The notes below the pieces were generated by a model. It was not told the origin of the DNA. It saw only the letters and a list, made by a program, of their open reading frames with translations, and made no database searches. Both the position numbers and the translations under genes were made by a program. 64,000 nt of DNA, taken from Erythrobacteraceae bacterium. GTDB lineage: Bacteria > Pseudomonadota > Alphaproteobacteria > Sphingomonadales > Sphingomonadaceae. Each line of letters starts with the position of its first letter. The first letter of the stretch is position 1. Shown here piece by piece: positions 1 to 64,000 of this stretch. The DNA is taken from contig JAHEAX010000001.1 of the NCBI GenBank assembly GCA_024642525.1, forward strand, positions 1-64,000. Direction: 5' to 3'.

Positions 1-1
1 C

Positions 2-946
2 ATGAAACTTACCTCAATGTGTGCAGCATTTGCCCTCATGATCGGTTCATCGAGCATGGCATTTGCACAGGAAGCAAAGCCCGAAGCGCATCTGACTGAT
101 CTGGAAGCAAAGGAAGCCGGCCAGATACTCGGGGCGCTGGCCAATGATTACCGGTCAGACCCGATGGCGATCGACGGCTATTTCGGGATTTCGGTTGATG
201 GCGGGTGGTGGACCGTTTCGGCAAAGCGGGTCGAGACGCCCAGCAAGCGCGGGCGCTTGACTGACCACAAATTTGGCCCGCATGAAGTTACGATCACGCC
301 AGGCAAGCCCGACCGGCCGACTTATGTCTATGAGATTGCCGATATGAACGTGTTGCGGCTGATTGCCAGCGGCAAGGTCAATGCTGGCACTGCAGCGATG
401 CAATCATTCGAATCCGATGAAGTAGGCGTCGAGCAGGTTTCGATGGACGGATTTAAATTCAATTCCGGCGTGGAAGCTGAATTTTACCATCACCTGTCCC
501 ACTTCTTCACCACCGGTACTCCCGAGATAACCTATTTCGGTAGCGGCAATGCCCTCTCGACGCATGGGGCAGGCTTGACTTCGCTTCACACGATGAAGGG
601 TACGCGGGTCGGCTATTTCTCGATGGCTCCACAGGATGTCGCCAACGGGGATCCGCAGCTGAGTTTCGGCCAGATGCCAAACCTGTTTATCGTGACCAAG
701 GGCAAGGGCCGCGCATTTCTGGGCGATCATGACATGAAAATTCGCGCAGGCATGAGCATTTTCGTCCCGCCATTCGTGCGCCACGAGATTGTGAATGACG
801 GAACAGAGCCGCTGGAAGGCGTCATCGTGCTCTACGGCGACAATAGCGACTTCGCCTTTGGCACGTCCTACCCGGCGTTTCTGCAGGACCTGAACACGTT
901 CTATTCCAATTACGAGTTCAGGAAAACGACGATGCCAGCGGAATAG
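2..946 (+). CDS. Secreted cupin-domain protein
   Basis: 314 residues. The N-terminus is a standard signal peptide ending near AFAQ, so the product is probably periplasmic. About residues 220-290 form a single cupin barrel: the second cupin motif is visible as G, then PPFVRH, then E and N (around 250-265), but the first motif lacks a clear HxH pair, so metal binding is uncertain. The first 200 residues match no family I recognise. The start is taken as the ATG at the second base of the window because a signal peptide follows directly; anything upstream is outside the window. It reads toward the convergent regulator gene. Function unknown; a sugar- or small-molecule-binding or enzymatic cupin are both possible. 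Confidence 0.7.
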   Translation: MKLTSMCAAFALMIGSSSMAFAQEAKPEAHLTDLEAKEAGQILGALANDYRSDPMAIDGYFGISVDGGWWTVSAKRVETPSKRGRLTDHKFGPHEVTITPGKPDRPTYVYEIADMNVLRLIASGKVNAGTAAMQSFESDEVGVEQVSMDGFKFNSGVEAEFYHHLSHFFTTGTPEITYFGSGNALSTHGAGLTSLHTMKGTRVGYFSMAPQDVANGDPQLSFGQMPNLFIVTKGKGRAFLGDHDMKIRAGMSIFVPPFVRHEIVNDGTEPLEGVIVLYGDNSDFAFGTSYPAFLQDLNTFYSNYEFRKTTMPAE

Positions 947-986
947 GCGAAGCCTTGCCCCGCATCATCTGGCCAAGTCCCCGCGC

Positions 987-2390
987 CTAGCGATTCGCAA
1001 AGGCGTAGGGGGCTTGCCCGCGGTGATAATCATCGGGCAGCAATTGCCTGCCAATTGGCGGCGCAGAACGTGCAGTGCAATCAATCCGTTGGCACAGGCG
1101 GCAAGTCACACCGATAGGGGTTGCCTGGTCTATGGAAAGGTCAGGCTGCTTTCTGGTGTAGATCAGCCGGTGCGCATGTTCTGCCGCGCAGCCCAGTGCC
1201 ACCGCCCGTTCCACCTTGGCGATGCCGAAACCGCCGCCGCCTGATGTCACAGTGCGCGCAATGGAAAAAAAGCGATTGCCATCGGGCAGTTCCAGCCATT
1301 GTGTCAGTATCTGGCGCGGCTCGGAAAAGGTCTGGTGAACGTTCCAGAGCGGGCAGCCGCCGCCATGTCTTGCAAAAGGGAAGCCTGCGCCGTCGAGGCG
1401 TTTTGACACATTACCCGCACGGTCCAGACGTATGAAGAAGAATGGCACACGTTCCTGCCCGGGCTTTTGCAGGGTGGTCAGCCTGTGTGCGACCTGTTCA
1501 AAGCTGGTTCCGAATGAACGGGCGAGGGCTTCCACATCATAGGCCTTCGCATCAGCGGCCCTCGCGAATGCATCATAGGGCATGACAATGGCCGCCGCGC
1601 CATAACTCGCCAGTGCACGTCGCAGTAATGGCAATCCTGCTTCGCTGATCGCCTGGGCTTCTTTCAAAACGGCATCGATCTGGCTGCGCAGCTCGATATA
1701 GGCAAGCTGCGTGGCAATCTGGAAATTCTGGCTAGCCGTATCCAGCCCGTCATCCAGCCAGATTTCGTCGCGGTGGCGGTCAAACCGCCGCAATGTGTCA
1801 CCCATCACATCTGATGGCACCATGCGCAGGCGCAGGCCATGCCGTGTCATCAAATGGCTTGCCAATCCGCCTGCTTCCTCTGCCTTGCGGGCAATGGCTT
1901 CTGCGCCTTCATCCAGCGCGGGGAAGCAGTTGCGGCGCGCGGCAAGGAAGCGCTGCACCTCCGCCACCGGGTCAGCAACGGTTTCCTCGCCATGACCCGT
2001 GCCCTTGTCGGCCAGTTCCAGCTGGCGTTCGGCCCATGCCGTGTAAAGGCGCAGGACAGCCTCGCTAACACCGGGGAAGTTAATGGCGACATCGGATATT
2101 TCGAGAGCGCGCAGATCGATATCGGCAAACAGCGGGTCTTTCAGCGCAACGGCAAGTCGAGCCTGGTAATCCGAACTGTCATCCGTGGTGAGGTCTGACA
2201 GGTCGAGTGAATAGGTTTTCGCCAGTCGCAGCAGGATGTCCGCTGTCAGCGGGCGCTGGTTTCGCTCCATCAGGGCGACATAGGATGGCGATATGTCGAG
2301 ATCCTTCGCAACCTGGGCCTGTGTAAGACCGAGTTCACGGCGGAGGCGGCGCAGGCGAGGGCCAAGATAGACGGAGCGAGGTGTAGCCAT
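987..2390 (-). CDS. XRE-family short-chain fatty acyl regulator (ScfR/RamB type)
   Basis: 467 residues. Residues about 10-65 are a classic helix-turn-helix (RRELGLTQAQVAKDLDISP). The middle corresponds to the IrrE/ImmA-like domain, but where peptidases carry HExxH this protein has QLAYIE, so it is not a zinc protease. The C-terminal DUF2083-like region holds a cysteine cluster, TCRLCQRIDCTAR, near residues 425-440. Known relatives (ScfR, RamB) control glyoxylate-cycle and propionate genes and are thought to sense acyl-CoA. It is divergent from isocitrate lyase across 146 bp carrying inverted repeats, which supports local control of aceA. The target is inferred from position and family. Confidence 0.85.
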   Translation of the reverse strand: MATPRSVYLGPRLRRLRRELGLTQAQVAKDLDISPSYVALMERNQRPLTADILLRLAKTYSLDLSDLTTDDSSDYQARLAVALKDPLFADIDLRALEISDVAINFPGVSEAVLRLYTAWAERQLELADKGTGHGEETVADPVAEVQRFLAARRNCFPALDEGAEAIARKAEEAGGLASHLMTRHGLRLRMVPSDVMGDTLRRFDRHRDEIWLDDGLDTASQNFQIATQLAYIELRSQIDAVLKEAQAISEAGLPLLRRALASYGAAAIVMPYDAFARAADAKAYDVEALARSFGTSFEQVAHRLTTLQKPGQERVPFFFIRLDRAGNVSKRLDGAGFPFARHGGGCPLWNVHQTFSEPRQILTQWLELPDGNRFFSIARTVTSGGGGFGIAKVERAVALGCAAEHAHRLIYTRKQPDLSIDQATPIGVTCRLCQRIDCTARSAPPIGRQLLPDDYHRGQAPYAFANR

Positions 2391-2401
2391 GGGCCGACCA
2401 T

Positions 2402-2447
2402 TGCACCGTTTGTGCAGATATTACAACTGTACAATGAAACTTTGTAA
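2402..2447. promoter_or_regulatory. Inverted repeats in the scfR-like/aceA divergent promoter
   Basis: The 146-bp gap between the divergent regulator and isocitrate lyase contains TGCAC-N5-GTGCA (2402-2416) and TTACAA-N15-TTGTAA (2421-2426 and 2442-2447). Either could be the binding site of the adjacent regulator. RamB sites described in actinobacteria are also AT-rich runs around CTTTGCAAA, and AACTTTGTAA here is similar. This is inference from symmetry and position only. Confidence 0.45.
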
Positions 2448-2536
2448 GGAAAGACAACTCAACTTCGCAGCATCTCGCAACTCCGAAACGGTCTGGTATC
2501 TCGCCATCATCAAAATTCAAAAATCAAAGGCGTGAC

Positions 2537-4132
2537 ATGACCTATTCGACTGACATCTCGCAAACGGAAGAACTTATCCGTAATCACAACGGCGCGTGGG
2601 ACGGGATCAGCGGCGAATCCGTCGCCCGTATGCGTGCCCAGAACCGGTTTCGCACCGGCCTCGACATTGCCCGTTACACTGCCGGGATCATGCGGCGGGA
2701 TATGGAAGCCTATGATGCTGACCCCGCCAATTACACCCAGTCGCTGGGTTGCTGGCACGGCTTCATCGGTCAGCAGAAGCTGATTTCTATCAAAAAGCAT
2801 TTCGGAAGCACCAAGGGCCGTTATCTTTACCTGTCCGGCTGGATGGTTGCTGCGCTGCGCAGCGAATTCGGCCCGCTGCCCGATCAGTCCATGCATGAAA
2901 AGACATCGGTCCCTGCGCTGATTGAGGAACTTTATACATTCCTGAAGCAGGCAGATGCCCGCGAACTGGGCATGATGTTCCGCGATCTGGACGCCGCGCG
3001 TGATGCTGGCGACCAGGTTCGTGCTGCCAAGATTCAGCATTCGATCGACAATTACGAAACCCACGTGGTTCCCATCATCGCGGACATTGACGCTGGATTC
3101 GGCAATGCCGAAGCGACTTATCTGCTGGCCAAGAAGATGATCGAAGCAGGTGCGTGCGCCCTGCAAATCGAAAACCAGGTTTCTGATGAAAAGCAGTGCG
3201 GCCATCAGGACGGCAAGGTTACCGTTCCGCATGAAGACTTCCTCGCGAAGATCCGTGCGTGCCGTTACGCCTTCATGGAAATGGGCGTTGAAGATGGCAT
3301 CATCGTTGCGCGCACGGATTCGCTGGGTGCCGGCCTTACCAAGCAGATCGCCTATGTCCGCGAGGCGGGCGACATTGCCGACCAGTACAATAGCTACCTC
3401 GATTGCGAGGAAGTCGACCCGGCCAATCTTGGCCATGGCGATGTTCTGATCAGCCGTGATGGCAAGTTGATGAAGCCGAAGCGTCTTCCATCCAACCTCT
3501 ACCAGTTCCGCGCCGGAACGGGTGAAGACCGCTGCGTTCTCGACTGCATCAATTCGCTTCAGAACGGCGCAGACCTGCTCTGGATCGAAACGGAAAAGCC
3601 GCACATCGGCCAGATTGGCGGCATGGTGAACCGCATCCGCGAAGTCATCCCCAATGCCAAGCTGGTCTATAACAATTCACCCAGCTTCAACTGGACGCTG
3701 AACTTCCGTCAACAGGTGTTCGATGCCTGGAGCGAAGCCGGCAAGGACGTTTCGGCTTATGACCGCGACAAGCTGATGAGCGTTGATTACGATCTGAGCG
3801 AACTGGCTGCCGAAGCTGATGAACGTATTCGCACCTTCCAGCGCGATGCAGCAGCACAGGCTGGCATCTTCCACCACCTGATCACTCTGCCGACGTATCA
3901 CACGGCTGCGCTCAGCACCGATAATCTGGCCAAGGAATATTTCGGTGAGCAGGGCATGTTGGGCTACGTCAAGAACGTCCAGCGGCAGGAAATCCGTCAG
4001 GGTATTGCCTGTGTTCGCCACCAGAATATGTCGGGCAGCGATGTTGGCGACGATCACAAGGAATATTTCGCTGGCGAAGCGGCTTTGAAAGCCGGCGGCG
4101 TCCATAATACGATGAACCAGTTCGTGGCCTGA
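2537..4132 (+). CDS. aceA: Isocitrate lyase
   Basis: Cleaves isocitrate to glyoxylate and succinate, the first step of the glyoxylate shunt for growth on acetate or fatty acids. 531 residues, matching the longer isocitrate lyase subfamily (Pseudomonas type) rather than the roughly 430-residue E. coli type. The catalytic cysteine lies in KQCGH at about residue 221, followed by a mutase/lyase barrel with DADAGFG-like and ARTDS motifs (DIDAGFG, ARTDSLGAG). An AAAGG ribosome site sits six bases before the ATG. Malate synthase is not in the window. Likely controlled by the divergent ScfR-type regulator. A hairpin terminator follows. Confidence 0.97.
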   Translation: MTYSTDISQTEELIRNHNGAWDGISGESVARMRAQNRFRTGLDIARYTAGIMRRDMEAYDADPANYTQSLGCWHGFIGQQKLISIKKHFGSTKGRYLYLSGWMVAALRSEFGPLPDQSMHEKTSVPALIEELYTFLKQADARELGMMFRDLDAARDAGDQVRAAKIQHSIDNYETHVVPIIADIDAGFGNAEATYLLAKKMIEAGACALQIENQVSDEKQCGHQDGKVTVPHEDFLAKIRACRYAFMEMGVEDGIIVARTDSLGAGLTKQIAYVREAGDIADQYNSYLDCEEVDPANLGHGDVLISRDGKLMKPKRLPSNLYQFRAGTGEDRCVLDCINSLQNGADLLWIETEKPHIGQIGGMVNRIREVIPNAKLVYNNSPSFNWTLNFRQQVFDAWSEAGKDVSAYDRDKLMSVDYDLSELAAEADERIRTFQRDAAAQAGIFHHLITLPTYHTAALSTDNLAKEYFGEQGMLGYVKNVQRQEIRQGIACVRHQNMSGSDVGDDHKEYFAGEAALKAGGVHNTMNQFVA

Positions 4133-4159
4133 TCGGCCCAATTTTCCTGGGGAGGAAGG

Positions 4160-4203
4160 GGCCCGTCGCGGTGCGAAAGCATTGCGGCGGGCCTCCTCGT
4201 TTG
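4160..4203 (+). terminator. Hairpin terminator after aceA
   Basis: GGCCCGTCGC (4160-4169) pairs with GCGGCGGGCC (4184-4193) with one G-T wobble, followed by TCCTCGTTT. The T tract is weak, so termination may be partial. Confidence 0.5.
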
Positions 4204-4293
4204 TGGTCCATGCCACCGGTTTCGCATTTGCATGGGCGCCAAAGCGTGCAATGTCTGGTGCAGTGTCAAACAGCACGGAATATCACCGCCCTG

Positions 4294-4911
4294 ATGCCGG
4301 AAGAGCCTGACCAGGATATTGACGATCTGATTGTCCATACCGTGCTCAACAACGGTTTGCCGGTGTGCATCAGGACGGTTACGGCCGATGATGAAACCCG
4401 CTTGCGGCAGGGCATTGGGCAAATGTCTGAAAAATCACGTTACCTGCGCTTCTTCTCCGGATTTTCAACGCCGCCGGACCGGGTGATTAACCAGTTGCTG
4501 GACGTGGACGGGCACACCCATATTGCATGGGGTGCTATCCTGACTGACCATCCTGAAAAGCTGGCAATCGGCGCAGTTCATGCCATCCGCAGCAGCGAAG
4601 ACCAGCCCAATGCGGAATTTTCAGTCGCGGTGCTGGATGATTATCAAGGGCAGGGATTGAGCAGGCTGCTGACCGCGACCCTGCTGATAAATTGCCAGGT
4701 CGAAGGCATGACGACGCTCGATGTGCAGACATTGTCTGAAAACCGTGCCGCAATTTCCTTCGTAAAATCGCTGGGCGGCGAAAGGCGGGGCACGCAATCC
4801 TTCCTGTCCGATTTCCAGCTGGATATCGAAACGGCAATAGAGGCTTTGCGGCAGGAAGAAGATACGCCGGGCTTGCCCGCCGTATTGTCCGCTTTCGATG
4901 CCTATCGCTAA
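4294..4911 (+). CDS. GNAT-family N-acetyltransferase
   Basis: 205 residues from the ATG at 4294; an in-frame upstream extension exists, but it runs through the aceA terminator hairpin, so the later start is preferred. The acetyl-CoA pyrophosphate loop is visible as DDYQGQGLSRLL at about residues 113-124. N-terminal text (CIRTVTADDETRLRQGI) matches GNAT domains fused to or associated with acyl-CoA or protein acetylation enzymes, but no specific substrate can be given. It stands alone between aceA and the trehalose operon on the same strand. No clear ribosome site is visible. Confidence 0.75.
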   Translation: MPEEPDQDIDDLIVHTVLNNGLPVCIRTVTADDETRLRQGIGQMSEKSRYLRFFSGFSTPPDRVINQLLDVDGHTHIAWGAILTDHPEKLAIGAVHAIRSSEDQPNAEFSVAVLDDYQGQGLSRLLTATLLINCQVEGMTTLDVQTLSENRAAISFVKSLGGERRGTQSFLSDFQLDIETAIEALRQEEDTPGLPAVLSAFDAYR

Positions 4912-5010
4912 TCCGCAGCCGCCGATCCTGCCCGAGGCTGGCGAAATGAGGCACTTGCGCATTCGTATTCGCGTTTGACCCCTGCCGCTCAATCCTTAAG
5001 ACAATCGGCA

Positions 5011-5754
5011 ATGGCAGTTCATGGCACTCTCCTACCACCGCCGCCGCTTTTGAAGTTGACGGAACAAGGAGCAGTTGCGCTTTTCCTCGATTTTGATGGC
5101 ACTCTGGTCGGTATTGCCGAGACGCCCGATGCCATTCGTGTTGCAGATACATTGGGGAAAAGGCTTGAATCGCTCGCCGAACGCATGGCGGGGCGGCTTG
5201 CGCTGGTAAGCGGCCGGTCGTTGGAAGACCTGGCCACTCATCTTGGAAAACCGGCAATTTTTCGGGCCGGCTCGCATGGGGCGGCGCTGATTGATCCATC
5301 ACATGATATGATTGGCCAGCCTCCTGAAAAGCTGCCGGCAAAGGTGACAGATGCGTTGTCGGAATTTGCCGACAGTCAGGAACTCCATTTCGAGGCGAAA
5401 AGCCACGGCGCCGCGCTTCACTATCGCGCAAGGCCGGAAATGCAGGCGACGGCAGAAGAATTTGCAGCCGGTCTGGCCCGTGCGCATGACCTTGAGATCA
5501 AGACCGGCAAGCTGGTGGTCGAACTTGTCCGGCCCGGCGGCGGCAAGGCATGCGCTGTGCACATTCTGATGCAGCAGTCGCTATTTGCAGCGTCTGTGCC
5601 GGTATTCATCGGAGACGATGTCACCGACGAAGACGGGTTCGCGGCAGCCAACACGCTGGGCGGTTTCGGAATTGCGGTGGGGGAACGTAAATCCGCGGCT
5701 GCGCGCTATCACCTTCAGACAATCGAGGACGTTCATCAATGGTTGAAGCTGTGA
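5011..5754 (+). CDS. otsB: Trehalose-6-phosphate phosphatase
   Basis: Removes phosphate from trehalose 6-phosphate. 247 residues in a HAD fold: nucleophile motif FLDFDGTL near residue 20, VSGRS near 65, GSHGAAL near 87, and the metal-binding motif FIGDDVTDEDGF near 200. The ATG at 5011 is chosen over a TTG 36 bases upstream. The 3' end overlaps the GH15 gene by 16 bases, indicating one transcript otsB-GH15-otsA. No EcfG-type promoter is visible upstream. Cytoplasmic, osmoprotection or stress. Confidence 0.93.
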   Translation: MAVHGTLLPPPPLLKLTEQGAVALFLDFDGTLVGIAETPDAIRVADTLGKRLESLAERMAGRLALVSGRSLEDLATHLGKPAIFRAGSHGAALIDPSHDMIGQPPEKLPAKVTDALSEFADSQELHFEAKSHGAALHYRARPEMQATAEEFAAGLARAHDLEIKTGKLVVELVRPGGGKACAVHILMQQSLFAASVPVFIGDDVTDEDGFAAANTLGGFGIAVGERKSAAARYHLQTIEDVHQWLKL

Positions 5755-7565
5755 CTGCGCTTGCAAAAACCGGTCAATCCAGCCTTGAGCTTTGGCCGAT
5801 CGGCAATTGCCAGGTCAGCGGGCTGATCGACCGGCAGGGCGCGCTTGTGTGGGGTTGCCTGCCACGGGTGGATGGCGACCCTGTTTTCTGCGCCTTGCTG
5901 AACGGTGACAGGAGCGATTCTGGCGTCTGGCGATTTGAACTTGAAGACCAGAAATCTGCCACCCAGTCTTATGATCGCAATACGGCAACATTGGTGACAA
6001 GGCTGGAATCGGCAGACGGAAGCGCGGTCGAAATCCGCGATTTCTGTCCCCGCTTCGAACGTTCGGGCCGCATGTATCGCCCCGTGGCCTATGCCCGTAT
6101 CGTCCGGCCTGTTGCCGGCATTCCGCGTATTCGTGTCATCCTGCACCCTATGTCAAATTATGGCGCCAAGGTGGCCGAAACGACCCACGGCACCAACCAT
6201 ATCCGCTACATGGTGAGCGGCCATGCCATTCGTTTAAGCACGGATGCACCGGTTGGTTATGTGCTGGAATCGCGGTTTTACCGCGTCGAAAGCGACCAGC
6301 ATTTCTTCCTCGGCCCGGACGAGCCTTTCGTGGGTAATCTGCGTTCGGAACTGCGGCGCATGGACCAGGCTACTTCGCGATACTGGAAGCTGTGGGTGAG
6401 GGGGCTGCACATTCCGCTGGAGTGGCAGGACGAAGTCATCCGCTGCGCGATCGTGTTGAAACTGTGCCAGCATGAAGAAACAGGCGCGATTGTCGCTGCA
6501 CTGACCACTTCTGTGCCCGAAGCGCCATTCAGCGAACGCAACTGGGATTACCGATATTGCTGGATACGCGACTCCTATTACACCGTGCAGGCGCTCAACC
6601 GTCTGGGCGCGCTGGATGTTCTTGAAAAATATCTCGGATATCTTCGTAACATTGTCGACGGCGCACGTGGTGGACGCATCCAGCCGCTATATTCCGTTAT
6701 GGGCGAAAGCGAGCTTGATGAAGGCACGGCTGCCCATCTAGCCGGCTATCGCGGTATGGGGCCTGTGCGGCGCGGGAACGCTGCCTACAAGCAAGTTCAG
6801 TATGATTGTTATGGCCAGATCGTGCTGCCGACTGCGCAGGCGTTTTTCGACCGGCGTTTGCTGCGTATGGCGGATGACCACGACTTTGCCGCGCTGGAAG
6901 AAGTGGGTGAAAGCGCATGGGAAATGCACAACCAACCTGATGCCGGATTGTGGGAATTCAGGACAAGGCAGGAAGTCCATACCTATTCCGCCGTCATGTG
7001 CTGGGCCGCGTGTGACAGGCTGGCCAATGTTGCAGGCCATATCGGCAAGATCGACCGCCAGCAGCTGTGGAAGGAGCGCGCCGCGATCATCCGGGATACG
7101 ATCGAGCGCGAGGCCTGGGTGGAAAATGGTGAGGAAGGCGGACATTACGGTGCGTCTTTCGAAAGCGATTACCTCGATGCCAGCCTGCTCCAGATGGTCG
7201 AACTGCGCTTTCTCGACCCGGAAAACCCACGCTTCCAATCGACATTTGCCGCCATTGAAAAGACACTGCGGCGGGGTGAACATATGTTGCGCTATGCTGC
7301 CGAAGACGATTTTGGTGCGCCTGAAACCGCCTTTAACGTCTGCACGTTCTGGCTGATCGAAGCCCTGCATCTTGCGGGCCGCGATGCAGAAGCGCGCACT
7401 TTGTTCGAAGCCATGTTGAGCCATCGGACCCAATCGGGCCTGCTGTCAGAAGACCTTGATTATGAAACGGGCGAGTTGTGGGGCAACTTCCCGCAGACAT
7501 ATTCGCTGGTCGGTGTCATCAATTGCGCAGGCCTGCTTTCGCGATCGTGGAGCACGGTAAGGTGA
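5739..7565 (+). CDS. GH15 glycosidase (trehalase or glucoamylase type)
   Basis: 608 residues of glycoside hydrolase family 15. The N-terminal beta-sandwich (about 10-230) precedes an (alpha/alpha)6 barrel with NWDYRYCWIRDS near 267. The probable general acid is E406 in GLWEFR and the probable base E529 in GAPETAF, both intact. No signal peptide is present, so it is cytoplasmic. It overlaps otsB by 16 bases and the otsA GTG by 4. Actinobacterial GH15 members of this kind are trehalases, others are glucoamylases; in this operon trehalose is the likely substrate, but that is inference. Confidence 0.9.
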   Translation: MVEAVTALAKTGQSSLELWPIGNCQVSGLIDRQGALVWGCLPRVDGDPVFCALLNGDRSDSGVWRFELEDQKSATQSYDRNTATLVTRLESADGSAVEIRDFCPRFERSGRMYRPVAYARIVRPVAGIPRIRVILHPMSNYGAKVAETTHGTNHIRYMVSGHAIRLSTDAPVGYVLESRFYRVESDQHFFLGPDEPFVGNLRSELRRMDQATSRYWKLWVRGLHIPLEWQDEVIRCAIVLKLCQHEETGAIVAALTTSVPEAPFSERNWDYRYCWIRDSYYTVQALNRLGALDVLEKYLGYLRNIVDGARGGRIQPLYSVMGESELDEGTAAHLAGYRGMGPVRRGNAAYKQVQYDCYGQIVLPTAQAFFDRRLLRMADDHDFAALEEVGESAWEMHNQPDAGLWEFRTRQEVHTYSAVMCWAACDRLANVAGHIGKIDRQQLWKERAAIIRDTIEREAWVENGEEGGHYGASFESDYLDASLLQMVELRFLDPENPRFQSTFAAIEKTLRRGEHMLRYAAEDDFGAPETAFNVCTFWLIEALHLAGRDAEARTLFEAMLSHRTQSGLLSEDLDYETGELWGNFPQTYSLVGVINCAGLLSRSWSTVR

Positions 7566-8950
7566 GCCGCCTCGTCGTCATTTCGAACAGGGTTGCTGTC
7601 CCCAAAGCCCGCGGTGCAGCGGGCGCGCAGGGTGGGCTGGCAGGTGCACTCAATTCTGCTCTGAAAAAGAACGGGGGTATCTGGTTCGGCTGGTCAGGTG
7701 GGGAGGTCGACCAGTTCACCGGTAATATCTCCTTGCAGAGCACCGATGGCGTAACCACTGCCACCATGGATCTGGCATCGCAGGATGTTGAGGAATATTA
7801 CAATGGCTACGCCAATTCGACGCTGTGGCCACTTTTTCATTATCGCATCGACCTGACCGAATATGAACGCGAGTTCGGCAAGGGCTACGAGCGGGTCAAC
7901 GAACGATTTGCCGAGAGCGTGTCGCCGCTTATTGAAAAGGACGATCTGGTCTGGGTGCATGATTACCACCTCTTGCCGCTGGGCGAAAGATTGCGATCAC
8001 GCGGGCTCAGGAACAGGATCGGATTTTTCCTGCATATCCCGTGGCCGCCCACGCGCTTGTTCGTTTCTCTACCCTATCACGAGCGTTTGGTTCGCACGAT
8101 GCTCGACTATGATCTGGTCGGCTTCCAGACGCAGGAATGGCTCGAAAGCTTCCTCCATTATTGCCGCAAGGAACTGGGCGCCGAGGTGGACGAAGAAACC
8201 GGCAGGATCGAATTCGAGGGCCGCGTAGTCCATGCGCGCGCTTACCCGATCGGGATTGATTACGACCATTTGCAGCAGCAGGCAGCGACAGAAGAAGCGC
8301 GCCATGCCGAACAGCGTCTTCTGTCCAGCACCCGCCTGCGTACTGCCATGCTGGGCGTCGACCGGCTTGATTATTCAAAGGGACTGCCTGAACGCATCGA
8401 CGGCATTTCGCGTTTCTTCGACCAGAACCCGGACCGCGTGCGCGATCTTGTCTATATCCAGATTGCCCCGCCGAGCCGCGAAGACGTCGAATCCTACAAG
8501 AAAATCAGGCAGGAACTCGAACAGAAGACCGGCCAGATAAACGGCGCCCGGTCAGAAGTTGACCTCGTCCCTATCCGATATGTCAACAAGGGCCATTCGC
8601 TGGCGGAATTATGCGGCTTCTATCGCGCGGCAAAAATCGGCCTAGTCACCCCGCTGCGCGATGGCATGAACCTTGTGGCGAAGGAATATATTGCCGCGCA
8701 GGACCCCGAAGACCCGGGCGTTCTGATCCTGTCCCGCTTTGCCGGCGCCGCCATGCAAATGTCCGATGCAGTGCTGGTAAATCCGCATAGCCCCGATGAT
8801 TTGAGCCATGCCATCAAACAGGCGCTGGATATGCCCAAAGCCGAACGCAAGCGACGGTGGGACATTCTGATCGAGACCGTGCGGGAGGATAATGTTCAGC
8901 GCTGGACCGAAAATTTCACCGGAGACCTTGCAGCCCTGCCGCGTTCCTGA
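7562..8950 (+). CDS. otsA: Alpha,alpha-trehalose-phosphate synthase (UDP-forming)
   Basis: Joins UDP-glucose and glucose 6-phosphate to make trehalose 6-phosphate. 462 residues, the usual length for GT20 proteins. Motifs in order: RLVVISNRV at the start, GGLAGAL near 25, HDYHLLPLG near 133, FLHIPWPP near 155, and DRLDYSKGLPERI near 265. The GTG at 7562 overlaps the GH15 stop as GTGA; family alignment begins exactly there, so the longer in-frame extension is rejected. Last gene of the trehalose operon, converging on the receiver gene with only 8 bp between them. Confidence 0.95.
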   Translation: MSRLVVISNRVAVPKARGAAGAQGGLAGALNSALKKNGGIWFGWSGGEVDQFTGNISLQSTDGVTTATMDLASQDVEEYYNGYANSTLWPLFHYRIDLTEYEREFGKGYERVNERFAESVSPLIEKDDLVWVHDYHLLPLGERLRSRGLRNRIGFFLHIPWPPTRLFVSLPYHERLVRTMLDYDLVGFQTQEWLESFLHYCRKELGAEVDEETGRIEFEGRVVHARAYPIGIDYDHLQQQAATEEARHAEQRLLSSTRLRTAMLGVDRLDYSKGLPERIDGISRFFDQNPDRVRDLVYIQIAPPSREDVESYKKIRQELEQKTGQINGARSEVDLVPIRYVNKGHSLAELCGFYRAAKIGLVTPLRDGMNLVAKEYIAAQDPEDPGVLILSRFAGAAMQMSDAVLVNPHSPDDLSHAIKQALDMPKAERKRRWDILIETVREDNVQRWTENFTGDLAALPRS

Positions 8951-8958
8951 CTTTGGCT

Positions 8959-9423
8959 TTAGAGCACCGAACGGCAGGTCTTTTCATCGTCATCGCGCCA
9001 GCGGCCTGTATTGCGTTCAAGCACTTCTGACAGTTCAAGATGCTTGGGGCGTTCCGCCCGTGCACGCAGCACCTGGTTAATCCGCCAGATCAGGAATTTC
9101 TGGTCGAACGGCTTTCGAATATAATCCTGCGCACCATGGAAACGGGCGCGCTGTTCGTCCTCTGCCCCGGTCACGGCAGTGAACATGATGACCGGCAAAT
9201 CATATAGGCTGGGAGAACTGCGCAAGGCGCGCAGCACTCGCGCGCCGGAAACCTTCGGCATATCCTGATCGAGCAGCAGCAAATCCGGCCTGCGCCATTT
9301 CAACAGGTCCAGCGCCTGTTCGCCATCAGTCACCCACCCGCAGGCATGGCCAGCAGAAATGATGACTTCCGAAGCCATTTCCGCCACAATTTCATCATCG
9401 TCCGCAATAAGGATGTAGGCCAA
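8959..9423 (-). CDS. Stand-alone response regulator receiver protein
   Basis: 154 residues, CheY-like. Acidic pocket D8-D9-D10, phospho-acceptor D52 (LLLLDQDMP), T82 and K104 (IRKPF) are all present, so it should be phosphorylatable. After residue 125 a short basic tail has no recognisable output domain. The start is a TTG preceded by GGAAG at 6 bases; no better codon is available. No histidine kinase is adjacent. Single-domain receivers of this kind act through protein contacts; the partner is unknown. Confidence 0.85.
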   Translation of the reverse strand: MAYILIADDDEIVAEMASEVIISAGHACGWVTDGEQALDLLKWRRPDLLLLDQDMPKVSGARVLRALRSSPSLYDLPVIMFTAVTGAEDEQRARFHGAQDYIRKPFDQKFLIWRINQVLRARAERPKHLELSEVLERNTGRWRDDDEKTCRSVL

Positions 9424-9547
9424 GTGTAGCTTCCCTGTGATAGTTCGCTTCTGAACAGTCTTGTAGCTGCGTGGATATAAATGCAGTCGAATCAGCGGCT
9501 AAGGGTAAATACCAGGGTCACTGTGAAATAGGCGGTTGTGCGGCGCG

Positions 9548-10366
9548 ATGCAGGCTGGCAATCGTTCCCGCATGATCAGCCAGAACCACGACGAGAGCAG
9601 AGCCATTCCCCTTGGCGGCGTGCATAATTTCCGGGATTATGGCGGCTATCGTGTGTTGGGCGGGGGCAGGGTGCAACGCGGCCTGTTGTTCCGTTCCGGC
9701 CAGCATTGCGATGCCACGGATGATGACCTGGCAACGATTGACGCGCTGGGGCTGAGGCACATCATCGATATGCGCGGCAACAGCGAAAGGGAGAAGTACC
9801 CTTGCCGCAGGAGTGCAGCTTTTGATGCACAGCTCGTCTTTTACGATGGGGAGACGGCCGCCCTTGCGCCTCATGTCGAGGCGGCAGAAGGCGCGCTCAG
9901 CGAAGCAGTTGCCCATGAGAAAATGGAACGGCTCTATTCCAACCTGCCGTTTCGAGCGCCGCTGATTGCCATTCTCAAGGATTATTTCGCTGCGCTGGCA
10001 AAAGGCGAGGGCGCAAGCCTGGTGCATTGCCTGGCGGGCAAGGACAGGACAGGCATGGCCGTGGCGTTGCTGCACCATGCGCTGGGCGTACATCCCGATG
10101 ATGCGATGGAAGATTTTCTGTTGACCAACACGGTCGGCAACATCGATGCGCGGGTTGCCGCAGGGGCCGAGACTATCCGCGCAAAATGGGGCGCGATCGA
10201 TGATGCCACCATTCGGGTGTTGATGGGTGTGGATGCACGTTATCTGGAGGCGGCGCGCAAAGCTGTGGAGACGGAGCACGGCTCTATCGACGCATTCCTG
10301 TCCGATGTGCTGGAGGTGGACGAAGCCCGTCGCGACGCACTACGCTTGCATCTTGTCGAAGCGTAA
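9548..10366 (+). CDS. Tyrosine phosphatase family protein (Y_phosphatase3)
   Basis: 272 residues from the ATG at 9548; a second in-frame ATG at 9572 is a possible start. N-terminal GGVHNFRDYGGY is typical of the family, and the P-loop HCLAGKDRTG (Cys-x5-Arg) near residue 164 is intact, so it should be an active cysteine phosphatase. Members include bacterial tyrosine and lipid phosphatases (LipA-like); the substrate here is unknown. No signal peptide. It precedes trxB by 77 bp on the same strand but probably has its own transcript. Confidence 0.82.
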   Translation: MQAGNRSRMISQNHDESRAIPLGGVHNFRDYGGYRVLGGGRVQRGLLFRSGQHCDATDDDLATIDALGLRHIIDMRGNSEREKYPCRRSAAFDAQLVFYDGETAALAPHVEAAEGALSEAVAHEKMERLYSNLPFRAPLIAILKDYFAALAKGEGASLVHCLAGKDRTGMAVALLHHALGVHPDDAMEDFLLTNTVGNIDARVAAGAETIRAKWGAIDDATIRVLMGVDARYLEAARKAVETEHGSIDAFLSDVLEVDEARRDALRLHLVEA

Positions 10367-10443
10367 CCAGATCGACCCTGCAGACCAGGTTTCAGGCCAG
10401 CGGCAATGCACGCGGCCAATAAAGAATTGGAACGGATAAGAGT

Positions 10444-11412
10444 ATGGCTACCCATCACACCCGTATGTTGATCATCGGTTCAGGCCCCGCAGGCCTGACC
10501 GCAGCAATTTACGGCGCTCGCGCCGCGCTGGAACCCATCGTGGTGCAGGGTCTGCAGCCGGGCGGCCAGCTGACCATCACCACCGATGTCGAAAACTATC
10601 CGGGTTTCCGCGATGTCATCCAGGGCCCGTGGCTGATGCAGGAAATGCAGGCACAGGCCGAACATGTCGGCACCCGGATGATGTGGGACACCATTGTCGA
10701 AGTCGATCTTGCCAATGGCCCGCCATATCGGGCGGTGGGTGACAGCGGCGATATCTATATCGGCGAAACGCTGGTGATCTCTACCGGCGCACAGGCCAAA
10801 TGGCTGGGCGTTCCAGGAGAACAGGAACTGGGCGGCAAGGGCGTTTCAGCCTGCGCGACCTGTGACGGTTTTTTCTACCGAGGCAAGAAAGTCGCCGTGA
10901 TCGGCGGCGGCAACACGGCTGTTGAAGAAGCGCTATATCTGACCAACCATTCTGACGATGTGACATTGATCCATCGCCGTGATGAATTGCGCTCGGAAAA
11001 GATCCTTCAGGAACGGCTGTTCGCCAACGAGAAGATCACGCCTTTGTGGAACAAGGCTGTGACCCGTTTTCTTGGCGACCCCGCAGCAGGCGGGCTGACC
11101 AAGCTGGAACTGCAGGATACCGTGACTGGCGAAATCAGCTTTTTGGAAGTGGACGGCGCATTTGTCGCAATTGGCCACGCGCCTTCGACAGAACTGTTCA
11201 AGGGCAAATTGCCGATGGACGACGGCGGCTACCTCATTGTCGAACCGGGCACGCCCAAGACAGCCTTGCCCGGCGTATTCGCCTGTGGTGACGTTATGGA
11301 TCATACCTACCGGCAGGCCGTCACGGCAGCCGGCACCGGCTGCATGGCTGCGCTGGACGCGGAAAAATTCCTCGCCGAGGCAGAATTTGCGAAGAAAGAA
11401 GCTGCCGAATAA
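10444..11412 (+). CDS. trxB: Thioredoxin-disulfide reductase
   Basis: NADPH-dependent flavoenzyme that reduces thioredoxin. 322 residues. FAD-binding GSGPAGLTAA near residue 12, redox-active SACATCD near 138, NADPH-binding GGGNTAVEEA near 158, and the C-terminal FAD motif ACGDVMDHTYRQA near 280. Standard length. A GATAAGAGT ribosome site precedes the ATG. It ends at a strong intrinsic terminator, so it is probably monocistronic. Confidence 0.97.
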   Translation: MATHHTRMLIIGSGPAGLTAAIYGARAALEPIVVQGLQPGGQLTITTDVENYPGFRDVIQGPWLMQEMQAQAEHVGTRMMWDTIVEVDLANGPPYRAVGDSGDIYIGETLVISTGAQAKWLGVPGEQELGGKGVSACATCDGFFYRGKKVAVIGGGNTAVEEALYLTNHSDDVTLIHRRDELRSEKILQERLFANEKITPLWNKAVTRFLGDPAAGGLTKLELQDTVTGEISFLEVDGAFVAIGHAPSTELFKGKLPMDDGGYLIVEPGTPKTALPGVFACGDVMDHTYRQAVTAAGTGCMAALDAEKFLAEAEFAKKEAAE

Positions 11413-11443
11413 AAAAGGCCCCGCGATTGCGGGGCCTTTTGTT
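11413..11443. terminator. Strong intrinsic terminator after trxB
   Basis: Perfect 12-bp stem AAAAGGCCCCGC (11413-11424) and GCGGGGCCTTTT (11429-11440) around a GATT loop, with T-rich ends on both strands. It can serve trxB and the convergent MAPEG gene. Confidence 0.93.
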
Positions 11444-11457
11444 TGGAATGTGCTGCG

Positions 11458-11898
11458 TCAGAAAACGGCGATCGCCGCGTGCAGCACCATGGCCATCAGC
11501 ACCACGCTGGACAGCGCAAACAGGATGAACCGAACCATCACACGGTTGGCCGTTGCCTGCACCAGTGAGTGTATGATCCGCAGGCCGACATAAATCCAGC
11601 CCAGAAGCGCGTTCAGACCGTCACCCTGGCCCACCAAAACCAGCACGATTGCGATGGCATAGAACACCGTCGGCGCTTCGTGCAGGTGGTTGTAGTTGTG
11701 TGCCTTCCACTGGACGTTTGCCGGCAGAGCCTTGTCGAGATCCGCTCCGGTGCTGCCCACCAGATTGGCAGCGTCAATGCCCTCGGCTTTCTGCATGGCG
11801 GGGATACGGGTGGCATACATCCATATCCACATGATCATGGTCCATGCCGCCAGAGCGACAACGGGCTGAAGCAGTTCGGAATTGATTGCATCTGTCAT
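11458..11898 (-). CDS. MAPEG family membrane protein (second copy)
   Basis: 146 residues, four predicted hydrophobic segments (about 12-35, 70-90, 95-110 and 120-145). WKAHNYNHLHEAPTVFY and GWIYVGLRIIHS are hallmark MAPEG sequences; the family includes microsomal glutathione transferases and related inner-membrane proteins. The start is 2 bases after the stop of the upstream paralogue, so the two are co-transcribed. The pair share about the same length and motifs, indicating tandem duplication. Enzymatic activity cannot be read from sequence. Confidence 0.85.
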   Translation of the reverse strand: MTDAINSELLQPVVALAAWTMIMWIWMYATRIPAMQKAEGIDAANLVGSTGADLDKALPANVQWKAHNYNHLHEAPTVFYAIAIVLVLVGQGDGLNALLGWIYVGLRIIHSLVQATANRVMVRFILFALSSVVLMAMVLHAAIAVF

Positions 11899-11900
11899 GG

Positions 11901-12347
11901 TCAAAGTACCCCCGGATTTGCGAAGAGCGTGGCCATAACTGCCCTCACAGCAAGGACAGTGAGCGCAAGGCTGGAAAGAAGGAAAAGCAGGAAGCGGGTC
12001 GAAACCTTGTTGACCGTTGCCTGCCAGATGGAATGGATGATGCGCAGGCCGACATAAATCCAAGCCAGCATCGCGTCGAAACCGGTCGCGCCCGTGATGG
12101 CGAGGATGATGACCGTCGGATAGAATATGGTCGGCTGTTCCATCAGGTGGCTGTAATTATGGGCTTTCCAGTTCACCTCGTCAGGGATCACCCCTTCAAG
12201 ATCCTGCCCGCGGCCACCTGGTTTGGCGTCGCCAAGGCCGCCGCCCGTGTTCTTGATTGCCGGAAGGCGTGTTCCCGCCATCCAGAACAGCATGATGATA
12301 GACCACAGCACCAGCACTGCGGCCGGCGCGAGCATTTGCGACTGCAT
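11901..12347 (-). CDS. MAPEG family membrane protein (first copy)
   Basis: 148 residues with the same four-segment layout and motifs (WKAHNYSHLMEQPTIFY, AWIYVGLRIIHS) as the following gene. Between the first two segments this copy has a glycine-rich insertion (about 34-45). In the leader, CCCAAC and GTTGGG (12360-12383) can form a 6-bp hairpin whose arm touches the G-rich ribosome site, which may modulate translation. Distinct from the second copy enough for separate roles or a heteromer. Confidence 0.83.
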   Translation of the reverse strand: MQSQMLAPAAVLVLWSIIMLFWMAGTRLPAIKNTGGGLGDAKPGGRGQDLEGVIPDEVNWKAHNYSHLMEQPTIFYPTVIILAITGATGFDAMLAWIYVGLRIIHSIWQATVNKVSTRFLLFLLSSLALTVLAVRAVMATLFANPGVL

Positions 12348-12411
12348 TAGATTGTCCCCCCCAACTTATCGAAGAATGTTGGGCTGGGAGGCAAAAATTG
12401 TCAAATGCAAC

Positions 12412-13374
12412 CTAATCTGTTGAAGTGATGACCTGCGCAAAGGAAGCGGCATCTGTATTGCCGCCCGTCAACATGATGACAGTGTTTTCATCGACGGGCA
12501 CCTTGCCGGCAAGGCAAGCTGCCAATGCTGCCGCGCCGCCCGGTTCCAGCACGAGTTTCAGCGCACTGAAGGCAAAGCGCTGCGCTGCCCTCACTTCTGC
12601 CTCTGTCACGCTGGAGCCTGCTTCCACTCTACCATGCAGCACCGTGAAGTTCACCGGCGCGGTTACCGGCGTCTGCAATGCATCGCATGCCGTTTTGGGC
12701 GCATCTGGCCCAACGGACAGGATTTCGCCTGCTGCAAGGCTGCGGGCAACATCATCCCAGCCTTCCGGTTCTACCGGGTAAATACGCGCATCCGGGCAGG
12801 CAAGGGCGAGGCCCGCCGATAATCCTCCGCCGCCGCAGCAGGCGACAATGGAAGAAGGCTGCCTTCCCAGTTGTTGGGTAATTTCTATGCCCGCGGTCCC
12901 TTGCCCCTCAATCACCCAAGGGTCTGCATAGGCGTGGGCAAAGACTGCTCCGCGTTCATCGCACAAGGTGTTGGCAATGGCATCGCGGTCTTCGCCGGGC
13001 CGTTCATACAGGACAATTTCTGCGCCCATCGCGCGGGTAGCATCAAGTTTTATCTGCGGTGCATCGCGCGGCATCACTATGGTTGCTGCCATGCCCAGCC
13101 GGCGGGCTGCCCACGCAACGCCCTGCGCGTGGTTGCCGCTGGACACGGCAACAACTCCGCTCTTACGTTCTTCTGCAGTCAAATCGCTGAGACGGTGCCA
13201 TGCGCCGCGTATTTTGAACGCGCCTATTGGCTGGAGATTATCGGCCTTTACCCAGCAACGGAGATTGCCGATTTCCACGGACAACAGCGGCGTGGGCGGC
13301 AGAATGGCGCTTATTTTTGCTGCGGCGCGGATAACTCCGGCTGAAGTCGGCTCGCGGGGGCTTTCTCGAAACAT
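12412..13374 (-). CDS. Threonine/serine dehydratase-like PLP enzyme
   Basis: 320 residues of fold-type II PLP enzymes. The Schiff-base lysine is in IGAFKIRGAW near residue 53, SSGNHAQGVA near 80 contacts substrate, and the phosphate loop is CGGGGLSAG near 180. It lacks the C-terminal ACT regulatory domain of biosynthetic IlvA, so it is a catabolic threonine dehydratase, serine/threonine dehydratase or serine racemase. Divergent from the polyamine dehydrogenase gene, with 74 bp between. Confidence 0.85.
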   Translation of the reverse strand: MFRESPREPTSAGVIRAAAKISAILPPTPLLSVEIGNLRCWVKADNLQPIGAFKIRGAWHRLSDLTAEERKSGVVAVSSGNHAQGVAWAARRLGMAATIVMPRDAPQIKLDATRAMGAEIVLYERPGEDRDAIANTLCDERGAVFAHAYADPWVIEGQGTAGIEITQQLGRQPSSIVACCGGGGLSAGLALACPDARIYPVEPEGWDDVARSLAAGEILSVGPDAPKTACDALQTPVTAPVNFTVLHGRVEAGSSVTEAEVRAAQRFAFSALKLVLEPGGAAALAACLAGKVPVDENTVIMLTGGNTDAASFAQVITSTD

Positions 13375-13448
13375 TCTTAGCTACTAGAGCGTTGCAGCAA
13401 CAGAACCAATGCCGCAATTGCGCGGCCCACAGATCAAGCGGAGCTATT

Positions 13449-14660
13449 ATGTCGACTATCCTGGTAATCGGTGCGGGCGGTGTCAGCTCGGTCGCTGTCC
13501 ATAAAATGGCGATGAATGCGGATATTTTCACAGATATCCACCTGGCCAGCCGGACCAAGACCAAATGCGATTCCATTGCCGCCAGCGTCAAATCGCGGAC
13601 CGGGCAGAATGTGGCCACATATGAAATCGACGCGGAAGAAGTGCCTGCCATGGTCAATCTGATCCGCAAGGTCCGGCCAAGCCTGGTTGTGAACCTGGCA
13701 CTGCCTTATCAGGATTTGCCAATCATGGATGCCTGCCTTGAAGCAGGTGTCAGCTATCTCGATACTGCCAATTACGAACCCAAGGACGAAGCCAAGTTCG
13801 AATATCACTGGCAGTGGGCATATCACGACCGTTTCAAGGAAGCGGGCCTGATGGCGCTGCTGGGTTCGGGTTTTGATCCCGGCGTGACCAGCGTTTTCAC
13901 CATGTGGTTGAAGAAGCACAAGCTGAAGACAATCCGCCAGCTCGACATTCTTGATTGCAATGGCGGTGACCACGGGCAGGCGTTTGCCACCAATTTCAAC
14001 CCTGAAATTAACATTCGCGAAGTGACCGCGCCTGCGCGACACTGGGAAAATGGCGAATGGGTCGAAACCCCAGCCATGTCGGTAAAGCAGCCGTTCGATT
14101 TCGACCAGGTGGGCGAAAAGAACATGTATCTGATGTATCACGAGGAACTGGAAAGCCTGGCCAAATTCGTACCTGAACTCGAACGCGCGCGCTTCTGGAT
14201 GACTTTCGGTGACGAGTATATCAAGCACCTGACGGTGCTGCAGGCCGTCGGCATGACGGGCATCGAACCTGTCCGCTATCAGGGCAAGGATATCATCCCG
14301 CTCCAATTCCTCGCCGCCGTGCTGCCCAAGCCTGAAACGCTTGGTTCCACCACCAAGGGGAAGACCAACATCGGCGTTATCGCCACCGGCGAAGCCCTGG
14401 ATGGCAGCGGCGAAAAGACGTTCTACATCAACAATATCTGTGACCACGAAGACGCTTTCGAGGAAACGGGCAACCAGGCTGTCAGTTACACCACCGGTGT
14501 TCCTGCCATGATCGGCAGCGCCATGATGGTGACCGGCAAATGGGCCGGTGAAGGCGTATTCAACATGGAGCAGATGGACCCGGACCCGTTCATGGACATG
14601 CTCAATGCCCATGGCCTGCCATGGAATGTGGCCGAATTGGACGGGCCAGTCGGCTTCTGA
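13449..14660 (+). CDS. Carboxynorspermidine (carboxyspermidine) dehydrogenase
   Basis: 403 residues, saccharopine-dehydrogenase fold. NAD(P)-binding VIGAGGVSS at the start, substrate-side LPYQDLPIMDACLEAGVSYLDTANYE near 80-105 and GSGFDPGVTSVF near 138. It condenses aspartate beta-semialdehyde with putrescine (or diaminopropane) and reduces the product to carboxyspermidine. The ATG at 13449 fits the family start. It is followed 40 bp later by the matching decarboxylase, confirming the pathway. This is the alternative, S-adenosylmethionine-independent route to spermidine-type polyamines. Confidence 0.92.
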   Translation: MSTILVIGAGGVSSVAVHKMAMNADIFTDIHLASRTKTKCDSIAASVKSRTGQNVATYEIDAEEVPAMVNLIRKVRPSLVVNLALPYQDLPIMDACLEAGVSYLDTANYEPKDEAKFEYHWQWAYHDRFKEAGLMALLGSGFDPGVTSVFTMWLKKHKLKTIRQLDILDCNGGDHGQAFATNFNPEINIREVTAPARHWENGEWVETPAMSVKQPFDFDQVGEKNMYLMYHEELESLAKFVPELERARFWMTFGDEYIKHLTVLQAVGMTGIEPVRYQGKDIIPLQFLAAVLPKPETLGSTTKGKTNIGVIATGEALDGSGEKTFYINNICDHEDAFEETGNQAVSYTTGVPAMIGSAMMVTGKWAGEGVFNMEQMDPDPFMDMLNAHGLPWNVAELDGPVGF

Positions 14661-14700
14661 TCGTTGTGGGCCGAAAGTTGATTATGCAGGGTAAAGACTG

Positions 14701-15879
14701 ATGGAAACTCGTGCCGGAGATCCGGGCGCCTTTGCGCAATTTGACCTTGGCCGCGTCGACAGTCCATCCTTCGTGGTGGACGCGGCAAAGCTGCGCGACA
14801 ATTTGCGGGTACTGGCCGATGTGCGGGATCGCTCCGGCATCAAGATGTTGTCGGCGCTCAAGGCATTTTCCATGTGGTCGGTCGCGCCCATCATCGGGAA
14901 TTATCTTGATGGTGTCTGCACGTCCGGCCTGTGGGAAGCCCGCCTTGCCGGTGAATTTTACGACGGAGAAATCACCACCTATTCCGCGGCCTACAAGCCG
15001 GATGAACTGGACGAAATCTGCCGCTTGTCAGACCATGTCATCTTCAATTCTCCCGGCCAGTTGACCCGCGCTTCGCAAATTCTCGAACAGGCGCGTGCTT
15101 CGGGCGGGGGATTTGACATTGGCCTGCGGATTAATCCGATGCATGCCGAGGGCGAAGTCCCCCGGTATGACCCGTGCGCCCCCCATTCGCGGCTTGGATT
15201 TCCCATCGACCAGCTGGAGGACGAGCATGTAGAGCCACTCGATGGTCTCCACCTCCACACTCTGTGCGAACAGGATTTTGAACCGCTCAAGCGGACATGG
15301 GAGGCCTTGCGCGAGCATATCGAACCTTATTTCGGCCATTTCAAATGGATCAATCTGGGCGGCGGGCATCATATCACCCGCGACGATTACCAGCGTGAGG
15401 AACTGATCGAATTCCTGATCGAGATACAGGAAGAAACAGGCGCGGAAATCTATCTCGAACCGGGGGAGGCCGTGGCACTGGATGCAGGCATTCTGGTGGG
15501 CACGATCCTCGATAGCCACTGGAACGGGATGCCGCTCGCCATCACGGACATATCGGCCACCTGCCATATGCCGGACGTTATCGAGGCACCTTATCGGCCT
15601 GCCATGCTGCACGAGGATGAAGATGGCGATGGCGATCCTGTGCGTCTGGGCGGTCCGTCCTGCCTCGCAGGGGATGTAATTGGCGATTACCGGTTGCCTG
15701 TGCCGTGCGAGCCGGGCCAGCGCATAGCATTTCTCGACCAGGCCCATTATTCCATGGTGAAAACCAACACTTTCAATGGGGTGCAGCTGCCTTCCATCTG
15801 GCTGTGGGACAGTGAAACTGACGCGCTCGAACAGATCAAGAGCTTCGGCTACGAGGATTTCCGCAACCGCTTGTCCTGA
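14701..15879 (+). CDS. nspC: Carboxynorspermidine (carboxyspermidine) decarboxylase
   Basis: 392 residues, alanine-racemase-fold PLP decarboxylase. The PLP lysine is in MLSALKAFS near residue 53; HLHTLCEQ near 183, NLGGGHHITRDDY near 219 and LEPGEAV near 254 are typical NspC segments. It removes CO2 from carboxy(nor)spermidine to give the free polyamine. Forms an operon with the preceding dehydrogenase. The putrescine-forming decarboxylase follows 192 bp downstream with its own leader. Confidence 0.93.
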   Translation: METRAGDPGAFAQFDLGRVDSPSFVVDAAKLRDNLRVLADVRDRSGIKMLSALKAFSMWSVAPIIGNYLDGVCTSGLWEARLAGEFYDGEITTYSAAYKPDELDEICRLSDHVIFNSPGQLTRASQILEQARASGGGFDIGLRINPMHAEGEVPRYDPCAPHSRLGFPIDQLEDEHVEPLDGLHLHTLCEQDFEPLKRTWEALREHIEPYFGHFKWINLGGGHHITRDDYQREELIEFLIEIQEETGAEIYLEPGEAVALDAGILVGTILDSHWNGMPLAITDISATCHMPDVIEAPYRPAMLHEDEDGDGDPVRLGGPSCLAGDVIGDYRLPVPCEPGQRIAFLDQAHYSMVKTNTFNGVQLPSIWLWDSETDALEQIKSFGYEDFRNRLS

Positions 15880-15922
15880 TCCCCGTCCGCAACCTGCAAT
15901 CCATCGGCCAAATCGCGTTAGC

Positions 15923-15948
15923 CCGCTCGTGCAAAATGCGCGGTTTTT
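15923..15948 (+). terminator. Possible weak terminator after nspC
   Basis: CCGC (15923-15926) can pair with GCGG (15940-15943) around a smaller GCA/TGC stem, followed by five T. The stem is short and bulged, so confidence is low, but it would separate nspC from the ornithine decarboxylase leader. Confidence 0.3.
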
Positions 15949-15971
15949 GAGTCGAATTTCACTTGCAGTTC

Positions 15972-16070
15972 ATGAATCGGGGGTTATATCGCCCTCTCGC
16001 TGCCCCAAGGGGACTTCCTAACCGCAAGGCAGCCTTTGCCAAGAAACTGTTACTTCTGGGGGTCCCTTGA
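15972..16070 (+). CDS. Candidate 32-residue leader peptide upstream of ornithine decarboxylase
   Basis: An ATG-initiated ORF of 32 codons that ends in TGA at 16068-16070, one base before the TTG start of the decarboxylase. The peptide is rich in Arg/Lys and Pro and ends AFAKKLLLLGVP. It uses codons unlike neighbouring genes (two TTA, AGG, GGG, GGA, several CCT). Its ribosome site is weak. The 3' half lies inside a foldable RNA structure. The layout is that of a regulatory leader peptide, perhaps sensing ornithine or polyamine, but it may be incidental to a structured RNA. Confidence 0.5.
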   Translation: MNRGLYRPLAAPRGLPNRKAAFAKKLLLLGVP

Positions 16071-16071
16071 A
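16007..16071 (+). promoter_or_regulatory. Structured leader of the ornithine decarboxylase gene
   Basis: A three-way junction can be drawn. P1 pairs 16007-16014 (AAGGGGAC) with 16062-16068 (GTCCCTT), with one bulged G. P2 is GCAAGG-CAGC-CTTTGC at 16024-16039. P3 pairs AGAA with TTCT at 16042-16057. P1 flanks the G-rich ribosome site and includes part of the leader-ORF stop. Rfam describes a speF leader motif upstream of this decarboxylase class in alphaproteobacteria; whether this sequence belongs to it needs a covariance search. Confidence 0.55.
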
Positions 16072-17277
16072 TTGCACCATTATCCTGACGCTGCTGCAGT
16101 AGTTCGCGCTCTCGCGCCGGACGAGCCAGTCATCCTCAATCGCCCGCACGCCGCTGCGCGAGCCTCTCGATTCTTCTCAGAGAAGTTTCCGGGCAAGTCG
16201 CTTTATGCCGTGAAGGCGAATCCGTCGCCGGACCTGCTCAAGATCCTGTGGGATAATGGCATCACGCATTACGACGTAGCTTCCATCGGTGAAGTCCGCA
16301 TGGCGCGTCAGGCACTGCCTGATGCAACGCTGTGCTTCATGCATCCGGTAAAAACGTCGCGCGCAATCAGTGAAGCTTACCACCAGCATGGTGTGCGCAC
16401 TTTCAGCCTCGACACGATGGAAGAGCTGGAAAAGATCGTCGAGGCGTGCCGCGATGAAGAGGGCAACCCTGCCACGGATCTGTGGCTGTGCGTGCGGCTG
16501 CGTGTTTCATCCGAATATGCAGAGCTTTCGCTCGCATCCAAGTTCGGTGTTGATCTGGCGGATGCGGCCGGCCTGCTGCAGGCCACGCGCCAGCATTGCG
16601 ATGCGCTGGGTGTCTGCTTCCATGTCGGCAGCCAGGCTATGACCCCGTTTGCTTATGTGCAGGCGCTGGAACGTGTGCGTGCGGCCATTGTGCAGGCTGC
16701 TGTTACGGTCGACGTCATCGACGTCGGCGGCGGCTTTCCCAGTGTCTATCCCGGCATGGAACCTCCGCCACTGGAAGATTACTTCGATGTTATCTTCCGC
16801 GCATCGGAATCGCTGCCGATTTCCTATTCTTCGGAACTGTGGTGCGAACCGGGCCGCGCGCTGTGTGCAGAATACAGCTCGCTGATCGTGCGCGTTGAAA
16901 AGCGCCGCGGGGACGAACTCTACATCAATGACGGTGCCTATGGCGCCTTGTTCGATGCAGCCCATGTCGACTGGCGTTTCCCTGTGCTTGCACTGGAAGA
17001 TGACCTGATCGAGTCGCTGGAAGAATTTTCCTTCTACGGCCCAACTTGCGACGATGCTGACTTCATGAAAGGTCCTTTCATGTTGCCGGCAGACATCCAG
17101 GCAGGCGATTACATCGAAATCGGGATGCTGGGCGCTTATGGCGCGGCCATGAAGACCGGCTTCAATGGTTTCGGCGATGCCGAAGCAGTGATCGTCACAG
17201 ATGAACCGATGGCCAGCCTCTATCGCGGGGACCGGATTGATCCTCGTGAAACCGACAATGTGGTGAGCCTCCGCTGA
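16072..17277 (+). CDS. Type III PLP-dependent ornithine/lysine decarboxylase
   Basis: Forms putrescine (or cadaverine) from ornithine (or lysine). 401 residues from TTG at 16072, preceded by GGGGG at about 10 bases; an in-frame TTG at 16036 is possible but runs through the structured leader. PLP lysine K48 in LYAVKANPSPD, HVGSQ near 185, the glycine loop DVGGGFPSVYPG near 218, and CEPGRAL near 259. YGPTCDDADFM carries the catalytic cysteine typical of eukaryote-like ornithine decarboxylases. It supplies the diamine for the two upstream genes. Confidence 0.93.
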   Translation: MHHYPDAAAVVRALAPDEPVILNRPHAAARASRFFSEKFPGKSLYAVKANPSPDLLKILWDNGITHYDVASIGEVRMARQALPDATLCFMHPVKTSRAISEAYHQHGVRTFSLDTMEELEKIVEACRDEEGNPATDLWLCVRLRVSSEYAELSLASKFGVDLADAAGLLQATRQHCDALGVCFHVGSQAMTPFAYVQALERVRAAIVQAAVTVDVIDVGGGFPSVYPGMEPPPLEDYFDVIFRASESLPISYSSELWCEPGRALCAEYSSLIVRVEKRRGDELYINDGAYGALFDAAHVDWRFPVLALEDDLIESLEEFSFYGPTCDDADFMKGPFMLPADIQAGDYIEIGMLGAYGAAMKTGFNGFGDAEAVIVTDEPMASLYRGDRIDPRETDNVVSLR

Positions 17278-17283
17278 TCAGTC

Positions 17284-17312
17284 CGGCGCAGTTGTTTTAC
17301 GAAGCTGCGCCG
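17284..17312. terminator. Possible bidirectional hairpin between convergent genes
   Basis: An 8-bp perfect stem CGGCGCAG/CTGCGCCG straddles the stop of the minus-strand GGDEF/EAL gene and the end of the decarboxylase. There is only a TTGTTTT loop and no following T run, so function as a terminator is uncertain. Confidence 0.3.
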
Positions 17313-19507
17313 CCTGATCCGTTGACGACGACCTGAAGGAATTTGGGCGGGCTTTTGACGCCTTCACTCATCCGTTCGTGCGGATAATTTCCTGGTGAAA
17401 GCGATGTCAGCGGCATTCCGGCGATGGCAAGCGCATAGGGCGATACGCGGTGCCGTGTGCACAGCCCGCCAGCGCCGTCGCTGACCAGCGATGTTTCGAA
17501 TTCAACCGCGATTTCAAGGTTGTGGACACGGCTGACAGTGCCAACCACCAATTGTCCCGCGCCAAGGTCCAGCACCAGCTGCGTATCCACTGGTACACCC
17601 ATGATCCCTTCGATCAATGCGCCTGTCTTCGATAGGTTGCGCATGACCACGTCATAACGGTGGTCATCGTGGATGACACCGATGCGTCGGAAAACAGAGC
17701 GGCGTTCGGGGCGATACAATTCCGGCCCGTCGGGCTTGATCTTCATGCCGCCCGAAGCAACAAGTTCCAGCACGTCTGCCTGGGGCAGGGCGCGTGAATA
17801 GAGGAAGCCCTGGATAAGCCTTGCGCCCTTTGAATGAACGACTTCCAGCTGGTCGAATGCTTCCACGCCTTCCACCGTCGTTTCCATGCCAAGGGCGTTG
17901 GAAAGGCCGATGATGGCCGCAATGATCTTGGCGCTGTTCTTGTCTTTCTGGGTGCAGGAATCGACGAAACTGCGATCGACCTTGATCTTGTCGAACGGTG
18001 CGGAACGCAAATAGCTGAGCGAGGAATAGCCCGTACCAAAATCATCCAGCGCCAGGCGGACGCCGATTTTTTTCAGAGCGGTGAAAATCTCTTCGGTCGT
18101 TTCGCTGTCACCGACAAACACGCTTTCGGTCAGCTCCAGCTCCAACCGGTCAGGCGCAAGCCCTGTCTTGGCGAGTGCTGAGGCGACGACATCGCAGAAT
18201 TCTGGATTGGTGAACTGCACGGCCGATACATTGACTGCCACGCGCACGGATGATGGCCACGCCAGCGCATCTTCGCAGGCCCGTTCCAGCGCCCATTCGC
18301 CAATCTGGTTGATGAGGTCAGATTCCTCGGCAACCGGGATAAACAGTTCAGGGCTGACCGGCCCGCGCTCCGGGTGTTCCCAGCGCATGAGTGCTTCCAG
18401 GCAAACGACCGTGTTGTCACTTGTCTGCACCACAGGCTGGTAGCGAAGTTCAAGATCGCCGGATTCCAGCGCGATGCGCAGGTCTTCCAACAGCAGTTCG
18501 CGCTCTTCTTCCTCGTCCTTCAAATCGTCGGAATAGAAACGGAACTGGCCGCGTCCGCCATTCTTGGCGGCATAAAGCGCAAGATCCGAACTGCGCACCA
18601 GCTCTTCGCGTTCAACGCCATCGTAAGGCGCAATGGCGATGCCAACCGATGTGCCGATGATCGCGCGCTTTTCCTCAATAGGGTAGGGCTGCGACAATAT
18701 CTGGATGATCTTGTCGGCCAGTTCGCCCAATTTGCCGCGGTCATCGATGTCCGGCAGGATAATCTGGAATTCGTCACCGCCCAAACGGCCGATCTCGCCG
18801 CGATTGCCGACGATATTGCGCAACCGTTCAGCCACCTGGACCAGCAGGGCGTCGCCTGCCGGATGGCCCATCGTATCATTCACGCGCTTGAACTTGTCGA
18901 GATCAAGCATCATCAGAGCGCAGCTGCGTTTGGCCGCCTTGAAGGCACCGATAATGCCATCGAGCCGGCGGTTCATGTAATGGCGGTTGTAAAGGCCGGT
19001 CAGCGAGTCAAATTCGGCAAGCCGGGAATCCACCAGCTTGCGTTCATATTCGACACTGATGTCCTGCGCGCTGCCGCGATAGCCTTGAAACTGGCCCCGA
19101 TCGTCAAACTTGGGGTGACCGGAAATCGAAAACCAAACCTGCCGCACATCTGAACGCGGCCGATTGCGCGCAAAGCGCACCGTCAGGTCGCGTACCTTGT
19201 TATGCGCTTTCAACTGGAAGTTGAGCGGCCGGTCGGAACGTTCGTCAGGGTTGTCGACATCGGTTTCGAACAGCGAAATGAGCGGCTGACCCAGCAATTC
19301 CTCGAGTGGAATGTCCAGCTTGGAAACGGCATCTGCCGAAATATAGATGAGGCGGCCTTCGGCATCCGTCGCCCAGATCCAGCCGATGCCGGCCTTTTCG
19401 AATTCATCGAGAACTTCGAGACGCAGTTTCGGGTCCGCAGCGGAATAATCCGTTGTGGAAACAGAGGGCTTTTTGGAAAAGCCTTGCAGGATCCCTTTTA
19501 CAACCAT
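17297..19507 (-). CDS. PAS-GGDEF-EAL-PilZ cyclic-di-GMP signalling protein
   Basis: 736 residues. PAS domain about 25-150, GGDEF domain about 160-325 with intact GRLGGDEF, EAL domain about 335-590 with intact EAL (LEALMRWEHP) and DDFGTGYSS, and a C-terminal PilZ domain about 605-700 with RRSVFR and NLSKTGA. No transmembrane segment is visible, so it is cytosolic. The inhibitory I-site RxxD is absent (GNRG instead). Both synthetic and hydrolytic motifs look complete, and the PilZ domain gives it its own c-di-GMP sensor. Net activity cannot be predicted. Confidence 0.93.
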   Translation of the reverse strand: MVVKGILQGFSKKPSVSTTDYSAADPKLRLEVLDEFEKAGIGWIWATDAEGRLIYISADAVSKLDIPLEELLGQPLISLFETDVDNPDERSDRPLNFQLKAHNKVRDLTVRFARNRPRSDVRQVWFSISGHPKFDDRGQFQGYRGSAQDISVEYERKLVDSRLAEFDSLTGLYNRHYMNRRLDGIIGAFKAAKRSCALMMLDLDKFKRVNDTMGHPAGDALLVQVAERLRNIVGNRGEIGRLGGDEFQIILPDIDDRGKLGELADKIIQILSQPYPIEEKRAIIGTSVGIAIAPYDGVEREELVRSSDLALYAAKNGGRGQFRFYSDDLKDEEEERELLLEDLRIALESGDLELRYQPVVQTSDNTVVCLEALMRWEHPERGPVSPELFIPVAEESDLINQIGEWALERACEDALAWPSSVRVAVNVSAVQFTNPEFCDVVASALAKTGLAPDRLELELTESVFVGDSETTEEIFTALKKIGVRLALDDFGTGYSSLSYLRSAPFDKIKVDRSFVDSCTQKDKNSAKIIAAIIGLSNALGMETTVEGVEAFDQLEVVHSKGARLIQGFLYSRALPQADVLELVASGGMKIKPDGPELYRPERRSVFRRIGVIHDDHRYDVVMRNLSKTGALIEGIMGVPVDTQLVLDLGAGQLVVGTVSRVHNLEIAVEFETSLVSDGAGGLCTRHRVSPYALAIAGMPLTSLSPGNYPHERMSEGVKSPPKFLQVVVNGSGGAAS

Positions 19508-19594
19508 CTATCCGAACCAATCGCCTTGTCGCCGCATTTATCCTCGATGCAGCCCACGACTAACGAGACTTGGTTAATATAGGTATAAGGTTTT

Positions 19595-20809
19595 TCAGGC
19601 GGCGAGGCGCAATTCTAGCCGATCCCATATTTCCACCAGCGCACGGGTCAGCTCGACCATCATCTCGTCCGTATGGGCAGGTCCAGGTGTAAAACGCAGA
19701 CGTTCCGTGCCGCGCGGCACAGTGGGGAAATTGATCGGCTGAACATATACGCCATATTCGGCGAGCAGGATGTCGCTGATCTTCTTGGCCCGCACAGGGT
19801 CGCCCACCATCAAGGGAACAATGTGCGTCGTGCTGTCCATGACCGGCAGGCCAGCATCGCGGAAATGGGTCTTCAGCGCGGCAGCATTGGCCTGCTGTGC
19901 ATCGCGTTCAACCGACGAATTCTTCAGATGCCGCACCGAAGCCAGCACACCTGCAACCAGTACGGGCGACAGGGACGTGGTGAATATGAAGCCCGGAGCA
20001 TAAGACCGGATGACGTCAATTATCTTGGTATCGGCTGCAATATAGCCGCCCATCACGCCGAATGCCTTGCCCAGCGTGCCTTCGATAATATCGATACGGT
20101 CTGCCGCTTCGTCACGTTCGGAAATACCGCCGCCATGTTCGCCATACATGCCCACGGCGTGGACTTCGTCGATGTAGGTGAGGGCGTTGTATTTTTCTGC
20201 GAGGTCACAAATCGCGTGGATCGGCGCGACGTCGCCATCCATCGAATAGACGCTTTCAAAGGCGATCAGTTTGGGCACCGAAGCATCTTCTGCAGCCAGA
20301 AGTTCTTCAAGATGCGCCATGTCGTTGTGGCGGAAAACACGCTTCTCGCAGCCGGAATTGCGAATGCCCGCAATCATGCTTGCGTGGTTCAGCTCGTCAG
20401 AAAAGATGATGCAGCCGGGCAGCAGCTTGGCCAGCGTGGACAGCGTTGCATCGTTGGAGACATATCCGCTGGTGAACAGCAGCGCACCTTCCTTGCCATG
20501 CAAATCAGCAAGTTCTGCTTCCAGCTGGACGTGGAAATGCGTGTTGCCGCCAATGTTGCGCGTGCCGCCGGAACCTGCGCCCACATCGTGCAACGCATCT
20601 TCCATGGCAGAGATTACCTTGGGGTGCTGCCCCATGGCGAGATAATCGTTGGAACACCAGACAGTGATCGGCTTGGGGCCATTATGGCCATGAAAGCACC
20701 GCGCATTGGGGTAAGCACCCTTGTTGCGCATGATGTCGATGAAGACGCGGTAGCGGCCTTCGGAGTGCAAGCGATCAATCGCCTGGTCGAAGATCTGGTC
20801 GTAATTCAC
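19595..20809 (-). CDS. hemA: 5-aminolevulinate synthase
   Basis: Condenses glycine and succinyl-CoA to 5-aminolevulinate, the C4 route to heme used by alphaproteobacteria. 404 residues from GTG at 20809, preceded by GCAGG at 8 bases; a TTG 30 bases upstream is less likely. Motifs: [10 protein letters not shown] near 50, [10 protein letters not shown] near 83, [10 protein letters not shown] near 210 and the PLP lysine in [14 protein letters not shown] near 245. Lies downstream of murI on the same strand across 102 bp. Confidence 0.96.
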
Positions 20810-20911
20810 GCGGTTAACCTGCGGCGTTACGCCGGCCAACCCGGCTTTATGCGCAGGATTTAGGCCGACTTTAGCAATATTGCCACCGCGATCTTTGCGA
20901 ATCGTTCGCGA

Positions 20912-21718
20912 TTAGAAGCGCTCCAACGTTTCAAGCCCATGCGCCTTGAGGATTTTTGCAAGCGGGGTGAACGCTTCTAACGTGCCGGTCGTGATTGCGC
21001 AGTCAGGCCCACCGCGTTCAAATTGCTGGCCTTTCGTGAGATATTCAATGCGCCGCGCAATGCCCGCAGCACCGTCAATCAATCTCACCCCGTCACCAAA
21101 TGCCCTAGCGAGTTCGTCCTTCAAAAGCGGGAAATGGGTGCAGGCAAGCACCACCACGTCCATTTCATCGCCCCTTGGCTGCCCGCGAAGGCCCGCCACG
21201 GCGGAATCGATGGCGGATTGATCTACCGGCTGTCCGCGCAATTTTGCTTCGGCTGCTTCCACCAGCCCCGGCGCTGCATGGCGCAGCAGCAGCTTGTCGC
21301 TGGCAAATTCCCGTTCGAGATTGTCGACATAGGCTTGCCGGACAGTGGCAGCCGTGCCCAGCAGGCCAATAACGCCCGTCCTGGTGATCGACGCCGCTGG
21401 CTTGATGGCTGGCACGGTGCCCACGATCGGCACTTCAAGCACTTCCCGCACTGCGGCAAGGGCAATGGTGGATGCAGTATTGCAGGCGATGCAGACAAGG
21501 CGCGGCCGATAGCGTTCGCTCATTCTGCCAAGCAGTCCGGCGACCCGTGCGGCAATTTGCGCTTCGGTTTTTTCGCCATAGGGCAGGCCGGCCTGGTCAG
21601 CGGCGAAGATGACAGGCGCATCGGGCAGGATCTTGCGCAATTCTGCCAGAACCGACAGTCCGCCAACGCCGGAATCAAACAGCAGGATTGGTGCAGCAGG
21701 GTCGATGGTGGCAGTCAC
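20912..21718 (-). CDS. murI: Glutamate racemase
   Basis: Makes D-glutamate for peptidoglycan. 268 residues from GTG at 21718; longer in-frame starts exist but the family begins LLFDSGVGGLSV here at residue 12. The two catalytic cysteines are in CIACNTAS near 78 and LACTHFPLL near 190. Immediately after the stop, GCGAA-TCG-TTCGC (20897-20909) is a short palindrome. Divergent from plsY across a 100-bp promoter region. Confidence 0.95.
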   Translation of the reverse strand: MTATIDPAAPILLFDSGVGGLSVLAELRKILPDAPVIFAADQAGLPYGEKTEAQIAARVAGLLGRMSERYRPRLVCIACNTASTIALAAVREVLEVPIVGTVPAIKPAASITRTGVIGLLGTAATVRQAYVDNLEREFASDKLLLRHAAPGLVEAAEAKLRGQPVDQSAIDSAVAGLRGQPRGDEMDVVVLACTHFPLLKDELARAFGDGVRLIDGAAGIARRIEYLTKGQQFERGGPDCAITTGTLEAFTPLAKILKAHGLETLERF

Positions 21719-21782
21719 TTTGCGAAGATCACTCCTGAATTCTAACCTTCTCCTTATTTTTCCGGTGACCGAATGCAAGCAA

Positions 21783-21810
21783 TCCCCTTATGATGTTTGG
21801 GATAAGGGGA
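21783..21810. promoter_or_regulatory. Nine-bp inverted repeat covering the plsY ribosome site
   Basis: TCCCCTTAT (21783-21791) and ATAAGGGGA (21802-21810) form a perfect 9-bp stem with a 10-base loop. The right arm contains most of the plsY Shine-Dalgarno GGGGAG, and ATG follows at 21819. TATGAT at 21789-21794 also resembles a -10 box with GTGACC 18 bases upstream; if that is the promoter, the repeat acts as DNA rather than RNA. Confidence 0.45.
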
Positions 21811-21818
21811 GCTTGAGA

Positions 21819-22418
21819 ATGGAATTCGGCATCGAAAATCTGTGGGCGGCGCTGCTTGGCTATGCGCTGGGTTCGATTCCCTTTGGCCTGCTGCTGACAT
21901 CCATGGCGGGCATGGGGGATGTCCGCAATATCGGCTCTGGCAATATTGGCGCAACCAATGTGCTGCGCACCGGTAACAAGGGCTTGGCAGCAGCAACCCT
22001 TTTACTCGATCTGTTCAAGGGTTTCCTGCCTGTCTTCCTCGCCTGGCGCTATCTTGGCGAAGCGTCAGTCGGTTTTGCTGCCCTGGGTGCGGTGATCGGC
22101 CATTGTTTCCCCGTCTGGCTGAAATTCAAGGGCGGCAAGGGCGTTGCGACACTGGCGGGCGTATGTTTCGGCATCGCCTGGCCCATCGGGCTGGTCTATG
22201 CTTCGGTGTGGATCGGTTTGCTGGCTTTGCTCCGGTTTAGTTCGCTGGCCGGAATGGCAGCGGCACTGTCTGCACCATTTGCTGCATGGTTGACAGGTTT
22301 TGAACAATTTGCGCCATTTCTTGGCGTTATCGCGTTGCTGATTGTCTGGCTGCACCGCGCCAATATCGCACGCCTGCGGGATGGCACGGAACCAAAGGTC
22401 GGCGGCAGCAAGAAGTGA
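21819..22418 (+). CDS. plsY: Glycerol-3-phosphate acyltransferase PlsY
   Basis: Inner-membrane enzyme transferring acyl groups from acyl-phosphate to glycerol 3-phosphate. 199 residues, about five membrane spans. Family motifs GYALGSIPFG near 10, GSGNIGATNVLRT near 37, HCFPVWLKFKGGKGVAT near 92 and the C-terminal RHRENIxRL-like segment (LHRANIARLRDGTE). Start at ATG 21819 after GGGGAG. The stop overlaps the dprA GTG by 4 bp. Confidence 0.96.
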   Translation: MEFGIENLWAALLGYALGSIPFGLLLTSMAGMGDVRNIGSGNIGATNVLRTGNKGLAAATLLLDLFKGFLPVFLAWRYLGEASVGFAALGAVIGHCFPVWLKFKGGKGVATLAGVCFGIAWPIGLVYASVWIGLLALLRFSSLAGMAAALSAPFAAWLTGFEQFAPFLGVIALLIVWLHRANIARLRDGTEPKVGGSKK

Positions 22419-23536
22419 GCGTCATTGCCGACAGGCCAAAAAGTGCTGAACTGTCACAGGAAGAAGCATTCGCCCGGATACAATTGCTGCGATCGCCCAA
22501 TATCGGGCCGGTAAGCTACCACCAATTGCTGCACCGTTTCGGCAATGCTCGCGATGCGCTGGACGGTTTGCCAGACATGGGGCGGCGGGGCGGGCGGCAA
22601 TATCGTCCGGCGCCTGCAAACCAGATCGAAACTGAAGTCGCCGCAGTGCGCAGGGCAGGCGCAAAATATCTGTTTCATGGCACCGCTGAATATCCGGCCT
22701 TGCTGGCAGAAATTGAAAGCGCACCGCCCATTTTGACATATCGCGGCAACATCGCGCTCGCTTCCATGCCTTGCGTGGCAATTGTCGGCGCGCGCAATTC
22801 ATCTGCCGCAGCAGTGAAACTGGCGCGCGAATTTTCGGCCGCGCTGACAGACGCGGGGCTGGTTGTCGTTTCCGGTCTTGCCCGGGGCATTGATGGCGCC
22901 GCGCATCTGGGCGCGATGCCATGCACCATCGGCGTAATCGCCAGCGGTATCGAAATTGCCTATCCGCCCCAACACGCCCAATTGCAGGAACAGGTGGCCA
23001 CAGAAGGACTGCTGCTGGCCGAGCAACCACCAGGTACAGAGCCGCGTGGCAGCCATTTCCCCAGCCGCAATCGCATCATCGCAGGTTTGACCAGCGGCAC
23101 TCTGGTTGTGGAGGCTGCGCCCAAATCCGGTTCCCTTATTACCGCGCGGCTGGCGGGCGAGGCAGGGCGCGAAGTCATGGCGATCCCCGGTTCCCCGCTC
23201 GACAGCAGGTCGCGCGGCTGTAACCAGCTTATCCGTGACGGGGCCGTGCTGGTCCAGTCGGCAGATGATGTCGTTGAACTGTTATCCAGTTTCGAAGGCA
23301 GTCCGCGGTCATCCTTCAAGGAACCGGAAGTCTGGCCTTATGAAGCAGGTGAGGACTTTGCTGACGAGGAACCGGCGCAGATCGACAGCCTGCTGACGGC
23401 TGCCCCGGTGGCGGTCGACGAAGTCATCCGCCAGTCAGGCCAGAGCGCCGCTTCTGTTCAACTGGCGCTGCTGGAAATGGAGATTGCGGGCCAGCTGGTT
23501 CGTCATGCCGGTGGGAAGGTCAGCCGGAACGCTTGA
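22415..23536 (+). CDS. dprA: DNA-processing protein DprA
   Basis: Binds incoming single-stranded DNA and loads RecA during natural transformation. 373 residues. N-terminal SAM-like region (about 15-60), Rossmann-like DprA core with VAIVGARNSS near 122, SGLARGIDGAAH near 150 and PGSPLDSRSRGCNQLIRDGA near 257, then a C-terminal winged helix (about 315-370). GTG start overlaps the plsY stop (GTGA). Coupling of plsY and dprA is common; other competence genes are not in the window. Confidence 0.95.
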   Translation: MSVIADRPKSAELSQEEAFARIQLLRSPNIGPVSYHQLLHRFGNARDALDGLPDMGRRGGRQYRPAPANQIETEVAAVRRAGAKYLFHGTAEYPALLAEIESAPPILTYRGNIALASMPCVAIVGARNSSAAAVKLAREFSAALTDAGLVVVSGLARGIDGAAHLGAMPCTIGVIASGIEIAYPPQHAQLQEQVATEGLLLAEQPPGTEPRGSHFPSRNRIIAGLTSGTLVVEAAPKSGSLITARLAGEAGREVMAIPGSPLDSRSRGCNQLIRDGAVLVQSADDVVELLSSFEGSPRSSFKEPEVWPYEAGEDFADEEPAQIDSLLTAAPVAVDEVIRQSGQSAASVQLALLEMEIAGQLVRHAGGKVSRNA

Positions 23537-23609
23537 CCGCGCCTGGGCGCGGATAATACAGACCTGTCAAAGACATAATCGGGCGCAGCAATTTTCCATG
23601 GAGGGTTTC

Positions 23610-24632
23610 ATGCCAATTCAGCACGTCCGGTCTATTCTTTCTACTGCTACTGCCCTGTCACTCGCGTTGACGCCTCTGGTCGCCTCGACGCCGGCCTTCG
23701 CCAAAGATGATCCTGTTGTAAAAGTATCCGGCAGTGACGCGCTGAAAGGTGCCAGCACTGTCGCGATCGGGTCTTTCAATGTCGGCTTCATTTTCGAATC
23801 CACGGACCAGATAAAGAAAACAGGCGGTGTTCTGGCGGCTGTGGGCGGGACGACGAAGGCAAAAAGCAGCCTGGTGGGCGTCACGCCGGAAATGATGCAG
23901 CAAATTGCCGACAATGCCTACGCCAATCTCTTGTCGCAGCTGACAGCACAGGGATTCACGGTAACCGCAGCCGAAACGGTGTTCGCCAGTGAGACCTTGG
24001 CCGGCAAAGGTAAGTCCGAGCCGACCGAAGCGACAATTCTGCTGGAGAAGAAAAGCAAAGGCAAAGCCACATATATGCGGCCAACGGCTATCCCGCGGCA
24101 GATTATGATCCTGGGTGATGTGCCAACAAGCGGCGGTTTCGGCCAGATCGGCAATACGATGGCCTATTCGCAGAACGGCATCGCGCTTGGCAATTATGCG
24201 CGCGCCGCGGGTACGCCGGTTATTGCCGTCACATATCTGGTCGATTTTTCCGATCAGAAGCGGCCGGGAGCCTTTGATTTCGGGGGCGGGGTCAAGGTAA
24301 ATGCCAACCTTTCAGTTACTCCGGGCTATTCGAAAATGACCATCATCGGATCAAACGGGAAGCAGAGCGTGCTAACGCTGAATCAGCCGGTTTCCGTGGA
24401 TGGAGATTTCATCGATATGCAGGATGCGAGCAGCGGCGGCGAGAAGACCATACAGTCTGTTGCCAATGTTGCCGGAGGACTGGCCGCTGCCGCCGGGCTT
24501 GGCGGATTAGGCTTCGGCAAGACCCGCAAATTCGAATTTACAGCCAAGACCCAGCAATATGAAGAAGGCGCTGTGAAGGTCATCAGCCTTGCAAACGAGC
24601 GGCTGGTGAACCAATTGGTGGCCATGCGATAA
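23610..24632 (+). CDS. Secreted protein of unknown function
   Basis: 340 residues with a clear signal peptide (cleavage near TPAFAKDD). Mature part starts with VAIGSFNVGFIFESTDQ, then a glycine/alanine-rich segment (AGGLAAAAGLGGLGFG) near 290-305 that could be a membrane-touching loop. Repeated mentions of lysine-rich turns (LEKKSKGKATYMRPTA). I do not recognise the family; the general pattern is faintly like outer-membrane assembly lipoproteins such as CsgG/HfaB but without a lipobox. GGAGGG lies before the ATG. It stands between dprA and topA on the same strand. Confidence 0.7.
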   Translation: MPIQHVRSILSTATALSLALTPLVASTPAFAKDDPVVKVSGSDALKGASTVAIGSFNVGFIFESTDQIKKTGGVLAAVGGTTKAKSSLVGVTPEMMQQIADNAYANLLSQLTAQGFTVTAAETVFASETLAGKGKSEPTEATILLEKKSKGKATYMRPTAIPRQIMILGDVPTSGGFGQIGNTMAYSQNGIALGNYARAAGTPVIAVTYLVDFSDQKRPGAFDFGGGVKVNANLSVTPGYSKMTIIGSNGKQSVLTLNQPVSVDGDFIDMQDASSGGEKTIQSVANVAGGLAAAAGLGGLGFGKTRKFEFTAKTQQYEEGAVKVISLANERLVNQLVAMR

Positions 24633-24739
24633 GGACGCTGGCGGGATCGGACCGGGGGGCAGAAGGCCACTTGACGACGGCTATTCTGCCCATCCACCCT
24701 CGCGCGTATACACACACGTAAGGACTGATCCCCAATTTC

Positions 24740-27301
24740 ATGCAGTTAGTTATCGTCGAATCGCCTGCCAAGGCGAAGACCATCGAGAAATATCTGGGCA
24801 AGGACTTCAAGGTTCTCGCTTCCTATGGCCATGTGCGCGATCTGCCGCCCAAGGATGGCAGCGTGCGGCCGGACGAGGATTTCGCGATGGATTGGGAAAC
24901 CTATCGCGACAAGATGAGCCGGGTGAAGGAAATCGCCGATTACGCCAAGAAGGCTGACCGGCTCATTCTCGCGACTGACCCTGACCGCGAAGGTGAAGCC
25001 ATTTCGTGGCACGTCCAGGAATTGCTGGCGAAGCGCAAGGCGCTACCTGCGACGGTGGACCGTGTAACTTTCAACGCGATAACCAAGGCCGCCGTGACTG
25101 AGGCGATGGGCAAGCCGCGCGGTCTCGATACCGATCTGATCGATGCCTATCTTGCGCGCCGTGCGCTGGACTATCTGTTCGGCTTCACTCTCAGCCCCGT
25201 GCTGTGGCGCAAGCTGCCCGGCGCGAAAAGCGCAGGGCGGGTGCAATCTGTCGCATTGCGCCTAGTGGTGGACCGCGAGCGTGAAATCGAAGCCTTCGTT
25301 GCGCAGGAATACTGGTCTGTCGTCGCGAAAATGGAACAGGATGGCACCGAATTCGATGCCCGCCTGGTCAAGTTCGACGGACAGAAGCTCGACAAGCTTA
25401 CGCTTGGCGATGAAGGAAGCGCGAAGGCCGCCAGGGCCGCTGTCGAAGCCGGCAGGTTCACGATCGAAGACATCGAAACCAAGCCTCAGAAGCGCCATCC
25501 GGCCCCGCCATTCACGACTTCCACTCTCCAGCAGGAAGCTGCCCGCAAGCTTGGCTATTCAGCCAGCCACACCATGCGCCTTGCGCAGAACCTGTATGAA
25601 GCAGGCGCCATCACTTACATGCGTACCGACGGTGTGCAGATGGATGGCAGCGCCATTTCAGCGGCTCGCAAGGCCATCGCTGAACGCTATAACGGCCATT
25701 ATTTGCCGGAAAAGCCACGCTTCTATTCGACCAAGGCCAAGAATGCGCAGGAGGCGCATGAGGCAATCCGGCCGACCAATTTCATTCAGGACCGTGCGGG
25801 TTCGGGCGATGAAGCGAAGCTTTATTCCCTGATTTTCAAGCGCGCGATGGCCAGCCAGATGGCCTCTGCCAGCCTTGAACGCACTACTGTAACCATGCGC
25901 GATCCAACGGCCCGTCATGAATTGCGGGCAACCGGCCAGGTGGTGAAATTCCCGGGCTTTCTTGCTGTCTACGAAGAAGGGCAGGACCAGAAGGCGGACG
26001 ATGACGAATCCGGCCTGCTGCCCGTGATGAACAAGGGGGATTCGCCGCTCAAGAAATCGGTCGATGCCACCCAGCATTTCACGCAGCCGCCACCGCGATT
26101 TTCCGAAGCCAGTCTGGTCAAACGCATGGAAGAACTCGGCATTGGCCGTCCTTCCACCTATGCTTCGACAATTCAGACCCTGCGCGATCGTGATTATGTT
26201 CGGATGGAGAAAAACCGTTTCTTTGCAGAGGAAAGCGGGCGTCTCCTGACAGCATTTCTTGAACGGTTCTTCACCCGTTACGTGGCATTCGACTTTACGG
26301 CAGAGATGGAAGACGAACTTGATGTCGTCTCTGATGGCAAGGCGGAATGGAAGCATGTGCTTGCCGCCTTCTGGAAGGACTTCAAGCCCAAGTCCGACGA
26401 GGTGATGGAATTCAAGCCTTCGGAAGTTTCCGAGAAGCTGGATGAATTCCTGTCTGACTATCTTTTCCCAGCCAAGGCAGATGGCAGCGATCCGCGTCTC
26501 TGCCCCAAATGCGGCGAAGGGCGGCTTGCGCTTCGCGGCGGTAAATATGGCGCATTTGTCGCCTGTTCCAATTATCCGGAATGCAAGTTCACCCGCCGCT
26601 TTGCCCAGCCGGGCGGCGAAGGTGATGATGGCGGCGATGACCAGTCGATGGGCAAAGACCCGGAAACCGGCCTCGAGGTTGAACGCAAGACCGGCCGTTT
26701 CGGCCCCTATATCCAGCTTGGCGAAGGCAAGGATACCAAGCGCGCATCCATTCCCAAGGATCTTGATGATTTCGACCTGGAATGGGCGCTGAAGCTGCTC
26801 AATCTTCCGCGGATTGTCGGGGAACATCCCGAAACCGGCAAGGAAATCGAGGCTAATATCGGTCGTTACGGACCTTATCTGCGCCACGATGGCAAATATG
26901 CGAAGCTGACCAGCACGCGCGATGTATTCGAAACCGGCATGAATGCCGCTGTCACCCTGCTGGCCGAAGCGGCCAATCGCAAGGGCGGCACCCGTGCCAA
27001 GGCGGAACCGATCAAGGAACTGGGCAAACACCCCGTCAGCGAAGGCGAGATGAAAGTGATGCCGGGCCGCTACGGCCCCTATGTCACCGACGGCACTACC
27101 AATGCGACCATCCCCAAGGATGTGAAGCCGGAAGATGTCACGGAAGAACAGGCAATCGCGCTGATCGACGCACGCGTTGCCAAGGGGCCTGCAAAAAAGA
27201 AACGCAAGGCGCCAGCCAAGAAGAAGGCAGCTCCCAAGAAGAAAGCTTCAGCCAAGAAGACGCCAGCCAAGAAGGCACCAGCCAAAAAGGCTGAGGAATA
27301 A
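24740..27301 (+). CDS. topA: DNA topoisomerase I
   Basis: Relaxes negative supercoils by single-strand passage. 853 residues. TOPRIM domain at 1-120 (IVESPAKAKTIEKYLG; DPDREGEAIS), catalytic tyrosine near 293 in AITYMRTDG, a single four-cysteine zinc ribbon near 588-616 (CPKCG and CSNYPEC), then repeats of FGPYIQLGE / YGPYLRHDG / YGPYVTDG. The last 35 residues are a lysine-alanine-proline tail like histone H1. The stop TAA shares its last base with the ATG of a small downstream gene. Confidence 0.97.
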   Translation: MQLVIVESPAKAKTIEKYLGKDFKVLASYGHVRDLPPKDGSVRPDEDFAMDWETYRDKMSRVKEIADYAKKADRLILATDPDREGEAISWHVQELLAKRKALPATVDRVTFNAITKAAVTEAMGKPRGLDTDLIDAYLARRALDYLFGFTLSPVLWRKLPGAKSAGRVQSVALRLVVDREREIEAFVAQEYWSVVAKMEQDGTEFDARLVKFDGQKLDKLTLGDEGSAKAARAAVEAGRFTIEDIETKPQKRHPAPPFTTSTLQQEAARKLGYSASHTMRLAQNLYEAGAITYMRTDGVQMDGSAISAARKAIAERYNGHYLPEKPRFYSTKAKNAQEAHEAIRPTNFIQDRAGSGDEAKLYSLIFKRAMASQMASASLERTTVTMRDPTARHELRATGQVVKFPGFLAVYEEGQDQKADDDESGLLPVMNKGDSPLKKSVDATQHFTQPPPRFSEASLVKRMEELGIGRPSTYASTIQTLRDRDYVRMEKNRFFAEESGRLLTAFLERFFTRYVAFDFTAEMEDELDVVSDGKAEWKHVLAAFWKDFKPKSDEVMEFKPSEVSEKLDEFLSDYLFPAKADGSDPRLCPKCGEGRLALRGGKYGAFVACSNYPECKFTRRFAQPGGEGDDGGDDQSMGKDPETGLEVERKTGRFGPYIQLGEGKDTKRASIPKDLDDFDLEWALKLLNLPRIVGEHPETGKEIEANIGRYGPYLRHDGKYAKLTSTRDVFETGMNAAVTLLAEAANRKGGTRAKAEPIKELGKHPVSEGEMKVMPGRYGPYVTDGTTNATIPKDVKPEDVTEEQAIALIDARVAKGPAKKKRKAPAKKKAAPKKKASAKKTPAKKAPAKKAEE

Positions 27302-27483
27302 TGGCAGCCGACCGCTTCGAACGGCACAAACAACCATGGAATGCAGAAGAAGCGGGCAAGCTTCGTCTGCTTGCAGGCAAGGGCCATGGTCTCAAGGCCA
27401 TTGCCAAAGCGCTGAACCGGAGCGAGGAATCGACCAAGGATTTCGCCAAGAAAAACAAGGTCGCAATCGTGAAAAAGCGCTGA
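27301..27483 (+). CDS. 60-residue HTH-like basic protein overlapping topA
   Basis: 60 residues, translation start overlapping the topA stop by one base. WNAEEAGKLRLLAGKGHGLKAIAKALNRSEES resembles small helix-turn-helix units like the N-terminus of GcrA or Myb-type domains, followed by a basic tail KKNKVAIVKKR. High lysine content suggests DNA binding. The coupling to topA implies co-expression. No function is assigned; the DNA-binding role is inference. Confidence 0.65.
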   Translation: MAADRFERHKQPWNAEEAGKLRLLAGKGHGLKAIAKALNRSEESTKDFAKKNKVAIVKKR

Positions 27484-27551
27484 AAAACTGCTGGCCCGGC
27501 ATCACACTGCCTTGTTTGGCATATGTCGGATCAGCCTTTCATCAGCCGAAA

Positions 27552-27581
27552 TTCACTTGGTCCAGACTTCACTTGGTCCAG
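27552..27581. repeat. Tandem 14-base repeat at the 3' end of era
   Basis: TTCACTTGGTCCAG occurs at 27552-27565 and again at 27568-27581. The second copy encodes the final codons and stop of era; the first lies just beyond. It looks like a small tandem duplication of the era stop region. Confidence 0.85.
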
Positions 27582-28486
27582 TCTAGGCCGATTTCCTCGA
27601 AGATTTCCTTATCTTCCGACCAGTTCTCATCCACTTTGACGTGGAGAAACAGGTGGACCTTTTGCCCGAGGACTTCCGACAGTTCCTTGCGGGCAGCTTC
27701 GCCGATGGATTTGATCATCGAGCCGCCTTTGCCCAGAACAATGGGCCGCTGGCTTTCCCGGCCAATTACGATCTGCTGGCGCACTTCAACCGAACCATCC
27801 TTGCGCTGGGTATAGCTTTCGGGCCGAACGGCGCTGTCATAGGGCAGTTCTTCATGCAGCTGCTTGTAAAGCTGCTCTCGCGTGATTTCGGCCGCCAACA
27901 GGCGTTCGCTGGCATCGGAAACCTGGTCTTCGGGATAATGCCATTCGCCTTCGGGCATCAGGCTGGCCAGATGGGCCTTCAGTTCTGGCACACCATCGCC
28001 GGTGAACGCAGAAATGAAGAAGACCTCGTCAAACTTTACCTTCGCGGTCAATTCTTCGGCCAGTGCCAGCAAAGGTTCCTTCTTGGCCTTGTCGACCTTG
28101 TTGAGAGCCAACAGCTTGCGTTCGGGCCGATTGGCGAGAGCTTCTAGCAAGGGTTCCAATTCGTGGCGCCGCTGTTTCAACGGATCGACCAGCAACAGGA
28201 TTGCGTCAGCTTCGCTCGCGCCTTCCCATGCGGCAGATACCATCGCCCGATCAAGCCGACGCTTGGGCGCGAAGATGCCCGGCGTATCCACCAGGATTAT
28301 CTGGACATCGCCTGCCAGGGCGACCCCCAGCATTCGCGCACGGGTGGTCTGTGCCTTGGCGCTGGTGATGGCGACTTTCTGGCCGACCAGCTGGTTTACC
28401 AATGTGCTCTTGCCTGCATTAGGCGCGCCGATCACGGCCACTACACCACATTTCCGAGCGGTTTGTTCAGTCATTTGATCGCTCAT
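27569..28486 (-). CDS. era: GTPase Era
   Basis: GTPase that binds 16S rRNA in 30S assembly. 305 residues. G1 GAPNAGKST near 21, G3 DTPG near 68, G4 LNKVD near 130, and the C-terminal KH domain with VLGKGGSMIKSIGEAAR near 245. The ATG overlaps the rnc stop (ATGA). Last gene of the minus-strand operon lepB-rnc-era. Confidence 0.97.
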   Translation of the reverse strand: MSDQMTEQTARKCGVVAVIGAPNAGKSTLVNQLVGQKVAITSAKAQTTRARMLGVALAGDVQIILVDTPGIFAPKRRLDRAMVSAAWEGASEADAILLLVDPLKQRRHELEPLLEALANRPERKLLALNKVDKAKKEPLLALAEELTAKVKFDEVFFISAFTGDGVPELKAHLASLMPEGEWHYPEDQVSDASERLLAAEITREQLYKQLHEELPYDSAVRPESYTQRKDGSVEVRQQIVIGRESQRPIVLGKGGSMIKSIGEAARKELSEVLGQKVHLFLHVKVDENWSEDKEIFEEIGLDWTK

Positions 28487-29154
28487 CCGTAGCGCTCCAT
28501 AAACAGCCTTGCGGCTTCTGTTTCAGCTTCCTGCTTGCTGCCAGCAGTGGCTTCTGCCTCGCCCACGTTCCTGATCAGGACGCGGACGGTGAAGCGTGCG
28601 GCATGGTCCGGGCCGGACCGTTCGATAATCTCGTATTCCGGGCCCTTGCGCCGGTTGCCCGCGGCCCATTCCTGCAAGGCGCTTTTCGGGTGTTTGGAAT
28701 CGCCCGCGCCCCCTTCGACCTTGCCTTTCCAGATCGAGCGAATGAGATCGCGCGAATGGTCATAGCCTGCCTCGACAAAATTGGCCCCGAGCAGCGATTC
28801 CATGACATCGCCAAGAATGTTGTCGCTATCCGCAGCGCCATCGTCACGCGCCTGCTTGCCCAGATTGATATGTTCTGCCGCGCCGATTTCGCGTGCCAGT
28901 GCCGCACAGGTCGAGCGGCTGACCAAAGCGTTGAGCCGCTGGGCCAGCGCGCCTTCTGCACCATTGTTGCGATGGTAAAGCCAATCCGCGATGGTCAGGC
29001 CCAACACTCGGTCGCCCAGAAACTCCAGACGTTGATAGTCGCGTTCGTTGCCGGTGCTGCCATGCGTCAACGCTTCCTGCCACAGGGTTTCGTCCTTTAC
29101 GGCAAAACCGGTGGCCACCAGCCAATCACGCGCTTCTGGTGACAACCTTGTCAT
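28483..29154 (-). CDS. rnc: Ribonuclease III
   Basis: Double-stranded RNA endonuclease for rRNA and mRNA processing. 223 residues. Signature RLEFLGDRVL near 39, second acidic motif DNILGDVMESLLGANF near 108, then a double-stranded RNA binding domain from about 150. The ATG overlaps the lepB stop by 4 bp and its stop overlaps era by 4 bp, so all three are translationally coupled. A longer in-frame start inside lepB is rejected. Confidence 0.96.
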   Translation of the reverse strand: MTRLSPEARDWLVATGFAVKDETLWQEALTHGSTGNERDYQRLEFLGDRVLGLTIADWLYHRNNGAEGALAQRLNALVSRSTCAALAREIGAAEHINLGKQARDDGAADSDNILGDVMESLLGANFVEAGYDHSRDLIRSIWKGKVEGGAGDSKHPKSALQEWAAGNRRKGPEYEIIERSGPDHAARFTVRVLIRNVGEAEATAGSKQEAETEAARLFMERYG

Positions 29155-29978
29155 AGGGTGCCTCCGATACGGCTCCAGCGCGCGGCAGTGAACCATGTCC
29201 ACGGCAGCAGCCACTCGGAGCTGCCATCAGTAGACCACATCATGATGGTGGCGCGGCCTACCAGCCTGTCTTCCGGCACTATGCCCACGCCGCCGCCTGC
29301 TTCAGGGGGAAAGCGGCTGTCCTGCGAATTGTCGCGGTTGTCACCCATCGCAAAAAAGCTTTTTTCAGGCACGATAATCGGCCCGAAATTGTCTTTGGGG
29401 AATGGCCCGAAATCGAGGACGTTATAGGTCTTGCCCGATGGCAGTGTTTCCTTGAACTGCTTGTAGCGGCAAACCATGCTGCCATCTGCCAGCGTTTCGA
29501 TTTCTGCCAGCGGATGACAATCCGTGTTGGGGGTGATGGGGATAATGAAATCATCTACCTGGACTTTTGGCACGGCCTTGCCGTTCAGGATCAGCTGACC
29601 GTCCCGCATCTCGATTGTGTCACCGGGCAGACCGATGGCGCGCTTGATATAATCGGTACCATCCACCGGATGCTTGAAGATGACGATATCGCCGCGTTCG
29701 GGCAGTGACGCGAAATAGCGGCCCGGCAGCAGGGGAAAGTTGTTTTCGCCGATGCCATACGCCCATTTCGCCGCCAGCAGATGATCGCCATTGATGAGAC
29801 GCGGCAACATGCTCTCGCTCGGGATATTGAACGGCGAGAATATGAAGCTGCGGAAAATCACCACCACCAGCACCAGTTTGATCAGGAAGAAGACGAAGCT
29901 GCCTTCTTCCTTTTCCTTTTCCGCTGCATGGGAAGGGCTGGCGAGGGAATCGCTGGCCGGGTTTTTCACATCATTCAT
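29151..29978 (-). CDS. lepB: Signal peptidase I
   Basis: Cleaves signal peptides of exported proteins. 275 residues from ATG at 29978. One N-terminal membrane span (FFLIKLVLVVVIFRSFIF, about 30-47), catalytic serine in PSESMLPRL near 58, lysine in DYIKRAIGLPGDTI near 107 and the GDNRDNSQDSR box near 220. First gene of the lepB-rnc-era operon, divergent from pgi. Confidence 0.96.
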   Translation of the reverse strand: MNDVKNPASDSLASPSHAAEKEKEEGSFVFFLIKLVLVVVIFRSFIFSPFNIPSESMLPRLINGDHLLAAKWAYGIGENNFPLLPGRYFASLPERGDIVIFKHPVDGTDYIKRAIGLPGDTIEMRDGQLILNGKAVPKVQVDDFIIPITPNTDCHPLAEIETLADGSMVCRYKQFKETLPSGKTYNVLDFGPFPKDNFGPIIVPEKSFFAMGDNRDNSQDSRFPPEAGGGVGIVPEDRLVGRATIMMWSTDGSSEWLLPWTWFTAARWSRIGGTL

Positions 29979-30150
29979 AAAAACTGCCCGGTTTGCTGGG
30001 AAAAGTTGGCACAAGTTACAGGCAATCCGGCGAAAAACTGCCGACCTGTTCGGGGTGGCGCACAGAATACGTATCTGCTGCGGTACTTAGGGTTCCAAAT
30101 CATTGCCGCAGTCCCTACTCGCGTGGGGCAAGGGTAGAAAGGATTTTCAC

Positions 30151-31680
30151 GTGAATGATGCCGTCGCAGGAGCCTGGCGCAAGCTGGAAAGCCATCAGAG
30201 CAAGACCTTGGCAGAGCTTTTTGCCGACGAAGGCAGGCTGGAATTGTTGTCTGGCAGGCTCGAGTGGGGCTCGGGTGATTTTGCCGCGGGAATCCAGTGT
30301 GACTGGTCCAAGACCCACCTGGATGCAGACCTGATAGCGGGCTTCGAGCAACTGGCAGATGCATCAGGCTTTACTGAAAGGCGTTCCGCCCTGTTTGCCG
30401 GTGAGCGGATCAACAACACCGAAAACAGGGCTGCGGAACACACTGCCCAGCGCGGTGTGGGCAAGGATAGTTCGGTGGAAGAGGCCAGCGCTCTGCACTT
30501 GCGGATGAAAATGCTGGTTGAAGCCATTCACGAGGGTGTTCTTGGCGAGGTGAACCACCTCATTCATATCGGCATTGGCGGGTCGGCCCTTGGCCCCGCG
30601 CTGGCGGTGGATGCGTTGTCGCGCGATCTGTCACTGGTCGACGTCCACGTTGTATCCAACATCGATGGAGTTGCGCTGGAATCCGCATTCAACGCCTGCG
30701 ACCCTGCCACCACCATGGTCGCGATAGCGTCCAAGACATTCACCACGATCGAAACCATGACCAATGCCGAAAGCGCGTTGAAGTGGTTGGCGGAAAGTGG
30801 CGTAAGTGACCCAGTCGGGCGCGTCGTGGCGCTGACTGCCAACCCCGATGCCGCCGTTGACTGGGGGGTTGATGAAACCCGCGTTCTGCCGTTTCCTGAA
30901 ACGGTTGGCGGGCGCTATTCGCTATGGTCTTCCATCGGTTTTCCGGTGGCATTGTCCGTGGGCTGGGACGAATTTGACCAGATGCTGGCAGGCGCAGCTG
31001 CGGTGGATATGCATTTTCGCGACACCAACGGCGCTGCCAACCTGCCGCTGCGGGCTGCGTTTGCCGACCAGTATTATACCCGCCTTCGTGGTTGCCAGAC
31101 CCGCGCGGTCTTTGCCTATGACGAACGACTCGGCCTGTTTCCCGACTATCTCCAGCAGTTGGAGATGGAAAGTAACGGCAAAAGCGTAACTGCCGCGGGC
31201 GAGCCCGTCTCTGGCGCAACCGCCCCTGTTACCTGGGGCGGTGTGGGCACAGATGCGCAGCACGCGGTGTTCCAGCTGCTGCATCAGGGCACGCATCTCA
31301 TACCGGTCGATTTTATCGCCAGCATCGCGCCGGGTGATGATCTGGAACCGGCGCATCATCGTATCCTGCTGACCAACTGTTTCGCACAAGGCGCGGCATT
31401 GATGGCAGGCCAGACGAGCGATGACCCGGCACGCAATTTTCCTGGCGACCGGCCCAGCGCCACCATGCTGTGTGATGATCTGGATGCTGCGACGCTGGGC
31501 GCGCTCATTGCCTTCCATGAACATCGCACCTTTGCCAATGCAGTGCTGATGGGGATCAACCCGTTCGACCAGTTCGGGGTAGAACTGGGCAAGGCAATTG
31601 CGAAAAGGATCGAAGCCGGCGGCGGAGAATTTGACGCCAGCACGAACGCCTTGCTCGGTGCTTCTGGCCTCACCGACTAG
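30151..31680 (+). CDS. pgi: Glucose-6-phosphate isomerase
   Basis: Interconverts glucose 6-phosphate and fructose 6-phosphate. 509 residues from GTG at 30151, preceded by AGAAAGGA; a start 48 bases upstream would lack a ribosome site. GIGGSALGP near 140, signature 1 GGRYSLWSSIGFP near 252 and signature 2 FDQFGVELGKAIAKRI near 472 are intact. Links to the trehalose genes through glucose 6-phosphate, though they are far apart here. Confidence 0.96.
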   Translation: MNDAVAGAWRKLESHQSKTLAELFADEGRLELLSGRLEWGSGDFAAGIQCDWSKTHLDADLIAGFEQLADASGFTERRSALFAGERINNTENRAAEHTAQRGVGKDSSVEEASALHLRMKMLVEAIHEGVLGEVNHLIHIGIGGSALGPALAVDALSRDLSLVDVHVVSNIDGVALESAFNACDPATTMVAIASKTFTTIETMTNAESALKWLAESGVSDPVGRVVALTANPDAAVDWGVDETRVLPFPETVGGRYSLWSSIGFPVALSVGWDEFDQMLAGAAAVDMHFRDTNGAANLPLRAAFADQYYTRLRGCQTRAVFAYDERLGLFPDYLQQLEMESNGKSVTAAGEPVSGATAPVTWGGVGTDAQHAVFQLLHQGTHLIPVDFIASIAPGDDLEPAHHRILLTNCFAQGAALMAGQTSDDPARNFPGDRPSATMLCDDLDAATLGALIAFHEHRTFANAVLMGINPFDQFGVELGKAIAKRIEAGGGEFDASTNALLGASGLTD

Positions 31681-31766
31681 ATTGTTGTCGCAGTTCGGTT
31701 TAGCCAGACTGCATGGCAACCCGCGGAGGATTCCTGTCGGCGGATTGCGCAATCAGAGGGATCATT

Positions 31767-33560
31767 ATGTTGAAGTCTTTTGCGACCGCACTTCTGTTGT
31801 CCGCCGCCTTCGTGGCGCAGCCGGCCTTTGCGCAGGCAGATGATGGCAGCCAGCCTGCCGCCGCTGCGCCAGTCGAAAAGGCGTGGGTGCAGCGCAGCAA
31901 CGAAAACACCCAGCTATACATCGAAATGGATGCTCGTTTCTCACCAGAGGACGCGTCGTCCACCGGGCTTGAGCAATATGACGGCCTGTCAATGGACCTT
32001 GGGCCAGATCTTGATGCGCGCTATCTCGCCGCATCCAGGACACTGCTCGCGACCTATCAGGAAAAGCTGGCGGTGGAGCAGGACCCCATGGTGCGTCAGG
32101 ACCTCGAAATCCTGATTGCAGCCCTGCAAAGGGGGATCGACGGGCAGGCGCTGAACGCGCGCTATATGTTGGACTGGTACAATGTTCCGCAAATGGTGTT
32201 CCGCAACATCAGTTCGCTGCTTGACGATCAGGTCGTGCCTGAACGGCGCAAGAAGGCGGTCGAACTACTCCAGCGGTATGTTGGCCAATATGAAGGCACA
32301 ACGCCGCTGACCGAGTTGGCGAAGGGCCGGTTTGCCGAGAGCCGGGGCGAAGGAAAGTTCGGCCCTTATCGCGGTGATTTGAAAGATGCGCTGAGCAAGA
32401 CGGAAACCTATTCCGCAGGCATTCGTGAATTGTTCGGCAAATACAAGATCAAGGGTGCGGACAAGGCGCTCGCCGCAATGGACAAGCAGTTTGCCGGATA
32501 CAAAACGTGGAGTGAAGCCACGGTCCAGCCTCTGGCACGCGATGATTTCCGGCTTCCGCCTGAAATTTATGCATTCCGGCTGAAGCTGGTGGGTATCGAC
32601 ATTCCGCCTGCCGAGCTGATTTCGCGGGCTCGCCGCGGATTTTACGAAACGCGTGCCCAAATGTCGGCAGTGGCGCCTTTGGTTGCAGCCAAATATGGCT
32701 TTGCCGAAACTGATTATCCCTCGGTCATTCTCAACCTGAAGAAGACAGTCGTTCCGCGCGATGAACTGGAAGGTTTTTATGCCGGTGTCAGCAAGACGCT
32801 GGAAGAAATAATTCGGCGCGAAAACATCGTCACTCTGCCTGACTACCCCATGCAGATGCGGCTGGCGACACCGGCAGAAGCTGCCGCGCAGCCAGCACCG
32901 CATATGCAGCCGCCCCGCCTGATCGGCAACCAGGGCGAACGGGGCCAGTTCATCCTCACTACCTCGGAACCGGGCGCGGATGCGGCAGGCAGCTTTGATG
33001 ATTTCAACTTTGCCGCCGCATCATGGACGCTGAGCGCGCATGAAGGTCGGCCGGGCCATGAACTGCAGTTCGCCAGCATGGTTGATCGCGGCGTTTCGCT
33101 TGCGCGCGTGCTTTATGCATTCAACAGCGTGAACGCAGAGGGCTGGGCGCTTTATGCAGAAGCGGAAATGCTGCCCTACGAACCTGTTGAAGGCCAACTT
33201 ATCGGGATGCAGCACCGTTTGCTTCGCGCATCGCGGGCGTTCCTTGATCCAATGCTGAACCTTGGCATGATCGATCTGGACGAAGCCCGCAGAGTGCTTT
33301 CCGAAGAAGCGATGTTTTCACCCGCCATGGTAAAGCAGGAACTGGACCGGTACACGTTCCGGTGGCCCGGCCAGGCTGGCAGCTATTACTATGGCTATAG
33401 CAAGCTGATCGACCTGCGGATCGAGACCGAGATGGCAATGGGTGACGCATTTGACCGCAAGGCGTTCAACGATTTCATCCTTGGCGAGGGGCTGTTGCCG
33501 CTCGACCTGTTGGCCAAGACTGTGCGCGAAGACTTCGTGCCGGCAAAGGCCGCAAAATAG
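31767..33560 (+). CDS. Secreted DUF885 family peptidase-like protein
   Basis: 597 residues with signal peptide ending AFAQ. DUF885 proteins are alpha-helical with a peptidase-like motif; here HEGRPGHELQ near residue 425 gives the HExxPGHxxQ pattern thought to bind zinc. Periplasmic peptidase or carboxypeptidase activity is inferred from the family, not demonstrated. ATG at 31767 follows CAGAGGGA. Ends at an intrinsic terminator. Confidence 0.85.
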   Translation: MLKSFATALLLSAAFVAQPAFAQADDGSQPAAAAPVEKAWVQRSNENTQLYIEMDARFSPEDASSTGLEQYDGLSMDLGPDLDARYLAASRTLLATYQEKLAVEQDPMVRQDLEILIAALQRGIDGQALNARYMLDWYNVPQMVFRNISSLLDDQVVPERRKKAVELLQRYVGQYEGTTPLTELAKGRFAESRGEGKFGPYRGDLKDALSKTETYSAGIRELFGKYKIKGADKALAAMDKQFAGYKTWSEATVQPLARDDFRLPPEIYAFRLKLVGIDIPPAELISRARRGFYETRAQMSAVAPLVAAKYGFAETDYPSVILNLKKTVVPRDELEGFYAGVSKTLEEIIRRENIVTLPDYPMQMRLATPAEAAAQPAPHMQPPRLIGNQGERGQFILTTSEPGADAAGSFDDFNFAAASWTLSAHEGRPGHELQFASMVDRGVSLARVLYAFNSVNAEGWALYAEAEMLPYEPVEGQLIGMQHRLLRASRAFLDPMLNLGMIDLDEARRVLSEEAMFSPAMVKQELDRYTFRWPGQAGSYYYGYSKLIDLRIETEMAMGDAFDRKAFNDFILGEGLLPLDLLAKTVREDFVPAKAAK

Positions 33561-33593
33561 CATCCAATCAGTCAACTTCAGAGTGAAACACGG

Positions 33594-33629
33594 CCCCGCA
33601 CCTTTTCTGGCAAAGGTGCGGGGTCTTTT
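33594..33629 (+). terminator. Intrinsic terminator after the DUF885 gene
   Basis: CCCCGCACCTTT (33594-33605) pairs with AAAGGTGCGGGG (33612-33623), 12 bp perfect, followed by TCTTTTT. Confidence 0.93.
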
Positions 33630-33711
33630 TGTGTGAAAGCCGGAATGGCCGTGTTTGGCCTTTCAATGTTGCGGTGCGCCCGCCATATCGCTGCCGACAC
33701 AGGAGTTATGC

Positions 33712-35058
33712 ATGCCATCTTACGATTATGATCTCTTCACTATCGGCGCCGGTTCCGGCGGCGTTCGCGCTTCCCGCGTTTCAGCAGCGCACGGGGCCAA
33801 AGTGGCGATTGCGGAGGAGTATCGCGTAGGTGGCACTTGCGTCATCAGAGGATGCGTGCCCAAGAAGATGCTCGTTTACGGGGCTCATTTTGCGGAAGAT
33901 CTCGAAGATGCAAAGCAGTTCGGCTGGGAAGTCGGCGAATGCAAATTCGACTGGATAAAATTGCGCGACAATGTGCTGGGCGATGTCGACCGGCTGAACG
34001 GTCTCTACACCGAAACGCTCGAGAACCATGATGTCGATATTTTTCACGAGCGCGCCGAAATCACCGGTGACCACGAAATCACGCTGGCCAGCGGCAAGGT
34101 CATCACGGCCAAGCACATTTTGATCGCTACCGGTGCACGGCCTCATATGCCCGGCTGCCCGGGTCATGAACACGGCATTACCTCGAACGAGGCGTTTCAT
34201 CTGGACGCGCTGCCAAAGCGTATCCTGATTGCTGGTGGTGGATATATCGCCAATGAATTTGCCGGTGTTTTCAATGAATTCGGCACCAAGGTCACAATCA
34301 TCAACCGCAGTGACAGATTGCTGCGTAGCTATGACCAGAGCCTGAGCGACAGGCTGCTGCAAATCTCGCTGATGAAGGGGATCGATTTCCGCTTCAACGC
34401 AGAATTCCGCGGGATTGAAAAGCAGGAAGACGGCACCTTGAACGTGTCCATGACCAATCACGAAGATCTGGAAGTTGATTGCGTAATGTTTGCAACGGGC
34501 CGCGTTCCCAACACGCAGGGACTTGGTCTCGATACGGTTGGCGTGGAAACCGGCAAGAATGGCGAGATCAAGGTCGACCGGTTCAGCAAGACCAATGTCG
34601 ATTATATCTATGCGGTCGGTGATGTGACCGACCGTGTGCAGCTTACCCCGGTTGCCATCCGCGAAGGGCAGGCATTTGCCGACACCACTTTTGGCAACAA
34701 TCCGTCCCACGTGGATTATGACTGCATACCCAGCGCAGTATTCAGCCACCCGCCAATTGCCTCTGTCGGCATGACCGAAGGCGAAGCGAAGAACAAGCTT
34801 GGCTCGGTAAAGGTCTATCAGTCAGATTTCAGGGCGATGAAAAACGTCGTTGCTGGCCGCAATGAACGGTCTCTCTACAAGATGGTCTGTGAAGGCGACA
34901 ATGAACGGATCGTGGGCATCCACATGATTGGCCCCGAAGCGCCTGAGATCATGCAGGCGGCTGCCGTGGCCGTGAAGGCTGGCCTTACCAAGGCAGATTT
35001 TGATGCCACGGTGGCAATCCACCCGACAATGGCGGAAGAACTCGTCCTGCTGCGCTAA
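33712..35058 (+). CDS. gor: Glutathione-disulfide reductase
   Basis: Reduces oxidised glutathione with NADPH. 448 residues. GAGSGGVRASR near 11, redox pair GGTCVIRGCVPKKM near 41, NADPH-binding GGGYIANEFAGVF near 172, AVGDVTDR near 300 and the C-terminal HPTMAEE with the active-site histidine. CAGGAG precedes the ATG at 33712. Flanking genes encode a DUF885 protein and an epimerase; the glutathione link with the GST in the propionate operon is only thematic. Confidence 0.94.
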   Translation: MPSYDYDLFTIGAGSGGVRASRVSAAHGAKVAIAEEYRVGGTCVIRGCVPKKMLVYGAHFAEDLEDAKQFGWEVGECKFDWIKLRDNVLGDVDRLNGLYTETLENHDVDIFHERAEITGDHEITLASGKVITAKHILIATGARPHMPGCPGHEHGITSNEAFHLDALPKRILIAGGGYIANEFAGVFNEFGTKVTIINRSDRLLRSYDQSLSDRLLQISLMKGIDFRFNAEFRGIEKQEDGTLNVSMTNHEDLEVDCVMFATGRVPNTQGLGLDTVGVETGKNGEIKVDRFSKTNVDYIYAVGDVTDRVQLTPVAIREGQAFADTTFGNNPSHVDYDCIPSAVFSHPPIASVGMTEGEAKNKLGSVKVYQSDFRAMKNVVAGRNERSLYKMVCEGDNERIVGIHMIGPEAPEIMQAAAVAVKAGLTKADFDATVAIHPTMAEELVLLR

Positions 35059-35087
35059 ACACGCAGCCATGCGCCAGATTGCCAATT

Positions 35088-35131
35088 GAGAGATGCAGGC
35101 ATACTCTCCCAGCCTGAACGGGAGAGTGGCA
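35088..35131 (+). promoter_or_regulatory. Shine-Dalgarno-sequestering hairpin with a competing stem
   Basis: ACTCTCCC (35103-35110) and GGGAGAGT (35120-35127) form a perfect 8-bp hairpin that hides the ribosome site of the gene starting at 35132. The same CTCTC can instead pair with GAGAG at 35088-35092, an exclusive alternative reinforced by TGC/GCA. This is the layout of a translational switch; its signal is unknown. Confidence 0.5.
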
Positions 35132-36151
35132 ATGGCAGGTACGGTACTGGTTACAGGCGGGACAGGTTACATAGGCGGCGAACTAATCAGGCAATTGCTT
35201 GACCGTGGCTGGAACGTCCACACGACCGTGCGTAACAAGGCGAAAAGCGAAGCGGAGTTGAAGGCACGCTTTGGCGATGCGGGCAACCGGCTGAAGGTAT
35301 TCGAGGCTGAACTGATGTCCGACGATGGCTGGGCAGAGGCGAATGCTGGCTGCACCCATGTCGCCCATGTCGCATCGCCGATTGCCGCTGCCACGCCAAG
35401 GGACGAGAACGAAATGATCGTTCCCGCGCGCGAAGGAACACTCCGCGCGTTACGCTTTGCCAAGGCTGCAGGGGTGAAACGCTTTGTCCAGACCAGCTCG
35501 GTTGCAGCCGTTGCCTATGGCCGAAGCGAAAAGAACTATACCGTCGATGAGAGTGACTGGACCGACATCAGCCACCCGGATGTCTATCCTTACGTCAAAT
35601 CAAAGACCATTTCCGAACGTGCTGCTCGCGATTGGGTTGCGGAAGAGGGCGGCGATATGGAGTTTGTCTCGGTCAATCCCGCAATGGTCCTTGGCCCTGT
35701 CGAAAGCGCCGACTTTTCCGCATCTGTGGAAGCTGTGCTGCAATTGATGAACGGGTCCATGCCGATGGCTCCTGACCTTGGCTTTGCCGTCGTGGACCTG
35801 CGCGATGTGGCGGATCTGCACGTCAAATGCCTCGAACAGCCGGGACTTGGCGGAGAACGGTTCCTTGCCGCTGGCAGGTTCATGAAGATGATCGAGGTCG
35901 GTGAAGTCTTGCGCAGCGGCCTTGGCGAGCAAGCGCGCAAGGTGCCAACCAGGATCATGCCAGGCTGGATGGTTTCCGTGCTGTCGCTGTTCAACCCCGG
36001 AGTCCGTTCAATAAGGAGCGAACTCGGCAAGACACGTCATGTGGACACAAGTCATGCCTTGAACAGGTTGGGGTGGAAAACCCGGGCAGAAGAAGAAAGC
36101 ATCCTCGACTGCGCAAAAAGCCTTATCGAACACGGTGTGGTGAAAGTCTGA
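35132..36151 (+). CDS. NAD-dependent epimerase/dehydratase (dihydroflavonol reductase-like)
   Basis: 339 residues, extended SDR fold. VTGGTGYIGGELIRQLL near residue 7 binds NAD(P), TSSVAAVAYG near 118 and YVKSK near 152 carry the catalytic Tyr-x3-Lys. Resembles dihydroflavonol 4-reductase-like NAD-dependent aldehyde reductases; substrate unknown. ATG at 35132 after GGGAGAG; an in-frame ATG at 35093 abuts GAGAG with no spacing. Its stop shares one base with the next SDR gene. Translation may be gated by the leader hairpin. Confidence 0.83.
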   Translation: MAGTVLVTGGTGYIGGELIRQLLDRGWNVHTTVRNKAKSEAELKARFGDAGNRLKVFEAELMSDDGWAEANAGCTHVAHVASPIAAATPRDENEMIVPAREGTLRALRFAKAAGVKRFVQTSSVAAVAYGRSEKNYTVDESDWTDISHPDVYPYVKSKTISERAARDWVAEEGGDMEFVSVNPAMVLGPVESADFSASVEAVLQLMNGSMPMAPDLGFAVVDLRDVADLHVKCLEQPGLGGERFLAAGRFMKMIEVGEVLRSGLGEQARKVPTRIMPGWMVSVLSLFNPGVRSIRSELGKTRHVDTSHALNRLGWKTRAEEESILDCAKSLIEHGVVKV

Positions 36152-36873
36152 TGGATCTTGCAGGCAAGACAGTTCTGCTAACCGGCGGGACGGCGGGCAT
36201 CGGTCAGTCGCTGGCGCGCCAGATGCTTGCCAAGGGTGCGACAGTCATCGTAACCGGCCGTTCGCCCGAAGGGCTTGAAAAGTCGCGTGCCGATGGCTTC
36301 GAAGCGATTGCCGCTAACCTTTCAGCCCCAGATGGCGCAGAGGCCATTCTTAGCGCGTTGGGTGACCGCGAAATCGATATATTGATCAACAATGCGGGGC
36401 AGGGCGTCGATCATGATTTCAGGGAAGCTGCGCCCGACGTCAATGCTGCAGATGATTGTATTTACGCCAATCTCAATGCGCCAATCCGCCTGATAGCCGG
36501 ACTTCTGCCGCGACTGAAAAGCAGGCATGAAGCGGCCATTGTCAATGTCACGTCCGGCCTCGCCATTGCTCCTAATGCGGGCGCGCCAGTATATTGCGCC
36601 ACCAAGGCGGGATTGCGCAGCTATACCCAGGCCCTTCGCGCACAATTGGCCAATACCAATGTCCAGGTGATCGAGGCACTGCCGCCCATGGTTGATACGC
36701 AGATGACCGCTGGCCGGGGTAACCGGAAAATGTCTGCGCAGGATTGTGCGCGCGAGATTATCTACGCGGTCGAAAATGACCGGCCGGAGGCCAATGTGGG
36801 CATGGTGAAAATCCTGCGGCTGGTGCATTCCATATCGCCCAAACTCGCCGCCAGAATGATGCTGCGATTTTGA
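36151..36873 (+). CDS. Classical short-chain dehydrogenase/reductase
   Basis: 240 residues. Cofactor motif TGGTAGIGQSLA near 10, NNAG near 80, and YCATKAGLRSY near 148 with catalytic Tyr and Lys. The serine of the triad is in NVTSG near 136. Similar to DltE-like and YkvO-type SDRs; substrate unknown. ATG shares one base with the preceding stop (TGATG), so the two reductases form an operon. Confidence 0.85.
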   Translation: MDLAGKTVLLTGGTAGIGQSLARQMLAKGATVIVTGRSPEGLEKSRADGFEAIAANLSAPDGAEAILSALGDREIDILINNAGQGVDHDFREAAPDVNAADDCIYANLNAPIRLIAGLLPRLKSRHEAAIVNVTSGLAIAPNAGAPVYCATKAGLRSYTQALRAQLANTNVQVIEALPPMVDTQMTAGRGNRKMSAQDCAREIIYAVENDRPEANVGMVKILRLVHSISPKLAARMMLRF

Positions 36874-36980
36874 TTTTGTGCGTTGCGCAGTGTCTGAATG
36901 TGATGGCGGTAGGCGCTAGCTATTGACGCTTGGGCTGGCCGGTGGCTAGGCGACATCTATAACTATGTGCAGGAATCCGG

Positions 36981-38513
36981 ATGTCAGCCAATATCGCAGA
37001 AATGGAACGACGCAGGGACGCAGCCCGGCAGGGTGGCGGACAAAAGCGTATCGACGCACAGCATGCCAAGGGCAAGCTGACCGCGCGTGAGCGAATTGAC
37101 GTATTACTCGACGAAGGCTCCTTCGAAGAGCTGGACATGTATGTCGAACATGACTGCACCGACTTCGGCATGGCCGAACAGAAAATTCCCGGTGATGGCG
37201 TGGTTACCGGCAGCGGCACGATCAATGGCCGGCTGGTCTATGTATATAGCCAGGATTTCACCGTTTTTGGCGGCAGTCTGTCGAAACGCCATGCGGAAAA
37301 GATCTGCAAGGTCATGGAAAATGCCATGAAAGTGGGCGCGCCTGTCATCGGCATGAATGACAGCGGCGGCGCGCGCATTCAGGAAGGCGTGGCATCACTC
37401 GGCGGATATGCGGATGTGTTCCAGCGCAATGTGCTGGCAAGTGGTGTCGTGCCGCAGATCAGCCTCATCATGGGCCCATGTGCGGGCGGTGCTGTCTATT
37501 CGCCAGCCATGACTGACTTCATCTTCATGGTGAAGGACAGTTCATACATGTTCGTGACGGGTCCCGACGTGGTGAAAACCGTGACGAATGAAGTCGTGAC
37601 GCAGGAAGAACTTGGCGGCGCAGTGACGCATACGACCAAGACCAGCGTGGCCGATCTGGCGTTCGAAAACGACATTGAAACCTTGCTCGCCACGCGTAAT
37701 TTCTTCGATTTCCTGCCTTTGTCCAACCGCGAGGAAGTTCCAGAACGGCCGACGTCCGATCCGTTTGATCGCGAAATCCCCAGCCTCGACACAGTCATCC
37801 CCGACAATGCCAACCAACCTTATGATATGCATGAAGTCATTCGCAAGGTGCTGGATGAAGGCGATTTCTTCGAAATTCAGCCTGCCCATGCGGGCAACAT
37901 CCTGTGCGGTTTCGGCCGCATGGAAGGCCGCACAGTGGGTGTTGTTGCCAATCAGCCAATGGTGCTGGCAGGCGTGCTGGATATCAACGCATCGAAGAAA
38001 GCCGCACGGTTCGTCCGGTTCTGTGATGCGTTCGAAATCCCGATCCTCACCTTTGTCGATGTGCCCGGCTTCCTGCCCGGCACCGCGCAGGAACATAACG
38101 GCATTATCAAGCACGGGGCGAAACTGCTTTTCGCCTATGCCGAGGCCACCGTGCCCAAAATCACCGTTATCACCCGCAAAGCCTATGGCGGGGCGTATGA
38201 CGTGATGGCATCAAAGCACCTTCGCGGTGATCTCAACTATGCGTGGCCAACTGCAGAAATCGCCGTGATGGGCGCAAAGGGCGCAGTGGAAATCATCTTC
38301 CGGCAGGACGCAGGCGATCCTGAAAAGATTGCCGAGAACACGAAGGAATATGAAGACCGCTTCGCCAACCCCTTCGTCGCTGCATCGCGCGGTTACATCG
38401 ATGAAGTCATCTATCCGCACTCGACCCGCCGGCGTATCGCACTGGGTCTGCGCAAGCTGCGCGGGAAAGTGCTGGAGAACCCGTGGAAGAAGCACGACAA
38501 TATTCCGCTGTAG
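36981..38513 (+). CDS. pccB: Propionyl-CoA carboxylase beta (carboxyltransferase) subunit
   Basis: Transfers CO2 from carboxybiotin to propionyl-CoA, giving methylmalonyl-CoA. 510 residues with two crotonase-like halves; acyl-CoA oxyanion loops [20 protein letters not shown] near 118 and later [30 protein letters not shown] near 358 with the AYGGAYDVM carboxybiotin loop. AGGA lies 7 bases before the ATG. First gene of a nine-gene cluster ending with pccA and csaA; mutase and epimerase for the next steps follow directly. Confidence 0.95.
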
Positions 38514-38603
38514 CACCTGTTTTGCGAGGGATTTGGCGCCAGGTCGGCGCGTGAGTTCTGTCTTAACAAAAGACATCAATGCTAATCCAAACGGGACTTT
38601 GAA

Positions 38604-39065
38604 ATGAAACTTGGCCGTCTCAACCATATTGGTGTCGCAACGCCTTCGATTGCGGATTCCATCGCGCATTTTCGTGATGTCATGGGCGCGAACGACATTA
38701 CAGAACCGTTCGACCTGCCCGAACAAGGTGTGAAAGTCTGCTTCGTCAACACGCCCGCGGATGGCGGCCATGAATCAACGGGACATGGCACGCAGATCGA
38801 ATTGATCGAACCTTATGACGCAAGTTCGCCTATCAACGGGTTCCTCGCCAAGAACCCTGCTGGCGGGCAGCACCATCTGTGCTTTGAGGTTGAGGATATT
38901 GCCGCGGCGCGCGAGTGGTTTGAAGGGCAGGGCAAGCGCATTCTCGGCCCCACGCGCATTGGCGCGCATGGCACACCCATCTTCTTCCTCCACCCCAAGG
39001 ACATGATGGGGCAGCTGACCGAAATCATGGAAACACCCAATTCAGAAAATACGGGAGAGCATTGA
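38604..39065 (+). CDS. mce: Methylmalonyl-CoA epimerase
   Basis: Interconverts (2S)- and (2R)-methylmalonyl-CoA between carboxylase and mutase. 153 residues, vicinal oxygen chelate fold: HIGVATPS near 8 supplies the first metal histidine, GQHHLCFEV near 89 the second, and the distal Glu is in GQLTEIME near 140. Stop overlaps the next gene start by one base (TGATG). Confidence 0.93.
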   Translation: MKLGRLNHIGVATPSIADSIAHFRDVMGANDITEPFDLPEQGVKVCFVNTPADGGHESTGHGTQIELIEPYDASSPINGFLAKNPAGGQHHLCFEVEDIAAAREWFEGQGKRILGPTRIGAHGTPIFFLHPKDMMGQLTEIMETPNSENTGEH

Positions 39066-39847
39066 TGAGCTACGAACATATCAAGGTTGAGGCCGCTGGC
39101 CCCGTCACCACGATTACGCTGAACCGCCCGGAGCGTCTCAATGCCTGCCCGCCCGACATGGCGGTGGAAATTCGCGATGCGCTGGTCGATATCGGTGATG
39201 CACGCTGTTTCATCATCACTGGCGAAGGCCGAGCATTCTGTTCCGGCGCTGATCTTGCGGCACGCGGCGATCGCCCCGTAACCGGCGGGCGCGGCGCGTA
39301 TGATTCCCTCAGCATGAGCTATAATCCGCTGATGGCGCAGATGGCGGAATGCAAGGTCCCCATCGTGACCGCAATCAATGGTCCTGCGGCAGGCGTGGGT
39401 TGTTCCATCGCCCTGGCATCCGATTTCGCAATTGCTGGCAAAAGCGCTTATTTCCTGCAGGCGTTCGTCAACATCGGTCTGGTGCCAGATGGCGGCGCAA
39501 GCTGGATGCTGCCGCGCCTGGTGGGCAAGGCTCGTGCCACGGAAATGATGATGCTTGGCGAGAAGATCGGCGCGGAAAAGGCTGCTGACTGGGGCCTGAT
39601 CTACAAGGCAGTTGAAGATGCTGCCTTGATGGACGAAGCAAAGGCGCTTGCCGCCCGTCTGGCTAATGGCCCGACACTGGCGCTGGGACAGATGCGCGCC
39701 AATATCCAGTTTGCTTTGCAGAATGATTATCCTGCCAGCCTGCATCAGGAAGCGCTTGGCCAATACCGCGCCGGCGATAGTGACGATGCGAAAGAAGGCG
39801 GCGCAGCCTTTCTGATGAAGCGCAAGGCAGAGTTCAAAGGCAGATGA
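39065..39847 (+). CDS. Enoyl-CoA hydratase/isomerase family protein
   Basis: 260 residues, crotonase fold: NRPERLNA near 20, AFCSGADLAARG near 56, INGPAAGVGCSIALASDFAIA near 104 and GLVPDGGASWMLPRLVG near 140 with the catalytic Asp/Glu region. It sits inside the propionate operon with GGGAGAG before the ATG. PaaG/PaaF-like; it could supply acyl-CoA intermediates feeding the pathway, but the exact substrate is unknown. Its stop overlaps the GST gene by 4 bp. Confidence 0.88.
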   Translation: MSYEHIKVEAAGPVTTITLNRPERLNACPPDMAVEIRDALVDIGDARCFIITGEGRAFCSGADLAARGDRPVTGGRGAYDSLSMSYNPLMAQMAECKVPIVTAINGPAAGVGCSIALASDFAIAGKSAYFLQAFVNIGLVPDGGASWMLPRLVGKARATEMMMLGEKIGAEKAADWGLIYKAVEDAALMDEAKALAARLANGPTLALGQMRANIQFALQNDYPASLHQEALGQYRAGDSDDAKEGGAAFLMKRKAEFKGR

Positions 39848-40458
39848 TCTTTTACGACAGTTCGAACCCGGCACCCAATCCGCGCCGTGTCCGCATCTTC
39901 GCCGCTGAAAAGGGGCAGGACCTGCCGACCGAGGTGGTTTCAATTGTCGCGCGCGAACACAAATCGCCCGAATTTCTGGCGCTTAATCCGCGCGGCCAGA
40001 CGCCCGCGTTGAAACTGGATGACGGAACTGTTCTGACTGAAAGCATTGCGATCTGCCGCTACCTCGAAGCGCTCCAGCCGCAACCCGGCCTGTTTGGCAC
40101 ATCGCCAGAGGAAATCGGTGCGGTGGAAATGTGGATACGCCGTGTGGAATTCCTGGTGATGGAGCCGTTGGGCAAGGTCTGGGTCCACACGCATCCGTTC
40201 ACGGCAAAACTGCCGATCGAACGCTTTGCCGAATATGGCGAAAGCAACCGGCCACGCGTGTTCGACGGATATGCCATTTGCGACGAAGCGCTGAGCGATA
40301 CGCCTTTTCTGGCTGGCTCCGACTTCAGCATGGCAGATATTGCCCTTTTTACCACCGTGGAATTCGCGAATTTCGTGGGCATTCAAATGCCTGAGGAACT
40401 TGCCAATTTGCGCGATTGGCACGCGCGAGTATCATCCCGCCCAAGTGCCGACGCCTGA
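39844..40458 (+). CDS. Glutathione S-transferase family protein
   Basis: 204 residues: N-terminal thioredoxin fold (1-80) with [12 protein letters not shown] replacing the usual catalytic Ser/Cys position, [11 protein letters not shown] near 48 with the cis-proline, and [11 protein letters not shown] near 64 for glutathione binding; helical C-terminal domain follows. Overlaps the enoyl-CoA hydratase stop by 4 bp and precedes the mutase by 11 bp. Its role in the propionate cluster is not obvious; detoxification of an acyl intermediate is a guess. Confidence 0.88.
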
Positions 40459-40469
40459 AAGCCGATGTG

Positions 40470-42614
40470 ATGACCAAGCCTACCGAAAATGACTGGCAAG
40501 CACTTGCCGACAAGGAAACCAGAGGCCGAGATCTGACCCGGCAAATGCCGGAAGGGTTCGCGATCAAGCCGCTTTACACAGCGGCCGATGCCGCTGATCC
40601 GGGCCTTCCGGGCTTTGCCCCGTTCACGCGCGGGGTCAAGGCGACCATGTATGCGGGCCGGCCATGGACAATCCGGCAATATGCCGGTTTTTCGACTGCC
40701 GAGGAATCCAACGCTTTTTACAGGCGCAATCTTGCTGCAGGTCAAAAGGGCCTGTCGGTTGCGTTCGATCTTGCCACCCATCGTGGTTACGATTCAGACC
40801 ATCCCCGCGTTGTCGGCGATGTCGGCAAGGCTGGCGTGGCAATTGATACGGTCGAGGATATGCAAATCCTGTTCGACCAGATTCCGCTGGACCAGATGTC
40901 GGTTTCCATGACGATGAATGGCGCGGTCATCCCGATCCTGGCGTTTTACATCGTTGCAGGTGAAGAACAGGGCGTGACGCCTGACCAGCTGTCAGGGACC
41001 ATCCAGAATGACATTCTGAAGGAATTCATGGTCCGCAACACCTACATCTATCCGCCTGCACCAAGCATGCGCATCGTGTCGGACATTATCGCATATACTT
41101 CGGCCAATATGCCGAAGTTCAATTCGATTTCGATTTCCGGCTATCACATGCACGAAGCAGGCGCGACTGCAGTGCAGGAACTGGCTTTCACCATCGCCGA
41201 TGGCAAGGAATATGTAACCCGCGCAATGGAAGCCGGGCTGGATATCGATGCTTTCGCCGGTCGCCTGTCGTTCTTCTTCGGCATCGGCATGAATTTCTTC
41301 ATGGAAATTGCCAAACTGCGGGCTGCTCGCACCCTGTGGTACCGCGTGATGGACGGACTTGGCGCAAAGCAGGAACGCAGCAAGATGTTGCGCACGCACT
41401 GTCAGACATCGGGTGTTTCGTTGCAGGAACAGGACCCTTACAACAACGTCATCCGCACCACGGTGGAAGCGATGGCTGCCACGCTGGGCGGAACCCAGTC
41501 GCTCCATACCAATGCGCTGGATGAAGCCATCGCGCTGCCGACCGATTTCAGCGCCCGCATTGCGCGCAATACGCAGCTGGTGCTGCAGGAAGAGACCGGC
41601 ATCACCAATGTCGTCGATCCGCTGGGCGGCAGCTATTACATCGAGGCATTGACCGCCAAGCTGGTGGAAGATGCCGAAGAATTGATCCGGGAAGTGGACG
41701 GGCTTGGCGGTATGACCGATGCGGTCGCATCGGGTATGCCCAAGCAGCGCATCGAAGAAGCCGCGGCTGCCAAGCAAACCCGTGTTGACCGCGGCGAAGA
41801 TGTCATTGTGGGCGTGAACAAATATCGCCTCGCCAGCGAAGATGCGCTTGATACGCTCGACATCGACAATCACAAGGTTCGCAAGGGCCAGATTGCGCGT
41901 CTCGAGAAGAACCGTGCCAACCGCGACGATGGCGCCTGCAAGGCGGCCTTGAAGGCGCTGACTGAAGGTGCGGCAGGCGGCGGAAACCTGCTGGCATTGG
42001 CAGTGGACGCTGCGCGAGCCAGGGCCACGCTTGGCGAGATTTCGGATGCGATGGAGACGGTTTTCGGGCGTTATGACACGGTGCCGACACCGGTTAAGGG
42101 CGTGTACAAATCCGCCTATGAATTTGATAGGCGCTGGGCGCAGGTGGTGGATGGCGTGGAGGCGGTAAGACGGCGCCTTGGCCGGAAACCGAAGATCATG
42201 GTCGCCAAGATGGGTCAGGATGGCCACGATCGCGGCGCGAATGTGATCGCCAGTGCCTTTTCCGACATGGGCTTTGACGTCGTTTCCGGTCCGCTGTTCC
42301 AGACACCGCAGGAAACGGTGGACATGGCTCTTGCCGAAGGCGTTGATGCCATTGGTGCCAGTTCGCTTGCTGCCGGTCACAAGACCTTGATCCCCGAGTT
42401 GATCGGTTTGCTAAAGGACGCAGGCCGCGCAGATATAAGGGTCGTGGCAGGCGGCGTTATACCGCCACAGGATTATGAATTTTTGCGCGACGCAGGCGTA
42501 CAAGGCATCTACGGCCCCGGTTCCAACGTGATCGAATGCGGCGCAGACATGTTGCGCCTGCTCGGCCACAATATGCCGCCTGCGGGTGAAGAACTGGAAA
42601 GTGAAACCAAGTGA
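40470..42614 (+). CDS. scpA: Methylmalonyl-CoA mutase
   Basis: Adenosylcobalamin-dependent rearrangement of (R)-methylmalonyl-CoA to succinyl-CoA. 714 residues, single-chain type carrying both domains: substrate barrel with [22 protein letters not shown] near 109 and [17 protein letters not shown] near 190, and C-terminal B12 domain with DGHDRG near 586 binding cobalt through the histidine. ATG at 40470 (an in-frame GTG lies 3 bases before). The bioB gene overlaps its stop by 4 bp. Confidence 0.96.
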
Positions 42615-43618
42615 CAATACGCACTGACTGGACGCGCGAAGAAATCGCGGCACTGTTCGATCTGCCGTTCACCGAATTGCTGTTTCGTGCTGCCAGCGTC
42701 CACCGGGAACACCACCGGCCGGACGAAATACAGCTGTGTACCCTGCTATCGATCAAGACTGGCGGTTGCCCTGAAGATTGCGGTTATTGTTCGCAATCCG
42801 TCCATGCCGATAGCGGCGTCGAAGCGACCAAATTGATGGATGTGCGTGCGGTGCTGCAATCAGCCGCGCAGGCGAAGGATAATGGCAGCCAGCGGTTCTG
42901 CATGGGTGCGGCTTGGCGCAACCCGAAAGACCGGGACATGCCCGCGATTGTCGAAATCGTGAAGGGCGTACGCGCCATGGGCCTCGAAACCTGCATGACA
43001 CTCGGCATGCTGTCGCCAAAGCAGGCCGATCTGCTGGCTGAAGCGGGCCTCGACTATTACAACCACAACATCGACAGCAGCCCTGAATATTACGAGCGTG
43101 CAATTACCACGCGCACCATGGCGGACCGCCTGGAAACGCTCCAAAATGTCCGCACGTCAGGGATTAATGTCTGCTCTGGCGGCATTGTCGGCATGGGCGA
43201 AACCCGCGAAGACCGTGTTGGCTTTATCCACACATTGGCCACTTTGCCCCAGCACCCGGAAAGCGTGCCGGTCAATGCACTGGTGCCGGTTAAGGGCACA
43301 GTCCTGGGCGATATGCTGGCCGATACGCCGCTGGCGAAAATCGACGATATCGAATTTGTGCGAACCGTGGCGGCGGCGCGCATAACCATGCCGCTCAGCA
43401 TGGTTCGCCTCAGCGCAGGGCGTGAAAGCATGTCGGACGCGGCGCAGGCATTGTGCTTCATGGCTGGCGCGAATTCCATCTTCACCGGCGACAAATTGCT
43501 GACTGCGCCCAACGCTGGCGACGACAGCGATGCTGCATTGTTCGCCCGCCTTGGCCTGGCACCGATGTCGGGCGAGGAGCCGATGCAGGCGCAGCGCGAA
43601 TTAACTTCGGCAGGCTGA
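42611..43618 (+). CDS. bioB: Biotin synthase
   Basis: Radical-SAM enzyme inserting sulfur into dethiobiotin. 335 residues. The [4Fe-4S] cysteines are C53, C57 and C60 in [13 protein letters not shown]; later [12 protein letters not shown] near 157 and NALVPVKGT near 222 are BioB hallmarks. GTG start overlaps the mutase stop (GTGA), so bioB is translated with the propionate genes, whose carboxylase needs biotin. Other biotin genes are not in the window. Confidence 0.96.
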
Positions 43619-43711
43619 ATTTGCGCACATCGCGTGCGCAGCGACATGTCGTATTTATACAATTCAAGTTACTGTTGCGCAGGTCTACTGGCCCCACTGG
43701 GTCGCCAAACT

Positions 43712-43745
43712 GCATGAAAACCACTCTTGCGGTTGCTTTTCATGC
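43712..43745 (+). promoter_or_regulatory. 34-base inverted repeat before a small secreted-protein gene
   Basis: GCATGAAAA (43712-43720) and TTTTCATGC (43737-43745) form a perfect 9-bp stem. The right arm ends inside a candidate upstream ATG of the next gene; the preferred TTG and G-rich ribosome site lie just beyond. It could be an operator, attenuator or bioB terminator. Confidence 0.4.
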
Positions 43746-43765
43746 GTGAATGGGGGGTAAAGACC

Positions 43766-44200
43766 TTGAAAAAATTGATGATAATCGCCGCAGCCGCATT
43801 TTGCGCAAGTGCACTTCCGGCCACGACCTATGCACAAGACGCCGACGTGGAATTGTCCAAGGTCGATTGGTATCGTGTCTCGATGGTAAAATGGAAGCCC
43901 GGCAAGGCCGAGCGCGCCCATGAAATTACCGAAATGTACCAGAAGATCGACAAGCAGCTGGGCCGCACCGGTTACATGCATTTTCATATGTCGACGGGTG
44001 AATGGAACAGCATTGTCGTATTCCCGATGCGGAATGGGATTGCCGCTATGGGGTGGGCCAACAACCCTGATGGCAAGGAATGGTATGATGCCTTCGTGAA
44101 ATCAGTTGGCGGCGAGGATGAAGCGAAGAAGATCTTCGAGGAATTCGACTCGCTGATTGCCGATCGTCAATTGCAGATTGGCCATATTGATCAGGAGTGA
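43766..44200 (+). CDS. Small secreted protein, probable dimeric alpha/beta-barrel fold
   Basis: 144 residues from TTG at 43766, which gives a tidy signal peptide MKKLMIIAAAAFCAS ending TYAQ; GGGGGG precedes it. A start at ATG 43742 would add eight residues ahead of the signal. The mature part WYRVSMVKWKPGKAERAHEI is reminiscent of NIPSNAP/EthD-like dimeric barrels. It lies between bioB and pccA on the same strand. Function unknown. Confidence 0.65.
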   Translation: MKKLMIIAAAAFCASALPATTYAQDADVELSKVDWYRVSMVKWKPGKAERAHEITEMYQKIDKQLGRTGYMHFHMSTGEWNSIVVFPMRNGIAAMGWANNPDGKEWYDAFVKSVGGEDEAKKIFEEFDSLIADRQLQIGHIDQE

Positions 44201-44268
44201 TCGATAGCTTGATGGATGCCCTCGGTGTCGGCATAGCAGTCTGACTGATTGTCGATACCGGGGTGCCC

Positions 44269-46290
<2,022 letters not shown>

Positions 46291-46311
46291 TGCAGTGACG
46301 GGAGGTGGCAC

Positions 46312-46683
46312 ATGCACCTGAACCATTCGCCTGACGCGCTGCCGACGAGCCAGATCAGCTTTGATGATTTCCTGAAAGTTGACATTCGCATCGGCACCAT
46401 CGTTTCGGCGGAAGAATTTCCCGAGGCGCGCAAACCCAGCTTCAGGCTGGTTATCGATTTTGGCGATGCAATTGGCCGCAAGAAAAGCTGCGCGCAGATT
46501 GCGGTGAATTATCCATTGGACGAATTGCCCGGTCGGCAGGTTGCCGCCGTGGTCAATTTCCCGCCTCGCCAGATCGGGCCTGCCATGTCCGAAGTGCTGA
46601 CGCTGGGCTTTGCCGATGCGTCAGGTGAAGTGGTGCTTTTCGCGCCCGACGTCCTCGTGCCAAATGGCGCGCGCCTGTTCTGA
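46312..46683 (+). CDS. csaA: CsaA-type tRNA-binding domain protein
   Basis: 123 residues forming one OB-fold tRNA-binding domain: ISFDDFLKVDIRIGTIVSAEEFPEARKPS, then KSCAQIAVNYPLDELPGRQVAAVVNFPPRQIGPAMSEVL. CsaA proteins act as export-related chaperones in Bacillus and bind tRNA-like ligands. GGGAGGT precedes the ATG. Last gene of the propionate cluster, 21 bp after pccA; association with the pathway is positional only. Confidence 0.9.
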   Translation: MHLNHSPDALPTSQISFDDFLKVDIRIGTIVSAEEFPEARKPSFRLVIDFGDAIGRKKSCAQIAVNYPLDELPGRQVAAVVNFPPRQIGPAMSEVLTLGFADASGEVVLFAPDVLVPNGARLF

Positions 46684-46695
46684 AGCGTCGGCCCG

Positions 46696-47466
46696 CTAGT
46701 CCTCGACCATTGCGACTGCCCTGATCCAACCTGCGCTGGCGCGCTCTATTTTCACCGGAAAACAGCTGAGGGTGAAGCCATGGTCAGGCAATGCGTCCAG
46801 ATTGGTCAGCTTTTCAATCTGGTAATAGGGCCGGATGCGGCCCGCCTTGTGGCCTTCCCAGATAATCTTCGGGTCGCGGGTTTCTGCCCAGCGTCTTGCG
46901 GTATGGCTGAAGGGTGCGTCCCAGCTCCAAGCATCGGTGCCGACCACTTCGACACCGCGCCGCGTGAGATAAAGCGTGCCCTCTTCGCCAAGTCCGACCC
47001 CCTGGTCCGTGAAGTTTTCAGTGCCATAGACCGCCCCTGACTTGACCAGCACGATGTCGAGAGGCTGCAATTCATAGTCGATCCGTTCAAGCTCCGCTTC
47101 CACCTCAGCGGCGCTCACCACGGTGCCGTGAGGCAGGTGGGAAAAATCAAGTCTGACCCCTGGCCGCATGAACCGGTCAAGCGGTGCCTCATCGATGCTG
47201 GGGGCAGGGCGCGCACCGTCGTCAGTGGTGGAATGGTAATGCCAGGGCGCATCCATGTGGGTGCCATTGTGCGTGCTGAGCGTCACCTGTTCGACTGCCC
47301 ATCCTTCGCCATCGGGCAGATCTTCCTTGGTGAGTCCGGGGAAGAACATGGCGATCTGCGCCCAGCTTGTTTCGTGCGTCACATACTGGATTTGCGGGCG
47401 CATCACTTCCGGGTCTGAAACCACGTGATTGGTGATTGGGATGGAAAGATCTATAAATCTGGTCAT
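46696..47466 (-). CDS. Cyclase family protein (kynurenine formamidase-like)
   Basis: 256 residues, Cyclase/PF04199 fold. The metal motif STHNGTHMDAPWHY near 66 (HxGTHxDxPxH) is intact, and the second-site histidines lie in DAPFSHTARRWAE near 188. Relatives hydrolyse N-formylkynurenine, isatin or other cyclic amides, so the substrate is open. Twelve bases from the csaA stop, convergent. Confidence 0.86.
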   Translation of the reverse strand: MTRFIDLSIPITNHVVSDPEVMRPQIQYVTHETSWAQIAMFFPGLTKEDLPDGEGWAVEQVTLSTHNGTHMDAPWHYHSTTDDGARPAPSIDEAPLDRFMRPGVRLDFSHLPHGTVVSAAEVEAELERIDYELQPLDIVLVKSGAVYGTENFTDQGVGLGEEGTLYLTRRGVEVVGTDAWSWDAPFSHTARRWAETRDPKIIWEGHKAGRIRPYYQIEKLTNLDALPDHGFTLSCFPVKIERASAGWIRAVAMVED

Positions 47467-47522
47467 GCCTGCATGATCAACTTGCCATGCGAGTTCGTCA
47501 ATCTTTCCCGCAGCGAAGCCGA

Positions 47523-48629
47523 TCAGCCTTTTAGCTGCTCTTCCAGAAACAGTGCGACATCATCCAGCGGCACATTCCGGTCGACAAATGCTGCACCGAT
47601 GCTGCGCAGCAAAATGAACGGCAAAGTGCCTGCGTCCATTTTCTTGTCGTGCAGCATATGGCGAGCAAGCGCACTGCCTTCGCAGTCCATTTGAAGGTCT
47701 GAGATTTCGGTCTGGAGGCGAGCTGCCCTCACTGCATCAGTTACCCTCTCTGCATCTGCTTTCGTGATGAGGCCGCGCCGTGCGGAATAGCGTGCCGCCA
47801 GGACCAAACCAAGTGCAACGCCTTCGCCGTGCAGCAGCCGGTCGGAAAAGCCTGTTTCGGCTTCCAGCGCATGGCCGAAAGTGTGGCCAAGGTTAAGCAA
47901 CGCACGCGCACCTGTGGTTTCGCGCTCATCCTCTGCAACAATCCGCGCCTTGGCGGCTACGCTTCTTGCAACCGCTTCTTCACGTGCTGCGCGGTTGCCT
48001 GCGATGACATCTGCGCCATGCTGCTCGCACCATTGGAAAAAATCAGGATCGCCCAAAACACCATATTTCAGGGCCTCTGCATATCCGGCACGCAATTGCC
48101 GCGCAGGCAACGTAGCAAGCGCATCAAGATCGGCCAGCACCAGGGAAGGCTGATGGAATGCACCGACAAGGTTCTTGCCAGCCCGGGTGTTGATGGCCGT
48201 CTTTCCGCCCACGCTTGAATCCACCTGCGCCAGCAATGTCGTGGGCAGCTGGATGAAGCCGCAGCCGCGTTTCAGGATTGATGCGGCAAACCCCGTAAGG
48301 TCACCGATCACTCCGCCGCCGAGGGCAAGGATATGATCCCCACGCTCAACTTCTTCGGTCAGCAGCCATTCTACTGTTCGCGCAAGTTCGGACCAGCTCT
48401 TGGCACCTTCACCAGCGGGCAGGACGAACCACCGCGGTTCATGTCCGGCAGCGGCCAGCGAGGCTTCAACCGGGTCGCGCCAATGCTGCGCAACATTGTC
48501 GTCCGTGATGATCGGCACCCGCGCTTTGCGCAAATACGGTGCACAATGCGTGGCCACATCGCGCAGAAGGCCGGCTTCGACCTGAACCTGATAGGACCGC
48601 CCGGCAAGCTCGACAGGAATTACAGTCAT
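47523..48629 (-). CDS. aroB: 3-dehydroquinate synthase
   Basis: Second step of the shikimate pathway. 368 residues. NAD-binding GGGVIGDLTGFAASILKRGCG near 104, PTTLLAQVDSSVGGKTAIN near 128, and metal ligands in HTFGHALE near 250. The ATG overlaps the aroK stop by 4 bp, forming the usual aroK-aroB pair. Confidence 0.96.
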   Translation of the reverse strand: MTVIPVELAGRSYQVQVEAGLLRDVATHCAPYLRKARVPIITDDNVAQHWRDPVEASLAAAGHEPRWFVLPAGEGAKSWSELARTVEWLLTEEVERGDHILALGGGVIGDLTGFAASILKRGCGFIQLPTTLLAQVDSSVGGKTAINTRAGKNLVGAFHQPSLVLADLDALATLPARQLRAGYAEALKYGVLGDPDFFQWCEQHGADVIAGNRAAREEAVARSVAAKARIVAEDERETTGARALLNLGHTFGHALEAETGFSDRLLHGEGVALGLVLAARYSARRGLITKADAERVTDAVRAARLQTEISDLQMDCEGSALARHMLHDKKMDAGTLPFILLRSIGAAFVDRNVPLDDVALFLEEQLKG

Positions 48630-49213
48630 TTTCCAATTGCCTCTAAAATTGCCATCGCGGTTTCGTGATGCGGTGCGGATTGGCTGGCGATACGAAGATG
48701 CGCCTGCGAATAAAATGGTTCGCGCTGCTGATATAGGCGCGTCAGAATTTCATGCGGATCGCCATCGCGAAGCAACGGGCGTGTATCGCGCCGGGATGTG
48801 CGTTCAACCAGCGTATCGATATCGCAATCAATCCAGACGGCGATTGCAGACTGGAGGATGAACGCGCGCGTCTCGTCATTGACGAACGCACCGCCGCCTG
48901 TCGCAATGACACCGCCACCGCTGGCCACACCTTCTTCAATCAGCCGCGCAATCACGCGGCGTTCGCCGTCACGGAAATAGTCTTCGCCAAATTGTTCGAA
49001 AATTTCGGCAATCGAAAGCTGTGCAGCATCCTCGATGGCTTCGTCCGCATCGGTGAAATTGGTGTCCAGCAATGATGCCAGTTTGCGGCCCACCGTGGAT
49101 TTGCCAGCGCCCATCAGGCCGACCAGCACAATGGGGCGGTCAATCCGCTGCGCTATGGCGGCAATCCCGTCGGATATTTCACGCGGGTCAGGCAGGTCAT
49201 CTTCGAGACGCAT
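48626..49213 (-). CDS. aroK: Shikimate kinase
   Basis: Phosphorylates shikimate at O3. 195 residues from ATG at 49213. P-loop GLMGAGKSTVGRK near 33, DADEAIE near 55, FRDGERRVI near 78, GGGAFV near 100 and the lid RDTRPLL near 140. Typical length with a short N-terminal extension. Translationally coupled to aroB. Confidence 0.95.
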   Translation of the reverse strand: MRLEDDLPDPREISDGIAAIAQRIDRPIVLVGLMGAGKSTVGRKLASLLDTNFTDADEAIEDAAQLSIAEIFEQFGEDYFRDGERRVIARLIEEGVASGGGVIATGGGAFVNDETRAFILQSAIAVWIDCDIDTLVERTSRRDTRPLLRDGDPHEILTRLYQQREPFYSQAHLRIASQSAPHHETAMAILEAIGK

Positions 49214-49284
49214 TGCCGCCCCGCCTATAGATGGGCTAGGCGAGGTGCAACTATGGTTCACACAGGATTCCACCGGCTTTGACT

Positions 49285-49491
49285 ATGTCCGATAAACGAT
49301 TCGGGTCTGATCGCAGGTCCTGGGCTGACCAGAAAACAGGGGCATCCCGGCAACGGATGTCTGGCAAACGCATTGCCGTGGTGGCTGTAGTGCTGCTAGC
49401 ACTTCTGATCGCCTATGCATGGATCGATGGCGGCGAAGAGCCGCTTAGACCGATTGCACAACCCATCTCGCTGCCAGAGAATGCGGGATGA
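49285..49491 (+). CDS. Small single-pass membrane protein
   Basis: 68 residues. A basic N-terminal half (RFGSDRRSWADQK, SGKR) precedes one hydrophobic span IAVVAVVLLALLIAYAWI (about 26-43) and a short acidic outer tail, so it likely sits in the inner membrane with N-in topology. The stop overlaps the start of the next, secreted gene by 4 bp. No recognised family. Confidence 0.65.
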   Translation: MSDKRFGSDRRSWADQKTGASRQRMSGKRIAVVAVVLLALLIAYAWIDGGEEPLRPIAQPISLPENAG

Positions 49492-51365
49492 CGGGAAGAC
49501 CTATCAAGATGAATAAATTCAGAGGGATGCGGGGTTTATTGGCAGGGGTAGGTGCGCTGGCGCTTTGCTCCACACTGGCCTTTGCGCAGGATGCGCCGAA
49601 GTCACTGCTTCCGCCCGGTTTTGATGATCCTGCGCCAACGCCTGCACCGGCACCTTCGCCGCGGCCGGCGGCCGCCCCCGTTCCGTCTGCGCCATCTGGG
49701 CCTGCAACAACCAGCATACCTAATGTCCAGCCATTGCCGGGCGCTCCATCCACGCCGGCTGTTGCGCAAAGCCTGCCATCCGGTTTGCCATCGCTCAGCG
49801 AGCTCGAATCGATGGACCCGGATGAACTGGACGAATTGCTTGGCCTGAAGCCCAAGTTCGATATTCCGCCCGCGGCCCGCCGGTCGCTTGAACGTGTGGG
49901 CGTGCTCGCCAATGCCGAGGGCGGCCTGCCTACCCAGTCCCTTGCCAATCAACCCGCGTCCATCGTGCGTGCAGCGCTGGTTGGCACGCGCGGCCCGCTG
50001 GTTTCGCGCTGGGGCCATATTCTGCTCCGCCGTGCGCTGGCCAGCAGGCTGGCATCGCCAAAGGACATGAGTCCGGTTGAATTTGCAGCCCTGCGCGCAG
50101 GTTTGCTCAACCGCATCGGTGAATATGGTGCGGCCCGTTCGCTGGTCCAGGAAGTGGATACGAGCAACTGGAACAAGGGCCTGACGACAGCGGCGCTCAA
50201 CGCCTATATCGGCACCGCTGATATCGTCGGTGCCTGCCCCGCCGTGCGGCTGCAGGGCGGCATCAGGGAAGACGCTGAGTGGCGGATGCTTCAGGCCATT
50301 TGTGATGCTTTCGCTGGGCAAGGCGTAAGGGCGAATTCGAACCTGAACCGCGCACTGTCACGCCAGATCGCGCCTGACATCGACGTGCTTCTGGCGCAAC
50401 GATATGCAGGGGCAGCGGGCCGCGGCAGGCGCGCCGTCAACCTTGAATGGGATGGTGTCGAAGGGATGACACCGTGGCGCTTTGCGCTGGCCACAGCGGT
50501 AGGCGCTGACATCCCTGAAAATCTCCTTGCGAATGCGGGGGCCTATTACGAACGCGTTTCTGCGACTGCGCCGATGCTTGCCCTGCCGCAGCGGGCTGCC
50601 GGTGCAAAACGGGCCGCGCGAGAAGGTATCCTTTCATCTGCTGCGATGGTTGATCTTTATTCGCAGATCTATTCAGCCGATGGCATCGAAGGGGCAGAGG
50701 CTGCGACAGCATCGCTGCTGCGTGAAGCCTATGTCGGTGAAGGACCGTCTGCGCGCCTCGCTGCGATGAAGAGCATCTGGGGCGAAACAGCGACGGGCAA
50801 TTATTCCGGCATGGTTCTCACCGCCTATGCTGCGGCACGAATGCCTGCATCCAGCGAGTATGAGGGGGACGCCCCTCTGCTGATTGCTTCCATGCTGACC
50901 GCGGGGCTTGACCGAAATGCGATGCGCTGGGGCCAGGTTGTTGCCGAAGGCAGTGAAGGGTGGGCGCTGCTCGCACTGGCGCAGCCCACCGGTGCTAACC
51001 CTGTCTCGTCGAGCGCCGTGGATAATTTCTTCGATGATGACGACAGCGCCCAGCAGCGCAAATCGAAGTTCCTGCTGGCAGGTCTTGCCGGTCTTGGCCG
51101 GTTGGAACAGGGCGCAGCGGGCGATTTGTCCGGTCAGCTGTCAGTCAATCTGACACGGCAGACAAAATGGAGCAGGCTGATCGAGCAGGCTGCCGCCGTC
51201 GAAAACAAGGCTCTTGTGGCCTATCTGGCTGCGGTTGGCATGCAGGGCGATGGCTGGGACAAGATGACCGCACGGCATCTCTACCATATCGTTTCGGCGC
51301 TCAATCGGGTTGGTCTTTCAGCAGAAGCGCGGATGATTGCAGCAGAGGCCGTGGTCCGCGGCTGA
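49488..51365 (+). CDS. Large secreted helical protein of unknown function
   Basis: 625 residues from ATG at 49488 (an internal ATG at 49509 better positions the signal peptide MNKFRGMRGLLAGVGALAL, cleaved near FAQD). After it comes a proline/alanine-rich linker (about residues 40-95), then LSELESMDPDELDELLGL and a long alanine-rich helical region suggesting TPR- or HEAT-like repeats to the end. No catalytic motif is evident. Coupled to the small membrane protein and 32 bp before xerD. Confidence 0.72.
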   Translation: MTGRPIKMNKFRGMRGLLAGVGALALCSTLAFAQDAPKSLLPPGFDDPAPTPAPAPSPRPAAAPVPSAPSGPATTSIPNVQPLPGAPSTPAVAQSLPSGLPSLSELESMDPDELDELLGLKPKFDIPPAARRSLERVGVLANAEGGLPTQSLANQPASIVRAALVGTRGPLVSRWGHILLRRALASRLASPKDMSPVEFAALRAGLLNRIGEYGAARSLVQEVDTSNWNKGLTTAALNAYIGTADIVGACPAVRLQGGIREDAEWRMLQAICDAFAGQGVRANSNLNRALSRQIAPDIDVLLAQRYAGAAGRGRRAVNLEWDGVEGMTPWRFALATAVGADIPENLLANAGAYYERVSATAPMLALPQRAAGAKRAAREGILSSAAMVDLYSQIYSADGIEGAEAATASLLREAYVGEGPSARLAAMKSIWGETATGNYSGMVLTAYAAARMPASSEYEGDAPLLIASMLTAGLDRNAMRWGQVVAEGSEGWALLALAQPTGANPVSSSAVDNFFDDDDSAQQRKSKFLLAGLAGLGRLEQGAAGDLSGQLSVNLTRQTKWSRLIEQAAAVENKALVAYLAAVGMQGDGWDKMTARHLYHIVSALNRVGLSAEARMIAAEAVVRG

Positions 51366-51397
51366 ACTGATGCAATCACGCAAGGGAAGGACTGGCC

Positions 51398-52297
51398 ATG
51401 TCGGCAGAGATTGAAACCTTCCTCGTGATGCTGGCCGCCGAACGGGGCGCATCTGCCAATACGCTGGCGGCATACAGGCGCGATCTGGAAGGTGCGGACG
51501 AGATTATCGGGGACCTTGGCAAGGCGCAGGCGCAGGATATTGCCCAGCTTGGCCCTGCGTGGTCAGCCCTTGCACCATCCAGCCTTGCGCGAAAGGCATC
51601 GGCGCTGCGCCAGTTTTTCGGGTTTCTTGTGGATGAAGGGGCGAGGGTGGATGACCCTTCATCAGCCCTGCCTCGCCCCGTTGCCCGCCGCCCACTGCCT
51701 AAAATATTGTCGCATGACCAGATTGAACAGCTTTTCGCTCGTGCCGAGATGGAAGCGGCAACAGGCAATCCTGCAGCCTTGCGGCTGCTGGCGTTGCTTG
51801 AAATGCTGTATGGCAGCGGTCTGCGCGCCACGGAACTTGTGTCCCTGCCGCTTGCCTCGCTGCCCCGCGATGCACCCTTCCTGACGGTGACGGGGAAGGG
51901 CGATCAGGCCCGCCTGGTGCCAGTCAGCAAACGAGCGAAAGCTGCTTTGGCCAGATGGGTGGATGTGCGGCCTGACGATGGAAAGTTCCTTTTTCCTTCA
52001 AGAGGTAAGCATATCTCCCGCGTAAGGCTTTTCCAGATGTTGAAGGCGCTGGCCATACGGGCAGGGCTGCCGCCGGAAAAGATCAGCCCGCACGTACTGC
52101 GCCACGCATTTGCAACCCATTTGCTGGAAGGTGGTGCAGATTTGCGCGTCCTGCAGACCTTGCTCGGCCATGCTGATATTTCGACCACGCAAATATACAC
52201 CCATGTGGATTCAGCCCGCCTGGTGGCGCTGGTGAATGAACGCCATCCCTTGGCACGGCGCGCTCAGCCTCTTGCCCAGAGCCCGGAACAGGACTAG
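51398..52297 (+). CDS. xerD: Tyrosine recombinase XerD
   Basis: Resolves chromosome dimers at dif with XerC. 299 residues: N-terminal SAM-like core-binding domain 1-90, catalytic domain with Arg in GSGLRATEL near 145, HVLRHAFATHLL near 232 (His-x2-Arg), LLGHADISTTQIYTHV near 262 with the nucleophilic Tyr. AAGGGAAGGA precedes the ATG. XerC versus XerD is called by neighbourhood (accA next), common in alphaproteobacteria. Confidence 0.9.
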   Translation: MSAEIETFLVMLAAERGASANTLAAYRRDLEGADEIIGDLGKAQAQDIAQLGPAWSALAPSSLARKASALRQFFGFLVDEGARVDDPSSALPRPVARRPLPKILSHDQIEQLFARAEMEAATGNPAALRLLALLEMLYGSGLRATELVSLPLASLPRDAPFLTVTGKGDQARLVPVSKRAKAALARWVDVRPDDGKFLFPSRGKHISRVRLFQMLKALAIRAGLPPEKISPHVLRHAFATHLLEGGADLRVLQTLLGHADISTTQIYTHVDSARLVALVNERHPLARRAQPLAQSPEQD

Positions 52298-52306
52298 CGC
52301 GGCGCG

Positions 52307-53254
52307 ATGATTTCTTTCCTCGAATTTGAAAAACCGGTCGCCCAGCTTGAAGCCCGCATCGCAGAACTGCGTAGTGCGGCAGAAGGCGACGATGTCGATA
52401 TCTCTGCCGAACTGAAGCGGCTTGAAGACAAGAGTGCGGCTTTGCTGGAAAGCACCTATGCTTCGCTCAGCCCGTGGCAGAAGACTCAGGTTGCCCGCCA
52501 TCCGATGCGGCCGCATTTCCGTGATTTCGTGAAATATGCGTTTGATGATTTCGTGCCGCTTGGCGGTGACCGCCTGTATGGCGAAGACGAAGCAATTCTT
52601 GGCGGCCTTGCAACGCTTGGCGGGCGCCGCCTGGTGCTGATTGGCCATGAAAAGGGCCACGACACCGAATCGCGCATTCGCCACAATTTCGGCATGGGCA
52701 AACCCGAAGGTTACCGCAAAGCCATCCGTTTGATGGACCTTGCTGGCCGCTTTGGGCTGCCGGTTGTCACCCTTGTGGATACCTCCGGGGCATTTCCGGG
52801 CGTGGAAGCGGAAGAACGTGGGCAGGCAGAAGCAATTGCCCGTTCCACCGAAGCATGCCTTGCATTGCCCGTTCCCATGGTCGCGACGATCGTGGGCGAA
52901 GGCGGTTCGGGCGGTGCCGTTGCGCTCGCCAGTGCTGAACGCGTGCTGATGTTCGAACACGCTGTCTATTCGGTCATTTCGCCTGAAGGCTGTGCATCCA
53001 TCCTGTGGCGTACCGCAGAAAAGGCGCCAGATGCCGCCGAAGCAATGAAAGTGACAGCGCAGCATCTGCAAAAGCTGAATGTGATCGACCGGATCGTTCG
53101 CGAGCCGGTTGGCGGCGCGCACCGCGATCCCAAGGCTGCGGCAGAAGCGCTGGGCGATGCCATCGGCGAAGAGCTGGATGCGCTTGCAGGAAAATCAGCG
53201 AAGGAACTGGTGAAGATGAGGGAAGAACGCTTCCTTCAGATTGGCTCGTTTTAA
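52307..53254 (+). CDS. accA: Acetyl-CoA carboxylase carboxyltransferase subunit alpha
   Basis: Fatty-acid synthesis, malonyl-CoA formation with AccD. 315 residues: FLEFEKPVAQLEARIAEL coiled start, DDFVPLGGDRLYGEDEAILGG near 80, DTSGAFPGVEAEERGQAEAIARS near 158 and GEGGSGGAVALA near 197. Nine bp after xerD on the same strand, probably one transcript. Confidence 0.96.
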   Translation: MISFLEFEKPVAQLEARIAELRSAAEGDDVDISAELKRLEDKSAALLESTYASLSPWQKTQVARHPMRPHFRDFVKYAFDDFVPLGGDRLYGEDEAILGGLATLGGRRLVLIGHEKGHDTESRIRHNFGMGKPEGYRKAIRLMDLAGRFGLPVVTLVDTSGAFPGVEAEERGQAEAIARSTEACLALPVPMVATIVGEGGSGGAVALASAERVLMFEHAVYSVISPEGCASILWRTAEKAPDAAEAMKVTAQHLQKLNVIDRIVREPVGGAHRDPKAAAEALGDAIGEELDALAGKSAKELVKMREERFLQIGSF

Positions 53255-53362
53255 ATTGGCCAAGGCGGCTACGGGAACAAAGATCGCCCGCAGGCGGTTT
53301 CTTACGGGATAGTTCAGGGCAGCGATGGAATATCGCGCCTTTTCAAGGTTCCAGGAGATCGA

Positions 53363-54844
53363 ATGATGAATAGCTTCAGAAAATCCGCCCTTGCTTCAAC
53401 AGCGCTGCTTTCATTCACGCTGGGTGGTTGCGCTGCCGTAGGCGGCGGCCCAATTCCTAATGCATCGGCGCCGATTTCCCAATCCGAAGCGCAGCAAGGT
53501 GCACAGGCTCACCCTGAATTGCTGGCAGAATTCGGCGGTACCTATCAGGGGCCGCAGGCATCTTATGTGGAACAGGTCGGCAAGAATATTGCCGTGCAGT
53601 CCGGTCTCGGTAATGCGCGCGATTCTTTCACCGTCTCGCTGCTCAACAGTTCTGTAAACAACGCCTTCGCCATTCCCGGCGGCTACATCTACACCACGCG
53701 CCAGCTGGTCGGCCTGATGAATAATGAAGCCGAACTCGCAGGCGTTCTGGGCCATGAAGTGGGCCACGTTGCTGCCCGCCACAGCCAGCGCCGTCAGGCA
53801 AAGGCACAGCAAAACACATTGCTGGGCGCTGCGGGCGCCATTCTTTCCGGAATTTTGTTGGGAGACAGCGGCCTTGGCCAGACTATTTCCAAGGGCTTTC
53901 TGCAAGGGTCACAGCTGCTGACACTCAAATTCTCGCGTTCGCAGGAAATTCAGGCTGACGAACTCGGCATCGAATATCTGAACAAGGCGGGATACGATCC
54001 GCGTGCGATGGCAACTGTGCTGCAAAGCCTTGCTTCACAAAATGCCTTGGATGCAACAATCCAGGGCCGCGCAAATGCCGGCATTCCTGAATGGGCTTCG
54101 ACCCACCCGGACCCTGCAAGCCGTGTCCAGACCGCTCTTGCCAAGGCAGGCCAACTGACCGGCACAACCAATCGCGACACATTCCTCTCCCGCATTGACG
54201 GGATGATGTATGGTGATGATCCGGCACAGGGCGTGATCGAAGGCCAGCAGTTCCTTCACCCGCAGTTCCGTCTCGCATTTACTGCGCCCAGCGGTTTTTA
54301 CATGGTGAATGGCACGCGCGCTGTGTCGATCAACGGCGAAAGCGGCCAGGCCCAGTTGAGTTCAGCGCCATATAATGGAAATCTGGAAACCTATGTTCGC
54401 AGTGTCTTCTCGGCGATTGGCGGCAAGGACCAGAACCTTGTGCCTGCCAGCATCCAGCGCACGACAGTGAACGGCCTGCCAGCCACATACGGCACTGCGC
54501 GCGTCAACAGCGGCAACGGCCAAGTCGATGTGGTGGTCTTTGCCTATGAATTTTCGAACAGCCAGGCCTTCCACTTTGCGACGATCAGCCAGGCCGGCCG
54601 CACTGATACGTTCTCGCCGATGTTCAATTCCATGCGCCGCATCAGCACTGCAGAAGCAGCTGCGGTCGTTCCGCGCCGAATTGATGTTGTGACAGTTGCC
54701 CGCGGCGATACCGTCCAGTCGCTGGCGCGCCGCATGGCTTATACTGATGCGCAGGAACAGCGGTTCCGTGTCCTCAATGGCCTTGCTTCAAACGAAGGCG
54801 TTACCGCTGGCCAAAAGGTCAAGATCGTCGTTAAATCGCGCTAA
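53363..54844 (+). CDS. M48-family metalloprotease lipoprotein with LysM-like C-terminus
   Basis: 493 residues. Lipobox LGGC near residue 21 marks an outer-membrane-directed lipoprotein. M48 peptidase core (about 50-260) with zinc motif LGHEVGHVAARHS near 128 and third ligand Glu in SRSQEIQADELGI near 193. The last 50 residues (VARGDTVQSLARRM) form a LysM-like peptidoglycan-binding unit. Relatives (BepA/YfgC-like) police outer-membrane assembly. GGAAC-N17-GGTT upstream (53280-53305) partly resembles an EcfG promoter. Confidence 0.88.
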   Translation: MMNSFRKSALASTALLSFTLGGCAAVGGGPIPNASAPISQSEAQQGAQAHPELLAEFGGTYQGPQASYVEQVGKNIAVQSGLGNARDSFTVSLLNSSVNNAFAIPGGYIYTTRQLVGLMNNEAELAGVLGHEVGHVAARHSQRRQAKAQQNTLLGAAGAILSGILLGDSGLGQTISKGFLQGSQLLTLKFSRSQEIQADELGIEYLNKAGYDPRAMATVLQSLASQNALDATIQGRANAGIPEWASTHPDPASRVQTALAKAGQLTGTTNRDTFLSRIDGMMYGDDPAQGVIEGQQFLHPQFRLAFTAPSGFYMVNGTRAVSINGESGQAQLSSAPYNGNLETYVRSVFSAIGGKDQNLVPASIQRTTVNGLPATYGTARVNSGNGQVDVVVFAYEFSNSQAFHFATISQAGRTDTFSPMFNSMRRISTAEAAAVVPRRIDVVTVARGDTVQSLARRMAYTDAQEQRFRVLNGLASNEGVTAGQKVKIVVKSR

Positions 54845-54872
54845 GCGGACAAACACTTAGGCCAATAAAAAA

Positions 54873-54906
54873 GGCGGCGGGGTTTCCCCCGCCGCCAATT
54901 TTTTAG
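54873..54906. terminator. Bidirectional intrinsic terminator between M48 gene and pilin
   Basis: Perfect 10-bp stem GGCGGCGGGG (54873-54882) and CCCCGCCGCC (54887-54896), loop TTTC, flanked by AATAAAAAA and AATTTTTT, serving both convergent genes. Confidence 0.95.
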
Positions 54907-54926
54907 CGATAGTATGAAACTATCTA

Positions 54927-55115
54927 TTAGACAGCAGGTGCCTTAGCATTTGCGGCCGTCAGCTGGCTGTCAACGCCCGAGAAGGTGTTGCTCAGTTCGC
55001 CACCGAGGCTCTGCATTGCGGTGATAGCTGCAACAGCGATCAGAGCGGCGATCAGGCCGTATTCGATTGCAGTAGCGCCGTCTTCGTTGCGGATCAGTTT
55101 GTTGATGAATTTCAT
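54927..55115 (-). CDS. Flp/Fap-type pilin (copy 2)
   Basis: 62 residues. Short basic leader then GATAIEYGLIAALIAVAAITAM, the class III prepilin motif with G-E/Y-x cleavage region and hydrophobic core. Forms the thin Flp/Tad pilus or a pseudopilin. Second of a pair; an imperfect hairpin (55148-55174) lies in the gap after copy 1. No tad assembly genes are in the window, so they are elsewhere or absent. Confidence 0.9.
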   Translation of the reverse strand: MKFINKLIRNEDGATAIEYGLIAALIAVAAITAMQSLGGELSNTFSGVDSQLTAANAKAPAV

Positions 55116-55225
55116 GGTTAGTCTCCTGGTTTGGTCTTCGTTACCCGGCCAGTTCCTTTTGCGATGGAACCGGCAATTTGAGAGGTAGGACGAATATATT
55201 GAAAATCCCTTAACCCCCGTTTTCG

Positions 55226-55411
55226 TCAGGTCGCCGTTGCTTCCACAATGGTTCCGCTGACCCTGGTCCACATGTCGATTGTCGTTTGCCCGACGGACTG
55301 AAAGGCCGTGAGCATCCCGATGACAATCATGGACAGGATCAAGCCGTATTCGATCGCGGTGGCGCCATTTTCATCGCGTCCCAGATCTTTCAGGAATTTG
55401 AAGAGTTTCAT
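55226..55411 (-). CDS. Flp/Fap-type pilin (copy 1)
   Basis: 61 residues, starting MKLFKFLKDLGRDENGATAIEYGLILSM, with the same GATAIEYG core as copy 2 but a different tail (GTIVEATAT). First gene transcribed of the pair. Two paralogues may be major and minor pilins with expression tuned by the hairpin between them. Confidence 0.9.
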   Translation of the reverse strand: MKLFKFLKDLGRDENGATAIEYGLILSMIVIGMLTAFQSVGQTTIDMWTRVSGTIVEATAT

Positions 55412-55490
55412 TTAGACACCTGTCGATACGGTTTGACAGCATCCGTAATGCTCGGAAGGTGTTAACAAATGGTTGTATCAAGGGGCCAAG

Positions 55491-55913
55491 GTGGAAAATA
55501 TTCCGACATGGATTGCAGTGGTCGCGGCTGCCTTACGCCGTGAAGACGGGTTGTGGCTGATGTATAAGCGGCCTGCAGAAAAGCAGCATGGCGGCTTGTG
55601 GGAATTCCCCGGTGGCAAGGTGGAACAGCACGAAACTCCCAGAATCGCGCTGATTCGCGAGATCTCAGAAGAGTTGGGTTTGATACTTGAGGCAGGCGAT
55701 CTTGCGCCTGCAGCCTTTGCAGAAGGCCCGTTGGCATCGGGCCAGGGCCAGATTGTCATAATGCTTTACACTGCCTGGCGCTGGGCTGGTAAACCTGTTT
55801 GCCACGAAGGCGGCGACTTTGGCTGGTTCAGTCCGCAAGAGATCGAAAAGCTCGATAAACCGCCGCTCGACGTGGTGTTGGCAGCCCAACTATTTGCCGA
55901 TCATCAAAATTAG
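55491..55913 (+). CDS. mutT: NUDIX hydrolase, MutT family (8-oxo-dGTPase type)
   Basis: 140 residues from GTG at 55491; TTG at 55473 is an alternative. Complete Nudix box GGKVEQHETPRIALIREISEELGL near residues 40-63. WLMYKRP and GGLWEFPGGK are typical of MutT. Hydrolyses 8-oxo-dGTP, limiting A-to-C transversions. AAGGGG lies upstream. Confidence 0.9.
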   Translation: MENIPTWIAVVAAALRREDGLWLMYKRPAEKQHGGLWEFPGGKVEQHETPRIALIREISEELGLILEAGDLAPAAFAEGPLASGQGQIVIMLYTAWRWAGKPVCHEGGDFGWFSPQEIEKLDKPPLDVVLAAQLFADHQN

Positions 55914-55967
55914 GGCGGATAAGGGATTGCCAAGTTGGAAAGCCCCCCTTATGTGCCGCCCTCCAAG

Positions 55968-56044
55968 GCGCCCGTAGCTCAGCTGGATAGAGTACCTGAC
56001 TACGAATCAGGGGGTCGGAGGTTCGAATCCTTCCGGGCGCACCA
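55968..56044 (+). tRNA. tRNA-Arg(ACG)
   Basis: 77 bases with encoded CCA. Acceptor stem GCGCCCG/CGGGCGC, discriminator A, D-arm AGCTCAGCTGGATAGAGT, anticodon arm CCTGA-CTACGAA-TCAGG with anticodon ACG, T-arm GGAGGTTCGAATCCTTC. The A34 is expected to become inosine to read CGU/CGC/CGA. Confidence 0.98.
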
Positions 56045-56061
56045 AATACCGGAATACCCAT

Positions 56062-56091
56062 GAAGAGCGTCTCCTGCGGGAGGCGCTCTTC
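56062..56091 (+). terminator. Strong hairpin after tRNA-Arg
   Basis: Thirteen-bp stem GAAGAGCGTCTCC (56062-56074) and GGAGGCGCTCTTC (56079-56091) with one G-T wobble and a TGCG loop. No T run follows, so it may be a processing or partial termination hairpin. Confidence 0.55.
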
Positions 56092-56128
56092 GCGTATGTG
56101 CTGCAGTGGTTGTGCTTTTCTTTCGTGA

Positions 56129-56153
56129 GGAACCGCTGGGGCGTTCACCTGTT
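56129..56153 (+). promoter_or_regulatory. EcfG (general stress) promoter for the hemerythrin gene
   Basis: GGAAC at 56129-56133, then exactly 16 bases, then TGTT at 56150-56153. Alphaproteobacterial EcfG promoters have GGAAC-N16/17-cGTT. It lies 30 bp upstream of the ATG of the hemerythrin gene. Confidence 0.7.
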
Positions 56154-56182
56154 CATAGTGTCAAACGAACAGGAGATTTCCC

Positions 56183-56674
56183 ATGGCCGACACACAAGAC
56201 ATTTTTGACCGCCTCAAGCAGGATCACGACAAGCACCGCGAATTGCTGGACAAGCTGGCGCAGACCCATGGTGAAACGGAAGAACGCAAGAAATTGCTCG
56301 AGGCATTCACGGTAGAAGTGAAGGGCCATGCCTCTGCCGAAGAGCAGGCACTTTATTCCACCATGCTGCGCAAACCGCCAACGACAGATGATACGCGCCA
56401 CTCGGTTGCCGAACATCACGAGCTGGAAGAAGCCATGAACGATCTGGCGGCCACCGATATGTCGTCAAGTGCGTGGATGGCCAAGTTCAAGCAGCTCGAC
56501 CATGATTATCGCCACCACATTAAGGAAGAGGAAGAAGAACACTTCCCCGAATTCGCCAAGCACCTTACCGACGAAGATACAGCGCATATGCGCAAGGTGT
56601 TCGAACAGCGCAAAGCCAAGGAAAAGGCCGACGCCGAGGTAACGCCTGAAAAGAAAGACGATGCCAAGGAGTAG
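56183..56674 (+). CDS. Hemerythrin-like HHE domain protein
   Basis: 163 residues, one four-helix hemerythrin bundle. Metal ligand candidates are His in DHDKHRELL near 15, HASAEEQALY near 53, EHHELEEAM near 77 and YRHHIKEEEEEHFPEF near 113. Binds di-iron and may sense or buffer oxygen, NO or iron. First gene of a stress operon with the PLD-like gene and folE. Confidence 0.92.
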   Translation: MADTQDIFDRLKQDHDKHRELLDKLAQTHGETEERKKLLEAFTVEVKGHASAEEQALYSTMLRKPPTTDDTRHSVAEHHELEEAMNDLAATDMSSSAWMAKFKQLDHDYRHHIKEEEEEHFPEFAKHLTDEDTAHMRKVFEQRKAKEKADAEVTPEKKDDAKE

Positions 56675-56682
56675 GCTCGATA

Positions 56683-58227
56683 ATGGGGGCAATTAATCTC
56701 AAGCCTAGCGTGAAGACTGCTGATGATGTCGATGACGCGTCCGCAGAAACGGGCGTGTGGCGTTATGCCAAGGCTGACCGCGCAAGCGTGATTGTTGATG
56801 CGGAAGATTATTTCGCCCTGATGCAGGATGCGATGCTGGAAGCCCGGCAGCGCATCCTGCTGATCGGGTGGGATTTCGATACACGGATCCATCTGGAGGA
56901 TGGCCGTCGTTGGTGGCAAAAGGGCCGCAGCAGCCAGCACCCTTCAAGGCTGGGCAGCTTCATTCTCTGGCTCACGCGCCACCGCAGCGGGCTTGAAGTC
57001 CGCATTCTGAAATGGAGCTATGGCGTTCTGCAATTTGCAACGCGTGGCTCCATGGCGGTCGATCTCATCCGCTGGTGGCGCAACAAGCAGATCGAGTTCA
57101 AGTTCGACACAGCCCATCCGGTCGCGGCCAGCCACCATCAGAAGGTTGTTGTTATCGATGACCGATTTGCGGTGTGCGGCGGAATCGACATGACCACCCA
57201 TCGTTGGGATACCCGTGATCATCTGGAAGTGGACCCGCGCCGCAAGCGGCCACGCGGTGCCACTTATGGGCCGTGGCACGATGCCACGATGATGATGGAT
57301 GGCCCTGTTGCAGAGGCCCTGGGTGATCTCAGCCGTGATCGCTGGGTTCGTGCCGGGGGCGAGCCGCTCATAAAGGTGAAGCCGCAGGACGAAAGCGCGT
57401 GGCCAAAAAAGCTGGAAGCCCAGTTCGAGAATGTAGAGATCGGGATTGCCCGGACCCGCGGCGAATATGGCGATGAGCCGGGCATCGACGAGATTGCCGA
57501 TCTGTTCGAAAAGCAGATCCTGGAAGCCAAGCACTTCATCTATGCTGAAAGCCAGTATTTCGCTTCGCGCCGGATCGCCTCTGCCATCTGCAAGCGCCTA
57601 ATGCAGGATGATCCGCCGGAAGTGCTGATCGTGCATCCCCAGAACGCCGATGGTTTCCTTGAGCAGCAGGCCATGGACCATGCCCGTGCAGAACTGGTGC
57701 GGACATTGGGCGATCAGGACCCGAAGAATAAATTCAACCTGTATGTGCCGTTCACGGGCGAGACGCCAATCTACGTCCATGCCAAGATCATGATCGTGGA
57801 TGACAAGATCCTGCGGATCGGGTCAGCGAATATGAATAACCGGTCGATGGGGCTGGATAGCGAATGCGACGTGTTCATCGATTGTAACAGGCCGGCGAAC
57901 GCTCACGCCGCCGTTGGCGTGGCACGCCTGCGCTATTCCCTGCTGGCAGAGCATTGCGGCCTTGAAGAAGATGAAGTTCCGCAGCTGCTCGCCCGATATG
58001 GCGGTATGGCCGCCATGATCGAACATCTGGGCCGCGACAGGACGCGCACCTTGCGCCGCTTTGATCTGCCGGAGCTTAACTCTGTGCAGGAAGCAGTCGC
58101 CGAATCGGGCATTCTCGATCCTGAAAAGCCAGATGATATGTTTGAACCCTACGCAAAGGGTGGGCTATTCCGCCGCAACACTCTATTGGGCAGAGCCCGA
58201 AGCAGAATGATGCGAAGGAAGAAGTAA
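56683..58227 (+). CDS. Phospholipase D family protein
   Basis: 514 residues with two HKD motifs: [10 protein letters not shown] near 150 and [10 protein letters not shown] near 365, each with the conserved His, Lys and Asp. No signal peptide; cytoplasmic or peripheral. Could be a cardiolipin synthase-like or PLD-type phospholipid hydrolase/transphosphatidylase. Its TAA shares one base with the folE ATG, so the two are coupled. Confidence 0.88.
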
Positions 58228-58835
58228 TGAGCAGCCTTGTGGGGCCTGATGAAGATGTCGAGCGCGGCAAGGTCCCCGTTCCGGAAGAAGTCCAGGATGC
58301 CATTCGCACCTTGCTGACGTGGGCTGGCGACGATCCGACCCGCGAAGGGTTGATCGACACGCCAAAACGCGTTGCCCGCGCATGGAAGGAATATTGCCTC
58401 GGATACGGGGAAGATCCGGCTGCTCATCTGGACAGGGTTTTCGAGGAAGTAGGCGGCTACGATGAAATCGTGCTGCTGAAGGACATTCCGTTCCAGTCGC
58501 ATTGCGAACATCACATGGCACCGATTATCGGCAAGGCCGCGATTGCTTATCTGCCAAACGACCATGTCGTAGGTATTTCCAAGCTTGCTCGCGTGCTGCA
58601 CGGATATGCCCGCCGCCTGCAAATTCAGGAACGGCTGACGGCCGAAGTTGCAGAATGCATCTGGACCCACCTGAAACCGAAGGGTGTCGCTGTGGTTATC
58701 GAGGCCAGCCATGCTTGCATGACCGCCCGCGGTGTGCACACCCCAGGGGTATCTATGGTCACAAGCCGGATGATGGGGACATTTCTGGTCGACGAGCGCA
58801 GCCGGAAGGAAGTGCTCAGCCTGATGGGGTATTAA
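58227..58835 (+). CDS. folE: GTP cyclohydrolase I
   Basis: First enzyme of folate (and pterin) synthesis: GTP to 7,8-dihydroneopterin triphosphate. 202 residues. Zn-binding HCEHHMAPI near 92 and the catalytic [11 protein letters not shown] near 163 are intact, with VGISKLARV near 114. Location in a hemerythrin-PLD-folE stress operon is unusual but plausible, since 7,8-dihydroneopterin is an antioxidant. Confidence 0.95.
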
Positions 58836-58858
58836 GCGGTTCAAAACGCTTAACCGCT
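58835..58858 (+). terminator. Possible hairpin after folE
   Basis: AGCGGTT (58835-58841) pairs with AACCGCT (58852-58858), 7 bp, without a following T run. Confidence 0.3.
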
Positions 58859-58895
58859 CAATTCGTGCAGCTTATCCTTATTCGCACAAGTCAGG

Positions 58896-58920
58896 GGAAC
58901 CTGCGCCGTTCTGGGATGTT
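58896..58920 (+). promoter_or_regulatory. EcfG (general stress) promoter for the PA2169-family gene
   Basis: GGAAC at 58896-58900, exactly 16 bases, then TGTT at 58917-58920, matching the site before the hemerythrin gene. The start ATG is 42 bp downstream. Confidence 0.7.
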
Positions 58921-58961
58921 GGTTTTGTAAATGCAATCAAGCAGATACAGGAGCAACACCA

Positions 58962-59408
58962 ATGAACAAGTCGCACGATATTTCGGTCGCAAACTCCCTC
59001 ATCGCCACCACGCTCGACAGTATGAAGGGGTATAAGGAAGCTTCGGAAGACAGCGAAACTGCGAATTCCGCATTTTTCTGCGAAATGGCAGACGAGCGCA
59101 GCAAGGTCGCTTCGTCCCTTCAGGCCCACGTTGCAGCGCTTGGCGGCGATCCCGAAGATGACAGCACCGTTTCAGGTGCCGTCCACCGCGGTTTCATGAA
59201 CCTGCGCGAGCTCGTCAGTGCACGTGACGAAAAGGCAATCGTGGCCGAAGTCGAGCGCGGCGAAGATTACATCAAAGCCAAATATTCGGCGGCATTGGAA
59301 GATGGCGATCTGTCTGAAACCACCAAGGCTGTGATTGAACAGGCGTATGCCTCAATCACTAGCGGCCATGACAAAATGAGCGCGATGAAGCACCAGATGG
59401 AAGGCTGA
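58962..59408 (+). CDS. PA2169-family ferritin-like four-helix protein (DUF2383)
   Basis: 148 residues, all-helical. SHDISVANSLIATTLDSMKGYKEASED starts the bundle and LQAHVAALGGDPEDDSTVSGAVHRGFMNLRE continues it; the family is ferritin-like, induced by stress in several alphaproteobacteria. ACAGGAG precedes the ATG. Ends at an intrinsic terminator. Function unknown beyond stress association. Confidence 0.88.
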   Translation: MNKSHDISVANSLIATTLDSMKGYKEASEDSETANSAFFCEMADERSKVASSLQAHVAALGGDPEDDSTVSGAVHRGFMNLRELVSARDEKAIVAEVERGEDYIKAKYSAALEDGDLSETTKAVIEQAYASITSGHDKMSAMKHQMEG

Positions 59409-59430
59409 GTTACAGCTTTATTCGAACGAA

Positions 59431-59456
59431 AAGGGCACCGATTCGGTGCCCTTTTT
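59431..59456. terminator. Bidirectional intrinsic terminator
   Basis: AAGGGCACCG (59431-59440) and CGGTGCCCTT (59444-59453) with a short loop, followed by TTT on the plus strand and TTTTCG on the minus. Confidence 0.9.
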
Positions 59457-59476
59457 GCTGCGCGGCAAATTTCAGT

Positions 59477-59776
59477 TCATTCGATCACGGAATGCTCTGG
59501 CTGCCCGAACCATCGGCGCCAGCCCTTGCGCCTTGGTGCAGGCGCAGTCTCGCCTGCCATACGGATGAGGAAATTGCCAAGCAACGCAGCTTGCTGTTTA
59601 TCAAGCATATAGCGGAATTCCTCCACATCGGTGTCCGATTTGGGCCGCAACCGCGAACTTTGCATGCAAAGCACGATCCTCTCGTCGAAGGAATTTGCGG
59701 TCCAGCCCAGCACGACCCCGAATTTATCGGGTAAGTGGTGCTTGCCGTCGTTATCGTCAGAAGCCGTCTGCGTCAT
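59477..59776 (-). CDS. Hypothetical protein
   Basis: 99 residues, soluble. A basic tail PRRKGWRRWFGQPE near the C-terminus and no recognisable domain. It is the last gene of a small minus-strand group with the DUF3147 membrane protein and peroxiredoxin. Likely a lineage-restricted protein. Confidence 0.6.
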   Translation of the reverse strand: MTQTASDDNDGKHHLPDKFGVVLGWTANSFDERIVLCMQSSRLRPKSDTDVEEFRYMLDKQQAALLGNFLIRMAGETAPAPRRKGWRRWFGQPEHSVIE

Positions 59777-59834
59777 GCAGGAAAGATACGCCTAAGCCGA
59801 AACAAGGCAAGCCGTGCAAATCCGGCGCGAGATT

Positions 59835-60185
59835 TCAGAGAATGCCCAATGCCTCGCCAATGCTGTTGGCCAGAAAATACCCGACATAGCCCGCCGCCAA
59901 TCCGGCCAGCAGCGATGGGAAAAAGCCGAAGCCTGCGCGCAACAGCAGTGCCAGCACGATAAATGCTGGCAGCGATCCTATGACATAGACCGTGCTCGAA
60001 ATTGCCATATCTGCCACCGCGTCAGGATTGCCGGTGTCTCGCCAAAGCCAGATAAGGGCGATAGTGCTGACCAGCGGCAGTGAAATCAGCAGTCCGCCCC
60101 AAGTAGGGCTTCGCCGCCCGATTTCAGACGCAACTGCGATCAAGACGCCTGAAATCGCCGCCTTGATCGCAAGTTGCATCCACAT
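59835..60185 (-). CDS. DUF3147 family membrane protein
   Basis: 116 residues with about four membrane segments; RRSPTWGGLLISLPLVS near 24 is typical of DUF3147. Starts 5 bases after the peroxiredoxin stop. Function unknown. Confidence 0.85.
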   Translation of the reverse strand: MWMQLAIKAAISGVLIAVASEIGRRSPTWGGLLISLPLVSTIALIWLWRDTGNPDAVADMAISSTVYVIGSLPAFIVLALLLRAGFGFFPSLLAGLAAGYVGYFLANSIGEALGIL

Positions 60186-60190
60186 GGAAA

Positions 60191-60670
60191 TTACAGTTGG
60201 CCGAGAAGATATTCAGCCGAACTCACCGAGAAATCGCCCGGCTTTTCGACATTGATCTGTTCGACCACGCCATCATTCACCACCATCGAATAACGCTGGC
60301 TGCGGCCACCCATGCCGAACGCGCTGAAATCGGCATCAAGGCCAATTGCGGAGGCAAAGTCGCCATTGCCATCTGCCAGCATGGCGATGTCCTGCGACCC
60401 TGTATCCTTGTTCCACGCGCCGAGCACGAAGGCATCGTTGACCGCGGTGCAGGCGATTTCGTCGATGCCCTTGGCTTTCAATTCGTCAGCCTTTTCGACA
60501 AAACCGGGAAGATGGCGGGCAGAGCAAGTCGGCGTGTAGGCACCTGGAACGGAAAACAGAGCCACTTTCTTGCCTGCGAAGAAATCGCTCGACTGGACCT
60601 GTTCAGGGCCTTCGGGAGTTGCTTTCACCAGTTTTACGTCAGGCAGCTTGTCGCCGATCGAGATTGTCAT
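60191..60670 (-). CDS. Atypical 2-Cys/Prx5-type peroxiredoxin
   Basis: Reduces hydroperoxides using glutathione/glutaredoxin or thioredoxin. 159 residues. Peroxidatic C49 in PGAYTPTCSARHLPGF, and ACTAVNDAFVLGAW near 78 is a Prx5 hallmark. ATG at 60670 after GGAAATTACCC. Divergent from ahcY. Heads the small minus-strand group. Confidence 0.94.
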   Translation of the reverse strand: MTISIGDKLPDVKLVKATPEGPEQVQSSDFFAGKKVALFSVPGAYTPTCSARHLPGFVEKADELKAKGIDEIACTAVNDAFVLGAWNKDTGSQDIAMLADGNGDFASAIGLDADFSAFGMGGRSQRYSMVVNDGVVEQINVEKPGDFSVSSAEYLLGQL

Positions 60671-60746
60671 GGGGTAATTTCCTTTCGTGGAGAGTTCATT
60701 CCACTGCCGATATAGTAGGCTGCCGCGCCGCGACAATGACAACATC

Positions 60747-60766
60747 ATATAAAGATCGCTTTATAT
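60747..60766. promoter_or_regulatory. SahR-type operator upstream of ahcY
   Basis: ATATAAAG (60747-60754) and CTTTATAT (60759-60766) with a 4-base centre form an 8-bp perfect palindrome. The published SahR (ArsR family) operator of SAM-recycling genes in proteobacteria is a similar ATATAAAG/CTTTATAT palindrome. Lies 91 bp upstream of the ahcY start. Confidence 0.65.
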
Positions 60767-60856
60767 TTGCCAGTTGCAAGGGGACTCGCTACATGCGCCG
60801 CGACTTTGAATGCGCGCCCGATCGCGGCGTGAAAATTGATATTTCAGGAGACTTTC

Positions 60857-62269
60857 GTGGCCGCTGACAAGCAGGATTACATCATCAAGGACATTTCGCT
60901 GGCTGATTTTGGCCGGGCCGAAATTGCGATTGCAGAAACAGAAATGCCGGGCCTGATGGCGCTGCGCCGAGAATATGGCGCCGAAAAGCCCCTGAAGGGC
61001 GCGCGGATCACCGGTTCGCTGCACATGACCATCCAGACCGCAGTTCTCATCGAAACGCTGACAGCGCTTGGTGCCGATGTGCGCTGGGCCACCTGCAACA
61101 TCTTCTCCACGCAGGATCATGCTGCTGCTGCCATCGCGGCATCGGGCGTTCCTGTCTTCGCCATCAAGGGCGAAACGCTGGCAGATTACTGGGATTACGT
61201 GGGCAAGATCTTCGACTGGGCGACCGAAGACGATGCAGACCAGACCGCCAACATCATTCTCGACGATGGCGGCGATGCCACCATGTTCGCACTATGGGGC
61301 GCGCGTCTGGAAGCAGGCGAAACCATGCCTGAGCCCCAAAATGCCGAAGAAATCGAAATGCAACGGGCGCTGAAAGCCTATATCAAGGCAAAGCCTGGCT
61401 ATCTGACCAGATCGGTTGCCAACATCCGCGGCGTTTCGGAAGAAACCACCACGGGCGTTCACCGTCTTTATCAGATCGCCAAGCAGGGCAAGCTGCCTTT
61501 CCCGGCAATCAATGTGAACGATAGCGTTACCAAGTCCAAGTTCGACAACCTTTATGGCTGCCGTGAAAGCCTGGTCGATGCCATCCGCCGCGCAACCGAT
61601 GTCATGCTTTCGGGCAAGGTCGCCTGCGTTGCCGGTTTCGGCGATGTCGGCAAGGGTTCTGCTGCTTCGCTGCGCCAGGGCGGCGCACGCGTGATGGTCA
61701 CTGAAGTCGATCCGATTTGCGCACTTCAGGCCGCCATGGAAGGCTATGAAGTCGTCACCATGGAAGAAGCTGTGAAGCGCTGCGATATCTTCGTGACCGC
61801 GACTGGCAACGAAGACGTGATCACCGCCGAACATATGATGGCGATGAAGAACATGGCCATCGTGTGCAACATTGGTCACTTCGACAGCGAAATCCAGATT
61901 GGTGCGCTCGACAATTATGACTGGGCTGAAATCAAGGAAGGCACCGACATGGTCACCTTCCCCGATGGCAAGCAGATCCTGATTCTGGCCAAGGGCCGAC
62001 TGGTGAATTTGGGCTGCGCAACCGGCCACCCCAGTTTCGTCATGTCCGCGAGCTTCACCAACCAAGTGCTGGCCCAGATCGAACTGTTCCTGCGCAATGA
62101 CCAGTATCAGAACGATGTGTATGTCCTGCCCAAGCACCTCGATGAAAAGGTTGCTGCGCTGCACCTTGAAAAGCTGGGCGTCCAGCTGACCAGGATGTCG
62201 CAAAAGCAGGCCGACTACATCGGTGTGCCGCAGGAAGGCCCGTTCAAGCCCGATCACTACCGCTATTGA
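60857..62269 (+). CDS. ahcY: S-adenosylhomocysteine hydrolase
   Basis: Hydrolyses S-adenosylhomocysteine to adenosine and homocysteine. 470 residues from GTG at 60857, with CAGGAG 7 bases before; the ORF extends upstream but without a ribosome site. NAD-binding [20 protein letters not shown] near 263, [16 protein letters not shown] near 219 and the C-terminal [25 protein letters not shown]. Likely controlled by SahR. The DivL-like kinase follows. Confidence 0.97.
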
Positions 62270-62328
62270 TTCGGATTGATCGCATTATCGGGCAGCGCCA
62301 TTGGCCGCTGTTCCGGCGATAAACATGG

Positions 62329-62365
62329 GGCGGCTCCGGCAGATGTCGGGGCCGCCTTCTTTTTC
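62329..62365 (+). terminator. Intrinsic terminator after ahcY
   Basis: GGCGGCTCC (62329-62337) pairs with GGGGCCGCC (62348-62356) with one wobble, followed by TTCTTTTT. Confidence 0.85.
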
Positions 62366-62435
62366 GCCTGTTTTACGGGTCATTTCCCCGTCTAGCCCAT
62401 TGCATCCTTGTTCGCTGCGGCATAGCTGACCCCCT

Positions 62436-64000
62436 ATGGAATTTACCACTACCGCGCTGGCACTGACCGGACTGATGCTTGCTGCCTGGACGGCCGCTGC
62501 CGCGTGGTTGATGATTGCCGCTGGCGCCAAGGTCAGACAGGCTGAAAGCAGCCGCAAGGCCGCCCGGCGGATGGCGCGCATGATCGACGAAGCACCGGCC
62601 ATTCCGCTGCTGGTTCGCACAGATGGCAGGATAGAAGGCTCTGAAAGGCTGGCAGGCTGGCTCGGCCTCGACAAGATGCCGCAATATCTCAGCGAATTGT
62701 CAGGTGGCGCGGGCAAAGGCCTGTCGCCTGCGCAACTGGCTGATTTGACAGAGAAGGTGCGCCGGACGCAGCGCAGCGCCGCACCGTTTCGTCTGGCGCT
62801 GACGCCGCCTGGCTCCAGCCGCAGTCTCGCCATGCGCGGCAACCTTGCTGACCCGCAGGTTTCGCCCGGCGGAGCCGCGTTGATCTGGATATTCGACTTC
62901 AGCGAAAGTCAAAGCGAGCTGGTGAAACTGCGCAAGGAAGCATCGCGCGCGCAGGATGATTTTGCAGCGCTTGTCGGGCTGATTGAAGCGGCGCCCATGC
63001 CGATGTGGTTCCGCGGGCCCGATGCAAAGCTGCGTCTCGTCAACCAGGCGTATGTAAAGGCAATCGGTGCCGCCAGCGCCGATGCTGCAGTCGAAAAACA
63101 GCTTGAACTGGTCGAGCCTGTAGATGGGCTGACAGCAAGCCAGATTGCGGCGCAAGCTGCCGAACAAAAACAGCCGATTGAGCGGATTGTCGCCGCCACG
63201 ATCGACGGCCAACGCCGCAGCCTGCGGGTAAGCGACCTGCCGCTGGGTGCAGAAGGCGTTGCCGGCTATGCTGTCGATATCGAGGAAATGGAAGAACAGG
63301 CACGGACCTTTCGTGCGTTTCGCGATGCACAGCGGTCCATGCTGGACCAGCTTTCCATCGGCGTTGCCCAGTTCGACGCGGAACGTAAACTCACCTTCGC
63401 CAACCAGCCGTTCCGCCGAACCTTCGGCATTTCTTCAGGCACAGTCAGTGCCGGAACGCCATTTGACCGTTTGCTGAGCGATGCGCGTGAAAGCGGCAAG
63501 ACCCCCGAAGTCCGCGATTTCCCGGCCTGGCGCGCGGAACATCTGGAATGGTTCACCAGCGGCGAAACACAGGAAGAGGCATGGCCCCTGCCTGGCGGCA
63601 AGCACCTGCGCATTGTTGCGCAGCCCATGCCCGATGGCGGATTGGTGCTCATTGCAGAAGACCGGACCGAACAGCTTGCCTTGTCCGCCACGCGGGACAC
63701 ATTGCTGCGCACCCGCACGGCCACGTTCGACAGCCTGTTCGAAGCGCTGGCGGTGGTCGCCCCCGATGGGAAGCTGCAATTGTGGAACCGCAGTTTTGCA
63801 GGTGTATGGGCGGTCGATCCGGAATTTCTCGATTCCCACCCGAATGCCGAAGAAATGTTGAAGGCAATTGCGCCAAACCTGGCGCGGCCCAAGCAGGTCA
63901 GCATAATCGGGGAAGTCATCCGCGCAGCAACGCTCGATCGCAAGGAGACCGGCGGCCGCGTGATGATGGCCGATGGCCGGACGCTGGAATTTGCCGGTGT
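62436..64000 (+). CDS. PAS-domain sensor histidine kinase, DivL-like (truncated by window)
   Basis: Open at the window edge, 521 codons visible. One N-terminal membrane span (LALTGLMLAAWTAAAAWLMIAAG), then repeated PAS-like units: LIEAAPMPMWFRGPDAKLRLVN near 182 and SIGVAQFDAERKLTFANQPF near 305, LVLIAEDRTEQ near 406. Kinase core would lie beyond 64000. Alphaproteobacterial DivL/PdhS-type proteins are often encoded next to ahcY, which supports a DivL-like call, but the catalytic domain is unseen. Confidence 0.7.
   Translation, partial: MEFTTTALALTGLMLAAWTAAAAWLMIAAGAKVRQAESSRKAARRMARMIDEAPAIPLLVRTDGRIEGSERLAGWLGLDKMPQYLSELSGGAGKGLSPAQLADLTEKVRRTQRSAAPFRLALTPPGSSRSLAMRGNLADPQVSPGGAALIWIFDFSESQSELVKLRKEASRAQDDFAALVGLIEAAPMPMWFRGPDAKLRLVNQAYVKAIGAASADAAVEKQLELVEPVDGLTASQIAAQAAEQKQPIERIVAATIDGQRRSLRVSDLPLGAEGVAGYAVDIEEMEEQARTFRAFRDAQRSMLDQLSIGVAQFDAERKLTFANQPFRRTFGISSGTVSAGTPFDRLLSDARESGKTPEVRDFPAWRAEHLEWFTSGETQEEAWPLPGGKHLRIVAQPMPDGGLVLIAEDRTEQLALSATRDTLLRTRTATFDSLFEALAVVAPDGKLQLWNRSFAGVWAVDPEFLDSHPNAEEMLKAIAPNLARPKQVSIIGEVIRAATLDRKETGGRVMMADGRTLEFAG

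Follow-up and report, generated by a model that had tools for sequence, protein, structure and literature searches.

The ornithine decarboxylase-like gene considered here is preceded by a leader that might both fold and code, and the question raised by the locus is whether a short reading frame takes part in controlling the enzyme. The window, that is, the whole 64,000-nucleotide stretch that was analysed (positions 1 to 64,000 of contig JAHEAX010000001.1), contains the gene together with its neighbours. Its product of 401 amino acids carries Pfam domains PF02784 and PF00278, and the best solved relatives by sequence are the lysine/ornithine decarboxylases 5gjm, 5gjo and 2plj; no NCBIfam model matches it at cut-off. 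Two genes directly upstream on the same strand (13449-15879) are carboxynorspermidine synthase-like and carboxynorspermidine decarboxylase-like, both below NCBIfam cut-offs, and the neighbourhood as annotated from sequence is a polyamine gene cluster, which makes a polyamine or ornithine the first candidate for any input. The features discussed below are:

15963-15990, + strand: promoter-like pair TTGCAG (15963-15968) and TATATC (15985-15990) with a 16-nt spacer, found with a loose pattern of our own
15972-16070, + strand: 32-codon open reading frame proposed by an earlier note, rejected as a gene on its conservation and its place in the promoter-like spacer
15999-16004, + strand: pseudoknot stem, 5' strand GCUGCC, pairing with 16028-16033
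16009-16018, + strand: stem P1, 5' strand GGGGACUUCC, pairing with 16058-16067
16022-16027, + strand: highly conserved loop CCGCAA, directly 5' of the pseudoknot strand (alignment A1, below)
16028-16033, + strand: pseudoknot stem, 3' strand GGCAGC, pairing with 15999-16004
16034-16057, + strand: linker, variable in length and sequence, with an extra hairpin in some relatives
16058-16067, + strand: stem P1, 3' strand GGGGGUCCCU, containing the Shine-Dalgarno sequence (16058-16062) and pairing with 16009-16018
16067-16102, + strand: 11-codon upstream open reading frame (uORF), TTG...CAG TAG, peptide LNCTIILTLLQ*, running across the decarboxylase start in a different frame
16072-17277, + strand: ornithine decarboxylase-like gene with a TTG start

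The 32-codon frame and the conserved fold

The earlier note, made from the sequence of the window, had placed a leader peptide gene in the 32-codon frame, whose TGA lies one base 5' of the decarboxylase TTG. The frame exists as drawn. The decarboxylase protein was used to find 80 relatives. None of them has an ATG at the place of 15972, not even the nearest (L001), whose decarboxylase is 97% identical; 23 keep 32 or more open codons and 57 fewer, and in 21 a stop falls immediately 5' of the last three residues. Start, frame and residues are thus not kept while the stems are, which is the pattern that the earlier note itself had named as speaking against its peptide. GGGGGUCCCUUGA belongs to the motif, which is why the GVP-TGA end recurs, and the length of the frame is not rare, given that 65 ORFs of at least 25 amino acids overlap 13500-18500 of the window. 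Moreover, the ATG falls within the spacer of the promoter-like pair. A similar pair (TTG[CA]-N14-19-TATA-like, again by our loose pattern) stands at a similar upstream distance in 118 of 176 loci; a stricter sigma-70 promoter scan of 15800-16150 gave no match. Since the ATG lies inside the pair, the transcript probably starts 3' of it, near 15997. That 15972-16070 encodes a translated, stalling leader peptide can draw on the closeness of its end to the decarboxylase start, but with its ATG absent from all 80 relatives, its frame shorter in 57 and its start upstream of the expected transcript, this is exceedingly improbable. The frame is instead a by-product of the conserved RNA, and was rejected as a gene.

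What is conserved is a fold. The core of the leader, as aligned, reads GCUGCC, GGGGACUUCC, CCGCAA-GGCAGC, a variable linker and GGGGGUCCCUUGA-N-UUG, and in it a pseudoknot crosses the long stem P1, which contains the Shine-Dalgarno sequence (GGAGG in 51 of 172 distinct loci); both are kept through the family. This arrangement was deduced from comparison of the leaders before the published description discussed below was found. Two alignments bear on it. Alignment A1 was not fitted to a model and holds 76 of 81 sequences (the window and 80 relatives); L028, L038 and L064 were left out because a pattern did not find their 5' strand, and L057 and L059 because they are very like L056, omissions that favour conservation in the pairing and covariation counts. 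Within A1 the pseudoknot stem is paired in 99.1% of cells, with all pairs kept in 73 of 76 rows, and P1 in 88.0%, with all pairs kept in 52 rows. The earlier note's closing stem (16007-16014/16062-16068) corresponds to the outer part of this P1. Its two inner helices did not survive the comparison, P2 (16024-16039) pairing in 51.1% of A1 cells with all pairs kept in 2 of 76 rows, and P3 (16042-16057) in 45.4% with all pairs kept in 7, and both are ruled out as unconserved beside the pseudoknot and P1.

Alignment A2 comprises 98 chosen rows, namely the window, 39 of the loci L001-L080 and 58 of L153-L212, including L028, L038 and L064, and was made with a model that favours P1 and not the pseudoknot. 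In it 97.1% of pseudoknot and P1 cells form standard pairs, a value that falls to 39-63% when the partners are slid against each other; cells with changes to both partners number 17, compared with a mean of 0.4 after shuffling, and three of the six pairs of the pseudoknot stem show such changes. Covariation in A1 is thin, because the leader sequence is so conserved: both partners have changed at a single pair (6 cells), and two of five covariation measures do not rise above the shuffles; for the number of covarying pairs and that of further pair types, 201 and 199 of 500 shuffles did as well. Kinship among the sequences inflates all such counts. The window's leader folds no better than shuffled sequence in a pseudoknot-free calculation (-25.3 kcal/mol, z -0.36, with 64 of 200 shuffles as good). 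Taken together, the idea that the leader folds, that its fold reaches the ribosome site and that something short is encoded beside the start holds in outline; the coding frame originally named, the two inner helices and better-than-shuffle folding do not.

Two variations were noted by eye. A longer CCCC-loop-GGGG hairpin lies between the pseudoknot strand and P1 in ten loci (L002, L003, L004, L009, L016, L038, L064, L069, L201 and L212); because its GGGG in part overlaps the beginning of P1, the leader may switch between the two pairings. Six loci (L010, L025, L035, L049, L053 and L054) have an extra short linker hairpin with a GNRA-like cap, 5' of the P1 3' strand.

A member of the odc1 motif

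The earlier note had expected an alphaproteobacterial speF motif at this position. The corresponding covariance model, RF00518, matches neither the window nor its genome, nor two other listed genomes of the family; it was detected in 6 of the 190 genomes searched from the class and in none of 14 control genomes, and the speF element is ruled out as the identity of the leader. No Rfam 15 family scores above its gathering score at the leader. The sole low-threshold match there, Giardia U2 (E 0.71, at 15.1 bits where the gathering score is 100), was taken as chance, and the only match above threshold anywhere in the window is a tRNA gene at 55968-56041.

The leader is instead a member of the odc1 motif (uORF-25-1), as judged by the features that a 2021 survey sets out in its text (PMC8632094). 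As described there, an ornithine decarboxylase gene is preceded by a long P1 whose right shoulder holds the ribosome site and which closes a large loop, a pseudoknot joins the 5' end to that loop, the main start is a UUG with another UUG two bases upstream, and the upstream UUG opens a uORF of 11 amino acids (PMC8632094). Each of these is present in the window: the gene, P1 at 16009-16018/16058-16067 with its large loop, the pseudoknot at 15999-16004/16028-16033, the two UUG at 16067 and 16072, and the uORF at 16067-16102, with no difference in the features that the text gives. The coding component, which the earlier note had held to be new, was thus already published and reporter-tested in 2021, and it lies in a different frame from the one proposed. 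In those reporters, a Sphingomonas echinoides element placed in E. coli used both starts, the uORF about 3-fold more; three loop mutations reduced main-ORF expression and two of the three spared the uORF, and the mutants M4-M6, by their description, hit conserved positions equivalent to about 16022-16027 (PMC8632094). The survey states that uORF length is constant and the peptide conserved, its text giving no control for the overlapping gene (PMC8632094). Among the papers that our literature search brought up, the name odc1 motif occurred in this one only.

Other leaders of polyamine genes are alike in part. The speF element described from alpha-proteobacteria in 2005 is also a structured leader 5' of a COG0019 ornithine decarboxylase, with no double start in the passages concerned (PMC1273637), but it is a separate RNA, without a match here. 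The spermidine riboswitch likewise gives RNA control of polyamine-making genes; it is described as a SAM-I variant with an aptamer of that type (PMC10853860), whereas the present leader has no Rfam match above the gathering score. The enterobacterial speF leader shares with odc1 both the link to polyamines and a short ORF, SpeFL, before an ornithine decarboxylase gene. Unlike the odc1 uORF, SpeFL is encoded separately further upstream, is longer and is not known to overlap the main start.

The motif, the uORF and the double start were therefore known; what is added here is the genome distribution, a handful of loci that depart in length or start, two peptide types and the evidence for codon-level selection on the uORF end. 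In large searches with a covariance model of the element, which used stricter filters and so lose weak matches, it was found in 192 of the 199 genomes sampled from the window's family (E up to 0.1), despite which Rfam annotation would miss it, in 14 of 60 genomes of the order (E up to 0.1) and in 5 of 385 of the class (E up to 0.01), all 14 and all five lying within the same family. Of the seven family genomes without a match, G074, G142 and G195 form one genus. These three are without a close decarboxylase (best matches E 2.3e-16, 8.2e-12 and 7.4e-19) and without a credible element match, a sensitive search giving a single chance-level match at E 3.25, so that gene and element are missing together in that genus. 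As for the other four, G054 and G132 have weak element matches close 5' of the gene, G135 (a 77% complete genome) has matches at E 0.9 and 2.5 only, and G124 gave no match in the sensitive search.

Three single records may be mentioned. A possible second odc1 copy in G080 reaches only E 0.06 in the sensitive search, and two overlapping matches in G167 are apparently one element with a long insertion. One record titled Actinobacteria bacterium 21-64-8 (L048, CAJCHR010000437.1) carries a sphingomonad-type decarboxylase, 78% identical, with an odc1 element; that genome is probably mislabelled or misbinned.

The double start and the end of the uORF

The two UUG starts lie 5 nucleotides apart, and the uORF stop (16100-16102) is inside the decarboxylase gene, 28 bases past its start. 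When the loci are placed by enzyme homology, the uORF has exactly 11 codons in 79 of 81 (the window and 80 relatives), the exceptions being L030, with 9 codons, and L028, without a stop in the stretch read. A pattern that presupposes two nearby starts picked out 172 distinct loci; UUG-NN-UUG is present in 171 of these and the uORF has 11 codons in 168 (the others 9, 9, 10 and 48), with codon 12 being TAG in 159, TGA in 5 and TAA in 4. The pattern was not found in 20 loci: L038, L064, L095, L098, L101, L103, L152, L190, L193, L226 and ten others that are weak model matches and speF loci. Nonetheless, L038, L064, L095 and L101 have 11-codon uORFs. Two further loci, L167 and L201, have about five extra codons in the decarboxylase N-terminus, yet their uORFs end after 11 codons.

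There are two main peptide types, with variants: the window's clade has L[NS]CTxI[LP]T..L, the other clade L[NS]CTSIIARWG (a pattern-based survey that contributed to these types did not find its pattern in L147, L152, L174, L176, L179 and L190). The last residue varies between loci and is Leu, Pro, Gln or Gly, rarely others. In L190, from genome G052, both starts are ATG instead of TTG in front of an 11-codon uORF, and the decarboxylase is frameshifted in the record; this joint change, seen once, in a frameshifted gene from one genome of its genus, was not counted as support for competition between the starts.

Because the uORF overlaps the decarboxylase, its conservation could be borrowed from the enzyme, and synonymous codon choice was therefore compared with the rest of the same gene. 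The comparison covered 164 of 176 loci (118 in the window's clade and 46 in the other), genes of fewer than 330 codons or identical to another having been dropped. Of the 117 valines that the window's clade has at the decarboxylase codon over the uORF stop, 114 are GTA (background 4.2%), which makes this codon the most biased of 349 sites; the codons that set uORF residues 11 and 7 rank third and fourth. In the other clade the site over the stop is also the first, of 330, all 35 of its leucines being CTA or TTA (background 2%), and glycine 9 is third, with GGG in 46 of 46 genes (background 10%). The second-ranked site in each clade is the TTG start itself.

Counts of change on a tree (116 and 46 loci, L167 and L201 left out) point the same way. 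Across decarboxylase codons 7-10 in the other clade no third position has changed, which places these four sites 1 to 4 among 192 fourfold sites with a median of 13; codons 11 and 12, beyond the uORF stop, show 16 and 14 changes. Only 5 of the 192 sites are unchanged, and the chance of hitting four of them, worked out after the result had been seen, is about 9e-8. The window's clade shows 2 changes at codon 10, the fewest among 184 sites with a median of 31, and 27 at codon 11. The first-ranked codon over the stop in both clades and the unchanged wobble positions together indicate that the uORF end is under selection which the decarboxylase frame does not explain. Our literature search, which left subscription journals largely uncovered, found no earlier test of selection on the odc1 uORF end.

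Structure avoidance near start codons in general could bias early codons with no uORF involved. A/T wobble bases are common near starts, and CCT and GCT are enriched in one clade. This account is nevertheless very improbable, given that the fixed wobble bases of codons 7-10 in the other clade are G, G, G and A, that constraint ceases just past the uORF stop, and that nine loci end the uORF with TAA or TGA.

Which property of the uORF is selected can be approached by dividing substitutions into classes (113 and 46 loci, leaving out L167, L201 and loci without an 11-codon uORF). Changes in the window's clade that are silent in the enzyme and alter the uORF number 128 against 83.2 expected, and those silent in the uORF and altering the enzyme 87 against 106.7. 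The direction is reversed, weakly, in the other clade (13 against 16.3 and 19 against 14.7 expected), where all 9 changes in the last four codons, CGC TGG GGN TAG, are uORF-silent. The position of the stop is thus the general constraint, and the end of the peptide is constrained mainly in one clade.

This bears on whether the uORF encodes an arrest peptide, 11 amino acids long, with which the ribosome would stall at the stop on polyamine or ornithine and block the decarboxylase start. Precedents are SpeFL in enterobacteria and MAGDIS in the AMD1 mRNA. The kept length and stop of the uORF would fit such a peptide, as would the uORF-silent changes in the last codons of the one clade. Yet within the window's clade uORF-altering substitutions are frequent, with variation in both the interior and the last residue, and 11 amino acids would hardly fill the exit tunnel, so that an arrest peptide is unlikely; the substitution counts speak against a role of the peptide sequence and favour termination geometry over a classic arrest peptide.

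A proposed gate with competing starts and termination

The best explanation of the locus, to which we give about three chances in four, is an odc1 RNA gate combined with competing starts, the end of the uORF being selected. P1 and the pseudoknot would hide the ribosome site from both starts; when the fold opens, the two starts would compete for one Shine-Dalgarno sequence, and the RNA loop would set the share of ribosomes that choose the decarboxylase over the decoy uORF. A polyamine-pathway signal may be the natural input. A ribosome ending the uORF would sit 25-28 bases into the decarboxylase gene, close enough to meet the ribosome that initiates next. Because the fixed end would make a terminating or pausing ribosome overlap the next decarboxylase initiation, termination on the uORF is probably part of the control. 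Several observations count against this explanation: the uORF interior is weakly kept in the window's clade, its last residue is variable, the folding energy is ordinary, covariation in A1 is thin and four of the 172 loci break the length rule.

It is possible, although doubtful, that a metabolite riboswitch suffices, a ligand (polyamine, ornithine or other) stabilising the pseudoknot and P1 and shutting both starts, with the uORF a by-product. The authors of the 2021 survey name a riboswitch as one possibility (PMC8632094), and a compact pseudoknot that buries the ribosome site and holds many near-invariant bases is in keeping with it. A by-product, however, would not be expected to fix the uORF stop, over which the codon ranks first in both clades, nor to leave the wobble sites over the last four uORF codons of one clade without change.

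Within the reading of a gate with competing starts, a more specific and tentative proposal is that the uORF acts as a timed decoy, its stop held roughly a ribosome's length into the decarboxylase gene; a ribosome terminating or pausing there in response to polyamines would then block the next initiation. If true, this would be a bacterial overlapping uORF that senses by its termination site and not by its peptide sequence, combined with a pseudoknot gate. Control of ornithine decarboxylase sets the polyamine supply, and the codon evidence shows that the overlapping uORF, above all the position of its end, matters to the cell.
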